A stretch of DNA of 51,827 nucleotides from an uncultured Chlorobiaceae bacterium (lineage in GTDB: Bacteria; Bacteroidota; Chlorobiia; Chlorobiales; Chlorobiaceae): positions 1-51,827 of the forward strand of contig CAIPYV010000037.1 in NCBI GenBank assembly GCA_903869365.1. The letters run 5' to 3'. Position numbers and translations under genes: made by a program. Below the pieces are notes generated by a model. It saw nothing but the letters and a program-made list of their open reading frames with translations. It made no database searches and had not been told where the DNA came from. Positions 1 through 51,827 of the stretch are shown here, in pieces. The stretch's first letter is position 1. Each line of letters opens with the position of its first letter.

Positions 1-1
1 T

Positions 2-2134
2 CTTGTCATTGCAGCTACTGGAACAGGTAAGACCGTGGTTGCCGCATTCGATTTTTATGAGTTTTACAAGAGGCGTAACCGTAATGCGAAATTTCTGTTT
101 GTTGCACATCGCAAGGAAATCCTTGAGCAGGCGCTTATAACTTTCAGAAATGTGCTGCGTGACCAGAATTTCGGCGAACTCCTTGTCGGAGATTTTGCGG
201 CTGGCCGATTGGAACACCTGTTTTGCTCGGTACAGATGCTGACAAATCGCGAACTCTGGAAGCAGGTTGGAGGAAGTTTCTACGACTATATTGTTGTTGA
301 TGAGGTCCATCATGGAGCCTCTGACAGTTATCGCCCCATCTTCGAACATTTTGAGCCAGAGATACTTATCGGCCTAACCGCCACGCCGGAACGGATGGAC
401 GGAAAATCTGTTGCTGCCGATTTCCATAACACATTCGCGGCAGAAATCCGTCTTCCAGAAGCATTGGAGGAGAAGCTCCTTTGCCCATTCCATTATTTTG
501 GTGTTTCAGACCCGATAGCGACCGATAATGATCGTTTCTGGACCAACGGCAACTATAACAAGTCAGAGCTGGAAAACGTCTACACTTTAGACCAAGTGAA
601 TGCATCTCGGCGAGTTGACGCAATTATTGGTGCGTTAGAACGTTACCAGCCAGACTATGGTACCAGTGTGAAGGGTATTGGGTTCTGTGTCACAATTAAC
701 CATGCGCTCTACATGGCAGAGCGCTTTAATGAGAGGGGGATACCTTCCGTAGCAGTTGTATCCCGCCTTGCACCTGATGAGCGTAATAAGGCCATCTCAG
801 ACTTCAAGAATGGGCATCTCCGCTTTCTCTTTTCCGTTGATGTCTTTAATGAAGGTATTGACATTCCGGAGATTAATCTTGTCATGTTCCTCCGTCCTAC
901 AGAGAGTCTCACTGTTTTTCTCCAGCAGTTAGGGCGGGGTCTTCGACATGCGCCGGAGAAAGAGTGCCTCACGGTTCTCGATTTTGTAGGGCAAGTACAT
1001 CGGCGCTACCGGATGGATACAAAATTTCGAGCATTGCTACCCAAGCATCGCTATGCTATAGATCGTGAAGTTGAGTTAGATTTTCCGCACCTACCCCCGG
1101 GGTGTTCAATCCAGCTGGACCGGCAGTCACGGGAATATGTACTCCGAAATATTAGAGAAAACCTTAGGAATCTTAATGTGCAGGTGCGAGAGCGCTTGCA
1201 GACATTCACGAGCGAGACGGGGCAGGAGTTGACCTTTGGCAATTTCATTCGCTACCACGAATATGAACCGGAAGTACTGCTGGCAAAAGAATCCTGGTCG
1301 GGTTGGAAAGCCAAGGTACAGTTCGCTCCGATTCCTACCGATCCTGATCTTGTAATGCTGAAAAAAGCTTTGATTCGGGCTGCATTCATCAATGGACCGA
1401 AGGAAGCTGCATTGTTACGAAATGTCATGAGCAAAGTTTCGCAAGGTGCAATAGCAGAAGCAGTAGCACTTGCTGGTCAATCGGCCATGGTCGTGTATTA
1501 TCGTATATGGGGAGAGAACGGTAGTAATCTGGGTATTTCATCCTTTGAAGATGCCTTACAGCGGCTTTCGAAAAACCCGTCAATTCTTGCCGATTTAGGA
1601 GAAATCTTGAACTGGTCTATCGACTCGAGTGAAGTGAGTGGTCTTATACCGGAATTGCCCTTCCCTTGTCTACTCGAGTTGCATGCAAAATACAATAGCA
1701 GAGTAATCCAAGCCGCATTCGGAAAAGCAAATATCGCAACAACAGGACAGACAGGGGTTGGGGTATTTCACTTTCCCGAGGTTAAGACTTATGCGCTATT
1801 GCTCACCTTTCAAAAAACTGAAAAGGAGTTTTCGCCGAGTACCATGTATGCTGATTATCCCATCAGCCGAGAACTCCTCCATTGGGAGTCACAAGCAAAT
1901 ACCGCCCAACATCACAGTGATGGCCAAAATCTAATTCATCATGTTGAACGAGGATATACCATTTTGGTTTTTGCTCGTGATCAGAAAAAGCGGAATTCGA
2001 CCTCAATGCCGTTTACCTATCTGGGACCGGTGGAAATGGTGAGTTATGAAAGTGAAAGGCCGATAAAGATGATTTGGCGGTTACGATACCCAATGCCAGT
2101 AGAAATGTTTGAAGACAACAGAAGAGGCGGCTAA
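2..2134 (+). CDS. DEAD/DEAH-type superfamily 2 helicase with DUF3427-like C-terminus (5' truncated by window edge)
   Basis: The reading frame is already open at base 2 and encodes the Walker A motif ATGTGKT before the first possible internal start (GTG at 35), so the true N-terminus lies outside the window. Visible helicase motifs in order are motif I (ATGTGKT), motif II (VVDEVHHG), motif III (GLTATPER) and motif VI (QQLGRGLRH). This is the superfamily 2 architecture of restriction-type and DNA-repair-type translocases. The last ~220 residues resemble the DUF3427 domain that follows such helicases; in family members a PLD-type nuclease domain often precedes the helicase, but that part cannot be seen here. 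A reverse transcriptase gene starts 36 nt downstream on the same strand, suggesting cotranscription. The likely role is nucleic-acid translocation in phage or plasmid defence. The helicase call is firm; the defence role is inference. Confidence 0.85.
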   Translation, partial: LVIAATGTGKTVVAAFDFYEFYKRRNRNAKFLFVAHRKEILEQALITFRNVLRDQNFGELLVGDFAAGRLEHLFCSVQMLTNRELWKQVGGSFYDYIVVDEVHHGASDSYRPIFEHFEPEILIGLTATPERMDGKSVAADFHNTFAAEIRLPEALEEKLLCPFHYFGVSDPIATDNDRFWTNGNYNKSELENVYTLDQVNASRRVDAIIGALERYQPDYGTSVKGIGFCVTINHALYMAERFNERGIPSVAVVSRLAPDERNKAISDFKNGHLRFLFSVDVFNEGIDIPEINLVMFLRPTESLTVFLQQLGRGLRHAPEKECLTVLDFVGQVHRRYRMDTKFRALLPKHRYAIDREVELDFPHLPPGCSIQLDRQSREYVLRNIRENLRNLNVQVRERLQTFTSETGQELTFGNFIRYHEYEPEVLLAKESWSGWKAKVQFAPIPTDPDLVMLKKALIRAAFINGPKEAALLRNVMSKVSQGAIAEAVALAGQSAMVVYYRIWGENGSNLGISSFEDALQRLSKNPSILADLGEILNWSIDSSEVSGLIPELPFPCLLELHAKYNSRVIQAAFGKANIATTGQTGVGVFHFPEVKTYALLLTFQKTEKEFSPSTMYADYPISRELLHWESQANTAQHHSDGQNLIHHVERGYTILVFARDQKKRNSTSMPFTYLGPVEMVSYESERPIKMIWRLRYPMPVEMFEDNRRGG

Positions 2135-2170
2135 GCATTCATCACGAAGCACTTAACAAATATCTTATGT

Positions 2171-3673
2171 ATGGCTACATCTAAGCCTTCTGAAAATTCA
2201 AGCCGGCAATCAATTCTCGATCTAACAAACGGTGAAGCGCGTGCGTTCCTATTAAAGCCAGAGAGCTATTGCAGCTTGGATTTGCCTCCATACATTGTTT
2301 TTAGCAGTTTGATTGAAAGTGTTCATCAAGTGCTTGAAGGCAAGAGATTATCGGATTTAAGGCGGTCCAAGCCCAGAGACTTTGATGATGTCAATTATAC
2401 AACCCTGCATAATAAGGACGGTAAGTATTCATGGCGCCCGTTCGAACTGATTCATCCAGCACTGTATGTTTCTCTTGTGCATGCGATTACAGAGGAAGAC
2501 AACTGGCAGTTGATACTAAATCGTTTCAGGCAATTTGCCTTCAATGACAAAATACGATGCCTGAGTCTCCCTATAGTATCGGGTTCCATTGAGAAAGATA
2601 AGGCCGAACAGGTTTCTCATTGGTGGAGTGAAGTGGAACAGCGCTCAATTGAGCTATCGCTCGATTACGACTACTTGATCGAAACTGATATTACTGACTG
2701 TTACGGCTCTATCTATACACACTCGATTGTTTGGGCGTTACATACGAAAGTCGAAGCGAAAAAGAATGAAAACCGTGCTAACAATAATTTTATCGGTAAT
2801 GTTATTGACTGGCATATTCAGGATATGCACTATGGTCAGACAAATGGTATTCCGCAAGGTTCTGTGTTGATGGACTTTATTTCAGAGATAGTGCTAGGGC
2901 TTATCGACTTGGAGTTGTCAGAGCATCTTGCGAAGAAGGGTATTTCTGATTACAAGATACTGCGCTACCGTGATGATTACCGTATTTTCGTCAACAGCCC
3001 TCAGTTCGGTGATGCTATCGTCAAGTTGCTAACTGAAACTACCACAGGCCTTGGCTTGAAGCTCAGTCCAGCCAAAACCAAAGAGAGTAATGATGTTGTG
3101 CGCTCATCGATCAAGCGCGACAAATTCACTTGGATAACCCGAAAACAATCCACAAAGAACCTGCAGAAGCATCTTTTGATTATTCATGATCATGCAATCA
3201 ACTTTCCAAATGCAGGCAGTGTAGTAATTGCGCTGAACGATTATTATAAACGTATCCCAAGTCTCAAATTACTCCTTCAGTCTCCAATACCATTGATCGC
3301 TATCGTGGTCGATATTGCCTACCGCAATCCCAGAACCTATGCCATTTGCACGGCTATACTAAGCAAGCTATTGACTTTTATTGAAACCAATGAAGAGCGT
3401 TTGAGCATTGCCGAAAGAATCCGAAAGAAATTTGAGAAGATACCTAATACGGGCCATATGCAAATATGGTTGCAGCGAGTTACATTTCCGCTTGACAGGC
3501 ACATAAAATATGATGAAGGAGTCTGCAAACTAGTGGATAACATTAGTGAGCAACTATGGAACAGTGACTGGATTTCAGCCCCAGAATTAAAAGCTACTGT
3601 AGATGCAAGTAAAATAGTGGATTCTCAGATTCGAGATGCTATATCACAGGTCATCCCGCTGAAAGAACTATAG
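2171..3673 (+). CDS. Reverse transcriptase (RNA-directed DNA polymerase), stand-alone DRT/Abi-like type
   Basis: A 500-residue protein with the reverse transcriptase palm. Motif A is DITDCYGSIY (acidic residues at about 173 and 176), motif B is GIPQGSVLMDF (about 227-236), and the catalytic motif C is RYRDDYRIF (YxDD at about 266-269). About 160 residues precede the palm, and a helix-rich C-terminal region of about 170 residues without a recognised domain follows it. There is no maturase or endonuclease domain and no nearby retron or group II intron structure, so it fits the 'unknown group' RTs, several of which are antiviral (DRT systems). I cannot assign the class by reading. The start ATG at 2171 lacks a clear Shine-Dalgarno. 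It follows the helicase by 36 nt and probably shares its transcript. AT-rich degraded sequence lies downstream. Confidence 0.85.
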   Translation: MATSKPSENSSRQSILDLTNGEARAFLLKPESYCSLDLPPYIVFSSLIESVHQVLEGKRLSDLRRSKPRDFDDVNYTTLHNKDGKYSWRPFELIHPALYVSLVHAITEEDNWQLILNRFRQFAFNDKIRCLSLPIVSGSIEKDKAEQVSHWWSEVEQRSIELSLDYDYLIETDITDCYGSIYTHSIVWALHTKVEAKKNENRANNNFIGNVIDWHIQDMHYGQTNGIPQGSVLMDFISEIVLGLIDLELSEHLAKKGISDYKILRYRDDYRIFVNSPQFGDAIVKLLTETTTGLGLKLSPAKTKESNDVVRSSIKRDKFTWITRKQSTKNLQKHLLIIHDHAINFPNAGSVVIALNDYYKRIPSLKLLLQSPIPLIAIVVDIAYRNPRTYAICTAILSKLLTFIETNEERLSIAERIRKKFEKIPNTGHMQIWLQRVTFPLDRHIKYDEGVCKLVDNISEQLWNSDWISAPELKATVDASKIVDSQIRDAISQVIPLKEL

Positions 3674-3920
3674 TTGTTTTTTCTAAAGCTATGGAGGGTT
3701 ATAATGGATGAAGCCAATTTATCGAAAAACGTTTGAAAGATATGTTTCTGGAAGCATATGATTGCCTAAAAAAAAGAATAACCATAGGGCAGGGCTACAC
3801 AACCTGTGACTGTGTACAAGTGTGGCGAAGAAGTTAAGAGGGAGGTATCGATTTATTAAATGATACGCCCCATGGCATTTTAGATGGTTATGTTTTTCAA
3901 AGAACTCAATTATATCCCCT
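3674..3920 (+). other. Intergenic stretch with broken coding remnants
   Basis: No intact gene. Short open frames interrupted by stops can be read on the plus strand: one from ATG 3742 runs about 31 codons to a stop near 3835, and a second frame from about 3841 stops near 3922. The composition resembles protein coding more than a promoter region, so this may be the relic of a gene between the reverse transcriptase and the HNH gene. Because several defence RTs need a neighbouring non-coding RNA, a structured RNA here is an alternative, but I see no strong long-range hairpin. Confidence 0.3.
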
Positions 3921-3923
3921 TTG

Positions 3924-4289
3924 ATGCGCGATAGGGCAAAACATATCTTAAAACATGAACTGCACTGGCCAGATTATCAGGTTGACGTTGGTATACGAGC
4001 CGGGTTCAGGTGCGAATATTGCGGGAAGGATCTTCTGGAATCCTATGAAAACTATGACCAGTGGCAGGTTGACCACATCATTCCCAATGGCAATAACGCT
4101 CTAGAAAATCTGGCACTTAGCTGTAAGCTTTGCAATTTCCTCAAGCGCCATACAATACCGACAGTTTCTGCAGGAAATACTGATCGTGAGTCATTAATTA
4201 ACGCGGCCAAAGCTATTATTTCAGAGAGAAGGAGAGTTAAAGAAAAAATATTTCTCAGAACGCTTGAGGTCATTAAGTCATTGCGATAG
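3924..4289 (+). CDS. HNH endonuclease family protein
   Basis: About 121 residues with the HNH/McrA-like zinc arrangement: a first CxxC (CEYCGK), the HNH core WQVDHIIPNGNNALENLALSC containing the DH pair, and a second CxxC (CKLC). Such small HNH proteins cleave DNA with a beta-beta-alpha metal finger and occur in restriction modules, phages and defence islands. Start choice: TTG at 3921 is immediately followed by ATG at 3924; the ATG is preferred, but neither has a convincing Shine-Dalgarno, so the gene may be weakly expressed or a surviving end of a longer one. It stands between two degraded stretches. The family call rests on the motif; the substrate is unknown. Confidence 0.75.
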   Translation: MRDRAKHILKHELHWPDYQVDVGIRAGFRCEYCGKDLLESYENYDQWQVDHIIPNGNNALENLALSCKLCNFLKRHTIPTVSAGNTDRESLINAAKAIISERRRVKEKIFLRTLEVIKSLR

Positions 4290-4621
4290 AAAATATGAGC
4301 TTTTTCCGCTCTCATTTTATCAATGCTCAGTTGTTAAACCAGATTAGAGAATTTCTATGACTCCAGAAATAGGAACATTCTCATTCGCGAAGCCAATAAT
4401 GAAGGTTTGCCTGTCAGATTGAACCCTGAAGATATTCTCGACATCACCGAACCCAACGGTCAGGAAATAGCCGAAGCCCTCTCACTGCTCAAAAATGCTT
4501 CTTTTCAAAAGAGCTGAAAAGCCCCCTCCCTCTTGATTCATGTTTTAATGAATAGTAAGTGTTCATAATTATATTACATTGTTGATGAACATTTCATTTG
4601 AGAGGAAAGAGTTGAGGAAAG
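4290..4621 (+). other. Gene-free stretch with a degraded coding remnant before the XRE-ImmA gene
   Basis: No intact gene in 332 nt. Two overlapping open frames look like one broken gene: a frame ending FINAQLLNQIREFL and stopping at about 4360, and a second frame open from 4338 to the stop at 4515-4517 that reads EDILDITEPNGQEIAEAL with no start codon. I do not recognise the parent family. The final ~100 nt are AT-rich and hold the purine-rich leader of the next gene (GAGGAAAG near 4613-4620). Confidence 0.4.
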
Positions 4622-4627
4622 ATGCAA

Positions 4628-5719
4628 ATGACGAAGCGTAATGAATATATCCCGCAAACGGTAACCCATCCCGGGGTGACGTTGAAGGAGAAGCTTGAAG
4701 AGCTGGGCATGAGCCAGAAAGAATTTGCAGTGCGCACCACTAAACCAGAGCAGACCATTGTTAAAGTTATTAATGGAGAGAGCTCCCTTACCCCCGATAT
4801 GGCGGTGCAGTTTGAATCAGTACTCGGTATCCCCGCGAATTTCTGGTTGAAAAGGCAGCAGAACTACGATGAGGCGGTTGCACGGGCGAAGCGCCGGGAT
4901 GTTTTAGCTGCAGGAGTAGATTGGGCAGGCTCTTTTCCAACTGCGAAAATGACTCAACTGGGTTGGCTGCCAAAAACAGAAGGCCATGAACAAAAAGTTG
5001 AGGCGCTGTTATACTTTTTTGGAATCTCCGCTCACCAAGCCTGGGAGGACTATTACTGTGGTCTTAAGCTGAAGGTAAGTTTTCGCATATCGTTAGCCCA
5101 TTCCCGTGAGCCCTACGCTATTTCCGCATGGCTTCGACAGGGCGAGTTGGAAGCCATGAAGCTTGACGCCCCGACTTTCTGCGCAAAAACGTTTAAATCA
5201 AATCTTGAGAGCATCAAGAAGATCATGGCCGGGCATCCTGATGATTTTTTTCCACGTCTTCAGCAACTCTGTCTTGATGCGGGTGTAAAGGTTGTCTATA
5301 CGCCTTGTCTCCCGAAAGCCCCTGTTCACGGCTCAACCCGCTGGATAAACGATAATACCCCACTGATTCAACTGTCAGCCCGGTATAAACAGAATGACCG
5401 CTTCTGGTTTACCTTTTTTCATGAAGCCGGTCATATTCTTCTGCACGGCAAAAAATACATATCAATAGAAGATGATGCCTTTAACGATATCGACATGGCA
5501 AAAGAGCGTGAGGCTGATGCATTTGCAGTGCGATGGACTTTTTCTGAAGAAGAGGAGCTGGAAGTGCTTCAGTATGGACCGTTGAAAGAAAAGGATATCA
5601 TCGACTTCGCACAAAAATTCGGCACTCATCCAGCCATGATTATCGGGCGGTTCCATCATAAAGAATTTCTGCCCTATACTGTTGGTCGTCAGTTTATCCA
5701 GCCTGTTCATCTTGATTGA
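4628..5719 (+). CDS. XRE-family regulator fused to ImmA/IrrE metallopeptidase (HigA-like N-terminus)
   Basis: Residues ~10-80 form a helix-turn-helix of the HigA/XRE type (HPGVTLKEKLEELGMSQKEF...). The C-terminal half carries the zinc-protease motif HEAGH (about residues 265-269) with a downstream acidic EREADAFA segment, as in ImmA/IrrE peptidases. Family members repress phage, mobile-element or toxin genes and are inactivated or cleave a repressor on stress. Two ATGs compete (4622 and 4628); 4628 is better spaced from GAGGAAAG. No separate HigB-like toxin ORF is intact next to it, although degraded coding sequence lies just upstream. It could therefore be an orphan antitoxin, or a regulator of the island. 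The domain call is firm; the target is unknown. Confidence 0.85.
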   Translation: MTKRNEYIPQTVTHPGVTLKEKLEELGMSQKEFAVRTTKPEQTIVKVINGESSLTPDMAVQFESVLGIPANFWLKRQQNYDEAVARAKRRDVLAAGVDWAGSFPTAKMTQLGWLPKTEGHEQKVEALLYFFGISAHQAWEDYYCGLKLKVSFRISLAHSREPYAISAWLRQGELEAMKLDAPTFCAKTFKSNLESIKKIMAGHPDDFFPRLQQLCLDAGVKVVYTPCLPKAPVHGSTRWINDNTPLIQLSARYKQNDRFWFTFFHEAGHILLHGKKYISIEDDAFNDIDMAKEREADAFAVRWTFSEEEELEVLQYGPLKEKDIIDFAQKFGTHPAMIIGRFHHKEFLPYTVGRQFIQPVHLD

Positions 5720-5798
5720 CAGCTAAGCTCTCGCCCCGCAATGATTGAAGAATTTAAATGATCTGTGTGAAGCTCATAAATTTTGAAGATTTGTATCA

Positions 5799-6440
5799 AT
5801 GAGGGCGCCTTTAAATCCTAAAATTTATCACATCGTTCATGTTGACCGGCTGCCATCGATTGTTGCTGAGGGATCGTTATTGTCTGATGCGGAAATTGGC
5901 AGGCGTACATCAGGCGGCACTACTATCGGTATGAGTTCGATTAAACAGAGGCGGCTCAACGAATTATGTCTTGAAAGATATCCGGATTTGCATGTTGGTG
6001 AATGCGTTCCGTTCTATTTTTCTCCTCGTTCTGTTATGCTTTATCTGATTCACATTGGGAACCATGACGGGTTGGATTATCAAGGTGGTCAAGGAAATAT
6101 TATTCACTTGGAGGCCGATCTGAAGCAGGCGGTCTCTTGGGCAGAAACACAAGGAAGACGCTGGGCATTTACGTTATCAAATGCAGGGGCTTACTATGTT
6201 GAAAGCAGGTACGACCTTGCCCATTTGCATGAAATTGACTGGGCTGCGGTAAATGCTCAGAACTGGAAGAGGTGCAAAGAAGGCAAGCAGGCGGAATTTC
6301 TTATCGAGCAGCAGTTTCCGCTTGAGTTGGTCTCGCGTATAGGAGTGCACTCTCAAAGGGTGCATCGTCAAGTCCTTGAGATTTTGCAAGGTATCGGTCA
6401 GAATCCTATTGTTGAATTGAGGCCCGAATGGTATTATTGA
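5799..6440 (+). CDS. darT: DarT DNA ADP-ribosyltransferase toxin
   Basis: A 213-residue protein matching the DarT/DUF4433 family. DarT uses NAD+ to ADP-ribosylate thymidine or guanosine bases in single-stranded DNA, blocking replication. Visible hallmarks are the N-terminal NAD-binding HIVHVDRL (His10/His13), the IKQRR stretch with Arg51, the PFYFSPRS strand, and the catalytic glutamate in AEFLIEQQFP (Glu166). All catalytic landmarks are present, so the toxin looks active. The macrodomain antitoxin gene starts 24 nt downstream, the standard darT-darG order. The pair is a known toxin-antitoxin and anti-phage module and fits the surrounding island. Confidence 0.92.
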   Translation: MRAPLNPKIYHIVHVDRLPSIVAEGSLLSDAEIGRRTSGGTTIGMSSIKQRRLNELCLERYPDLHVGECVPFYFSPRSVMLYLIHIGNHDGLDYQGGQGNIIHLEADLKQAVSWAETQGRRWAFTLSNAGAYYVESRYDLAHLHEIDWAAVNAQNWKRCKEGKQAEFLIEQQFPLELVSRIGVHSQRVHRQVLEILQGIGQNPIVELRPEWYY

Positions 6441-6464
6441 TATTAATAAAAGCTTGGGACCAAT

Positions 6465-7541
6465 ATGATCGAGTTCAAGAAAGGTAACATACTGACTCAA
6501 GATGTTGAGGCATTGGTCAATACCGTAAACTGCGTCGGTATAATGGGGCGGGGTATTGCTCTTCAGTTTAAGAACGTTTACCCTGAGAACTTCAAATCTT
6601 ATGTTGCTGCTTGCCAGCGTAATGAGGTTATTCCGGGGAAAATGTTCGTCTTTGAAACCGGTAAATTGACTTACCCGCACTACATCATCAATTTCCCAAC
6701 AAAGCGCCACTGGAAAGGCAAAAGCCGTATGGAGGATATCAAGGACGGGCTTGTTGCATTGGCTGAAGAAATCACGAAAAGGAATATCCGGTCAATAGCT
6801 ATACCTCCTCTTGGGAGCGGGTTAGGCGGCTTGAATTGGGGCGAAGTTCGTCAGCGTATTGAAGCTGCTCTTCATGAGTTTAGCGATCTTAAGGTTATTA
6901 TCTTTGAGCCGGATGAGACTTTCGTTGATAAAAAGTTGAATCTTTCAACCAATGTTCCGGAGATAACCCCTGGCCGAGCAGCACTGGTTGGACTGATGCA
7001 CCGTTATCTTGGCGGCTTGATGGATCCGTTTATCACCCTGTTGGAGGTACATAAACTGATGTATTTCATGCAGTGTGCAGGTCAGGATTTACGGCTTAAA
7101 TTCACAAAGGGTATTTATGGTCCATATGCAGAAAATCTTCGGCACGTTTTGCATGCTATCGAAGGGCATTTGGTATCCGGTTATGATGATGGTGGAGACA
7201 GACCCGACAAACAATTGACTCTTGTACCCGGGGCTCTGGATGATGCTCTTTTGTTTCTCAAGGAGAAGGATGTCACCAACACACAGGAGCACTTCAATAG
7301 GGTATGCGATCTTGTGGATGGCTTCGAATCTCCCTTCGGCTTGGAATTGTTAGCCACTGTACACTGGGTTGTAGAGAATGAACAAGTCCAGACTATTGAT
7401 GATGTTATTACATCTGTTTATGCATGGAATGAGAAAAAGAAACAGTTTTCCAAACGACAGATTACGCTTGCTCTTGACGTTCTATCAAAAAAGGGCTGGA
7501 TAAACCATTTCGAAATTCATCAATACGGCGCCCTCTCTTAA
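6465..7541 (+). CDS. darG: DarG macrodomain antitoxin (DNA ADP-ribosyl glycohydrolase)
   Basis: The N-terminal ~155 residues are a macrodomain: GNILTQDVEALVNTVNCVG, then GRGIALQF and the IPPLGSGLGGLNWG loop that cradles ADP-ribose. It removes the ADP-ribose that DarT places on DNA. Residues ~165-358 form a second, helical domain of the kind found in DarG proteins, reported to bind and neutralise the toxin directly; I infer the same here. The length (358) is typical. It follows darT by 24 nt on the same strand and almost certainly shares its promoter. The next gene begins 413 nt later, so this closes the left accessory island. Confidence 0.92.
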   Translation: MIEFKKGNILTQDVEALVNTVNCVGIMGRGIALQFKNVYPENFKSYVAACQRNEVIPGKMFVFETGKLTYPHYIINFPTKRHWKGKSRMEDIKDGLVALAEEITKRNIRSIAIPPLGSGLGGLNWGEVRQRIEAALHEFSDLKVIIFEPDETFVDKKLNLSTNVPEITPGRAALVGLMHRYLGGLMDPFITLLEVHKLMYFMQCAGQDLRLKFTKGIYGPYAENLRHVLHAIEGHLVSGYDDGGDRPDKQLTLVPGALDDALLFLKEKDVTNTQEHFNRVCDLVDGFESPFGLELLATVHWVVENEQVQTIDDVITSVYAWNEKKKQFSKRQITLALDVLSKKGWINHFEIHQYGALS

Positions 7542-7954
7542 AACTTGCTGACTTACAACACAGTTCTATATGCACCTGTGACAGGGAAGAAATGGAGGCA
7601 TTGTTCCATAAATGAAATGCATCGTGTAGTATACTGCAACAGGATTTACTTGTTCCGATAAAGGAAAATATTGATTTCGCAAAACGGTCATTTAATAGGG
7701 CATTTGATCAATGCTCTCCCCAGTAAATCCGCCCTTTTTCTGCCTCAAGAACCCGTTTTTCTATACCTATAATCTCATAAACGATGGGCTTTTCATATCG
7801 GCTCAAATCAACTCCGCTTTATCTGGCATAGCTCGGCTGAAGTTATTTTATTACTTTAGCACCTATCGCAATAGAATTGAATGCGGTTTTGATAACCCTG
7901 GCATTGAGCCCGGTGGAACAAAGTTCTGTTTAAGGCATATAAATACAAGATATT
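7542..7954 (+). other. Gene-free stretch between darG and rlmD
   Basis: 413 nt without a credible gene. An open frame at 7711-7968 exists, but its product has no recognisable domain and it runs into the rlmD start. A short inverted repeat (GCATT...AATGC) lies around 7699-7713. The stretch marks the junction of the accessory island with core chromosome and probably contains the rlmD promoter, which I could not pinpoint. Confidence 0.45.
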
Positions 7955-9403
7955 ATGGACACCACTGAACAACCGAAATTAAAACGAGACGATATTATAG
8001 AGTTGAGAATAACTGATCAGGCGGAGAAAGATCAGTGTTTCGGGCGGCTTGAGAATGGGATGGGAGTTATGGTCAGCGGGATGCTTGCGGTAGGCGACTT
8101 GGTGTCGGCTAAGATTAAAAAAGTCAGGCAGCGTTATATCGAGGCTTTTGTGCTTGAGGTGCTTGAGCCATCTCCGGACAGGACTGTGCCTTTGTGCAGT
8201 TATTTTGGGGTCTGCGGAGGATGCAAGCTGATGCATATCCGTTATGAGGCGCAGTTGCAGTATAAGGAGAAAAAGGTTAAGGATGCGCTTGAGCATCTTG
8301 GTGACTTTGTTGCGCCTCCGGTCTCTTCTGTCCTTGCTTGTGCTGCTCCGTTTCATTATCGGAACAAGATTGAGTTCTCGTTTTCAAACATGCGCTATCT
8401 ATTGGTTGAGGAGCTTTCGATGGAGAAACTGCTTCGTCCGAAGGATTTTGCGCTTGGCTTTCATACGCCGGGCAACTTTGAAAAGGTAATTGATATTGAC
8501 TACTGTTATCTGGCCAAGGAGTCGATGAACAGGGTGCTGGCGTTGACCAAAGAGTTTGCCATTGCCAATGCTCTGGTGCCCTATTCGGCAAAGGCACATA
8601 CCGGGTATTTGCGGAATCTTGTGGTGCGCTTCAGCGAGAGTCGTGAAGAGGTTATGGTCAACCTGGTGACTTCGTGGTATGACGAGGATATGATGCAGCG
8701 ATATCGCAAGCACCTTGAGTCGGGGATGGTGGGGGTGAAGATGACGGTGCTGAATAATGTGACGCAGCGGTTGAACAGTGTTGCTACGGGTGATGAGGAG
8801 TTTGTCCTGAGCGGTGATGGGTATATTACCGAGCGGCTTGGCTCTCTTGATTTCAGGATATCGGCTAATTCATTTTTTCAGACCAACTCGGCACAGGCTG
8901 AGGTGCTCTACAACGCCATTCTGGAGGTTGGTGATCTGAAGGCAACGGATACTGTCTTTGACCTCTATTGCGGAACCGGAACCATAACACTCTATCTGGC
9001 AAAACACTGCCGTCAGATTATCGGGCTTGAGGTGGTCGAAAGTTCCATCAATGATGCTCGTTCCAATGCGGTGTTGAATGGTATTGCTCATGCCGCTTTT
9101 TATAAGGTTGATCTCAAGGATTTCCATGCGCTGTTAGGGACGCTTGAAAGCTATGATACTCCCGGGGTGATTATTACCGATCCGCCAAGGGCCGGGATGC
9201 AGCCGAAGGCTCTGGCGACCATGGTTCGGCTCAGGCCGCGGCGGATAGTCTATGTCAGCTGCAACCCTGCCAGTCTGGCGCGTGACGGGAAGGAGATATG
9301 CTCTCACGGCTACACGCTTCTTTCAGTGCAGCCGGTTGATATGTTTCCGCATACCAGTCATATTGAGAGTGTGGCCTGTTTTGAGAGAACGAGCCCCTGC
9401 TGA
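7955..9403 (+). CDS. rlmD: 23S rRNA (uracil-C5)-methyltransferase, RlmD/RumA family
   Basis: A 482-residue protein with an N-terminal TRAM RNA-binding domain (residues ~8-70), an iron-sulfur cysteine cluster (CSYFGVCGGCKLMH), the SAM-binding fold (VFDLYCGTGTITLYLA) and the catalytic cysteine in YVSCNPASLARD with the preceding DPPRAGM. RumA-type enzymes methylate a specific uridine of 23S rRNA. The family also includes tRNA m5U54 enzymes (TrmA, RlmCD), so the exact target site is inferred. The start ATG at 7955 lacks a strong Shine-Dalgarno. The gene ends inside a hairpin and faces the rhomboid gene tail to tail. Confidence 0.85.
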   Translation: MDTTEQPKLKRDDIIELRITDQAEKDQCFGRLENGMGVMVSGMLAVGDLVSAKIKKVRQRYIEAFVLEVLEPSPDRTVPLCSYFGVCGGCKLMHIRYEAQLQYKEKKVKDALEHLGDFVAPPVSSVLACAAPFHYRNKIEFSFSNMRYLLVEELSMEKLLRPKDFALGFHTPGNFEKVIDIDYCYLAKESMNRVLALTKEFAIANALVPYSAKAHTGYLRNLVVRFSESREEVMVNLVTSWYDEDMMQRYRKHLESGMVGVKMTVLNNVTQRLNSVATGDEEFVLSGDGYITERLGSLDFRISANSFFQTNSAQAEVLYNAILEVGDLKATDTVFDLYCGTGTITLYLAKHCRQIIGLEVVESSINDARSNAVLNGIAHAAFYKVDLKDFHALLGTLESYDTPGVIITDPPRAGMQPKALATMVRLRPRRIVYVSCNPASLARDGKEICSHGYTLLSVQPVDMFPHTSHIESVACFERTSPC

Positions 9404-9410
9404 AGGGGCT
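9392..9410. terminator. Hairpin between convergent rlmD and rhomboid genes
   Basis: A 7-bp stem, AGCCCCT (9392-9398) with AGGGGCT (9404-9410) and a 5-nt loop, overlaps the rlmD stop codon and lies 12 nt from the rhomboid stop. There is no U-run on either side, so it is a weak or bidirectional 3'-end structure at best. Confidence 0.45.
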
Positions 9411-9422
9411 GTTGCTGCCAGA

Positions 9423-10241
9423 TTATTTACCGCCGGCTTTGAGGAGTTTGCGTCGCTCTTCTGCGGTTAAAGATGCATACCCTCGGGCTGAAATTTTGTC
9501 GAGAATGGTATTGATTTCCGCTTCGGATACTGGCGGTTCCACATTGTTTGGTCGATAAAGACGTGGGCCGCTTTTCTTTTTGCTTAAAGAAGCGATTTTA
9601 TCTGACATGCCTGAAAACGACCACTCGGCTCGTTTGATGGAGATGTAGATGAAGCCGATAAGCATCCCGCCGAGGTGTGCAAAATGGGCAATATTGCTGC
9701 CGCTGCCCATGGAGCGGCTGCCGAAACCGGAGAAAAATTCGATGAGCGCATAGCCTGCGATAAAGTACTTTGCCTTGACGGGGAAGAGAAAGTAGAGAAA
9801 AATATACCGGTCAGGAAACATCATGCCGAACGCAAGCAGAACGCCGTAGATAGCTCCTGAAGCTCCAACCGTTGGATAGGGGTCGCCCATGGTGGCCAGC
9901 AGGTTGATGATGGCGGCTCCTATACCGCAGACAAAATAATAGGTGTTGAATTGCCGGGTGCCCCAGTAATTCTCTATTTCAGCTCCGAACATCCAGAGCG
10001 CGAACATATTGAAGAAGAGGTGTGTGCCTCCTCCGTGGAGAAACATGTAGGTAACAGGCTGCCATAGCCGGAAGTTGCCGGAGCCGAGAGGCCATAGCGA
10101 CCCAAGGGCGAGAATGGATTCGCCGAACGGAGACATTTGCAGCAGAAAGACTGCAACATTGATAATAATAATTGTTTTAATCGCCGGCGGTATAAACTGA
10201 AAGCCGCCCGGGCTGTATGGCTGGTTGGAATAGTTCATCAA
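9423..10241 (-). CDS. Rhomboid-family intramembrane serine protease
   Basis: A 272-residue multi-span membrane protein. The active site is the GASG motif (TVGASGAIYG, Ser129) on one helix and the histidine of HFAHLGGMLIG (His189) on a later one. HGGGTHLFFNMFALW matches the conserved loop/helix after the first span. About five or six hydrophobic segments are visible. Rhomboids cleave single-pass membrane proteins inside the bilayer; the substrate is unknown. The cytosolic tail after residue ~205 ends in a short charged helical element (SEAEINTILDKISARGYASL) seen in rhomboids of the Bacteroidetes/Chlorobi group. The gene lies 92 nt downstream of pgk on the same strand, separated by a strong palindrome. 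Confidence 0.9.
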   Translation of the reverse strand: MMNYSNQPYSPGGFQFIPPAIKTIIIINVAVFLLQMSPFGESILALGSLWPLGSGNFRLWQPVTYMFLHGGGTHLFFNMFALWMFGAEIENYWGTRQFNTYYFVCGIGAAIINLLATMGDPYPTVGASGAIYGVLLAFGMMFPDRYIFLYFLFPVKAKYFIAGYALIEFFSGFGSRSMGSGSNIAHFAHLGGMLIGFIYISIKRAEWSFSGMSDKIASLSKKKSGPRLYRPNNVEPPVSEAEINTILDKISARGYASLTAEERRKLLKAGGK

Positions 10242-10254
10242 TAGCTGTAGTTCT

Positions 10255-10285
10255 GTTCATCCCGCTTCTTAACAGCGGGATGAAC
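10255..10285. promoter_or_regulatory. Perfect 11-bp palindrome between pgk and the rhomboid gene
   Basis: GTTCATCCCGC (10255-10265) is exactly complementary to GCGGGATGAAC (10275-10285), with a 9-nt loop. It lies just upstream of the rhomboid start on the minus strand and after the pgk stop. Without a U-run it is not a classic terminator. It could be an RNA hairpin limiting read-through from pgk, or stabilising its 3' end. Confidence 0.55.
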
Positions 10286-10333
10286 GGCTCAAAATTAAAT
10301 TCAGTCAATAGTTCCTTTAATGAACGGAACCGG

Positions 10334-11527
10334 TTAATCGTTCAGTGCAGCAATGCCCGGGAGTTCCTTGCCTTCAAGGAATTCAAGGCTTGCGCCTCCG
10401 CCTGTTGAAATATGGGTGATCTCATGAGCGAGCCCTGCTTTTGCTATGGCTGCAGCAGAGTCGCCGCCGCCGACAATCGTTGTTGCTCCTTTTGCGGTTG
10501 CTTCGGTCAACGCTTTTGCCACCGCCATGGTGCCTGTTGCAAAATTGTCGATTTCAAACACTCCCATAGGCCCGTTCCAGAGAACTGTCCGTGCTGAAAG
10601 AATTTCGTTCCGGTATGTTTCTGTTGTAATTGGCCCAATATCAACACCGATCATTGTGTCAGGTATACTGGCAATACTTGCAGCATAGCTGCTGGCATCA
10701 GCAGAAATTTCAGCGGTGAGAATGACGTCGGTCGGCAGAAGTAGTTTAATTCCCTTGTTTTTTGCCTCTTCCAGAATTTTCAGGGCAAGCTCGACCTTAC
10801 TCTCTTCGACCAGAGATTTCCCGATGTTATAACCTTGTGCCTTGAAGAAGGTGAAGACCATGGCGCCACCGATAAGGACAGTATCAACTTTTTTGAAAAG
10901 GTTTTCGAGAACATCGATTTTTCCTGATATTTTTGAACCGCCGAGAATTGCGACAAACGGACGCTCAGGTTCCTGCAGTGCTTTTCCAAGATAGAGCAGC
11001 TCCTTTTCGATCAGATAGCCCGCAACAGCTGTTGTTATGAAATGAGTAATTCCCTCTGTTGAAGCGTGGGCCCTGTGTGCTGTCCCGAAAGCGTCATTGA
11101 CGTAGACTTCACCGAGTTCAGCCAGCTTTTTTGAAAAATCAGGGTCATTTGCTTCCTCCTCGGGGTGAAATCTCAGATTTTCAAGCAGCATAACATCCCC
11201 GTCCTTCATGGCAAGCACTTGTTCTGTCACCTCAGCTCCAATGCACTCTTTTGCCATGGTCACGGGTGAACCGAGAAGCTCGGCAAGTTTTGCCGCAACA
11301 GGGGCAAGGGAAAAATCAGGGTTGACTTTTCCTTTTGGCCGCCCCAGATGAGACATCAAAATAAGACGGCCTCCATCGGCTATAACTTTTTTGATGGAAG
11401 GAAGTGATTCAAAGATTCTTTTGTCGTCAGTAATTGTTTTATGGTCGTCGAGGGGAACGTTGAAATCAACCCGCATTACTACCCGTTTACCTTTGACTGA
11501 TAGGTCAGACAGCGTTTTTTTCTGCAT
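10334..11527 (-). CDS. pgk: Phosphoglycerate kinase
   Basis: A 397-residue cytosolic enzyme interconverting 1,3-bisphosphoglycerate + ADP and 3-phosphoglycerate + ATP, running in the gluconeogenic direction in an autotroph. The family signature [10 protein letters not shown] lies at the N-terminus, followed by the substrate-binding [20 protein letters not shown] and [10 protein letters not shown], with the nucleotide-binding WNGPMGVFE and GGGDSAAA in the C-domain. The length is exactly the usual bacterial size. The start is ATG at 11527. It is upstream of the rhomboid gene and has its own intergenic region on the mltG side (105 nt). Confidence 0.98.
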
Positions 11528-11632
11528 TGTTACGTACTGTTGATTGAAAAAAATTCACTCTTTTCATGTAGGAAATCTATAACATAATCAATTTACCCGA
11601 CAGCGGCAGACGGTATCTTTTGTTCATCCAGA

Positions 11633-12646
11633 TCAGCGCAAGGTATTGTGACGGGTGATGCGGTACTTTTTGACGTTTATATTATGCTCCGACAGCGATT
11701 CGGCAAAATTGTGCCCTCCTTTTCCTGTGGCAACAAAGTAGAGGTACTTTGTATCAGCAGGGTTAAGTACCGCCAGAATCGCGGCAGCACCGGGGTTGCA
11801 TATAGGTCCGGGAGGAAGGCCTTTATGGCGATAGGTATTATAGGGAGAGTCCGTCGTGAGATCTTTGTAGAAAATTCTTCGGGCTGATCCGCCAAGGGCG
11901 TACAGAACAGTCGGATCTGCCTGCAGTCGAACATTATGCTTCAGCCGGTTAAGGTAGACACTTGCTACGAGAGGTTTTTCCTGGTTAACCGGGGTTTCTG
12001 CTTCCACAATCGAGGCAAGTGTCAGCAAAGTTTTTTCATTCAAGCCTTTTGAAGCGGCAGTTGACTGTAATCTGTCGGTATAAAAATGCCTGAATTGTCC
12101 GATAAGAAAATCCGCAACCTCCTCTGGTTGGCTTGCCCATAAAATGTTATAGGTTCCCGGAAAAATATAGCCTTCTGCATTTTTGGCTGCAATGTTGTGT
12201 TTGGCAAGCAGTTGCCGGTCGTTTGCTGCTGCCATGAATGCAGCAGCATCCAGATCAAGCTTCCGGGAGAGGAGGCGTGCAATATGACGGAGATTCATGC
12301 CTTCGGGGATCGTGACACGAACTTCATCCTGCTTGCGGGTGTGCAGATAATATAAAAGTGAGAAATTAGACATGCCTGACGGTATGGAGTATCGGCCAGG
12401 TTTGATATTGTTCAGCCTTGGGAAAATGCTGCCGGTTAAGAGGATCGGCCATTTACTCTTGATTGAGCCGTTTCGGAGCAATGCATCAACAATGGGTTTA
12501 AAGCCCATTCCCCGGTGAATAATAAGGTTTGTTTTTCGTGTGGTTGTATTGATCCCCGGCATAAAAAAAACGTATGCAAATGCTACCAGCAGCATTGTTG
12601 CAACCGTTATGGACAGTTGACGCGGAAACGTTTTTTTGAAAATCAT
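11633..12646 (-). CDS. mltG: Endolytic murein transglycosylase MltG (YceG family)
   Basis: 337 residues with one N-terminal membrane anchor (about residues 12-30) and a periplasmic YceG domain. The catalytic glutamate is in LTLASIVEAET, followed by NQEKPLVASVYLNRL, QADPTVLYALGG and the C-terminal PYNTYRHKGLPPGPICNPG signature. MltG cuts nascent glycan strands and sets their length, working with class A penicillin-binding proteins. It is followed on the same strand by pgk and preceded by the chorismate mutase gene, whose stop is 13 nt away. Start ATG at 12646. Confidence 0.95.
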   Translation of the reverse strand: MIFKKTFPRQLSITVATMLLVAFAYVFFMPGINTTTRKTNLIIHRGMGFKPIVDALLRNGSIKSKWPILLTGSIFPRLNNIKPGRYSIPSGMSNFSLLYYLHTRKQDEVRVTIPEGMNLRHIARLLSRKLDLDAAAFMAAANDRQLLAKHNIAAKNAEGYIFPGTYNILWASQPEEVADFLIGQFRHFYTDRLQSTAASKGLNEKTLLTLASIVEAETPVNQEKPLVASVYLNRLKHNVRLQADPTVLYALGGSARRIFYKDLTTDSPYNTYRHKGLPPGPICNPGAAAILAVLNPADTKYLYFVATGKGGHNFAESLSEHNINVKKYRITRHNTLR

Positions 12647-12658
12647 GGTGAAGTGAGT

Positions 12659-12991
12659 CTAAGAGCTGGTATGCATGTCTTGCTGACTTTTTTTCCACTC
12701 ATGCTGAAAAAGACGGCTCTCTTCAAGGATGCAGCGGTAGATCTTTTCCAGCGTGCAGGTTTTCAGTGGGGAGTCAGCATGAATGAGCACATTGCTCAGC
12801 ACCACTTTTTCCCGTTCAGGCTGAAGGACCTGTTCTCCGATTATCGATTTCAGGGAGCTGATATTTTGAGCGCAATGCAGCCTTTCGCAAAGCAGGGAAG
12901 CCAACTGCTGGTCAATGGCATCGATTTTCTTTCGCCATTCGTCCAGCTCCTGCCAATGTGCGGTGTTGTTTAATGTCCTGTCTGACATCAT
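12659..12991 (-). CDS. Chorismate mutase type II (AroQ-like)
   Basis: A small helical protein that converts chorismate to prephenate in Phe/Tyr synthesis. The AroQ pattern is clear: WRKKIDAIDQQLASLLCERL on the first helix (key Arg and Asp), then NISSLKSIIGEQVLQPEREKVVL and a last helix CILEESRLFQHEW. The open frame reaches upstream to 13099, but that would overlap the NYN gene by 41 nt with a hydrophobic, non-family extension. ATG at 12991 or 12988 gives about 110 residues, the usual single-domain size, and is preferred. It lies 13 nt before mltG. Confidence 0.85.
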   Translation of the reverse strand: MMSDRTLNNTAHWQELDEWRKKIDAIDQQLASLLCERLHCAQNISSLKSIIGEQVLQPEREKVVLSNVLIHADSPLKTCTLEKIYRCILEESRLFQHEWKKSQQDMHTSS

Positions 12992-13058
12992 AATGATTGT
13001 GGTTAAATGAGGCTTATAAAGACCGATCAAAAGTATAAGAAAATGTGCAGGGATGAGC

Positions 13059-13589
13059 TTAAGATTTGTTGCGATTGAAGAGCTGCATCCATCGGTCAAC
13101 TTCTTGATCGGTTAGCAATTGTTCGTTGAATTTTTTCTCTTTGAAGGAGAGATGTTTGTCACCGGTGCGTTTGCCTTGCTGAGGCTCCGCACTCTCTGTC
13201 CTTTTGAGCTGCAGTGCAAATACCTCGGATTTAACGCACTTGGCGCCGAATGCTGCTGCATACCGGCGAATCTCATCGTCCGAACTAACAATAGTAACCA
13301 TTTTTACTTTTGGGTTCAACGATTTTACGTAATCTATTATCCATAGATCGGCGCTTTTCGAGGCAGGGGTATACACGACATGCAATGGAACACCGAAAGC
13401 ACACTCTCTCTGACCGCCTTTACCATCATACACAATGGTGACAGGGCATGGTGTATTCCGCTGAAAACGGAGCAGACGTCTCTCTGTCTCCTGTCGCAAT
13501 GCATCAAGCGATGTTGAGGTCGGAGAAGGGTAAAGTTTATGAATTAAATTATATCCGTCCACCACAATTTCGCTGTACACTGCTTTCAT
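13059..13589 (-). CDS. YacP-like NYN-domain RNase family protein
   Basis: About 176 residues of NYN (PIN-like) fold. VDGYNLIH near the N-terminus carries the first catalytic Asp, followed by VTIVYDGKGG, SADLWIIDYV and VTIVSSDDEIRRYA with further acidic residues. In Bacillus the homologue YacP/Rae1 cleaves mRNA on the ribosome; the role here is inferred only from the fold. ATG 13616 is possible, but ATG at 13589 is preceded by AGAGCAGAGA and starts closer to the conserved domain. The gene is transcribed divergently from mraZ and may share its regulatory region. Confidence 0.8.
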   Translation of the reverse strand: MKAVYSEIVVDGYNLIHKLYPSPTSTSLDALRQETERRLLRFQRNTPCPVTIVYDGKGGQRECAFGVPLHVVYTPASKSADLWIIDYVKSLNPKVKMVTIVSSDDEIRRYAAAFGAKCVKSEVFALQLKRTESAEPQQGKRTGDKHLSFKEKKFNEQLLTDQEVDRWMQLFNRNKS

Positions 13590-13679
13590 GGCGATCTCTG
13601 CTCTTAAAATATACATAGCTGCTATCGGATAAAATAGCTGAATATTTTTTTAGTGCGTCCTTTTTTTCTACATTTTAGG

Positions 13680-13709
13680 TGGTGAATTGTGGTAAAAAAT
13701 GGGTGGAAA
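13680..13709 (+). promoter_or_regulatory. MraZ-box array upstream of mraZ (three 10-bp direct repeats)
   Basis: TGG-leading repeats begin at exactly 13680, 13690 and 13700 (TGGTGAATTG, TGGTAAAAAA, TGGGTGGAAA), i.e. one helical turn apart. MraZ is known to bind arrays of TGGG-type boxes separated by 5 nt, in front of its own gene, and to repress the dcw operon. The spacing, position (about 105-135 nt before the mraZ start) and sequence all fit an autoregulatory operator. Confidence 0.75.
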
Positions 13710-13813
13710 TACTCGTTTCAATGATGTTTTTCTTTTTTTTTCCCGGCTGCAGGTGATATCAGCTGGTTTTGTGGGCAGTTATTGCATGGCAGGAACCGAT
13801 TTCAATCATCATC

Positions 13814-14284
13814 ATGGCCGGTTTTATTGGAAAAGAGAGACATACCATTGATGAAAAGGGGCGACTGATGATTCCTGCCAGGTTTCGCAGGTGTTTCGGT
13901 AAAGGAGCTGTTATCGGCAATGAAGAACGTACATTAGCTGATTCGGAAGGGCTTTATATTATGAAAGCGCCTGATCGCTCCCTTGAGCTTTATGAGCCGT
14001 TTATCTGGGCTGATATGAGAAAAACTATTTCTGCTCTTTCTGATTTCAACCCTGAAGAGCGTCTGTTGAAGACGTTGATGTATGAAAGCCTTGAAACCGT
14101 GGAACTCGACCGTCAGGGAAGAATTGCACTGTCAAGGGAGTTTCTTGAGCATGCGGGTATTACAAAAGATGTCGTGATTATAGGTGGCGATACAAAAATG
14201 ATTATCTGGGATCCGGAGCGCCTTCTGTCAGTTTTGCAGGAGAGTGCAGGGCGTTTTTCGTCTCTTGCAGGAAGGTATTTTTAA
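13814..14284 (+). CDS. mraZ: Transcriptional regulator MraZ
   Basis: 156 residues with two SpoVT/AbrB-like halves. The first is HTIDEKGRLMIPARFR, the second VELDRQGRIALSREFLEHAG; both show the DxxGR core of MraZ DNA-binding loops. MraZ assembles into a ring and represses the division and cell wall operon that it heads. The frame is open from 13769, but ATG at 13814 begins MAGFIGKERH, the usual MraZ N-terminus. A three-repeat MraZ-box array lies upstream. rsmH starts 6 nt after its stop, the conserved mraZ-rsmH order. Confidence 0.95.
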   Translation: MAGFIGKERHTIDEKGRLMIPARFRRCFGKGAVIGNEERTLADSEGLYIMKAPDRSLELYEPFIWADMRKTISALSDFNPEERLLKTLMYESLETVELDRQGRIALSREFLEHAGITKDVVIIGGDTKMIIWDPERLLSVLQESAGRFSSLAGRYF

Positions 14285-14289
14285 CTCGG

Positions 14290-15255
14290 ATGGCACAATA
14301 TTCTTATCACGAGCCAGTTCTTGTGTCAGAAATTCTCGCTTTTCTTGTCACAAAACCTGGAATTTATGTTGACGGGACTCTTGGAGGTGGCGGTCATTCG
14401 CTGGCGATACTGCGTGCTCTTCAAAAGGCGGGTTATAGTGAAGGGTCTGTGCTGATAGGGATTGACCAGGATGACGCTGCATTACAGGAGGCCGCTGAAA
14501 AGCTCAAGGATTTCGAAGCTCGAACGGTTCTGGTTAAAGGGAATTTCCAGGCGATAGGCTCTATGGTCAAGAGTGTCTGCGGTGAAAAAGGGTTACAGCC
14601 GAAGGTTACGGGTATTCTGCTTGATCTTGGGGTATCATCGTTTCAGATTGATACTGCAGCACGGGGGTTCAGTTATCTCAGGGAAGGACCGCTTGATATG
14701 AGGATGGATATGGACTCTGCGCTCAGTGCTGGTGATATTGTCAACACCTATGAGGAGAAAGAGCTTGCAAGGCTTTTTTACCGGTATGGAGAGGAGCCCA
14801 GAAGTCGCAGCATTGCCAGGGCAATTGTAGCATACCGTCTTAAAAACGGGTCGATTAACAGGACACAGGAACTTGCCGGGATTATTCGCGGAAATGCTGT
14901 CGGTCGGGATAAGATTATCAAGACACTTTCAAGAGTATTTCAGGCATTGAGAATTGAGGTGAACCGTGAGCTCGAAGTGCTCCGCCGTGCGCTTTATGAG
15001 AGTATCGATTGCCTTGATGATCATGGCAGAATGGCAGTCATCAGTTATCACTCTCTTGAGGACAGGATCGTCAAAACTGTTTTTGCCGAGAAAGCTAGGA
15101 GCGACTGGGGGCCCAAAGGTGTCGGTTTGAGGGAGCCTCTTGAACGGGGCACCATATCACTCGTTACCCGTAAACCTCTCGTTGCAGCCGAGCAAGAGAT
15201 CGATGCAAACCCGAGGGCAAGAAGTGCGAAATTGAGGGTCATTGAAAAACTATAA
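14290..15255 (+). CDS. rsmH: 16S rRNA (cytosine1402-N4)-methyltransferase RsmH
   Basis: 321 residues. It transfers a methyl group from SAM to N4 of C1402 in the decoding centre. Motifs: the N-terminal YHEPVLVSEIL, the SAM loop YVDGTLGGGGHSLAIL, GILLDLGVSSFQID, REGPLDMRMD, a VFQALRIEVNRELEVL helix, and VISYHSLEDRIVK near the C-terminus. All are standard for MraW/RsmH. The next gene (ftsL-like) has its proposed GTG start 14 nt after the RsmH stop. Confidence 0.97.
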   Translation: MAQYSYHEPVLVSEILAFLVTKPGIYVDGTLGGGGHSLAILRALQKAGYSEGSVLIGIDQDDAALQEAAEKLKDFEARTVLVKGNFQAIGSMVKSVCGEKGLQPKVTGILLDLGVSSFQIDTAARGFSYLREGPLDMRMDMDSALSAGDIVNTYEEKELARLFYRYGEEPRSRSIARAIVAYRLKNGSINRTQELAGIIRGNAVGRDKIIKTLSRVFQALRIEVNRELEVLRRALYESIDCLDDHGRMAVISYHSLEDRIVKTVFAEKARSDWGPKGVGLREPLERGTISLVTRKPLVAAEQEIDANPRARSAKLRVIEKL

Positions 15256-15268
15256 CAGGGAAATCATT

Positions 15269-15655
15269 GTGCATGTCAATAATGGTTTTGTTGCCGGGCG
15301 AACTGGCGGGGTAGAAAAGATTTTTCAACTCGAAAGTTCTAAATATTCCGGATTCAGGGAGCTGCTCAGTAATGCGCGTAAGTTTGATATCGGCGCGTTG
15401 TTGCGACCGAAGGCTTTTGTGTATCTGTTGTTCGGTACAGGGATTGTTCTCTTCCAGATACATAATACCCTTTCCATCATCAATCTTGCGAAACAGAATG
15501 AAAGGCTTCGCGAGCAGATACAGATGAGATACAGTGTGATCACGGCACAGGAGTTGAAAGTGCATGAACTGCATAGTATTCATAATATTACACAAGCCGC
15601 TGCCTCACTTGGGATTACAGCTTCCAGTGTCCCTGCTGTTGAGCTTGATCCGTAA
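15269..15655 (+). CDS. ftsL: FtsL-like divisome protein
   Basis: A short bitopic protein: about 45 polar N-terminal residues, one hydrophobic span (AFVYLLFGTGIVLFQIH), then a coiled-coil (LAKQNERLREQIQMRY) in the periplasm. The sequence is not conserved enough to name from motifs alone. Position between rsmH and ftsI, size and topology are those of FtsL, which forms the FtsQLB scaffold that activates FtsWI. A TTG at 15242 would overlap rsmH; GTG at 15269 has AGGGAA six bases upstream and is preferred. Confidence 0.75.
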   Translation: MHVNNGFVAGRTGGVEKIFQLESSKYSGFRELLSNARKFDIGALLRPKAFVYLLFGTGIVLFQIHNTLSIINLAKQNERLREQIQMRYSVITAQELKVHELHSIHNITQAAASLGITASSVPAVELDP

Positions 15656-15685
15656 ATGATTTGTCGCTAAACGAACAGGAGACTC

Positions 15686-17728
15686 ATGCATAAAAAGCAT
15701 AACATCGAGAATCAGAATGATCATGAGTTCGGTATGCGACTTGGTATTGTTGTTGTTGTTTTTGCTTTGTTTATCGCAGCAATCATTGTGACGTTGCTGA
15801 ATATTCAAGTGGTCAATGTTACAAAATACAAGAAGAAAGCAGCACGACAGTATGAGCGGGTGATAACAGAGAAAGCTTTGAGGGGCACCATTCTTGATCG
15901 GCATGCTCGTATTCTTGCGGAAAGTATCGAATCCATTACCTTCTCTGCTGATCTCAAGTCTATTAAAAATACACCGTTATTGAATGGAAAAGGCAATCCG
16001 GTTCTTGATAAGGTGACCAGAAAACAGAAATTTTTTGATAACACCGAGGCTGTTGCAGCGGTGTTTGCCCGGTCTATTGGGGGAAAAAAAGAATTTTATC
16101 TCAATAAATTACGTCGTTCTAAAGGACAGGTAGTGCTTGGTCAGAAAATTCCAGTGGCAAAAGCTCTGCCGATTATACAGGAAAAGATTTTTGGAGTCTC
16201 TTTTGAAAAAGTTCCGCAGCGCTCTTACCTGAACGTTGCATCCCAGGTGATAGGAAGTACTGATAGCAAAAACAATGGGATCTGCGGGATCGAACGGCAG
16301 CTCAACAAGGAGCTGAAGGGGAGTGACGGGATGATAACTTTTCAGCAGTCATCCGATGGAAAGCGTTATCCTGCTCCTGATGCCCCGCCTCAGCAGTCAA
16401 TAAAAGGATATAGTGTTGAGTTAACCATCGATGCCGATATTCAAAGCATTGTCGAAGACGAACTGGCAAAGGCGGTCGATAAGTTTCATGCTGATGCCGC
16501 TGTAAGTATTGTTATGGATGTTCGTACGGGGGAGATCATTGCCATGGCCAATAATCCAACGTTTGATCTCAATAAGGGAGCAACATGGACTTATGACAGG
16601 TCGCGTAACAGGGCGGTGACTGACAGTTATGAACCAGGGTCAACGTTCAAGCTGGTCATGGCATCTGCCGCCACGGAAGTCCTGAAAAGAAAAGCTGAAG
16701 ACCGGGTGAATGGCATGAATGGGCTTATGCCCCTCTATAATCTTGTTATCAGGGATCATGAACCCTATGGAGATATATCGTTTCGTGAGGCTATCATGCA
16801 TTCAAGCAATGTTGTTGCAGCCAGGACGGCGATGGAGGTCGGGAGTGAAAAGTTCTATGACTATACGGTGAAGTATGGATTTGGAAGTAAAACAGGTATT
16901 GGACTGCTTGATGAGTCTCCCGGAAGAGTCCGGTCGCTGAAGCGGTGGGATAGAACAACACTTCCCTGGATGGGATTTGGCTATCAGGTTATGACGACTC
17001 CATTGCAGATATTGCAGGCTTATGCGACCATTGCAAATGACGGAGAGTTGATGAGGCCTTTTATTATAAAGCGGCTTGTCAATGCTGAAGGCAAAATTGT
17101 CTGGGAATGTGCTCCCAAGATAGTCCGAAGGGTTGTGTTGGCTCCGACAGCACGATATCTCGGCAAGGAGTATTTTCAGGCGGTTGTGGATAGCGGAACA
17201 GCGAAAAATGCAGCAGTGCCAGGCGTTACTGTAGCAGGCAAGACTGGAACTGCAAGGCGTGCTGCCAGCCGTTCTGAGGGAGGTTCTTATGCTAAAGTTG
17301 TTTATGTCTCTTCATTTGTAGGGTATTTTCCGGTTGAAGCACCCCGATATGCTATTATAGTGATTGTAGAAAATCCAAAACCGGCCTATTATGCCGCGAC
17401 GGTTGCGGCACCGGTCTTTTCCAGTATCTCGGCAAGAATGATTGCCTGTTCAGAGGATATCCAGAAAAAGCTTTCCTTCTGTTCTGCGGAAAAGGTCGCT
17501 CTTGATTCAGTATCGACTGTTGTTGTTCCAGAACTTACGGGTCTTCAAGGGCATGATGCCCAGCGTTTGCTGAAATGGCATAACCTGGCGATGGAATGTT
17601 CAGGAGATATGGACGGATCTGTTACCCGACAGAGTATTGCCCCGGGCCAAAAGGTGCAAAAGAACCAGATAATTAAAGTGACACTGGTATCAACGACGAT
17701 GAACAAAGCATCCTCATGGCAGCCTTGA
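15686..17728 (+). CDS. ftsI: Peptidoglycan transpeptidase FtsI (class B PBP3) with C-terminal PASTA domain
   Basis: 680 residues: short cytoplasmic head, one membrane span (residues ~20-40), dimerisation/pedestal domain, transpeptidase domain and a PASTA domain. The active-site triads are STFK (Ser319, Lys322), SSN (373-375) and KTGT (519-522). The PASTA segment begins around VVVPELTGLQGHDAQ (~residue 617). It cross-links septal peptidoglycan together with FtsW. GGAG lies upstream of ATG 15686 (CAGGAGACTC). The 3' end overlaps the murE start by 13 nt, indicating translational coupling. Gram-negative FtsI proteins often lack PASTA, so this longer form resembles SpoVD-like and Chlorobi/Bacteroidetes versions. 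Confidence 0.95.
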   Translation: MHKKHNIENQNDHEFGMRLGIVVVVFALFIAAIIVTLLNIQVVNVTKYKKKAARQYERVITEKALRGTILDRHARILAESIESITFSADLKSIKNTPLLNGKGNPVLDKVTRKQKFFDNTEAVAAVFARSIGGKKEFYLNKLRRSKGQVVLGQKIPVAKALPIIQEKIFGVSFEKVPQRSYLNVASQVIGSTDSKNNGICGIERQLNKELKGSDGMITFQQSSDGKRYPAPDAPPQQSIKGYSVELTIDADIQSIVEDELAKAVDKFHADAAVSIVMDVRTGEIIAMANNPTFDLNKGATWTYDRSRNRAVTDSYEPGSTFKLVMASAATEVLKRKAEDRVNGMNGLMPLYNLVIRDHEPYGDISFREAIMHSSNVVAARTAMEVGSEKFYDYTVKYGFGSKTGIGLLDESPGRVRSLKRWDRTTLPWMGFGYQVMTTPLQILQAYATIANDGELMRPFIIKRLVNAEGKIVWECAPKIVRRVVLAPTARYLGKEYFQAVVDSGTAKNAAVPGVTVAGKTGTARRAASRSEGGSYAKVVYVSSFVGYFPVEAPRYAIIVIVENPKPAYYAATVAAPVFSSISARMIACSEDIQKKLSFCSAEKVALDSVSTVVVPELTGLQGHDAQRLLKWHNLAMECSGDMDGSVTRQSIAPGQKVQKNQIIKVTLVSTTMNKASSWQP

Positions 17729-19275
17729 CGGGAGACTTCGTCCAGATGGCGCTCTCGCCGGAGGAGTTGCTTAAGGGGATTACCTATAGGGCGCTTGCGG
17801 GCAATACCAGATCTGTTGATCCTCTTCGCATGGTTACCAGCGATTCGAGAGAGGTCGTGCCGGGTTCACTGTTTGTAGCAGTGAGAGGGTATTGTGCGGA
17901 CGGTCACCAGTTTATCGGCAGTGCGATACAGCGCGGAGCTCATGCGGTTATCTGTGAAGAGCTTCCGCAGGAAACAGCAGAATCCTGCCTCTATATTATT
18001 GTTTCCGATACACGCAAGGCTCTTGCTGAGGCGGCCCGTATTTTTTATGGAAATGCTTCTGACCGTTTGCTGATTATCGGGATTACGGGTACGAATGGTA
18101 AAACCACCACGGCAAAGCTGATCACAGCAATGCTCAATTCGAACGGTATTGCTTCAGGGTATATCGGGACAAATCTCTGCATGATTGGAGATCGGAACAT
18201 TGTACTTGATCGTACTACTCCTGAGGCACACGCACTTCACGCACTTTTCCGCGAGATACTTGAGGCAGGTTGCAAAGCTGTTGTTATGGAAGTCTCCTCC
18301 CATGCTCTCGTCCTTCAGCGGGTTTACGGTATCCGGTTTCATGCTGCGGTGTTTACCAACCTGACCATGGAGCACCTTGACTTTCATACCTCCATGCAGG
18401 AGTATGCGGTGGCCAAGCAGCAGCTTTTTGATCAGCTCAGTTCCGACGGGTTTGGAGTGTTTAACATCGATGATCCTTATGCTTCTCAGATGGCGGCCCC
18501 TGTGGATCATGAACAACAATACTGCTGTACCCTGCAGAGCGGGGTTCGCCAGTCACTGACATGCAGCAGGTATTTTAAGGCTGATATCATCGAGAGTACC
18601 ATTGAGTCCAGTATTGTTGAACTTCATTTTCCTGAAGCTCTCATCAAGATGAAGGTCAGGCTTCCCGGTATGTTCAATGTTATGAATGTTCTGGAGGCAG
18701 CTGCCGTAGGTTCAGGAATGGGACTGCTTCCAGAAAAGATATGTCAATCCCTTTCCGCAGTTTCTGCTGTCGACGGGCGAATGGAGCGAGTTCGTGACAC
18801 TCGTATGGGGTGGAGTGCTTTTGTTGATTATGCCCATACTCCTGATGCGCTTTACAAAGCGCTTGATACCCTGCACACTCTCAAGTCTGAGGGTTCCCGA
18901 CTTGTCGTGGTTTTCGGGTGCGGTGGTAACAGGGATAAGGGTAAGCGTTCTGCAATGGGACGTATTGCTTCGGAAATAGCCGATGAAGTTATTCTTACTT
19001 CCGATAATCCGCGGGATGAGGAGCCTGAGACCATTCTTGATGACATTGCAAGCGGTATCACCAAGGGTCATTACAGGAGGATCAGTGACAGGGCAGAAGC
19101 CATCAGGAGCGCCCTTTCGATGCTTAAACGGAGAGATATTCTCCTCGTGGCGGGGAAAGGACATGAACAGTATCAGGAGATTGCCGGAAAAAAATATTTC
19201 TTTTCAGACCGTGATATGATTAAAAAATATATCGAGCAATATTGTTCCGGACTTCCGGAGAAGGAGAAAGAGTGA
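17716..19275 (+). CDS. murE: UDP-MurNAc-tripeptide synthetase MurE
   Basis: 519 residues. It adds the third amino acid to UDP-MurNAc-L-Ala-D-Glu in the cytoplasm. The P-loop is GITGTNGKTTT (~residues 122-132), and the central domain carries VMEVSSHAL. The C-terminal DNPR motif (430-433), with following DEEP, is the signature of enzymes selecting meso-diaminopimelate rather than lysine. Start ATG 17716 overlaps ftsI by 13 nt; a second ATG at 17746 is possible. The stop is embedded in the murF start (GTGA). Confidence 0.97.
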   Translation: MAALTGDFVQMALSPEELLKGITYRALAGNTRSVDPLRMVTSDSREVVPGSLFVAVRGYCADGHQFIGSAIQRGAHAVICEELPQETAESCLYIIVSDTRKALAEAARIFYGNASDRLLIIGITGTNGKTTTAKLITAMLNSNGIASGYIGTNLCMIGDRNIVLDRTTPEAHALHALFREILEAGCKAVVMEVSSHALVLQRVYGIRFHAAVFTNLTMEHLDFHTSMQEYAVAKQQLFDQLSSDGFGVFNIDDPYASQMAAPVDHEQQYCCTLQSGVRQSLTCSRYFKADIIESTIESSIVELHFPEALIKMKVRLPGMFNVMNVLEAAAVGSGMGLLPEKICQSLSAVSAVDGRMERVRDTRMGWSAFVDYAHTPDALYKALDTLHTLKSEGSRLVVVFGCGGNRDKGKRSAMGRIASEIADEVILTSDNPRDEEPETILDDIASGITKGHYRRISDRAEAIRSALSMLKRRDILLVAGKGHEQYQEIAGKKYFFSDRDMIKKYIEQYCSGLPEKEKE

Positions 19276-20693
19276 AAGGTGTATTGAGTGTTCAGGATTT
19301 TATGACGTTCGGACAGGTTGTTGCTGCAGAGGAGGAGTTCCTGCCCCTTGCCATTGTTGATCCGGTCGTGGTTATTGATTCAAGAGAGGTGACAGGAGGC
19401 GAGCTCTTTATTGCCCTCAAGGGAGAGAAAACAGATGGGCACAGTTACATTGGCGACGTTTTTGACAAAGGCGCAAGCTGGGCGATGATCAGCCGGGAGT
19501 GGTATGAGGCTCAGGGTTCGGTTGCACCTCCTCAGGGAAAACGGTTTATTGTCACCGAAGACCCTGTGGCAGGATTGCAGCAGCTTTCCATGATATACCG
19601 AGGGACGTTTTCTATTCCTGTTGTGGCTATTGGCGGCAGTAATGGAAAGACAACAACCAAAGAGATGGTTGCATCGGTACTGGCAACCGGATTCAAGGTT
19701 CAAATGAGCCGGGGAAACAGGAACAATCATCTTGGCGTTCCTCTCACGCTTCTGCAGTTCAGGCAGGATACCGACATTGCCGTTGTTGAGATGGGGATTA
19801 ATCACCCCGAAGAGATGGAACTGCTTACCGGAATCGGGCAACCTACTCACGCTCTTTTGACCAATATCGGCCATGAACATCTCGAGTTTCTTTTTGATCT
19901 TGATGGTGTTGCCGAGGCTGAACTGAAACTTTTCGAGGATATGAAGCAGCGTGGCGGTATCGTTTTTGTTAATACCGATGATCCCCGTCTGCAAGCGGCA
20001 GGTGCTGGACTCGCTGGAAGTATCAGGTACGGAACAGGGGAAAGTGATGATTGTTCATGCTGGAGTCGGGATATTTCAGTGGAGAGTGATGGCCGTGTTT
20101 CATTCATGTTATGTTCAGGTTCCGGTTCAGAAAAGGTGACCCTTAATTTAACCGGTAAGCACAATGTTATCAATGCGGTGGCTGCCGCCGCAGTAGGACG
20201 GCATTTCGGGCTTTCGATGCGCCAGATCACGGAGGGGCTTGAACGCCTGATTCCCGCTGCCGGCTGGAAACGCCTTGAGGTCGTTGATGCTTGCGGCATC
20301 AGGGTACTGAATGACACCTATAACGCCAATTCAGATTCAATGCGCCTTGCGATCAATGCACTTTGTGATCTGCAGTGCAGCGGGAAAAGAGTTGCTGTTC
20401 TTGGAGATATGCTTGAACTTGGATCGGCGGCGGATGTTGAACATGAAACAATTGGCAGATATATTCAAATGAGCTCTGTAGACCTATTGTTTACTTATGG
20501 AGACAAGGCGAGGTTGATCTGCCGGGAAGCCCCAGGCTGCTGCAGAGGTCATTTTGAGAGCTGCGAAAAACTGTTGGATGTGTTGCTTGATGTGGTGCAT
20601 GAAGGTGATGTTGTGCTTTTTAAGGGATCAAGGGGTATGAAGCTTGAACAGGTTGTCGAAGCGCTTCTCAACGCACGAACAATAACAAGGTAA
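19272..20693 (+). CDS. murF: UDP-MurNAc-tripeptide:D-Ala-D-Ala ligase MurF
   Basis: About 473 residues. It attaches D-Ala-D-Ala to finish the UDP-MurNAc-pentapeptide. The N-terminal domain shows IDSREVTGGELFIALKGEKTDGH, the P-loop is IGGSNGKTTTKEM, followed by SRGNRNNHLGVPLTLL, and VLNDTYNANSDSM and VLGDMLELG in the last domain: the MurF set. The frame is open from TTG 19242, but GTG at 19272 overlaps the murE stop as GTGA and is preceded by AAGGAGAAAG, so it is the likely start. mraY follows after 9 nt. No ddl is present in this cluster; D-Ala-D-Ala must come from elsewhere. Confidence 0.95.
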   Translation: MKGVLSVQDFMTFGQVVAAEEEFLPLAIVDPVVVIDSREVTGGELFIALKGEKTDGHSYIGDVFDKGASWAMISREWYEAQGSVAPPQGKRFIVTEDPVAGLQQLSMIYRGTFSIPVVAIGGSNGKTTTKEMVASVLATGFKVQMSRGNRNNHLGVPLTLLQFRQDTDIAVVEMGINHPEEMELLTGIGQPTHALLTNIGHEHLEFLFDLDGVAEAELKLFEDMKQRGGIVFVNTDDPRLQAAGAGLAGSIRYGTGESDDCSCWSRDISVESDGRVSFMLCSGSGSEKVTLNLTGKHNVINAVAAAAVGRHFGLSMRQITEGLERLIPAAGWKRLEVVDACGIRVLNDTYNANSDSMRLAINALCDLQCSGKRVAVLGDMLELGSAADVEHETIGRYIQMSSVDLLFTYGDKARLICREAPGCCRGHFESCEKLLDVLLDVVHEGDVVLFKGSRGMKLEQVVEALLNARTITR

Positions 20694-20702
20694 GAATAGG
20701 GT

Positions 20703-21809
20703 ATGTTTTATTATTTATTAAAGTATATCAACGATGTTTTTCACCCTCCGGTGCTTCGTGTTGTTGAGTATCTCACCTTCAGGGCGAGCGCTGCCGCGAT
20801 TACAGCGTTGTTGATTACGCTCTTTTTCGGCCCTCGATTTATCAGATATCTGCAGACCCGTTTCATAGAGCCAATCAAGGAGGAGGCGCCTCCGGAACAC
20901 AAAAAGAAGAAAAAGCTTCCTACCATGGGAGGACTGCTGATTATTTTTTCTGTAGAGATTTCGGTGCTGCTCTGGTCAAAATTCAATGATCCGCATGTCT
21001 GGCTGATTATGCTGGCTATGCTGTGGATGGGCGGCATCGGCTTTATCGATGATTACCGCAAAGTCGTGATGAAAATCAAAGGCGGGCTTTCGGCTCGTTA
21101 CAAGCTTATCGGGCAGGTCTCTCTCGGTTGTATTATTGGTCTTTACACTTGGTTTGATCCAGCTTTTTCGGTGCTTCTTTCTACGACGACGGTGCCGTTT
21201 TTTAAAAATCTTACTCTTGATTACGGTTTTTTTTATATACCGATTGTCATTTTCATTATTACCGCAGTGTCTAACGCTGTAAATCTTACTGACGGGCTTG
21301 ATGGTCTTGCGGCTGGCACGTCTGCTATTGTGGTGACGGGTCTTGGTGGTTTTTCCTACCTCGCGGGAAATGCCGTTTATGCCGTCTATCTTAATATTCC
21401 TTTTATACCCGGAGGCGGAGAAGTTGCAGTTGTCAGCATGGCGATTGTTATGGCCTGCGTTGGTTTTTTGTGGTTTAACTCAAATCCAGCCGAAATTATT
21501 ATGGGCGATACGGGCTCTCTGGCACTCGGCAGTGCTATTGCCGTAATCGCGCTTTTGATTAAACAGGAGCTGCTTCTGCCGGTGATTGCTGGCGTTTTTG
21601 TGCTTGAAACGCTCTCAGTTTCCCTGCAGGTACTCTATTTCAAGTACACGAAGATGCGGTTTGGTTATGGAAAGCGAATCTTTCTGATGGCACCTCTTCA
21701 TCACCATTTTCAGCTGAAAGGCTGGGCTGAGCAAAAGATTGTGATAAGGTTCTGGATTGTGGCGATTCTATTTTTTCTTGTCAGTCTCATGACCTTAAAA
21801 CTGAGATAA
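20703..21809 (+). CDS. mraY: Phospho-N-acetylmuramoyl-pentapeptide transferase MraY
   Basis: 368 residues with about ten membrane spans. It transfers phospho-MurNAc-pentapeptide to undecaprenyl phosphate, making lipid I. Signatures: [13 protein letters not shown] after the first span, FIDDYRKV (catalytic Asp pair region), [33 protein letters not shown] and the C-terminal [13 protein letters not shown] with its three histidines. Length is typical. The stop overlaps the murD start by one base (TAATG), so the genes are translationally coupled. Confidence 0.98.
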
Positions 21810-23206
21810 TGGCTATGAATCTATCGGGTAAAAAAGTATCGGTTATCGGTGCAGGAAAGAGCGGAATTGCTGCAGCGGAACTTCTCCGCAGAGCAGGTGC
21901 CGAGGTGTTGCTCAGTGATCATGGCCGGATTGAAGAACATGAGATGTTGCGTCTTCAGGGGCTGAAGATAGCCGTTGAACATGAAGGGCATTCAGAGAGA
22001 GTCTGTGATGCTGATTTTTGTGTCATCAGTCCGGGAATTTCGCCTCAAGTTCAGGTTGTAAAAACTCTTGAGTCCAAAGGCATTCCAATTCTCAGCGAAA
22101 TCGAAATAGCAGCTCTTTTCTGCAAGGCAAGAATTGTCGGTATTACCGGCACCGATGGCAAAACGACGACATCGACGCTTATTCATCATATCTGCGAGGC
22201 TGATGGTCATCAGCAGGGGTATCGCTCATACAGTGTCGGTAATATCGGGGTGCCGTTCTCTTCAAAGGCGCAGGATATGAACCCTGGGGATGTAGCTGTT
22301 GTCGAACTGAGCAGTTACCAGCTTGAGCGCTGTTATGCCTTCAGGCCGGATGTGGCTGTCATTACTAATATTACACCGGATCATCTCTCCCGCTATGAAG
22401 GTGATATGCGGCGGTATGCAGCGGCTAAATTCAGGATCTATGCGAACCAGTGTGCTGGAGATACGCTTATTTATAATGAGGATGATGCTCTGCTCAGTGA
22501 GCATTTTAGAGGCGGGCATTTCCCCTTCAACATTGTCCCGTTTGGTTTGGAGCCTCTGCATGGAGGCGCAAGTGACTGTCGTATTGTTGCGTTAGAAGGG
22601 GAGACGATTGTGGTGCGTACTGCCAGCGGGGAAGAGCAGGTGATGGTGATTTCAGCGTTTCTGAAAAACAGTTTTCGAGGGCGCCATAATATCTCTAATG
22701 TGCTCGCAGCCATTGCTGCAGCAATGGCTCTGGGGATCAGTTATGAGGTTGTTCGATCGGTTCTCAGAGAGTTCAAAGGGGTTGAACACCGTCAGGAATT
22801 TATCATGACGGTGAACGGAGCTGACTGGGTCAACGATTCAAAAGCCACAAACATCAATGCCATGCGTCAGGCGCTTGAAGCGGTACAGGGAAGTTGTGTT
22901 CTTATTGCCGGCGGGCGGGATAAAGGTAACGATTATACCTCTATTGCCGGGCTTGTCAGAAAAAAAGTCTCTTTCCTTATTGCAATAGGTGAGTCAAAGG
23001 CAAAGATTACTTCAGCATTTGAAGGCATTGTTCCTGTCAAAGAGGCGCTTTCACTTGAAGATGCTGTCTCCCTTGCCTCAGGAGCGGCGGTTGAAGGAGA
23101 GACGGTGCTGTTCTCTCCCGGATGCGCCAGTTTCGACATGTTTGAGAATTTCGAGGATCGTGGTATAAAGTTCAAACAATGTGTTTATCACTTACAACCA
23201 TGCTGA
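21809..23206 (+). CDS. murD: UDP-MurNAc-L-Ala:D-Glu ligase MurD
   Basis: 465 residues. It adds D-glutamate to UDP-MurNAc-L-Ala. The N-terminal Rossmann domain begins [19 protein letters not shown], the P-loop is [14 protein letters not shown], followed by [33 protein letters not shown] and [12 protein letters not shown], all diagnostic for MurD. ATG 21809 overlaps the mraY stop; ATG 21815 would also work. The 3' end overlaps the ftsW reading frame. Confidence 0.97.
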
Positions 23207-24402
23207 AGAGAGATAGAATTTCTGATTATATAATGGTCGATCCTGCTGAATCGCTTTCGCTGCCTTCACGCGAAGAGGGGATTGCCGGAAAATTAATGAT
23301 GCTCATTGTTGCCGTTCTCATGTGCATCGGCGTAGTTATCGTCTACAGTAGCGGAGCGGAGTGGGCTAAAAAAAATTATTTAAGTTCTGAATATTTTTTA
23401 TGGCGTCAGCTTACCTTTTCTTTGCTGGGCATCATTACCATAGTAATGATTGCGCACCTTGACTATCATTTTTTCTGTAAGATCAGCAAGATATTTCTTG
23501 TTGGCAGTATTCTTCTTCTGACTTCGCTTCTTGTCTTGAAAGGTATTGGACGGATTTCAGGAGCGGCTCGCTGGATAGGAATCGGGTCATTTTCCTTTCA
23601 GGTATCTGATTTTGCGAAATATGCGATTATCTTTCATTTTTCAAGGCTGATAAGCGAAAAACAGAGTTATATAAGAGACCTCAATAACTCTTATTATCCT
23701 CTGCTCACGATCCTGATGGTTGTTGTCGCTCTTGTGGCCTTTGAGCCGAACTTCAGCACGGCATCGCTTATTGCCTTGATTGGCTTTATGCTTATGTTTA
23801 TAGGCGGAGTCAAAATTCGCCATCTCCTTACGACTTTTTTGCTGCTTATTCCATTTGCCGTGGGTTTTGCCATTGCTGCGCCTTATCGACTTCACCGTCT
23901 GCACTCATTTACCAGCAAGAATGAAAAAGAGATAAGCTATCAGGTTGTTCAGGCTTTGATCGGCCTGGGAAATGGAGGTTTGTTTGGCCTCGGTATAGGG
24001 GCCAGCAAGCAAAGGGAGTATCTCCCGCTGTCGTATAATGATCTGGTGTTTGTTGTTATCGGAGAGGAATACGGGATGGTCGGAGCTGTTGCCATCATAG
24101 CGCTTTTTACGGTTTTTTTGGTCTGTGGCCTTATTATAGCCAAGCACGCTCCTGATAATTTCGGAAAATACGTTGCCGCAGGTATTACCATGGCGATTAC
24201 TCTTTTTGCTTTTATCAATATTGCTGTTGCCTGTCATCTGATACCGACCACCGGTGTAGCGCTTCCGTTTATCAGCTACGGCGGTACCGCACTTCTGCTC
24301 AACTCTCTCGGAGTCGGCATTCTTATCAGTATATCACGTTACAAGAAATGGGCGTTGGAAAAGAGTGTTCAGTCCGATGCGTCAGCAAGGGAGATGGCAT
24401 GA
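23200..24402 (+). CDS. ftsW: Septal glycosyltransferase FtsW (SEDS family)
   Basis: About 400 residues with roughly ten membrane spans. FtsW polymerises lipid II into septal glycan together with FtsI. SEDS landmarks: VVIVYSSGA in the first span, [27 protein letters not shown] (cf. GARRWI / Q-P-SE in family), the large periplasmic loop with [20 protein letters not shown], and [15 protein letters not shown] near the end. Start uncertain: ATG at 23179, 23200 or 23233 are in frame and none has a strong Shine-Dalgarno; 23200 gives the smallest overlap with murD among the coupled choices. The stop overlaps the murG start (ATGA). Confidence 0.95.
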
Positions 24403-25496
24403 AGGTGCTTTTTGCCGGTGGCGGAACGGGTGGCCATTTATACCCGGCCGTCGCTATGGCAGGAGAACTCCAGAAGCTTGTTTCCAATATTGGTATTTCA
24501 TTTGCTGGTACTGCTGGAGGTATAGAGTCGACCGAAGTGCCGAGACTCGGCTTTCAGCTCCATCTTATTCCTGTCAGAGGGTTGAAAAGAGGGCGGACAC
24601 TTACCGATATGATTGCCAATGTCAGCGTTCTTAACGATTTTGCAGTGGCCTTGTGGCGTGCGATTACGCTTGTTCGTCACGAAAATCCTGATGTCGTTGT
24701 CGGAACAGGTGGGTTTGTCAGTGCTCCGTTGCTTCTTGCAGCTCAGCTTCTGCGTAAAAAAACACTCATCCAGGAACAAAACGCATTTCCTGGTGTAACG
24801 ACAAAACTGCTTTCAATACTTGCCTGTGAAGTGCATCTCTCTTTTGAAGAGGCCAGAGTATTTATGGTCAAAAAAAAGAGCGTCTTTGTTTCAGGCAATC
24901 CTGCGCGTTCGTTTGAGCATCAGGATTCGTCAGTCGCTAGAGGCTGCTTCAATCTTCAGGAAAAGCGCCCCACCCTTCTTGTTTTTGGAGGGAGTCGTGG
25001 AGCTCGCTCGATAAACAATGCCGTGCTTGAGCACCTGAACGAGATCACTGTTTCGGCAAATCTTCTCTGGCAGACAGGTGCACTTGATTTCGAGCGGATA
25101 AAAAAGCAGGTTGTGCCATCTCCTTATGTATGGCTGGCTCCGTACATTGAAGATATGGGCTCAGCGTACAGTGCGACTGACCTTGTGTTGTGTCGGGCAG
25201 GTGCATCAACGATTGCCGAGCTTACCAATCTTGGGAAGCCATCGGTTCTTGTTCCCTATCCTTATGCGACCGGAGATCATCAGCGGTATAATGCCAGGGC
25301 GCTTGTCAGTAACGGGGCTGCTCTTATGATTGATGATGCCGTCCTCGGTGAACAGCGATCGGTCAAGACTATTCTGGAACTGTTGCTTAATCCGGAAAAA
25401 CTGAAAAACATGGGAGTTGCGTCCCGCAAACTGGCATATCCGGAAGCAGCCCATCAGCTTGCTCTCAGAATCATTGGTCTTGGAAAAAAACATTAA
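24399..25496 (+). CDS. murG: Lipid II synthase MurG (UDP-GlcNAc transferase)
   Basis: 365 residues, peripheral on the inner membrane face. It adds GlcNAc to lipid I. The first glycine loop is [15 protein letters not shown], the second [14 protein letters not shown], and the C-domain nucleotide-sugar motif is [23 protein letters not shown], followed by DHQRYNA. The open frame extends to 24348, but ATG 24399 overlaps the ftsW stop as ATGA and has AAGGGAG upstream, so it is chosen. murC begins 16 nt downstream. Confidence 0.98.
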
Positions 25497-25512
25497 GAAA
25501 GAGAGCTCACAC

Positions 25513-26916
25513 ATGGAACTTGGGAAAACAAAAAGCGTTCATATTGTTGGAATCGGAGGAGCCGGAATGAGTGCTATAGCAGAACTGCTTCTGAAGTCTG
25601 GCTTCGGGGTTTCCGGCTCTGATCTTTCATCTGGCGAGGTAACTGAAAAACTTGCCGAGCATGGAGCAATAATCTATCGGGGACATCGGGCTGAGCAGAT
25701 TGCATCATGCGATGTTGTTGTCTACTCATCAGCGATCAGACCGGAAGAGAACATAGAAATTCTGGCAGCCGAAAAAGCCGGTATTCCTGTTATTAAACGG
25801 GATGAGATGCTCGGTGAGCTTATGCGCTATAAATATGGGATATGCATTGCCGGCACCCATGGCAAGACAACCACTACCGCCATGATCGCCACCATGCTTA
25901 TCGAGTCGGGAGAGTCTCCTACGGTCATGATTGGCGGGATATCGGACTATCTGAAAGGGAGTACTGTTGTCGGAGAGGGTAAGTATATGGTGATCGAGGC
26001 CGATGAGTATGACCGTGCTTTTTTAAAACTTACCCCTACCATTGCTGTTGTCAACAGTCTTGAGTCCGAACACATGGATACCTATGGTACGCTCGAAGAG
26101 CTGAAACAGGCCTTCATTGTTTTTGCCAACAAAGTGCCGTTTTACGGGCGAGTGATTTGTTGTGTGGACTGGCCGGAGATCAGAAAAATCATACCGTTAA
26201 TGAACCGTCTTCATACGACGTTTGGGATTGACGAGCCGGCTGATGTGATGGCAACGGACATTGTGCTTGAAAAACAACGAGCCATTTTTACACTCCAGGC
26301 CTATGGCAGTGAGTATCGGGATGTCTGCATCAATGTACCCGGTCGACACAATGTTCTTAATGCTTTGGCAGCTTTTTCAGCAGGAATTGAGCTGGGGATC
26401 ATGCCGGAGCGTTTGATTGCGGGGCTTGGCAGGTACAGCGGTATGAGAAGAAGGTTTCAGGTGAAATACGACAATAGTGCCGGACTTATGGTGGTTGATG
26501 ATTACGCACACCACCCTTCTGAAGTCAAGGCGACCGTCAAAGCGGCAAAAAGCGGATGGGCGGATTCAAAAATCATTGCTGTTTTTCAGCCACATTTATT
26601 TTCCCGTACCAGGGAGTTTGCCGATGAATACGGATGGGCACTTTCAAGAGCGGATATTGTTTATGTAGCCGATGTCTATCCAGCCCGTGAAAAAGCGTTG
26701 GATTATCCGGGAGTCAGCGGGGAGTTGGTTGCTCTTGCTGTTCGAAAGGCCGGCGGAAAGCATGTCGAGTTTATTGCCGACCGGGAGACTCTCTTTTCAG
26801 CACTTGTAGAACATGGAGTCAATGGGAACATGCTCCTTTTCATGGGTGCCGGAGATATTACTTCCCTTGCTACAAGAGTTGCCGAAGTCTGCCGTGAGGA
26901 AGCTCTGCGGGCATGA
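25513..26916 (+). CDS. murC: UDP-MurNAc:L-Ala ligase MurC
   Basis: About 467 residues. It starts the stem peptide by adding L-Ala to UDP-MurNAc. [18 protein letters not shown] forms the N-terminal dinucleotide-like fold, [16 protein letters not shown] the P-loop, [12 protein letters not shown] the central motif and [15 protein letters not shown] the C-domain signature. The frame is open from 25417, but ATG 25513 begins directly before the conserved fold and has AAGAAAGAGAG upstream. No murB follows; the next gene is ftsQ. Confidence 0.97.
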
Positions 26917-26953
26917 GGCGATACGATGACAGGATTTGAGAAAGCCTTTATTT

Positions 26954-27847
26954 ATGCCTGATTCAGAACAACAGGAAGATCAGGGTCATTTCCCTGACAC
27001 CGTCGCTCAGTCATCTCTTGACGGTGCCGATGCGGGTGCAAATGGATGCGATCCTGTTTCGGGTAATTCCGATAACGGGAGAATGAGGGCGTTTACTGTC
27101 GTCATAGCGTTGTGCGTTCTTGCGGCACTGGCTTTTTATTCGTCCCAATGGACGAGCGAGGTTGTTGTAAGGGATGTTCTTGTTGAGGGGGTTTCAAGTC
27201 CTGTCGCAAAGGATTTGTCATCAAGCATGAATGTCTATAAAGGCAGAAGGCTGCAGGAACTTGATATCGAAGCATTAAAAAAGAGGATTATGCTCTTTCC
27301 TTATGTGAGGGATGCCGCGATCCGCAAGGAACTGAATGGAATTGTCCGGATCAGGGTTACCGAGCGCGTGCCGATGGCCTTGACGGAAATGAATGGACAA
27401 ACCCTTGCTATTGACACTGAAGGATTTCTTTACCCTGAAATAAAACAGTCGTCGGAGCAGTTCCCGAAATTGCTTCGAGTTTCCGGTATAAGCCGGTTCA
27501 AAGCGGCGGGGGATAGTCTGCGGCAGCTTGACAGTCGTGATGTCGAACTGCTCCGTCAATTTGTTGAGGCATTTTCTATGAGTGATTATGCGCGACTTCT
27601 TATTCGCGAACTCCATTTTGAACAAAACAATATGACATACTGTCTTGCAGTCCAGGCTCCAACTCGTTTTATTGTTGGTAATGATGGTAATTTCAAGGAA
27701 AAGTTGAAAAAATTTGAGATATTCTGGCAAAGAGTTATTTCCAAAAAGGGTTTTGGATCTTATGGAACTGTGGATCTGAGGTTCAGAGAGCGGGTCTTTA
27801 CCAAGGATTTAGTCTCGCCTGAGATGAAGCAGGATACACTTCAGTGA
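26954..27847 (+). CDS. ftsQ: Divisome protein FtsQ (DivIB family)
   Basis: About 297 residues: a ~50-residue acidic cytoplasmic head, one membrane span (FTVVIALCVLAALAFYSS) and a periplasmic POTRA domain (VVRDVLVEGVSSPVAKDL ... RVTERVPMA) plus the FtsQ beta domain. It links FtsL/FtsB to the septal synthases. The frame opens with TTG 26936; ATG 26954 is preferred, though its Shine-Dalgarno is weak. It sits between murC and ftsA, the classical place. Confidence 0.9.
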   Translation: MPDSEQQEDQGHFPDTVAQSSLDGADAGANGCDPVSGNSDNGRMRAFTVVIALCVLAALAFYSSQWTSEVVVRDVLVEGVSSPVAKDLSSSMNVYKGRRLQELDIEALKKRIMLFPYVRDAAIRKELNGIVRIRVTERVPMALTEMNGQTLAIDTEGFLYPEIKQSSEQFPKLLRVSGISRFKAAGDSLRQLDSRDVELLRQFVEAFSMSDYARLLIRELHFEQNNMTYCLAVQAPTRFIVGNDGNFKEKLKKFEIFWQRVISKKGFGSYGTVDLRFRERVFTKDLVSPEMKQDTLQ

Positions 27848-27868
27848 TAATCATGCAGGAATAGAAAA

Positions 27869-29173
27869 ATGCTGAAAAGCAATATCGCGGTAGGTCTTGA
27901 TATCGGCACAACCAAGGTGTGCGTTGTTGTTGCCGAAAAAGATGAAATAGGAAAACTCAATGTTCTTGGAAAAGGACGTTCTAATTCCGATGGTCTTCAG
28001 CGGGCAACGGTCGTCAATATCAATAAGACCGTTGAAGCGATCAAGGCTGCTGTCGCAGATGCCGAGCGGGAGTCGTCCATTCGTATTCTCGGCGTCAATG
28101 TTGGAATTTCCGGAGCGCATGTCCACTGTATTCACAGTAATTCGGAAATCAGCATCAACCAGACAGGGATTGTTAATGAATCCGATGTAAAGCGTTTTCT
28201 TGAAAAGGCCAAGACCAACATCAGGTATCTGGATATTGACCATGAAATTATTCATGTCATTCCTCAGGAATTCATTGTTGATGATCAGGAGGGACTTCTT
28301 GACCCGATAGGCATGGCAGGGACGACGATGCGAGGCAGCGCATATATTGTTGTCGGTCTGAGAACAAAGATTCGTAATATCAAACAGTGTGTCGAAAAGG
28401 CAGGGCTGGAGATCAGTGCGCTTACCTTTGAGCCGATAGCCTCTGGTATGGCGGTCATGAAGGAGCGGGAAAAGAAAAGCGGTGTGGTGGTCATTGATAT
28501 TGGAGGAGGCACTACGGAAGTGGCCATCTATATAGACGGAGCCATCCGCTACTCCGAGGTTATCAAAGTCGCAGCAAATGATGTCACTCATGATCTGGCT
28601 CATGGAGTGAAGGCTCTTTATGAAGTGGCTGAGGACCTGAAACTGAAACATGGTTGCGCATACAACCCGATCAGCGGTGAGGATGAGGATATTCTTATTG
28701 AAGGTATCGAAGGCCGCCCGCAGAAATCCTTTCCCAAGAGTTCGCTGACGATGATCATTGAAGCAAGGATGATGGAGATATTGGAACTTGTGCGGGATTC
28801 AGTCAAAAGATCCGGTTATTTTGAATATATCAATGCCGGTGCAATCATCACTGGAGGTGGCTCTCTTCTGCCGGGTACTGAAGAACTTGCCCATGATGTT
28901 CTGGGGCTGGATGTCCGGATCGGCTATCCCGAAGGGGTGTCGGGCGGAATCAAGGGTTCTGTTAACAATCCGATGTATGCTACGGTTATGGGGCTTGTCG
29001 CCTATGTATTTCAAAACAATATCTCATCAACTGATCATAGCTTCACTTCAACAGCCGAGGTGATTCCGCCTGAAATTCCCGCGCAAATCATGGAGGAACC
29101 TGAGGAGCAGGTGCCGAATCCTGCAGGAAAAAAAATTGTGGAGCGGATGAAGAAGTTCTGGGATAATCTATGA
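27869..29173 (+). CDS. ftsA: Cell division protein FtsA
   Basis: 434 residues, actin fold. Phosphate loop 1 is VGLDIGTTKVCVVVAE, the second is VVIDIGGGTTEVAIY, and the adenosine motif is IITGGGSLLPG. The C-terminus VERMKKFWDNL is an amphipathic, membrane-targeting helix as in other FtsA proteins. FtsA tethers FtsZ filaments to the membrane and signals to FtsW/I. ATG 27869 follows AGGAATAG closely. The gap to ftsZ is 44 nt. Confidence 0.97.
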   Translation: MLKSNIAVGLDIGTTKVCVVVAEKDEIGKLNVLGKGRSNSDGLQRATVVNINKTVEAIKAAVADAERESSIRILGVNVGISGAHVHCIHSNSEISINQTGIVNESDVKRFLEKAKTNIRYLDIDHEIIHVIPQEFIVDDQEGLLDPIGMAGTTMRGSAYIVVGLRTKIRNIKQCVEKAGLEISALTFEPIASGMAVMKEREKKSGVVVIDIGGGTTEVAIYIDGAIRYSEVIKVAANDVTHDLAHGVKALYEVAEDLKLKHGCAYNPISGEDEDILIEGIEGRPQKSFPKSSLTMIIEARMMEILELVRDSVKRSGYFEYINAGAIITGGGSLLPGTEELAHDVLGLDVRIGYPEGVSGGIKGSVNNPMYATVMGLVAYVFQNNISSTDHSFTSTAEVIPPEIPAQIMEEPEEQVPNPAGKKIVERMKKFWDNL

Positions 29174-29217
29174 TGAAGGATAATACAAACAGCCTTTTTA
29201 CAGAGGAGAACTGATCA

Positions 29218-30510
29218 ATGGCATTTGAGCTGGATCCCGGACTGTTCGACAGTGACCAGGGCAAAGGGGTTACCATACGAATCGTTGGCGTCGGTGGTTG
29301 TGGTGGCAATGCTGTAAACAATATGATTGACCGTAAAATAAGTGGCGTTGAATATATTGTGTTCAACACAGATCGTCAGGCACTCCTTAACTCGAAAGCT
29401 CCTCTCAGGGTGCAGATAGGGAAGAAAGCAACCAACGGGCTCGGTGCCGGTGCTGATCCTGCCAAGGGTCGGCAGGCGGCTGATGATGACCGGGAAATAA
29501 TTGCCGCTCAGCTGAGAGGCGCAGATCTTGTGTTTATTGCCGCAGGTATGGGCAAGGGTACCGGCACCGGAGCCGCCCCTGTTATTGCTTCGATCGCCAG
29601 GAATATGGGCATACTCACCATCGGAGTTGTTACCAGACCGTTCAACTTTGAAGGCCAGGTCAAGGCGAAGATTGCTGACGGAGGGATCACTGAACTGCGT
29701 AAATATATCGATACGCTTATCCTCGTTGAAAATGAAAAGATACTGAGTATTGCCGAGGAGGGGGTAAGCGCTACTGAAGCGTTCAACATGGCCAATGATG
29801 TCTTGTACAGGGCTGCGAAAGGCATTGCGGATATTATTACCCGTCATGGACATGTCAACGTCGATTTTGCTGATGTTCGAAGCATCATGTCCGGTGCCGG
29901 AGATGCCGTTATGGGTTCTGCTGCGGCTGCGGGTGATCGCCGTGCACTGAAAGCTTCATCGGATGCGCTCAACAGCCCCCTTCTTGAAGGAGTATCAGTC
30001 AAGGGAGCCAAAGGCGTCCTGGTCAACATTACCGGCGAAGTGACCATGAGGGACATGTCGGATGCGATGAACTATATTGAAGAGCAGGTCGGCAGTGATG
30101 CCAAGATTATCAATGGCTATGTGGATGAACCCCAGGTATCGGGTGAAATAAGGGTGACGGTTATTGTGACCGGCTTCAAGCGAAAAGAGCAGACGGAAGG
30201 AAAAGAGCCTGTTGTCCGGCTTCCGGTTACTCCTGTGCAGGGGCTTCGATCAGGTCAGTCAGCTCCATCGGTCAGACATGCCGCGTCTATGTTTCCAGAG
30301 CGGCAGGAAGACGATTTGCGTATTCCTGCTTATATCAGAAGACAGTTATCGATACATGATCCTCGTGATGCCGAGAATAAGAAAAATGCTCCTCGTGAGG
30401 CAGATAATAATCCGTTGAATACCACTGGGAGTGGGAAGCACGAAGATAAAATTCAGAAAGGGCTGCCCGATACACCTGCTTATCTTCGCAGGAAGAACAC
30501 CGGAATCTGA
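29218..30510 (+). CDS. ftsZ: Cell division GTPase FtsZ, with two C-terminal-peptide-like motifs
   Basis: 430 residues. The GTPase domain starts [18 protein letters not shown]; the tubulin signature loop is [12 protein letters not shown], followed by the T7-region [11 protein letters not shown]. It polymerises into the Z ring. After residue ~325 a disordered linker follows. Two motifs resembling the conserved C-terminal peptide that binds FtsA and other partners are visible: [11 protein letters not shown] (about 366-376) and [11 protein letters not shown] at the very end (about 417-427). One copy is the norm, so the linker appears to carry an internal duplicate. GAGGAG lies upstream of ATG 29218. 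Confidence 0.98.
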
Positions 30511-30546
30511 AGCTCTTTTTTTTTGATAAACGAAGTAAAGGATTAA

Positions 30547-31839
30547 ATGAACTATTGTAAGCTTTCCGCAGAAGATGCGGTAGCAAAAATTAAGTCGGGG
30601 GACAGGGTTTTTTTGCATACAGCCGCGGCAACACCGCAACGATTGATCGAAGCGATGGTTCAGCGATCGGCTGAGTTGAAAAATGTTGAAATTGTCAGTC
30701 TTCATACAGAGGGTGAAGCTGCCTACACAAGACCGGAATACCGTGAAAGTTTCAGATTGAATGCACTGTTTGTCGGTAAAAATGTTCGTCCGTCGGTTCA
30801 GAACGGAGACGGTGATGCAATTCCTGTCTTTCTGAGCGATATACCCTCCCTTTTCCGTACGAATATTCTTCCGCTTGACGTAGCACTGGTGCATGTTTCA
30901 CCTCCTGACCGTCACGGTTACTGCTCTCTTGGTGTTTCAGTCGATGCCACTCTTGCTGCTGTTCACTCGGCTAAGCTGGTTATTGCCCAGGTAAATCCGA
31001 ACATGCCCCGTACCCACGGTGAAGGGATGCTTCATATCAGCAAGATTCATGCGATGATTGATGTGTCGGATCCTATTCTGGAAACACCAAGACGCGCCTT
31101 GAGTGATATTGAGATTCGCATCGGCAGCCATATTGCCTCTATCGTTGAGGATGGGGCTACGCTTCAGATGGGCATTGGCGCTATTCCCGATGCAACACTT
31201 GCTGCGCTTTCCGGCCACAAGGATCTGGGTATTCATTCTGAAATGTTTTCGGACGGGGTTATTGACCTGGTCGAGAAAGGGGTGATTAACGGTCGTAAAA
31301 AGAGGAGTCATAAGGAGATTATTGTCGCCAGTTTTCTTATCGGTACCAGAAAGTTATATGATTTTGTGGACGACAATCCACTGGTTGCGATGCTGCCTTC
31401 CGATTATGTCAACGATACCCGGGAAATCAGGCGAAATCCCCGTGTGACCGCTATCAACAGTGCTCTCGAAATTGACATGACCGGCCAGGTCTGTGCTGAT
31501 TCGATAGGTCAGAAATACTATTCAGGTGTCGGCGGCCAGATGGACTTTATACGCGGTGCGGCGCTGTCCGAAGGCGGCAAGCCGATTATTGCGCTGCCGT
31601 CCACCACCAGTAAAGGGTTGTCGAGGATTGTGCCTCAGCTAAAGATGGGGGCTGGTGTTGTTACGACCAGAGCTCATGTGCAGTATGTGGTTACCGAGTT
31701 TGGTATTGTCAACCTGCATGGCAAAAATCTCCGCCAGAGAGCTGAAGCGCTTGCAAGCATTGCGCACCCGGATTTCAGAGAGGAGATCTCTCGTCAGGCA
31801 CATGAGCTTTATGGCTCTTATGGCAAGGGGTACAGGTAA
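30547..31839 (+). CDS. Acyl-CoA:acetate/4-hydroxybutyrate CoA-transferase family protein
   Basis: 430 residues of the Cat1/AbfT-type CoA-transferase family (acetyl-CoA hydrolase/transferase). The pattern is clear: HVSPPDRHGYCSLGVSVD in the N-domain, IVEDGATLQMGIGAIPDA, the catalytic-glutamate region GIHSEMFSDGVIDL, and VGGQMDFIRGAALSEGGKPI plus VVTEFGIVNLHGKNLRQRA in the C-domain. It moves CoA between a short acyl-CoA and a carboxylate; acetate, succinate, propionate or 4-hydroxybutyrate are possible and cannot be separated by reading. It follows ftsZ by 36 nt on the same strand, so some read-through from the division operon is likely. The stop lies 5 nt from the convergent pgeF stop. Confidence 0.88.
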   Translation: MNYCKLSAEDAVAKIKSGDRVFLHTAAATPQRLIEAMVQRSAELKNVEIVSLHTEGEAAYTRPEYRESFRLNALFVGKNVRPSVQNGDGDAIPVFLSDIPSLFRTNILPLDVALVHVSPPDRHGYCSLGVSVDATLAAVHSAKLVIAQVNPNMPRTHGEGMLHISKIHAMIDVSDPILETPRRALSDIEIRIGSHIASIVEDGATLQMGIGAIPDATLAALSGHKDLGIHSEMFSDGVIDLVEKGVINGRKKRSHKEIIVASFLIGTRKLYDFVDDNPLVAMLPSDYVNDTREIRRNPRVTAINSALEIDMTGQVCADSIGQKYYSGVGGQMDFIRGAALSEGGKPIIALPSTTSKGLSRIVPQLKMGAGVVTTRAHVQYVVTEFGIVNLHGKNLRQRAEALASIAHPDFREEISRQAHELYGSYGKGYR

Positions 31840-31844
31840 TATTT

Positions 31845-32633
31845 TTATTTCACTGACCTGACCCCAATGATGCTGGCCATGCGTCCTGTTGTTCCCTTAT
31901 CGCGCCGATAGGAAAAAAACATGCTGCTGTCTGAAAATGAGCAGAATTGCGATCGTTCGATATTCGATGCAGGAATACCTGATGCCAGCAGCTGCCGGTA
32001 GTTTACCGCGCTGAGATCAAGCAAGTATTTATCTTCCGAAAAAGGGGAACGCAGACAGTTATCTGCCGGAAACTCCCTTGCTACCTCCATGCCAACCTCG
32101 TATGCATCCAAGGAAATTCCTGTTCCAATATAGGCGATGCACTCCGATGGAATTGAGCAGAAGTGCTTCTGCATGGCAGCAAGAGTTTTCATGACAATCC
32201 GCCCGGCACTCCCTTTCCATCCGGCATGAACAGCTCCCACCGCATGATGCATCGGGTCAAAGAGAAGCACCGGAAAACAGTCGGCCGTCGAGATGCATAA
32301 AAAAAGATTTTTTGTGTCGGTAATGAATGCGTCATAACCCTGGTATCTTCCGGGGGTTTCAGCTTTCAGTATTTCCGTGCCATGCACCTGAACGGAGCTG
32401 ACCATGCTCTGGGGATTGATACCGGCCGATTTGCAGAGCCGCATGGTGTTTGTATGAACACATTCCGCACTGTCTTGGGTATTCAAGCCCAGATTCAGAG
32501 AGGAATAGGATCCTTCGCTCACTCCTCCTCTTCTGGTGCTCTGCAGGGCAATGAGTTCATTGAATTCCCTGAAACACTCAGGAACAATATATTGTGGAGA
32601 CACAGTTATCAGGTTTATTTGGTTTGTCGGCAA
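31845..32633 (-). CDS. pgeF: Peptidoglycan editing factor PgeF (YfiH/DUF152, multicopper polyphenol oxidase-like)
   Basis: 262 residues. The family core is visible: STRRGGVSEGSYSSLNLG, then TADCFPVLLFDP and VGAVHAGWKGSAGRIV, with Cys and His metal ligands, and late CSFSDSSMFFSYRRDKG. YfiH proteins have purine nucleoside phosphorylase/deaminase activity in several species, and in E. coli correct wrongly loaded L-Ser in UDP-MurNAc precursors; the local concentration of mur genes suits the latter. The frame opens with TTG at 32633; no ATG occurs before the conserved start, so TTG is accepted with reserve. Divergent to atpZ. Confidence 0.9.
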   Translation of the reverse strand: MPTNQINLITVSPQYIVPECFREFNELIALQSTRRGGVSEGSYSSLNLGLNTQDSAECVHTNTMRLCKSAGINPQSMVSSVQVHGTEILKAETPGRYQGYDAFITDTKNLFLCISTADCFPVLLFDPMHHAVGAVHAGWKGSAGRIVMKTLAAMQKHFCSIPSECIAYIGTGISLDAYEVGMEVAREFPADNCLRSPFSEDKYLLDLSAVNYRQLLASGIPASNIERSQFCSFSDSSMFFSYRRDKGTTGRMASIIGVRSVK

Positions 32634-32720
32634 GAATGCGTGTAAGGGTTCATTATTTCAGCAAGAGATAGTATCTTCGAGTTCATGACGGATCTTTCCT
32701 GCAAACAAGGATGCTCAACA

Positions 32721-32966
32721 ATGAGAAAACCTGATGAAGAGAGCTATCCTGATCAATTCGGGCGTTCTGTTCGAGCGATTTCGGATTATATGGGTCTGGG
32801 CCTGCAGATAGCCGTAAGTTTTGCCTTTTTTGTCTTGCTTGGCTTTTGGGCGGATGGCAAGCTTGGTACTTCACCACTTCTGCTCCTTGCCGGTGTTGTC
32901 CTTGGTATGGTTGGTATGGCTCTTGTTCTTATGAAAGTAGTGCGCCAGGCCAACAAAAAAAAATAA
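32721..32966 (+). CDS. atpZ: AtpZ/AtpI-type F0 accessory protein
   Basis: About 81 residues with two membrane spans (GLQIAVSFAFFVLLGFWADG and LLLLAGVVLGMVGMALVLM) separated by a short DGKLGTSP loop, the layout of ATPase_gene1/AtpZ proteins that head ATP synthase operons and assist c-ring assembly or ion supply. ATG 32685 is in frame, but ATG 32721 has AAGGA at 32707-32711 and is preferred. An AtpI-like gene follows after 47 nt. Confidence 0.85.
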   Translation: MRKPDEESYPDQFGRSVRAISDYMGLGLQIAVSFAFFVLLGFWADGKLGTSPLLLLAGVVLGMVGMALVLMKVVRQANKKK

Positions 32967-33013
32967 AGCATATCGCTTTTATGCAGTTGTTAATCAAGAA
33001 AGAGAAGGGAGAT

Positions 33014-33400
33014 ATGAAGCCATTGTTTGAATTTTTTATTAAGTTGTGTATCTTGTCCGTCATTTTATGGGGCGTTATTTTTGCAGGACTTGATCCCGGA
33101 CGTGTTGACTATCACTCGGTATTTCTTGCCTGGATAATGGTGGTTGCCAATACTGTTGCCGGATATCTGCTTTTTGATTACGCACTTGATAAGGAATCAG
33201 CGGTATTCACCAAGTTTGTTTTCGGCGGACTGACTTTGCGGTTGCTTCTGCTGATGGTTCTTGTAGCTGTTGTCATTATCAGGAACCTTGCAGTTGTTAA
33301 CGAATTTGTCTTTTCATTTTTTGCGTTTTACTGTATCTATGTGATTGTTGAAATTCTCGGGTATCAAAAGAAAAACAAACAGAAAAAGAAAACTGCATGA
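33014..33400 (+). CDS. atpI: AtpI-like ATP synthase membrane protein
   Basis: 128 residues with four predicted spans ([71 protein letters not shown]) and a lysine-rich tail. Sequence conservation is low, as usual for this chaperone-like subunit; the identification rests on topology and operon position. The frame extends upstream to 32846 inside atpZ, but ATG 33014 has a strong GAAGGGAG upstream. The 3' end overlaps atpB as ATGA. Confidence 0.75.
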
Positions 33401-34434
33401 AACGGGTAAACGTCATACAGCCTAAGGCTCTTCTCAAAGTTATTGCTCTTCTTGTGCCACTTCTCTTCAATGCGAATGGCCTTGCTTTTGCCGCGTCCTC
33501 ACAGACATCAGACCTCACTAAAAACAGTGTCGCCGCTGTTGCTTCTCCGGTCGTTTCCGCCCCTGCAGCTGAAGCTGCTCATGGTGCCGAGGCTCCTGAA
33601 GGAGAGGAAAAGGCAGGTGATGTTATTATGCATCACATTCTCGATAACTCTGTTTTTGCTTTTGAGCCGTTCGGTTCCATCAATCTTCCGAAAATAGTTG
33701 TTGGGGGATATGATATTTCGGTCACGAAACATGTGGTGATGCTCTGGGTGGTTGCAGCACTGCTTTTGACGGTTTTTTCCGCAGTCGGCGGCAGTTACAA
33801 GAAGCTGACAAACCGTCAGGCGCCAAAGGGCCTTGCCAATGCCATGGAAGCGCTTGTAGAGTTTATAAGGCTTGATGTAGCAAAGTCAAACATTGGTCAT
33901 GGCTATGAAAAGCATCTTCCCTACCTGCTGACGGTTTTCTTTTTTATTCTCTTCTGTAATCTGCTTGGTCTTATTCCCTACGGAGCAACAGCTACAGGGA
34001 ATGTCAACGTTACCCTGACTCTGTCCGTGTTCACGTTCTTCGTTACCCAGATTTCCGCATTCAAGGCTCATGGTGTCAAAGGGTATCTTCAGCACCTTAC
34101 CGCAGGGACGCACTGGTCTCTCTGGATCATCATGGTTCCCATTGAGATTATCGGTCAGTTTACGAAACCGTTTGCGCTTACCGTTCGTCTTTTTGCAAAC
34201 ATGACGGCGGGTCATATCATCATTCTCAGCCTGATCTTCATCAGTTTCATTCTGAAAAGTTACATAGTCGCTGTTGCTGTTTCGGTTCCGTTTGCCATTT
34301 TCATCTATCTGCTTGAACTCTTCGTTGCGTTCCTGCAGGCATTTGTTTTTACCATGCTTTCCGCACTCTTCATCGGCCTTGCTACTGCGCACGAAGGACA
34401 TGACGAGCCGGCTGCCGGAACGGCGCATCATTGA
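33397..34434 (+). CDS. atpB: ATP synthase F0 subunit a
   Basis: 345 residues. It forms the proton half-channels beside the c ring. The essential arginine lies in [20 protein letters not shown], and the last helices read [19 protein letters not shown]. An N-terminal extension of about 75 residues precedes the family domain: a signal-peptide-like start ([21 protein letters not shown]) and a polar Ala/Glu/Pro-rich segment, giving a protein longer than the ~270 residues of E. coli subunit a. Start ATG 33397 overlaps the previous stop. A 109-nt gap precedes atpE. Confidence 0.95.
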
Positions 34435-34543
34435 TATGATCTCAGAATTTCTCTTATGGTGATATTTTTTTTCAAGCGCTTTTAAAACTGCTAATTATCC
34501 CTTAGCAAAAAACTCACAACAAATAAACGGAGGTACTTACAAG

Positions 34544-34771
34544 ATGGAAGGTTTAGGTTTAGCTTATTTAGGTGCAGGTCTTGGCGCCGGTCTGGCTGTT
34601 ATTGGTGCAGGTCTTGGTATTGGTAATATTGCCGCTTCAGCCGCTGAGGGTACCGCCCGTCAGCCGGAAGCTACTTCAGATATCCGTACTACCATGATTA
34701 TTGCTGCAGCTCTTATCGAAGGTGTTGCATTGTTCGGCGAAGTTATCTGCGTGCTTCTTGCTCTTAAGTAA
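34544..34771 (+). CDS. atpE: ATP synthase F0 subunit c
   Basis: 75 residues, two hairpin helices. The first is glycine-rich (LGAGLGAGLAVIGAGLGIG), followed by the polar loop ARQPEA that contacts gamma/epsilon; the second carries the ion-binding glutamate in ALIEGVALFGEV. No obvious Na+-type ligand set is visible, so proton coupling is likely. The strongest ribosome-binding site in the operon (ACGGAGGT, 34527-34534) sits nine bases before the ATG, which suits the high copy number of this subunit. A stem-loop follows the gene. Confidence 0.96.
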   Translation: MEGLGLAYLGAGLGAGLAVIGAGLGIGNIAASAAEGTARQPEATSDIRTTMIIAAALIEGVALFGEVICVLLALK

Positions 34772-34807
34772 TATTGAGCACTTGTAAAGACTCAATACAG
34801 AAGATAT

Positions 34808-34842
34808 CTCGATTGCGGCTGTTGTTCATGGTCGCAATCGGG
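34808..34842 (+). promoter_or_regulatory. Stem-loop between atpE and atpF
   Basis: CGATTGCG (34810-34817) pairs with CGCAATCG (34833-34840) around a 15-nt loop; two more outer pairs (C-G and T-G) extend it to about 10 bp. There is no U-run, so it is probably an RNA-stabilising or partial-attenuation hairpin that keeps atpE mRNA more abundant than the distal genes. Confidence 0.55.
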
Positions 34843-34872
34843 CTTTATTAACCGTTAAAGGAAACATTGTTC

Positions 34873-35400
34873 ATGCTTACGTCAGGAATTATACTTCTTG
34901 CCGGTAGTCTTCTGAGCCCGAATCCCGGTCTTATTTTCTGGACTGCGATCACGTTTGTGATTGTGCTGCTTATTCTCAAGAAGATTGCCTGGGGACCGAT
35001 TCTCACAGCTTTGGAAGAAAGGGAAAAAGGCATTCAGTCATCCATTGACCGAGCGCATCAGGCAAAGGATGAATCTGAAGCTATTCTGCGTAAAAACAAG
35101 GAACTGCTTGCAAAAGCTGATGCTGAATCTGACAGGATTATCCGTGAAGGACGGGATTTTGCCGAAAAACTTCGTGCTGATATCTCTCAGAAAGCTCAGT
35201 CGGAAGCTCAGAAAATGATTGCCTCGGCAAAAGAAGAAATAGAGCAGGAAAAGCGCCGTGCGCTCGATGTCCTGAGAAATGAGGTTGCTGATCTTGCCGT
35301 AAAGGGCGCTGAAAAAATTATCAAGACCAATCTTGATGCAGATATTCAGAAGAGGATCGTTGACAGCATGATTCAGGATCTTTCAACAAAACGTAACTGA
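34873..35400 (+). CDS. atpF: ATP synthase F0 subunit b
   Basis: About 175 residues: one N-terminal membrane span ([19 protein letters not shown]) and a long charged coiled coil ([20 protein letters not shown] onward) that forms the peripheral stalk and binds delta. Start choice: TTG 34867 is followed in frame by ATG 34873, which has AAAGGA at 34858-34863 and is preferred. The atpH gene begins 13 nt after the stop. Confidence 0.95.
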
Positions 35401-35413
35401 AACAGGTCACGAC

Positions 35414-35959
35414 ATGTCAAGTGTAATTACAAGCCGACGATATGCTTCCGCTCTTCTTTCAGCCGCTGAAAGGGGTAATTTTCTCGATCAGATTGTCGAA
35501 GAGCTTCAGGTGGTAAAGGTTGTTCTTGAACATTCCCGCGATCTCGTTCAAGCTTTGCGCAGTCCTCTTGTCAAAGGCGATAAAAAAATTCATATCCTTG
35601 AGGAGATATTCAAGGATTCCATCGGGGAAAAATTGTTTATTTTTTTAAAGCTGGTTGCCAGAAAAAAACGTGCAGGGCTTCTGCCTGAAATTATTGACGA
35701 ATTCCAGGTTCTTCTTGACGACAAAAGGGGAATCATCAATGTTGATATTACCAGTGCGGTCACACTATCCGAAGAACAGTCCAACGAACTGCTGAACCGT
35801 CTTGAAGTCTACACCGGTAAGAAAATCCGGCCGAGGATGGCTCTTAATGAAGCCCTTATCGGTGGTGTTTCCGTTAAAATTGGCGATACCATATTTGATG
35901 GCACCATCAGTCATCAGCTTCAGAGGTTCAGGGAAGCACTTGTTGCGGAAAAGGCATAA
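35414..35959 (+). CDS. atpH: ATP synthase F1 subunit delta
   Basis: 181 residues of the OSCP/delta family: an N-terminal helical bundle (SRRYASALLSAAERGNFLDQI) and the C-terminal signature around LIGGVSVKIGDTIFDGTISHQL. It joins the peripheral stalk to the top of the F1 head. The usual next genes atpA and atpG are absent; a strong intrinsic terminator follows 35 nt after the stop, so the operon encodes F0 plus delta only. Confidence 0.96.
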   Translation: MSSVITSRRYASALLSAAERGNFLDQIVEELQVVKVVLEHSRDLVQALRSPLVKGDKKIHILEEIFKDSIGEKLFIFLKLVARKKRAGLLPEIIDEFQVLLDDKRGIINVDITSAVTLSEEQSNELLNRLEVYTGKKIRPRMALNEALIGGVSVKIGDTIFDGTISHQLQRFREALVAEKA

Positions 35960-35994
35960 TAAGCAGTCTGTACCTGAAAAGTTTCAAACTGTCG

Positions 35995-36022
35995 ATAGCC
36001 TGCTTATGCAGGCTATTTTTTT
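35995..36022 (+). terminator. Intrinsic terminator of the ATP synthase operon
   Basis: A perfect 9-bp stem, ATAGCCTGC (35995-36003) with GCAGGCTAT (36008-36016), a 4-nt loop TTAT, and a run of Ts (36016-36022). A textbook rho-independent terminator between atpH and tRNA-Ala. Confidence 0.9.
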
Positions 36023-36077
36023 AAACTTTTTTGCTGTATTTTTGATGGCGTAACAAAATATGCAGCGCTGAAATATC

Positions 36078-36150
36078 GGGGCTTTAGCTCAGTTGGTAGA
36101 GCGTCTCGTTCGCAATGAGAAGGTCAGGGGTTCGACTCCCCTAAGCTCCA
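36078..36150 (+). tRNA. tRNA-Ala (anticodon CGC)
   Basis: 73-nt cloverleaf: acceptor GGGGCTT/AAGCTCC with the G3:U70 wobble pair that identifies alanine tRNAs; D arm GCTC...GAGC; anticodon stem TCTCG/TGAGA with loop TTCGCAA, anticodon CGC at 36111-36113, reading GCG; T arm AGGGG-TTCGACT-CCCCT. The CCA end is not encoded (CAA follows the discriminator A), so it must be added after transcription. Confidence 0.97.
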
Positions 36151-36263
36151 CAACCGGTATTGACAAGCTTCCAGTAATTGCCTTAAGTGTTCTGTTTCTT
36201 ATGCTGCAGTTTTGTATTATACGGTTCAGGTTTATAATAAAAGAGGATAATGGAGTTTGATCT

Positions 36264-37166
36264 ATGTCGGTTGCCAGATTTGTTTCACGTGCCGTATTGA
36301 TGCTGTTTGCGATAGGATTATTGATGAGTTCAGGCTGTTCGTCTTCCAAACCCGAAGTCGCTCCGACGGCAACGGCTCTTGTCAGTGAAGGTTATGCCAA
36401 AGCGGAGAAGATGTATGTTGCCAAGGATTATGATAGCGCCGCTCTCACGCTTGAATCTCTGCTTGTGACTTCACGGGCGACGGCGCTTGAGGATCGTGTG
36501 CTTTTTCTTCTTGGTCAGGTGTATTATCATTCCGGACAGTATCTGCTTTCTTCAGAAATATTTACGCGGCTATTAAAGCAGGTGCCCTCGACTCCTTATG
36601 CTCCAACGGCACAGTTTCTGATAGCAAAATCGCATGAAAAGCTTTCTCCATACTATGAACTCGATCAACAGGAGACCGTTAAAGCCATAGATCAATTCTC
36701 CATTTATATGGATCTCTATCCCGCGCCGGATGACTCAAAGATAAAAAGTGATGTTGAGACATATAGGGAACTGCTGAAGATCAATCCCGAAAACCCATCC
36801 TATAAAAAGAGTTATGCGAAGGCTAACGCTGAACTTGCCAAGCTTGATTCCTTGAAATATGCAGAAAAGGCAATTCCTGTATTGAGAGATAAACTGGCAA
36901 AAAACGCCTATTTCATTGCGCGTCACTATGTTCAGCTCAAAAAATACAAGGCCGCCGTTATTTTTTACGATGAGATCATAAAGCGTTATTCTGATACAGC
37001 CTATGTTCAGCAGGCCTGGGCCGGAAAAATTGATGCGCTGATAAAACGTCAGAAATGGTTTGAGGCCGGTCAGGTACTTGATCAGTTTGTTCAGCTCTAC
37101 CCTGCCAGGCAGCAGGAGATGAAAGGGACAAGAGAAAAAATCAATCAGAATCTTAAAAACAACTGA
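36264..37166 (+). CDS. bamD: Outer membrane assembly lipoprotein BamD
   Basis: 300 residues. A lipoprotein signal ends in LLMSSGC (lipidated Cys25), followed by tetratricopeptide-like repeats: KAEKMYVAKDYDSAALTLES, VLFLLGQVYYHSGQYLLSSE, YAPTAQFLIAKSHEKLS, then FIARHYVQLKKYKAAVIFYD and AGKIDALIKRQKWFEAGQVL. BamD is the periplasmic partner of BamA in inserting beta-barrel proteins. The nadD gene follows after 13 nt and is probably cotranscribed. Confidence 0.9.
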   Translation: MSVARFVSRAVLMLFAIGLLMSSGCSSSKPEVAPTATALVSEGYAKAEKMYVAKDYDSAALTLESLLVTSRATALEDRVLFLLGQVYYHSGQYLLSSEIFTRLLKQVPSTPYAPTAQFLIAKSHEKLSPYYELDQQETVKAIDQFSIYMDLYPAPDDSKIKSDVETYRELLKINPENPSYKKSYAKANAELAKLDSLKYAEKAIPVLRDKLAKNAYFIARHYVQLKKYKAAVIFYDEIIKRYSDTAYVQQAWAGKIDALIKRQKWFEAGQVLDQFVQLYPARQQEMKGTREKINQNLKNN

Positions 37167-37179
37167 CCGGAGGCTGCAC

Positions 37180-37818
37180 GTGCATCTGGCGGTTTTAGGC
37201 GGAACCTTTGATCCGCCGCACAACGGTCATCTCGCTCTCTGTCTCTATGCCAGAGAACTCCTCGAAATCGAAAAAATTATTATTTCAGTTTCTAATAACC
37301 CTTTTAAACACAGCAGGGGAGCAACAGATCAACAGAGAAAGTGCATGGCCGAGCACCTCTCTTCGGAAATCAATCGAACAGGTACCTCCAGTCAGGTAAG
37401 CGGTTGGGAACTTGAAAAACGCCAGCCATCATACACGGTCGATCTTCTCAAGTATATCCGCCAACTTTACCCCCACGACAGAGTGACCCTGCTTGTCGGT
37501 GAAGACAGCTTCAGGGAGTTTCACTTGTGGAAAGATTATAAACAGCTTTTTTCTTTATGTGATATTGTGGTGTTCAGAAGAACAGCATCAGAGGTCAGTG
37601 CCCCTCTCCAGAACTCTCTGCAGCAGAATGGATCGATCGTGGTTATAGATTTTGCCTGCGAAGTTTCATCAACTGAGATCAGGGAACTTGTTGCATCAGG
37701 GAAAAGCGTTTCACGACTTCTCCCTCCCTCCGTCAACCGGTATATCATCGAAAACAATCTATACAGGAACACACCGTTAACTACATTGACTCCGGAGCAG
37801 AAACGCCGAGAATCCTGA
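37180..37818 (+). CDS. nadD: Nicotinate-nucleotide adenylyltransferase NadD
   Basis: 212 residues, nucleotidyltransferase fold. It makes deamido-NAD from nicotinate mononucleotide and ATP. The N-terminal [12 protein letters not shown] contains the HxGH-type motif (HNGH), and [12 protein letters not shown] matches the C-terminal ISSTxIR motif. Start is GTG 37180, with GGAGG a few bases upstream. The last 38 nt overlap the convergent argS 3' end. Confidence 0.95.
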
Positions 37819-39439
37819 AGCCATTGCGCAATACCTGACGGGTCGCCAGAGCAAGAAAGAGTCTCGCCTTGCAGATATCCGCTTCTGCTTTGATAATAGG
37901 GCACTCCTGGTAGAACCTGTGAAAGAGTTCAGCGACTGAGTGCAGGTACTCCACCATTTTTTGAGGTTCAAGCAGTCGGACGCTCGCTTTTATCCTATCA
38001 GGATAATCAAGCAGGGCAAATCCAAGCTGAAGTTCCGCCGGCGAGGTGAGTAACTGCAGAAGATGATATTCCGTGTTGGATTCAGGATCAAATCCGGTTT
38101 CCTGCAGAGCCATACGCAGGAGACTGCAGATTCGTGCATGAGCGTACTGCAGATAGAAGACCGGATTTTCCTTGGACTGTTTTTTAGCCAGTTCGACATC
38201 GAAATTTAAATGTGAATCTTTACTCCGCATGATGAAAAACAGTCTTGTAGCGTCAGCGCCGACATCATCAATTAAATCGTCAAGCAGATCAGCATTGCCT
38301 TTTCTTGTTGACATTTTAAGGGTCTGTCCGTCAACCGTTGTCGTCACAAACTGATTGATGGCGATTTTGATCCGCTCGGTATCGTAACCGAGAATTTTCA
38401 AAGCTTCAATGACATCAGGATACTCATCAATGTGATCGGCACCGAAAACATTGACCATCATGGCAAAGTCACGTTCAAACTTTGAGATATGGTAGCCGAT
38501 ATCGGGTAGGCGATAGCTCGGTTCACCGGTGGATTTGACTAATACCTTATCCTTTTCCTGGCCGAGCTTTGTTGTCAGAAACCAGGTTGCTCCATCATAT
38601 TCAGCAATAAATCCGTTCTCTCTCAGGGCCTCAATGACTCTCTGGTTGGCGGTTATGCCGGCTTCATCGGGGGTATAAAGAGTATGTTCATTAAAAAAAG
38701 AGTCATGACGTATGCCGAGCCGTTCAAGCGTCTTTTTAATTGAGCTGAAAATGATGGTCTCCGCGCTCTCTTTAAAGGTCAGCACGGTACTGTCTTCAGC
38801 AAGGGCGGCGCCATGCTCGCTGTATATATTTTCGGCAATATCCTTGATGTACTCGCCCTTGTAATGTGTTTCAGGGAACTCCTTCTCTTTGCCGCAGCGT
38901 TCGAGATAGCGGAATCGGACTGATTCTCCGAGAATCTGCATCTGCCGTCCGGCATCGTTGAAATAATACTCCCTGGTGACCTCGTACCCCTGGGTTGCAA
39001 TAAGATTTGCAATGCAGTCTCCAAGGACGCCGCCCCGACCTCGTCCAATGGTCAGGGGACCTGTTGGATTGGCACTGACATATTCCACAATCGCTCTTTT
39101 TCCTGTGCCGACGGATCCTTTTCCGTATGCGTCTCCCTCATGCAGCACCTGCTGAAGAGAGCGCATGATAAAAAAAGAGGTAAGATGAAAATTAATAAAA
39201 CCCGGTCCTGCTACTTCAATCTTAGCAATGGTATCGGGCGGAAAAACAAGATGCTCAATAATCTGCTGTGCAAGTTCCCGAGGGTTTCTTCGACACTCTT
39301 TTGCCGTCAGCAAGGCTATGTTTGTCGAAAAATCACCAAACTTCTTTTCCGCAGGCTGCTCGATGATAATCTGTTTGTTAGTCTCAATACCTGTGGATCG
39401 AAGAGCGCTTTTGATGACAGGAATAAAAAAATCATGCAT
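37781..39439 (-). CDS. argS: Arginyl-tRNA synthetase (diverged HIGH motif)
   Basis: 552 residues, class I synthetase. The N-terminal Add-1 domain is present ([20 protein letters not shown]), then the catalytic domain with [20 protein letters not shown]. The HIGH signature, normally HVGH here, reads TIGR (residues 130-133). The second signature KMSTRKGN is intact, with [10 protein letters not shown]-like [13 protein letters not shown] and the C-terminal DALR anticodon domain from ~435. The rest of the protein is well conserved, so it is likely functional. Its 3' end overlaps nadD by 38 nt; the HAD gene follows the start region on the same strand, 10 nt upstream. Confidence 0.95.
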
Positions 39440-39449
39440 GTTGCTTCTT

Positions 39450-40151
39450 TTATAAAAGGGTCACGGGTTGGTTTGTAGAGAGAGTTTTACAAAGAACATC
39501 TACAGAGATCTCTGTAAAATCATCAATAATCTGAACAATATTATCAAAACCGCTGAATGCATCGGCGCTGTTTGTTGTCGTTACGGCAACACATCTCATT
39601 CCGGCTCTTCTGGCTGCTTCAACTCCAGGCAGAGCATCCTCAAAAACAATACATGCAGCCGGATCGACCTCCAGCAGTTCGGCGGCACGCAAAAAAATAT
39701 CAGGATGAGGTTTTCCGTGTTCTACCTGATAAGGGTTCACAATCGCCCGAAATTTGCCGGTTAGGTTCAAAAGGTCGAGCACATAGTCAATATTCCGAGG
39801 CCCGGCACCGGTTCCAATGCCAAGTCGTACTGCTTTGTGATCAGCAGCATCAAGAAACTCCCAGAGACCGGGCATGGGTTTGATGAGCTCGCGTGACTTG
39901 ACCCGGTAGAGGAAATCCTTGAGTTCGGTAAACCGCTCGGCCTCAGCCTCACTGATATTCGGGTCGAGAAAGTAGCGAAGCACATCAAGGCCTTTCATGC
40001 CTGCCGTTTCGACCAGGTACCTTTCGGTATCAAGACCCTCCAGGCCGAAATCCTTGAAGAGTTCAACCCAAGAGTCAGCATGAAATCGCATGTTATCGGT
40101 CAGCACCCCGTCCATATCAAAAATAAAGGCGCTTTTGTTATCGTTCAGCAT
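39450..40151 (-). CDS. HAD-superfamily phosphatase/phosphomutase (beta-phosphoglucomutase-like)
   Basis: 233 residues. HAD motif I is [12 protein letters not shown] (nucleophile Asp12, Asp14), motif II lies in [11 protein letters not shown], motif III around [11 protein letters not shown] and motif [20 protein letters not shown]. The helical cap between motifs I and II is of the beta-phosphoglucomutase type. The substrate, a sugar phosphate or phosphoglycolate, cannot be read from sequence. It lies between trpS and argS on the minus strand with short gaps (19 and 10 nt), so the three may form one transcript. Confidence 0.85.
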
Positions 40152-40170
40152 TCCTGAAAAAATTTAGAGA

Positions 40171-41202
40171 TCAGTTTGTTTCCCCAAGCTTCATGGCGCA
40201 TCTCACTTCCTGCATGGTTTCGTGGGCAATGACTTTTGCCTTTGCCTCTCCTTCAAGCAGAATGTTTTTTACAAGGTCAAGGTGCGATTCGTAATACCGC
40301 CGTTTTTCAATCAGAGGCGCCAGTTCCTGTGAAATATTTGCGGCGCACAGTTTCTTGCAGTCAACACAGCCAAGCGAACCGGCACGGCAATCAGCATCTA
40401 AACTGCGGAGCTGTTCCGGGGAAGCAAACTTTCCATGGTAACTGAATACCGTGCAGATTTCAGGATGCCCGGGATCGTTTTTACGGATTTTTGCGGTATC
40501 AGTAACAGCGGTGCGCATTTTTTTCAGGACATCGTCAGGTGCGTCTGAAAGCAGAATGGTATTGCCCAGAGATTTTGACATTTTAGCCTTCCCATCCAGA
40601 CCGACAAGACGTGAAAATTTAGTTATTTTTGGCTCAGGCTCAGGAAAGACCTCACCGATCAGAGGATGCGGGTAGTGATTGTTGAATTTACGGGCGATCT
40701 CCCTGGTGATTTCCACATGAGGAATCTGGTCTTCACCGACAGGAACAACATTGCCCTTGTAAAGCAGAATGTCGGCTGCCTGCAGAACAGGATAGCCGAG
40801 ATGACCGTAAATCAATGACTCCATATTGAGATCGCGGACCTGCTCTTTCAAAGTAGGGTTTCTTTCGAGACGGGATGATGTAATCAGCATGGCAAACAAC
40901 AGAAACAGTTCAGCATGCTCTTTGATCTGCGACTGGCGGAATACCGGGCTTTTTTCAGGATCAATACCGGCAGCGAGCCAGTCGATCAGCATGTCAATCG
41001 TGTGGCTGTAGATATCACCGGTTTCAAGAGATGTCGTCAGATTGTGATAATCGGCAATAAGAAAGCATGTTTCATAGACCTTTGAGCCGTTTTCATTCAG
41101 CAGATTCTGCTGGAGAACCCAGCTTTCAAGGGCACCGGTATAATGCCCGAGATGGAGTTGGCCGGTAGGCCGCATCCCGCTTAATATTCGTTGTCTTGCC
41201 AT
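40171..41202 (-). CDS. trpS: Tryptophanyl-tRNA synthetase
   Basis: About 343 residues, class I synthetase. RPTGQLHLGHYTGALE contains the HIGH motif (HLGH) and LDGKAKMSKSLGNT the KMSKS loop; GEDQIPHVEITREIARKFN is the Trp/adenylate region. The frame is open to 41259, but ATG 41202 starts MARQRILSGMRPTG, the family N-terminus. A cysteine-containing stretch (CRAGSLGCVDCKKLC) late in the protein resembles the motif of metal- or cluster-bearing TrpS forms; its role here is unproven. Confidence 0.95.
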   Translation of the reverse strand: MARQRILSGMRPTGQLHLGHYTGALESWVLQQNLLNENGSKVYETCFLIADYHNLTTSLETGDIYSHTIDMLIDWLAAGIDPEKSPVFRQSQIKEHAELFLLFAMLITSSRLERNPTLKEQVRDLNMESLIYGHLGYPVLQAADILLYKGNVVPVGEDQIPHVEITREIARKFNNHYPHPLIGEVFPEPEPKITKFSRLVGLDGKAKMSKSLGNTILLSDAPDDVLKKMRTAVTDTAKIRKNDPGHPEICTVFSYHGKFASPEQLRSLDADCRAGSLGCVDCKKLCAANISQELAPLIEKRRYYESHLDLVKNILLEGEAKAKVIAHETMQEVRCAMKLGETN

Positions 41203-41381
41203 AATGATTACATATTGCTGCTTGGACTGGGGAGAGAACGGTTGATGCAGGCAAGTCAAGGCCGTTTTTTTAAAAAGGTGTAAATGCCCAAGAAGTTATA
41301 ACAGTTGAAAGAAAGATAAAAGGCCTTTGTTTGTTTTTTTGTTTTCATTGCGCTATATTATCGAACTTGTTTTTGATATTC

Positions 41382-41414
41382 TTGACAAAAGAAAAATTCA
41401 AAAACCGATATATT
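41382..41414 (+). promoter_or_regulatory. Likely promoter of the SRP RNA gene
   Basis: A consensus -35 box TTGACA (41382-41387) is followed by GATATA (41407-41412, 19-nt spacer) or TATATT (41409-41414, 21-nt spacer). The spacer is longer than the ideal 17, but position directly before the RNA supports the call. Confidence 0.5.
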
Positions 41415-41524
41415 AGAGAGTAAGTCCTATACAACACTCAGTTGCCCAACCATGTCAGATCCGGAAGGAAGCAGCATCCGGTAATTTGAGTGTGTGATAT
41501 AGTAAGCTTACTCTCTTTTTTTAT
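41415..41524 (+). ncRNA. ffs: Signal recognition particle RNA (small bacterial 4.5S type)
   Basis: The invariant apical domain TCAGATCCGGAAGGAAGCAG (41455-41474) contains the GGAA tetraloop and the asymmetric loops bound by Ffh. The arms fold back into one rod: AGAGAGTAAG (41415-41424) pairs with CTTACTCTCT (41507-41516), and CACTCA (41435-41440) with TGAGTG. A T-run (41516-41524) terminates it. Roughly 100-110 nt, so no Alu domain. Confidence 0.92.
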
Positions 41525-41554
41525 TTTGTCATGTTTAACAGTTCGGGAGTAGTT

Positions 41555-42604
41555 ATGGAGCCAGCATTGAGAAAAGATGAGTTACTGAACGCGCCGGTCC
41601 GACATATTGATATCAAGCAGCTGAATATAGTCCCGCTCATCGAGCAGATGGGTAATACCGCTTTTCAGGCAAGAAATCTGGCAAGAGCGGCATCAATAGT
41701 TGACCTCATGCAGCAGGACAAAGAGTGTGCTGTCATTGTCACCCTCGCCGGTTCACTGATCAGCGCAGGATTGAAGCAGGTTCTTATTGACATGATCGAC
41801 AGCAGTATGATTGACGCCATTGTCTCCACCGGAGCAAATATTGTCGATCAGGATTTTTTCGAAGCTCTTGGATTCCATCACTACCAGGGGACTCCCTTTA
41901 TCGATGATGCCACGCTCAGAGAGCTGCATATCGACCGGATATATGATACTTTTATTGATGAGGATGATCTTCGAATCTGTGACGATACGACAGCTGCCAT
42001 CGCAAACTCAATGAAACCGGGAGTTTATTCCTCCCGCGAGTTTATTGTGGAAATGGGCCGGTATATCGAGGCAAACAATCATGACAGAAACTCCATTGTC
42101 TATAAAGCCTACGAAAAAGGTGTGCCGATTTTCTGTCCGGCGTTTTCAGATTGCTCCGCCGGGTTCGGGCTCGTGCATCATCAATGGAACAACCCCGAAA
42201 AACATGTATCGATCGACTCGGTGAAGGATTTTCGTGAACTTACCCGCATAAAAATCGAAAACGACAAAACCGGAATTTTTATGATTGGCGGTGGTGTTCC
42301 GAAAAACTTTACACAGGATATTGTTGTTGCCGCTGAAGTCCTTGGCTACGATGACGTTTCCATGCACACCTATGCGGTACAGATCACTGTTGCCGATGAG
42401 CGTGACGGAGCGCTTTCCGGCTCCACACTCAAGGAGGCCAGCTCGTGGGGCAAGGTTGATACGGTTTACGAACAGATGGTCTTTGCCGAAGCCACGATTG
42501 CTCTGCCGCTTATTGCAGGCTACGCCTACCACAAACGCAACTGGGAAGGTCGTAAGTCGAAGAACTTTAATGCTCTGTTGGATCGTCAACAAGTAAATGT
42601 CTGA
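41555..42604 (+). CDS. Deoxyhypusine synthase-like protein
   Basis: About 349 residues of the deoxyhypusine synthase fold. NAD/spermidine-site segments are visible (VTLAGSLISAGLKQVL, VSTGANIVDQDFFEALG, CPAFSDCSAGFGL, IGGGVPKNF), and the lysine corresponding to the covalent intermediate is kept in SSWGKVD (Lys300 from this start). True DHS modifies archaeal/eukaryotic IF5A, which bacteria lack. Bacterial homologues probably make polyamines such as homospermidine, or another aminobutyl-transfer product; I cannot tell which. ATG 41555 has GGGAG at 41545-41549; the frame opens at 41531, just after the SRP RNA terminator. The transaldolase gene starts 9 nt after its stop. Confidence 0.85.
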   Translation: MEPALRKDELLNAPVRHIDIKQLNIVPLIEQMGNTAFQARNLARAASIVDLMQQDKECAVIVTLAGSLISAGLKQVLIDMIDSSMIDAIVSTGANIVDQDFFEALGFHHYQGTPFIDDATLRELHIDRIYDTFIDEDDLRICDDTTAAIANSMKPGVYSSREFIVEMGRYIEANNHDRNSIVYKAYEKGVPIFCPAFSDCSAGFGLVHHQWNNPEKHVSIDSVKDFRELTRIKIENDKTGIFMIGGGVPKNFTQDIVVAAEVLGYDDVSMHTYAVQITVADERDGALSGSTLKEASSWGKVDTVYEQMVFAEATIALPLIAGYAYHKRNWEGRKSKNFNALLDRQQVNV

Positions 42605-42613
42605 GGAGACGTA

Positions 42614-43282
42614 ATGAAATTCTTTATTGATAGTGCCAATCTGGATGAGATCCAGAGCGCAAAAGAGCTTGGTATGCTTGATGGTGTAACGACAAACCCT
42701 TCGCTGATTGCGAAAATTGTCGGTGATTCCTCCAGATTTACCTATCAGGATTTTAAGGATCATATTGCCAGAATCTGCGACATTGCCGATGGTCCTGTGA
42801 GTGCCGAGGTGACCTGCCTGGAAACGAAGGAGATGATTGTGGAGGGAGAGGACCTGGCGGCGATTCACGAAAACGTGGTCATCAAATGTCCGCTGACTCT
42901 CAACGGTCTGAAAGCTATCAGGCATTTTTCAGAACAGGGAATACGCACCAACGCCACACTGGTTTTTTCACCGAACCAGGCGCTGCTTGCCGCCAAGGCC
43001 GGAGCCAGCTATGTAAGCCCGTTTGTTGGAAGATTGGACGATATCAGCACTGATGGCATGGCGCTTGTCGAGCAGATTGTCACCATCTATGATAACTACG
43101 GTTATCCGACCGAGGTGATTGTCGCCAGCGTGCGCCATCCACAGCATGTGGTTGATTCAGCCATGATCGGTGCAGACATAGCCACCATTCCCTACAGCGT
43201 TATCCGCCAGCTTGTCAGTCATCCGCTGACCGATCTCGGGCTGAAAAAATTCATGGAAGATGCTGCAGTCATGAAAAAATAA
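42614..43282 (+). CDS. tal: Transaldolase / fructose-6-phosphate aldolase (TalC/MipB small type)
   Basis: 222 residues, a small TIM barrel. The N-terminus is [32 protein letters not shown]; the Schiff-base lysine is in NVVIKCPLT, followed by [36 protein letters not shown]. The short form covers transaldolases and fructose-6-phosphate aldolases, which are hard to separate by sequence; transaldolase in the pentose phosphate route is more likely in this organism. GAGGAG lies 7 nt before ATG 42614. Probably cotranscribed with the DHS-like gene. Confidence 0.92.
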
Positions 43283-43353
43283 CCCCACTCTATCCTTTGG
43301 TTCAGCCATTATCTTGCCGTCAAACGGTAGGAAAACAATCGGAACAGTTTTTG

Positions 43354-43872
43354 TCAGCGGGAGATGACCTCAATCTTGACTGTTGCCGTGCCTTTTCCGT
43401 AGAACCCAAGCTGTTTTGCGGCTTCAGCGCTCAGGTCAATAACACGGTCATCGACAAACGGTCCCCGATCATTGACTCGGACAATAATTGATGCCTGTGT
43501 CTTGAGATTTGTTACTTTTACAAGGGAGGGTAGTGGAAGATATTTATGTGCGGCGCTTGGTATTGAAGGGTCGAACGTTTCTCCGTATGCGGTTGTCTGT
43601 CCATTATGCTGGTCAAGAGTTTCCTGGCCGTACCACGATGCGGTGCCGATCTCTTCGTAAGCGACCGCCTCTTCGTAGTTCATGGGGACATAGACTTTGC
43701 CGTTGATGACGTATGGAGTGTTCTTGAGTTTGCCCAGCCGGTAGGCTTCCTCCGGTGAAATGCCTCGTACATCCCGTTTTGAAAAGGGCTTGCGTATTGA
43801 AGAGCAGGAACTGAGTGCCAGAGGCAGCAGAATACATCCTGCCAGAATAACGGTTCGGATCATCTTTTTCAT
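43354..43872 (-). CDS. rlpA: Septal ring lytic transglycosylase RlpA family lipoprotein
   Basis: 172 residues: lipoprotein signal with lipobox LALSSC (Cys at about residue 23), then a double-psi barrel domain (EIGTASWYGQ ... HNGQTTAYGETFDPSIPSAAHKYLPL ... VRVNDRGPFVDDRVIDLSAEAAKQLG). Residues matching the RlpA active site (GTASWYG, NDRGPF) are present. RlpA cuts denuded septal glycan and helps daughter-cell separation. No SPOR domain follows, so septal targeting must differ from the E. coli protein. It converges with the transaldolase gene and diverges from the hydrolase gene. Confidence 0.9.
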   Translation of the reverse strand: MKKMIRTVILAGCILLPLALSSCSSIRKPFSKRDVRGISPEEAYRLGKLKNTPYVINGKVYVPMNYEEAVAYEEIGTASWYGQETLDQHNGQTTAYGETFDPSIPSAAHKYLPLPSLVKVTNLKTQASIIVRVNDRGPFVDDRVIDLSAEAAKQLGFYGKGTATVKIEVISR

Positions 43873-43926
43873 TATGGTTTATATGGTGTTAAACATAGCT
43901 ATTTTCACGAGAAATTTCCTCATAAC

Positions 43927-44703
43927 ATGGCTGAACAGAGCAAAAGGCTGACTCCTTTCGGCGTTCTTATTATTCATGGTTTCACGGCGACGCTCGATAG
44001 TGTCAATGCCTTGTATATGCCGCTCAAGGAGCTTGGTATTCCAGTTCGGATGCCTCTGCTTGCCGGACACGGGGCATCCTCACCGGAAGCACTCAGGGGA
44101 GTTACCTGGGAGGCATGGATGCTGGATGCCGATCAGGCTTTTCATGCGCTCTGCCAGGAGGCAGAGAGAGTTATTGTCATTGGGCACAGCATGGGTGCGC
44201 TCTTAGCGCTCAATCTTGCCGTCAGACATCCGATACAGGTTGATTCTCTGGTGCTTGTTGCACCAGCTCTCAAGCTTGTCTCTCTGCTTGCTCCCGGACG
44301 ACCTCTGCATTTTGCAGCGCCACTCGTCAGCAGGATCATAAAGAAATGGGAGTTAAAACGTGATGAGGTCGATATGAGGAATGAGGGGCGCACGTTGCAT
44401 TATCCATGGGTGCCGACAGACGCCATTGTTTCTTTTTTTGAGCTGATCGAAAAAAGTGTCTTGCTGCTCGGCAAGGTGAATGTTCCTGTTTTTGTGCTGC
44501 ATAACCGCCGTGAAAGCACAGTCCTTCCAGAAAGCGCCACCATACTCTGCGACAGTATTGCAACGGAACCTTCAGAAAAGTCCATCCTGTGGCTGGAACA
44601 ATCAGAGCATCAGACCTTTTGTGATTGCGAAAGGGAAAAGGCAGTTTCAGCGATTGTCGACTATGTTTCAGGCAGGATTGCTCGCAAATCATTGGCTGTT
44701 TGA
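43927..44703 (+). CDS. Alpha/beta hydrolase (carboxylesterase / monoacylglycerol lipase-like)
   Basis: 258 residues. GVLIIHGFTATLDSV supplies the oxyanion strand, VIVIGHSMGALLALNLA the nucleophile elbow (GHSMG), and the acid and base are likely Asp in the lid-side segment and His of EQSEHQTFCDCE. The cap is small, as in Est30-type carboxylesterases. The substrate is unknown. It starts 55 nt from the divergent rlpA start. The cyclase-family gene begins 3 nt after its stop, so the two are cotranscribed. Confidence 0.85.
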   Translation: MAEQSKRLTPFGVLIIHGFTATLDSVNALYMPLKELGIPVRMPLLAGHGASSPEALRGVTWEAWMLDADQAFHALCQEAERVIVIGHSMGALLALNLAVRHPIQVDSLVLVAPALKLVSLLAPGRPLHFAAPLVSRIIKKWELKRDEVDMRNEGRTLHYPWVPTDAIVSFFELIEKSVLLLGKVNVPVFVLHNRRESTVLPESATILCDSIATEPSEKSILWLEQSEHQTFCDCEREKAVSAIVDYVSGRIARKSLAV

Positions 44704-44705
44704 CG

Positions 44706-45353
44706 ATGCGGGTTTTTGATTTGAGCCGGACAATCGAACCTGGCATGCCTTGTTATCCAGGCACACCGGAACCAGAATTTCACCTGCTCTCATCCATCGA
44801 AAAAGATGGTTTTGCTGAACAGCAGTTTACGCTTTCCTCTCATACCGGTACCCATGTTGATCTGCCATCACACATCCTCCCAGCAGGAAGATCGCTTGAT
44901 GATTGTAGTCTCGATCGTTTTATCGGTAAGGGCTTCGCAATTGATCTGCGCGATTCAGTGTCAGGGGCAATTACCATTGAGGCTCTTCAGGTTTTTCAGG
45001 ATCAGCTTCAAAAGTGCGAATTTCTCCTGTTATGCTCAGGGTGGAGTAAGTTCTGGGGTACTGCTGAGTATTACACTGGATATCCGGTTCTCTCCTCTGC
45101 TGCAGCGTTATGGTTGGGTGGCTTTCAGCTGAAAGGTATTGGTGTTGACATGATTTCAGTTGATGCTTCCGATTCGGGTGACTTCCCTGTGCACAGGACT
45201 CTTCTTGAGAAGGGGATACTCCTTATTGAAAATCTTGCAGATCTCTCTCCGCTTTTTGGCACTTCCTTTACCTTTTTCGCTTTTCCCCTTAAAATAGCAC
45301 ATGCAGAAGCTTCGCCCCTCAGAGCTGTTGCTATTGTGGATGACAAACCGTAA
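44706..45353 (+). CDS. Cyclase-family metal-dependent hydrolase (KynB-like)
   Basis: About 215 residues. The family motif SSHTGTHVDLPSHI gives the His/Asp metal ligands (HxGTHxDxPxH), preceded by DLSRTIEPGMPCYPG. Relatives include arylformamidase (KynB) and isatin hydrolase, but no kynurenine pathway genes are near, so the substrate is open. The frame is open from 44625 inside the hydrolase gene; ATG 44706 begins MRVFDLSRTI, matching the family start. A 104-nt gap precedes sdhC. Confidence 0.85.
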   Translation: MRVFDLSRTIEPGMPCYPGTPEPEFHLLSSIEKDGFAEQQFTLSSHTGTHVDLPSHILPAGRSLDDCSLDRFIGKGFAIDLRDSVSGAITIEALQVFQDQLQKCEFLLLCSGWSKFWGTAEYYTGYPVLSSAAALWLGGFQLKGIGVDMISVDASDSGDFPVHRTLLEKGILLIENLADLSPLFGTSFTFFAFPLKIAHAEASPLRAVAIVDDKP

Positions 45354-45457
45354 ATGACCAATTTTTTATTGGAATTAAACAATGAGTACGTTACATTGAG
45401 GGCCTCAGGATAAAATCCTCTGTTCTTTCCCATCGAAATAACCCTAGTTTGAACAAC

Positions 45458-46111
45458 ATGCTCTTGTATTCCTCTATTACCAAAAAAGTGCTCATGGCAC
45501 TTGCCGGGCTTTTTTTGGTTACTTTTTTATGTGTGCATCTCGGCATCAATCTGATGCTTCTGAATGATGATGGGGGTCGTATGTTCACCGAAGCAGCAAC
45601 CTTCATGGGAACCAATCAAATCATCAAGGTTTTCGAGATTGTGCTCTTTGCAGGATTTCTGCTCCACATTCTTTTCGGTATCCTCGTTTCCTTCCAGAAC
45701 AAGGCAGCACGTCCAACCGCCTATGCCTGCGGTAACAGTTCGGAAACGTCGTTCTTCTCAAAGTACATGTTCCATACGGGGATCATTGTTTTCATCTTCC
45801 TTGTCCTGCACTTTATTGACTTCTACTTCATTAAAATCGGCGTTGTTGCCCCTCCGCCAGGTATAGCAAGCCACGACTTCTATCATCGAACTCTTCTTCT
45901 GTTTTCATCCCCACTCTATTCACTTCTCTATATAATCTCCTTTCTGGTTCTCGGCATTCATCTGAATCATGCCATTCAGTCGGGGTTTCAGACGCTCGGG
46001 TGGAACCACAGCAAATATATGGATGCAGTAAAGTTTATCGGCTCGGCCTATTCGATACTTATTGCTGTCGGCTTCAGTGTTATTCCTGTTTATCTCCTCT
46101 TATTTAAATAA
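45458..46111 (+). CDS. sdhC: Succinate dehydrogenase/fumarate reductase cytochrome b subunit
   Basis: About 217 residues with five membrane spans, the single-subunit type B anchor with space for two hemes. Candidate heme-ligand histidines lie in [26 protein letters not shown] and [12 protein letters not shown]. It anchors the enzyme and exchanges electrons with menaquinone. TTG 45449 opens the frame, but ATG 45458 is preferred. sdhA and sdhB follow on the same strand. Confidence 0.92.
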
Positions 46112-46169
46112 CTTAATAATTCCTGACGACTGTGTTATTCACCGACAACAACACTCACAACACTCTTCA

Positions 46170-48107
46170 ATGACAAGCCTCAACGCCAGAATCCCTGAAG
46201 GGCCGGTGGCTGAAAAATGGACTGCCTACAAATCGGGCTGCAAGCTGGTAAACCCAAACAATAAACGCAAACTTGATATCATCGTTGTCGGCACAGGCCT
46301 TGCCGGCGCCTCAGCCGCAGCATCGCTCGGACAACTCGGGTACAATGTCAAGGTGTTCTGCTACCAGGATACTCCCCGCCGTGCACACAGCATTGCTGCG
46401 CAGGGAGGAATCAATGCCGCGAAAAACTATCAAAACGACGGAGACAGCGCCTATCGGCTCTTTTACGACACCATCAAAGGTGGCGATTACCGTGCACGTG
46501 AAGCCAACGTCTATCGCCTTGCCGAAGTCAGCAATCAGATCATTGATCTTTGCGTAGCCCAGGGAGTACCTTTTGCCCGTGAATATGGAGGTCTCTTGAC
46601 CAACCGTTCGTTTGGGGGAGCACAGGTATCAAGAACTTTCTATGCCAGAGGACAGACCGGTCAGCAGCTCTTGCTTGGCGCCTATGGTGCGTTAAGCCGT
46701 CAGATTGCCGCCGGCAATGTAACGCTCTTCAACCGACGCGATGTTCTCGACATGGTGCTTGTGGATGGTAAAGCACGAGGAGTTATTGCCCGCAATCTGG
46801 TTACCGGTGAAATAGAACGTCATGCCGCTCATGCCGTGGTTCTTGCGAATGGCGGATATGGCAATGTCTTTTTCCTCTCCACCAATGCCATGGGCTCCAA
46901 CGTGACACCTTCATGGAGCGCCTATAAAAAAGGGGCGATGTTTGCCAACCCCGCCTTTACCCAGATTCACCCCACCTGTATTCCGGTGCATGGCGATGCT
47001 CAGTCAAAGCTTACTCTGATGAGCGAAAGCCTGCGCAACGATGGCAGGATATGGGTGCCGGCCAAATTAAAGGATGTTGAAAGGCTCAGGAATAAAGAGA
47101 TAAAACCTTCCGATATTCCAGAGGCCGACCGCGATTACTATCTCGAGCGCCGCTATCCGGCTTTCGGTAATCTTGTGCCAAGGGATGTGGCTTCAAGGGC
47201 CGCCAAGGAGCGCTGTGATGCCGGTTTCGGTGTAGGATCAACCGGGATGGCCGTTTTTCTTGACTTTGCCGATGCCATCAAGCGCAAGGGTCACGACACT
47301 ATTGATTCGCTCTACGGCAATCTCTTCCAGATGTATCAGCAGATTGTAGCAGACAGTCCCTATGATACCCCGATGATGATCTACCCGGCTGTTCACTATA
47401 CCATGGGCGGTCTTTGGGTTGATTATGAACTGATGACCACCATTCCCGGTCTCTATGCTATCGGTGAATGCAATTTTTCCGATCACGGCGCAAACCGTCT
47501 TGGTGCATCGGCACTGATGCAGGGGCTTGCCGACGGATATTTTGTTCTTCCCTACACTATCGGCAACTATCTGGCGGCTGAAATTCATACACCTCGTTTT
47601 GATACCGCATCGACTGAATTCAACCTTGCGGCACAATCCGTCACAGACCGACTGAAGGCCATAAAAAATACCAGTGCAAAGGAATCCGTCGACCATTTCC
47701 ATCGCCGACTCGGCAAGATCATGTGGGAGTATTGCGGAATGGCGCGAAACGAGACTGGACTGAACGAAGCACTCTATCTTATAGCCGAACTGCGCAACGA
47801 GTATGCCCGAGGTGTAAAAGTTCCTGGAGGAATGAACGAATACAATCCCGAACTTGAGAAAGCCTGCAGGGTTGCGGATTTTATCGATCTTGGTGAACTC
47901 ATGGTGCGTGATGCCCTGCAACGGCAGGAGTCATGCGGAGGGCACTTTAGAGAAGAGTACCAGACCAGTGATGGTGAAGCCCTTCGCAGGGATGATAAAT
48001 TCGCTTATGTCGGCGCATGGGAATACAAGGGGCGTGATGCTGCTGAGTTGCACCGCGAGGAACTTCAATTCAACGAGATCAAGCTCTCCCAGCGGAGCTA
48101 TAAATAA
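46170..48107 (+). CDS. sdhA: Succinate dehydrogenase/fumarate reductase flavoprotein subunit
   Basis: About 645 residues. The FAD dinucleotide fold is [18 protein letters not shown]; the flavin-linking histidine lies in [18 protein letters not shown]; active-site segments include [20 protein letters not shown] and [11 protein letters not shown]. It catalyses succinate/fumarate interconversion. In green sulfur bacteria the reductive TCA cycle needs it as fumarate reductase. The frame is open to 46062 inside sdhC; ATG 46170 begins [12 protein letters not shown] and is chosen. sdhB starts 9 nt after its stop. Confidence 0.95.
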
Positions 48108-48116
48108 CAGGTTATT

Positions 48117-48890
48117 ATGAATTTTACGCTGAAGATCTGGCGACAGAAAAACGCAACGGCAAAAGGGCAGATGGTTTCCTACAATGTATCGGAAATATCG
48201 CCCGACAGCTCTTTTTTCGAAATGCTCGATACCCTGAACCAGAAGCTCATCATGAGTGGTGGCGATCCAGTCTCCTTTGACCACGATTGCCGTGAGGGTA
48301 TCTGCGGCACCTGCAGTCTTTACATCAACGGGCGTCCTCACGGGCCTGTCAAAGGGGTTACTACCTGCCAGCTGCACATGCGCTCTTTCAAGGATGGCGA
48401 CACTATCCATATCGAGCCATGGAGGGCAAGAGCTTTTCCCATAATCAGTGACCTTATTGTCGATCGAAGTGCCTTCGACAAGATCATTCAGGCGGCAGGC
48501 TATGTCTCCGTTAATACTGGCGGAGTACCTGATGCCAATACCATTCCTGTGCCTAAAGAGAAGTCAGATGCTGCTTTTGATGCAGCAACCTGTATTGGTT
48601 GCGGAGCATGTGTTGCAGCCTGTTCCAATGCCGCGGCCATGCTCTTCATAGGGGCAAAAGTATCGCATCTCGCCCTTCTTCCCCAAGGACAGGTAGAAGC
48701 AGCCAAGCGAGTCCAGAAGATGGTCGCCTGTATGGATGAACTCGGTTTCGGCAACTGCAGCAATACCTATGCCTGCGAAGCTGAATGCCCCAAAGGAATT
48801 TCAGTATCCAATATTGCCCGCATGAACCGCGAATTTCTCGGAGCAAAACTCTTTACCGAAAAAGAAAAGATTATCCAAGACTCCCTCTAA
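48117..48890 (+). CDS. sdhB: Succinate dehydrogenase/fumarate reductase iron-sulfur subunit
   Basis: 257 residues. The N-terminal [2Fe-2S] ferredoxin domain has [15 protein letters not shown]; the C-terminal domain has [11 protein letters not shown] and later [15 protein letters not shown] for the other two clusters, carrying electrons between the flavin and the cytochrome b anchor. The cysteine pattern is complete. It closes the sdhCAB operon and is followed by a GC-rich hairpin. Confidence 0.95.
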
Positions 48891-48898
48891 ACAACAGA

Positions 48899-48934
48899 AC
48901 CGGCCCCACGCCCCCATTACCGCATGGGGCCGGT
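48899..48934 (+). terminator. GC-rich hairpin after sdhB
   Basis: ACCGGCCCCA (48899-48908) pairs perfectly with TGGGGCCGGT (48925-48934) around a 16-nt loop, 9 nt after the sdhB stop. No T-run follows, so it may be a U-less terminator or an mRNA 3'-end stabiliser. Confidence 0.65.
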
Positions 48935-49154
48935 ATCAGTGTGATTGACCGCATCCATCTTCCCAAACCAAATCTTCTATAAGCCCCATCGGCCCTATAC
49001 GTCGTATCACTTCTATTTCTTTCTTCTCTCTCCACACTACTCCCCAAGTACAGGTAAAATTCTTATCTTACCACAACACAAACAGCAATCATCCATCATC
49101 CATAGCAGCCTTTCACTTTGCGTGAGGAGAGGTTCAGCATCTACTATCCCCAGC

Positions 49155-49379
49155 TCAGGTGTTATGCTGATGCCGTGAAAGCCGGGTACCGGGTTTCGCC
49201 TCTTTCATATCGGCTTCAGTGTATCGCCTGTAACTCTCTTCGTCCCAAATACCTTCGCCACAGGAAGAGCAAAACTCACCATGCATAGCGTGCAATGTTA
49301 ATGATTGTCCGCCATAAGAGAGCATTTCATCCAGGACTTTATCAACCATGTCGGCATGGCCACATGCAGGACAGTTCAT
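49155..49379 (-). pseudogene. MqsA-family antitoxin, truncated after the zinc-binding domain
   Basis: 74 residues. The N-terminal zinc domain is intact: MNCPACGHADM and GEFCSSCGEGIWDEESYRRY supply the four cysteines of MqsA/YgiT-type antitoxins. Full-length MqsA (about 130 residues) continues into an XRE helix-turn-helix that binds the operator; here the frame stops about 20 residues after the zinc domain and the HTH cannot be found in the following ~260 nt. No mqsR toxin is visible. The ISAzo13-type element begins about 15 nt upstream of the start codon, where mqsR would normally lie. Some YgiT-type zinc-finger proteins are naturally short, so a functional small protein is possible. Confidence 0.65.
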
Positions 49380-49394
49380 AAGTAAACGTTAGAG

Positions 49395-50683
49395 AATAAC
49401 TATAACAAAAGAGAATAAATTTGTACCTTGTTGTCATGAATATTATTGATGACGACATTGAACGCATCCGCACCAGATTTGGGGCGATCAAGTGGGCCTT
49501 GGATGAACGCCTGAGGCGTTTATTTGCAGCTTCGGAAGCCTTTGCATTAGGACGCGGTGGTGTTACCAAAGTTGCATTGGCAACAGGTGTATCACGCCGT
49601 GCGATCCACGTCGGATTGAAAGAGTTGGAGTCTGAAGAATTACCCGTTGAAAATCAAAGAAATCGAATTCGCAAAGACGGAGGTGGTAGAAAATCGATAA
49701 TCGAAACAGAGAGAGGAGTAATGGATGCGCTTGAAAAGTTGGTGGATCCGATGTCACGAGGCAATCCAGAATCGCCTCTCCGCTGGACCTTCAAGAGTCT
49801 TCGTAACTTATCTGAAGAATTGAAGTTAGAAGGTTATACGGTGAGCTATCCGATAGTAGGTGATTTGCTGCACAAGTTGGGCTATAGCTTACAGGCAAAC
49901 CGAAAGATGCTGGAAGGAGGAGACCAACCAGACCGTAACGCCCAATTTGAGTTCATCAATGAGCAGGCAAAACAACGAATAGCAGAAGGTAACCCTGTTA
50001 TTTCAGTTGATACGAAGAAAAAGGAGTTGATCGGCCCTTACAAGAACAATGGCACAAGCTGGCGACCAGAAGGGGAACCGGAATTAGTTAAGGTGTATGA
50101 CGTTATTGATAAGGATAAAGAGAAGGGTCGTGTAAGCCCTTATGGTGTGTACGATATCGGTAGCAATACCGGATGGGTTAGTGTTGGGACGGATCACGAC
50201 ACTGCCAGTTTCGCAGTCGAGACAATTCGACGTTGGTGGAATACGATGGGCAAACCTCGCTATATGAATGCGTCAAAATTAATGATTACTGTTGATGGCG
50301 GTGGCAGTAATGGCAGCCGGGTGCGGCTTTGGAAGGTGGAACTCCAAAAATTAGCCGACGAGATCAAGATCCCAATCCATGTTTCCCATTTGCCTCCCGG
50401 CACGAGCAAGTGGAATAAAATTGAGCATCGTCTCTTCTCCTATATCAGCATGAATTGGCGTGGTCAACCATTGATCAGTCATGAGGTTATTATTAATCTC
50501 ATGGCCGGAACTACTACGAGAAAGGGACTGAAAGTTCAAGCAGCACTGGATAATTCGTTATATCCGCCCGGTATCAAAGTTAGTGACGCTGAATTTAAAA
50601 AAATCCATATTCTACGAAATGAATTTCATGGTGAATGGAACTATAAAATTGAGCCAAATCTTAATTGAATTGTTATAGTCATT
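49395..50683 (+). mobile_element. ISAzo13-type insertion sequence with short terminal inverted repeats
   Basis: A single-transposase element. Imperfect inverted repeats flank the gene: AATAACTATAACAA (49395-49408) and its counterpart TTGTTATAGTCATT (50670-50683), 13 of 14 matching. The outer ends may extend a few bases further. I could not identify a convincing target-site duplication, so the exact boundaries are approximate. Confidence 0.7.
49436..50668 (+). CDS. ISAzo13-family transposase
   Basis: About 410 residues, intact. The N-terminal helix-turn-helix region reads GGVTKVALATGVSRRAIHVG; the DDE catalytic core has VISVDTKKKELIG, then MITVDGGGSNGSR with the second Asp and SKWNKIEHRLFSYIS with the Glu, as in the Rhodopirellula-type DDE transposases (ISAzo13). 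It catalyses transposition of the surrounding element. TTG 49421 opens the frame; ATG 49436 is preferred. No frameshift or stop, so the element may be active. Confidence 0.88.
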   Translation: MNIIDDDIERIRTRFGAIKWALDERLRRLFAASEAFALGRGGVTKVALATGVSRRAIHVGLKELESEELPVENQRNRIRKDGGGRKSIIETERGVMDALEKLVDPMSRGNPESPLRWTFKSLRNLSEELKLEGYTVSYPIVGDLLHKLGYSLQANRKMLEGGDQPDRNAQFEFINEQAKQRIAEGNPVISVDTKKKELIGPYKNNGTSWRPEGEPELVKVYDVIDKDKEKGRVSPYGVYDIGSNTGWVSVGTDHDTASFAVETIRRWWNTMGKPRYMNASKLMITVDGGGSNGSRVRLWKVELQKLADEIKIPIHVSHLPPGTSKWNKIEHRLFSYISMNWRGQPLISHEVIINLMAGTTTRKGLKVQAALDNSLYPPGIKVSDAEFKKIHILRNEFHGEWNYKIEPNLN

Positions 50684-50834
50684 TATTAACAATTACGTAC
50701 AAGAGAAGTATTCAGAGGTCAGACAGTAAGGATAACAGCTGATAGCAATGGTGTTCAGTTTATAACGGTTTAATTTTGATAAGCTGATTTTTGTGAACGT
50801 TTTGTTTTTATAATCAAATTGAGCCCAACTTCTT

Positions 50835-51746
50835 ATGACTGGTTTTTCAAATACCCTCCGCAGGTGCTTGCGGTGCGTGACATTCTCCTCAGTTATTCTG
50901 CTTGTGGCATTATGGAGCATTCAGGTGATGGGGGCAAATCAGGAACCGCCCAGAGCAGGGAACCCTAACCTGGGCTACAGGAGGTTTATTTTTGAACGAA
51001 ACATTCCGATTCCAAAACCGTCCTATTACTCTGATAGTGAGTGGAAAAAACAGAGTGAGGATGACCGCAAGACATTCTGGAGATGCGACTATCCAGTTTT
51101 TACCGGAGGGCCTGCATCGACGCTGATCAACCGCACGCTGAAGAAGTATATGCTAACAGTTGCCACGAATCAGGATGAGCCTCCTAAGAGACCGATTTCC
51201 CCGGAATCTGCTGCTGAGGCTCTAATCGCGAGCTATCAGAAAGAGCGGCGGGAATCAGGGAGAGAGTTGCCATTTCAGACTGCAGTAAAGGGTTCAGTGT
51301 TGCTGAACAAACCTGGTCTGTTATCGGTAAGAATGGATGCGCATCTCTTTTTTGGTGGGGCTCATGGAATGGATCCGATAAAGTTATTCGTGTTCAACAG
51401 CAATACGGGATCCCAACTGAAACTGACCGATATCTTCGTGCCAAAGTTTGATGCGCGATTGAACAACCTTATCAACAGAGCATTCAGGCGGAAGAATGGG
51501 CTCTCACCTATGGAGCAACTGGATCAGCCAAAGGGTGGTTATTTCGGGTTATCGGTAAAACAACTGAACTACACCAACAACTTCGCCTTGAACAATGATG
51601 GGATGATATTCGTGTACAATGAATATGAGATTGCCGCTTATGCAAATGGCCCAACTGAAATCCTCATTCCCTGGAGTCAACTGCATCCATTACTCAAAGA
51701 AGATTTTAAAGCTCAGTACGCGGCAGCTTTCGCTCCGCAAAAGTAA
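50835..51746 (+). CDS. Exported DUF3298/RsiV-like protein
   Basis: 303 residues. The N-terminus is a signal peptide or membrane anchor (RCVTFSSVILLVALWSIQVMG). The remainder has the DUF4163-DUF3298 layout: an early DYPVFTGGPASTLINRTLKK segment, the FFGGAHGMDPIKLFVFNSNTG motif, and the C-terminal FVYNEYEIAAYANGPTEILIPWSQL motif typical of RsiV-type domains. In Bacillus RsiV this fold binds lysozyme and acts as an anti-sigma factor, but no sigma factor is adjacent here, so the function is open. It starts 151 nt after the IS element. Confidence 0.8.
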   Translation: MTGFSNTLRRCLRCVTFSSVILLVALWSIQVMGANQEPPRAGNPNLGYRRFIFERNIPIPKPSYYSDSEWKKQSEDDRKTFWRCDYPVFTGGPASTLINRTLKKYMLTVATNQDEPPKRPISPESAAEALIASYQKERRESGRELPFQTAVKGSVLLNKPGLLSVRMDAHLFFGGAHGMDPIKLFVFNSNTGSQLKLTDIFVPKFDARLNNLINRAFRRKNGLSPMEQLDQPKGGYFGLSVKQLNYTNNFALNNDGMIFVYNEYEIAAYANGPTEILIPWSQLHPLLKEDFKAQYAAAFAPQK

Positions 51747-51827
51747 AATAAATCATTTCAAGAAAAATTCTGCTGGAACTTCACACTGCTTACATCACTG
51801 ATTTAATAACAGGTAAAATAGCCGTCA

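Follow-up and report, generated by a model that had tools for sequence, protein, structure and literature searches.

The window considered here is the whole stretch of DNA that was analyzed, 51,827 nucleotides of contig CAIPYV010000037.1 (assembly GCA_903869365.1), from an uncultured member of the Chlorobiaceae. Between a divergent NYN-domain gene and the division and cell-wall cluster that opens with mraZ and rsmH, the following features can be assigned:

13059..13589, minus strand: NYN_YacP gene, divergent and outside the operator (PF05991, 1.3e-24; tblastn adjacency)
13646..13651, plus strand: T-tract TTTTTT at the −35 position of a putative mraZ promoter, with a 17-bp spacer to TACATT
13669..13674, plus strand: TACATT, −10-like element of the putative mraZ promoter, identified by conservation
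13679..13682, plus strand: MraZ box 1, GTGG, predicted to overlap the transcription start (putatively at about 13681)
13689..13692, plus strand: MraZ box 2, GTGG, identified by conservation
13699..13703, plus strand: MraZ box 3, ATGGG, identified by conservation
13704..13813, plus strand: mraZ leader of about 110 nt, weakly conserved in an alignment of eight relatives
13814..14284, plus strand: mraZ, 156 aa from ATG 13814 (PF02381, 1.1e-22, in two stretches)
14290..15255, plus strand: rsmH (mraW), the next gene in the cluster (PF01795, 2.1e-99)

The start of mraZ is placed at ATG 13814 rather than at the mechanically chosen TTG 13769, because close similarity to eight relatives begins there and the leader ahead of it diverges. 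The predicted protein has two AbrB-like stretches with loops D-E-K-G-R and D-R-Q-G-R, its residues D13, K15, G16, and R17 are invariant in alignment with E. coli MraZ, and the solved structures that it matches are themselves MraZ proteins. Residues 26–37 represent about 12 extra positions after the first D-x-K-G-R strand, as compared with the MraZ proteins of E. coli and of G169, a genome of the same order. The NYN_YacP gene starts at ATG 13589 on the minus strand, with a longer reading from 13616. Beyond rsmH, where genes were assigned by reading their translations, the division and cell-wall cluster presumably runs on to ftsZ at 29218–30510.

A preliminary description of this DNA had reported three TGG-led repeats exactly 10 bp apart in front of mraZ, and this holds both in the window and in its relatives. 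On the plus strand, TGG starts at 13680, 13690, and 13700, that is, in exact 10-bp steps 5′ of mraZ, within TGGTGAATTG (13680–13689), TGGTAAAAAA (13690–13699), and TGGGTGGAAA (13700–13709). The conserved part spans 13679–13703 and reads, in order, GTGG, TGAATT, GTGG, TAAAAA, and ATGGG; the final six bases of the interval originally outlined (13680–13709) fall outside it.

In the order, 98 genomes were searched, of which 86 belong to the family of the window. Full-length mraZ matches were found in 83 of these 86; G200 and G202 have C-terminal remnants only, and G034 returned neither an mraZ nor an rsmH match, such that an array there is not judgeable. The reading frame is open in 82 of the 83, the exception being G032 (locus L057), with an internal stop at codon 70. 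Alignment of the upstream region across relatives, which had been proposed as a check, recovers the array in all 83 genomes with a full-length match: there are three TGG in exact 10-bp steps in 75, one GGG box in seven (box 2 in L014, L015, L018, L021, L026, and L136; box 3 in L049), and a 9-bp first step in one, L056. None of the six relatives with GGG in box 2 has the NYN gene beside mraZ.

The consensus from 52 aligned sequences is (G/A)TGG-N3-AAA-(G/A)TGG-(T/G)-AAAA-(A/G)TGGG. The TGG columns are invariant in this alignment because the set was chosen by the TGG pattern; independent evidence for conservation comes from the second spacer, whose A-tract played no part in the selection (1.8–2.0 bits at columns 15–18 and 1.4 at column 14), and from the eight off-pattern genomes in which the array is still recognizable. 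Past the array, 19 of 21 columns fall below 0.7 bits. In each of the two genera, distances between TGG triplets peak at 10 bp and at 20 bp.

A consensus scan for TTGACA/TATAAT-type promoters found none, and the promoter was therefore placed by conservation. Counted from box 1, columns −33 to −31 have T in all 52 aligned sequences, and, as judged by eye, both genera show the layout of T-tract, 17-bp spacer (also counted by eye), and TACATT. The TACATT element lies 4–8 nt before box 1 in all 82 family genomes with sequence at that position (the contig of L037 ends before the array and was left out), and reads TACCTT in L021 and L148. The distance from the last TGG to the mraZ ATG is 6–7 nt in 23 genomes and 16–117 nt in the other 60. 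Because the distance to the −10-like element is fixed at 4–8 nt while that to the ATG ranges over 6–117 nt, the array belongs to the promoter and not to the start codon. Placed 4–8 nt behind a conserved −10 element, it should cover the transcription start and the first transcribed bases.

The same spacing is found beyond the family. In the part of the order that lies outside the family, TGG–TGG distances peak at 10 bp and less so at 20 bp; for the phylum beyond the order, there are peaks at both 10 bp and 20 bp. A 10-bp TGG pair occurs in 12 of 12 loci (11 genomes) of the order outside the family, four of which have the triple, and in 27 of 30 loci of the phylum outside the order, 13 with the triple; these 30 were taken by best score from 137 genomes with a match and are not a random draw. 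With L104, L121, L074, L076, L078, L087, L090, L096, and L098 left out, shuffling gave a mean of 0.5 pairs and 0.01 triples for 10 order loci (observed, 10 and 3) and of 2.1 pairs and 0.03 triples for 23 phylum loci (observed, 20 and 8). A CCA control gave no excess at 10 or 20 bp. Reversed sequences retained a lower excess at 10 bp in three of four groups (25/40, 6/10, and 6/23 sequences), as expected where boxes read TGGT, and this control is thus not clean. A strict three-box rule does not hold, because box 2 reads GGG in six relatives and eight of the 12 order loci outside the family lack the triple.

MraZ boxes at the E. coli promoter Pmra were reportedly described by Eraso and co-workers in 2014. 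In E. coli K-12, the promoter scan returned a match of the form TTGACA-18-TAAACT, which ends at L119:583, and the first TGG follows at 592, with 8 nt between; the array itself, GTGGGAAATTGTGGGGCAAAGTGGG, has the same 10-bp steps behind the TAAACT −10. As in the window, Pmra thus has three TGG(G) boxes in 10-bp steps just behind the −10, before mraZ–rsmH. In the Chlorobiaceae, by contrast, the second spacer contains a conserved A-tract, a T-tract takes the place of TTGACA at −35, and the leader is often longer.

Two further systems are comparable, as far as excerpts of the relevant papers describe them. PmraBc of Burkholderia cenocepacia shares the 10-bp period (7-nt repeats with 3-nt spacers) and the position downstream of the −10, and its repeats likewise overlap the start, with a leader of about 100 nt; it has four repeats with measured binding and a measured start, whereas here there are three, with both binding and start predicted (excerpt of PMC7761207). 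In Mollicutes, the MraZ site consists of AAAGTG[T/G] repeats (Fisunov et al., 2016, via an excerpt of PMC8475190). These AAA-GTGG-type repeats also stand before mraZ, and on the M. genitalium chromosome the motif occurs at mraZ only, much as in the window's genome; the wording of the boxes is slightly different and the cluster is a short one of four genes (excerpt of PMC8475190).

The array is a real, strongly conserved feature of an ordinary kind, and our verdict is that it represents a known type of operator in another lineage. We are highly confident in reading it as an MraZ operator at which MraZ would occlude polymerase and lower the expression of its own cluster, acting as a local autoregulator. 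The preliminary description had likewise proposed an MraZ operator and autoregulation, and this proposal gains support, at the level of sequence, from the conservation of the array, its position at the likely start, the E. coli array, and the ruined array of G202 (below). In the mechanism that we propose, a ring-shaped MraZ oligomer would bind three TGGG-type boxes lying 10 bp apart on one face of the helix and separated by A-rich spacers. So bound, it would sit over the start of transcription from the mraZ promoter and over the first bases transcribed, and would block RNA polymerase, which would lower the expression of mraZ and of the downstream division and cell-wall genes; throughout the family, MraZ would act locally, through one strong site per genome.

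Excerpts of two papers bear on these steps. MraZ is said to form an octameric toroid; in Burkholderia it binds a fragment on which four such repeats overlap the mapped start, which in B. cenocepacia lies 100 bp upstream of mraZ (excerpt of PMC7761207); and Mycoplasma genitalium MraZ represses (excerpt of PMC8475190). Counting against the repression reading, Fisunov et al. are cited for activation by MraZ in mycoplasmas (excerpt of PMC7761207). For this lineage, binding by MraZ, the precise point at which transcription starts, and a repressing rather than activating role are all inferred.

These data suggest that the MraZ operator, both in its 10-bp spacing and in its location behind the −10, has been kept in green sulphur bacteria, far from the model organisms, and that the same operator has been kept in most of the Bacteroidota loci examined. 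Less expected are the single strong site per genome, the ruined array of G202, and a group with short leaders in which box 3 possibly doubles as a ribosome-binding site. Among the papers listed by a literature search that left subscription journals mostly uncovered, none concerned the MraZ operator in this lineage, as judged by title and the start of the abstract; a text search of PMC5089854 found no mention of MraZ sites.

An alternative reading, which we consider improbable, is that mraZ and the divergent NYN_YacP gene are both controlled from the array as a shared operator. Of the 81 family genomes that could be assessed (L037 and L068, being too short, are not counted), 59 have the NYN gene adjacent to mraZ and divergent from it, at a distance of 116–317 bp, an arrangement that would suit shared control. 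In the other 22 of the 81, each with at least 989 bp of upstream sequence, NYN was not found beside mraZ, yet all 22 have the array. Conversely, G065, a genome of the same order that is without mraZ and in which NYN is divergent from rsmH, contains seven intergenic TGG, no two of them 10 bp apart, so that NYN is kept there with no array left. Seen from NYN, moreover, the array lies beyond the mraZ promoter, on its far side. The gene-adjacency test thus rejects the shared operator, and the co-regulation of NYN suggested in the preliminary description is not borne out, although the array may have some side effect on NYN.

A second alternative, to which we give very little credence, is that the block has been kept only as a core promoter, early transcript, or ribosome-binding leader, with no role for MraZ. 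It would fit the overlap of the block with the predicted transcription start, and also the short leaders, where a box 3 placed 6–7 nt before the start codon, as in genus g2, could be a Shine-Dalgarno sequence. Short leaders of this kind occur in L042–L044 and L049–L068, a group made up of three genomes of genus g1 and every one of the 20 g2 genomes in which mraZ was matched. The array is nonetheless kept over the full 6–117 nt range of distances to the ATG, and the same boxes precede mraZ in E. coli as well as in most of the Bacteroidota loci covered. For the short-leader genomes we think it possible, if rather doubtful, that box 3 serves both as a DNA operator box and as an mRNA ribosome-binding (Shine-Dalgarno) site; if so, the abundance of MraZ would be tuned by a site under double selection.

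Genomes in which mraZ is lost or broken bear on this alternative from both sides. In G202, where only the C-terminal remnant of mraZ is left, the promoter block TATTTTTTTAGTGCCACCTTTTTTATACATTTT, with T-tract and TACATT, is intact, so that the −35 and −10 regions stay; the array, in contrast, is ruined and reads GTGGTAAAGGGTTGTAAAAG, with box 1 kept, a GGG 7 bp on, and box 3 gone. This argues against a block kept for promoter function alone. G200, however, retains a nearly intact array (ATGG, GGG, TGGG) before the C-terminal part of mraZ, the changes being GTGG to ATGG in box 1 and one spacer base, and G032 has an intact array before the mraZ with the stop at codon 70; retention in these two, which favors the promoter-only explanation, could be explained by recent breaks or by draft errors. 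All three genomes are drafts of 86–91% completeness. The promoter is retained in L122 (G200), L124 (G202), and L057 (G032), and G200 and G202 belong to the same genus. In eight mraZ-less genomes of another family (L123, L125–L131), no triple was present in the sequence covered around rsmH. The presence of the array with mraZ is therefore firm, while its loss with mraZ rests on two genomes (G065 and G202) against two (G200 and G032). Under the MraZ operator reading, these lineages show stages in the fate of an operator without its regulator.

The triple by itself is weak evidence, because the loose pattern TGG-N7-TGG-N7-TGG occurs 35 times in the 2.93 Mb genome of the window (12 forward and 23 reverse), as compared with 19 (9 and 10) in the reversed control. 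Within the intergenic region 13590–13813, a plus-strand triple arose in 72 of 20000 dinucleotide-preserving shuffles. That TGG recurs here by chance, the stretch being rich in G and T, as the abundance of loose triples might be taken to indicate, has practically no likelihood left and is already refuted by conservation: all 83 relatives in which mraZ is matched over its full length have the array, and four groups show a 10-bp excess.

A strict pattern that includes the A-tract has a single exact match in the genome of the window, located at this array. Across 61 family genomes it gave 48 exact matches in 46 genomes; 47 of these matches, as compared by eye with the mraZ positions, lie directly before mraZ, and the sole exact match away from mraZ is G049:C40:17790. 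Because 47 of 48 exact matches precede mraZ, MraZ looks like a local autoregulator. Two of the 47 come from G058, in which two contig-end pieces of mraZ (C58 and C111) are preceded by the same array, probably representing either a single locus split by assembly or a duplication. For the Chlorobiaceae, these matches support one strong site per genome, as compared with the many genes that E. coli MraZ is reported to affect (excerpt of PMC7761207), but they stop short of establishing a regulon confined strictly to that site. The operator points to an MraZ that, in this lineage, is dedicated to regulating the division cluster from one strong site.

With one mismatch allowed, the same 61 genomes gave 122 matches by hand count, 56 before mraZ (including the 47 exact ones) and 66 elsewhere, as compared with 41 for the reversed pattern, also counted by hand. 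Weaker further sites may therefore exist, and a strict three-box pattern would miss sites with two boxes. For the loose pattern, the matches listed for ten genomes of the order contained too many chance occurrences to be informative, with the exception of the site before mraZ in G169. Several of the 66 one-mismatch matches away from mraZ, such as those of the ATGGGCTCTCATGGCAAAAA type, recur near-identically across many relatives and perhaps represent conserved coding sequence.
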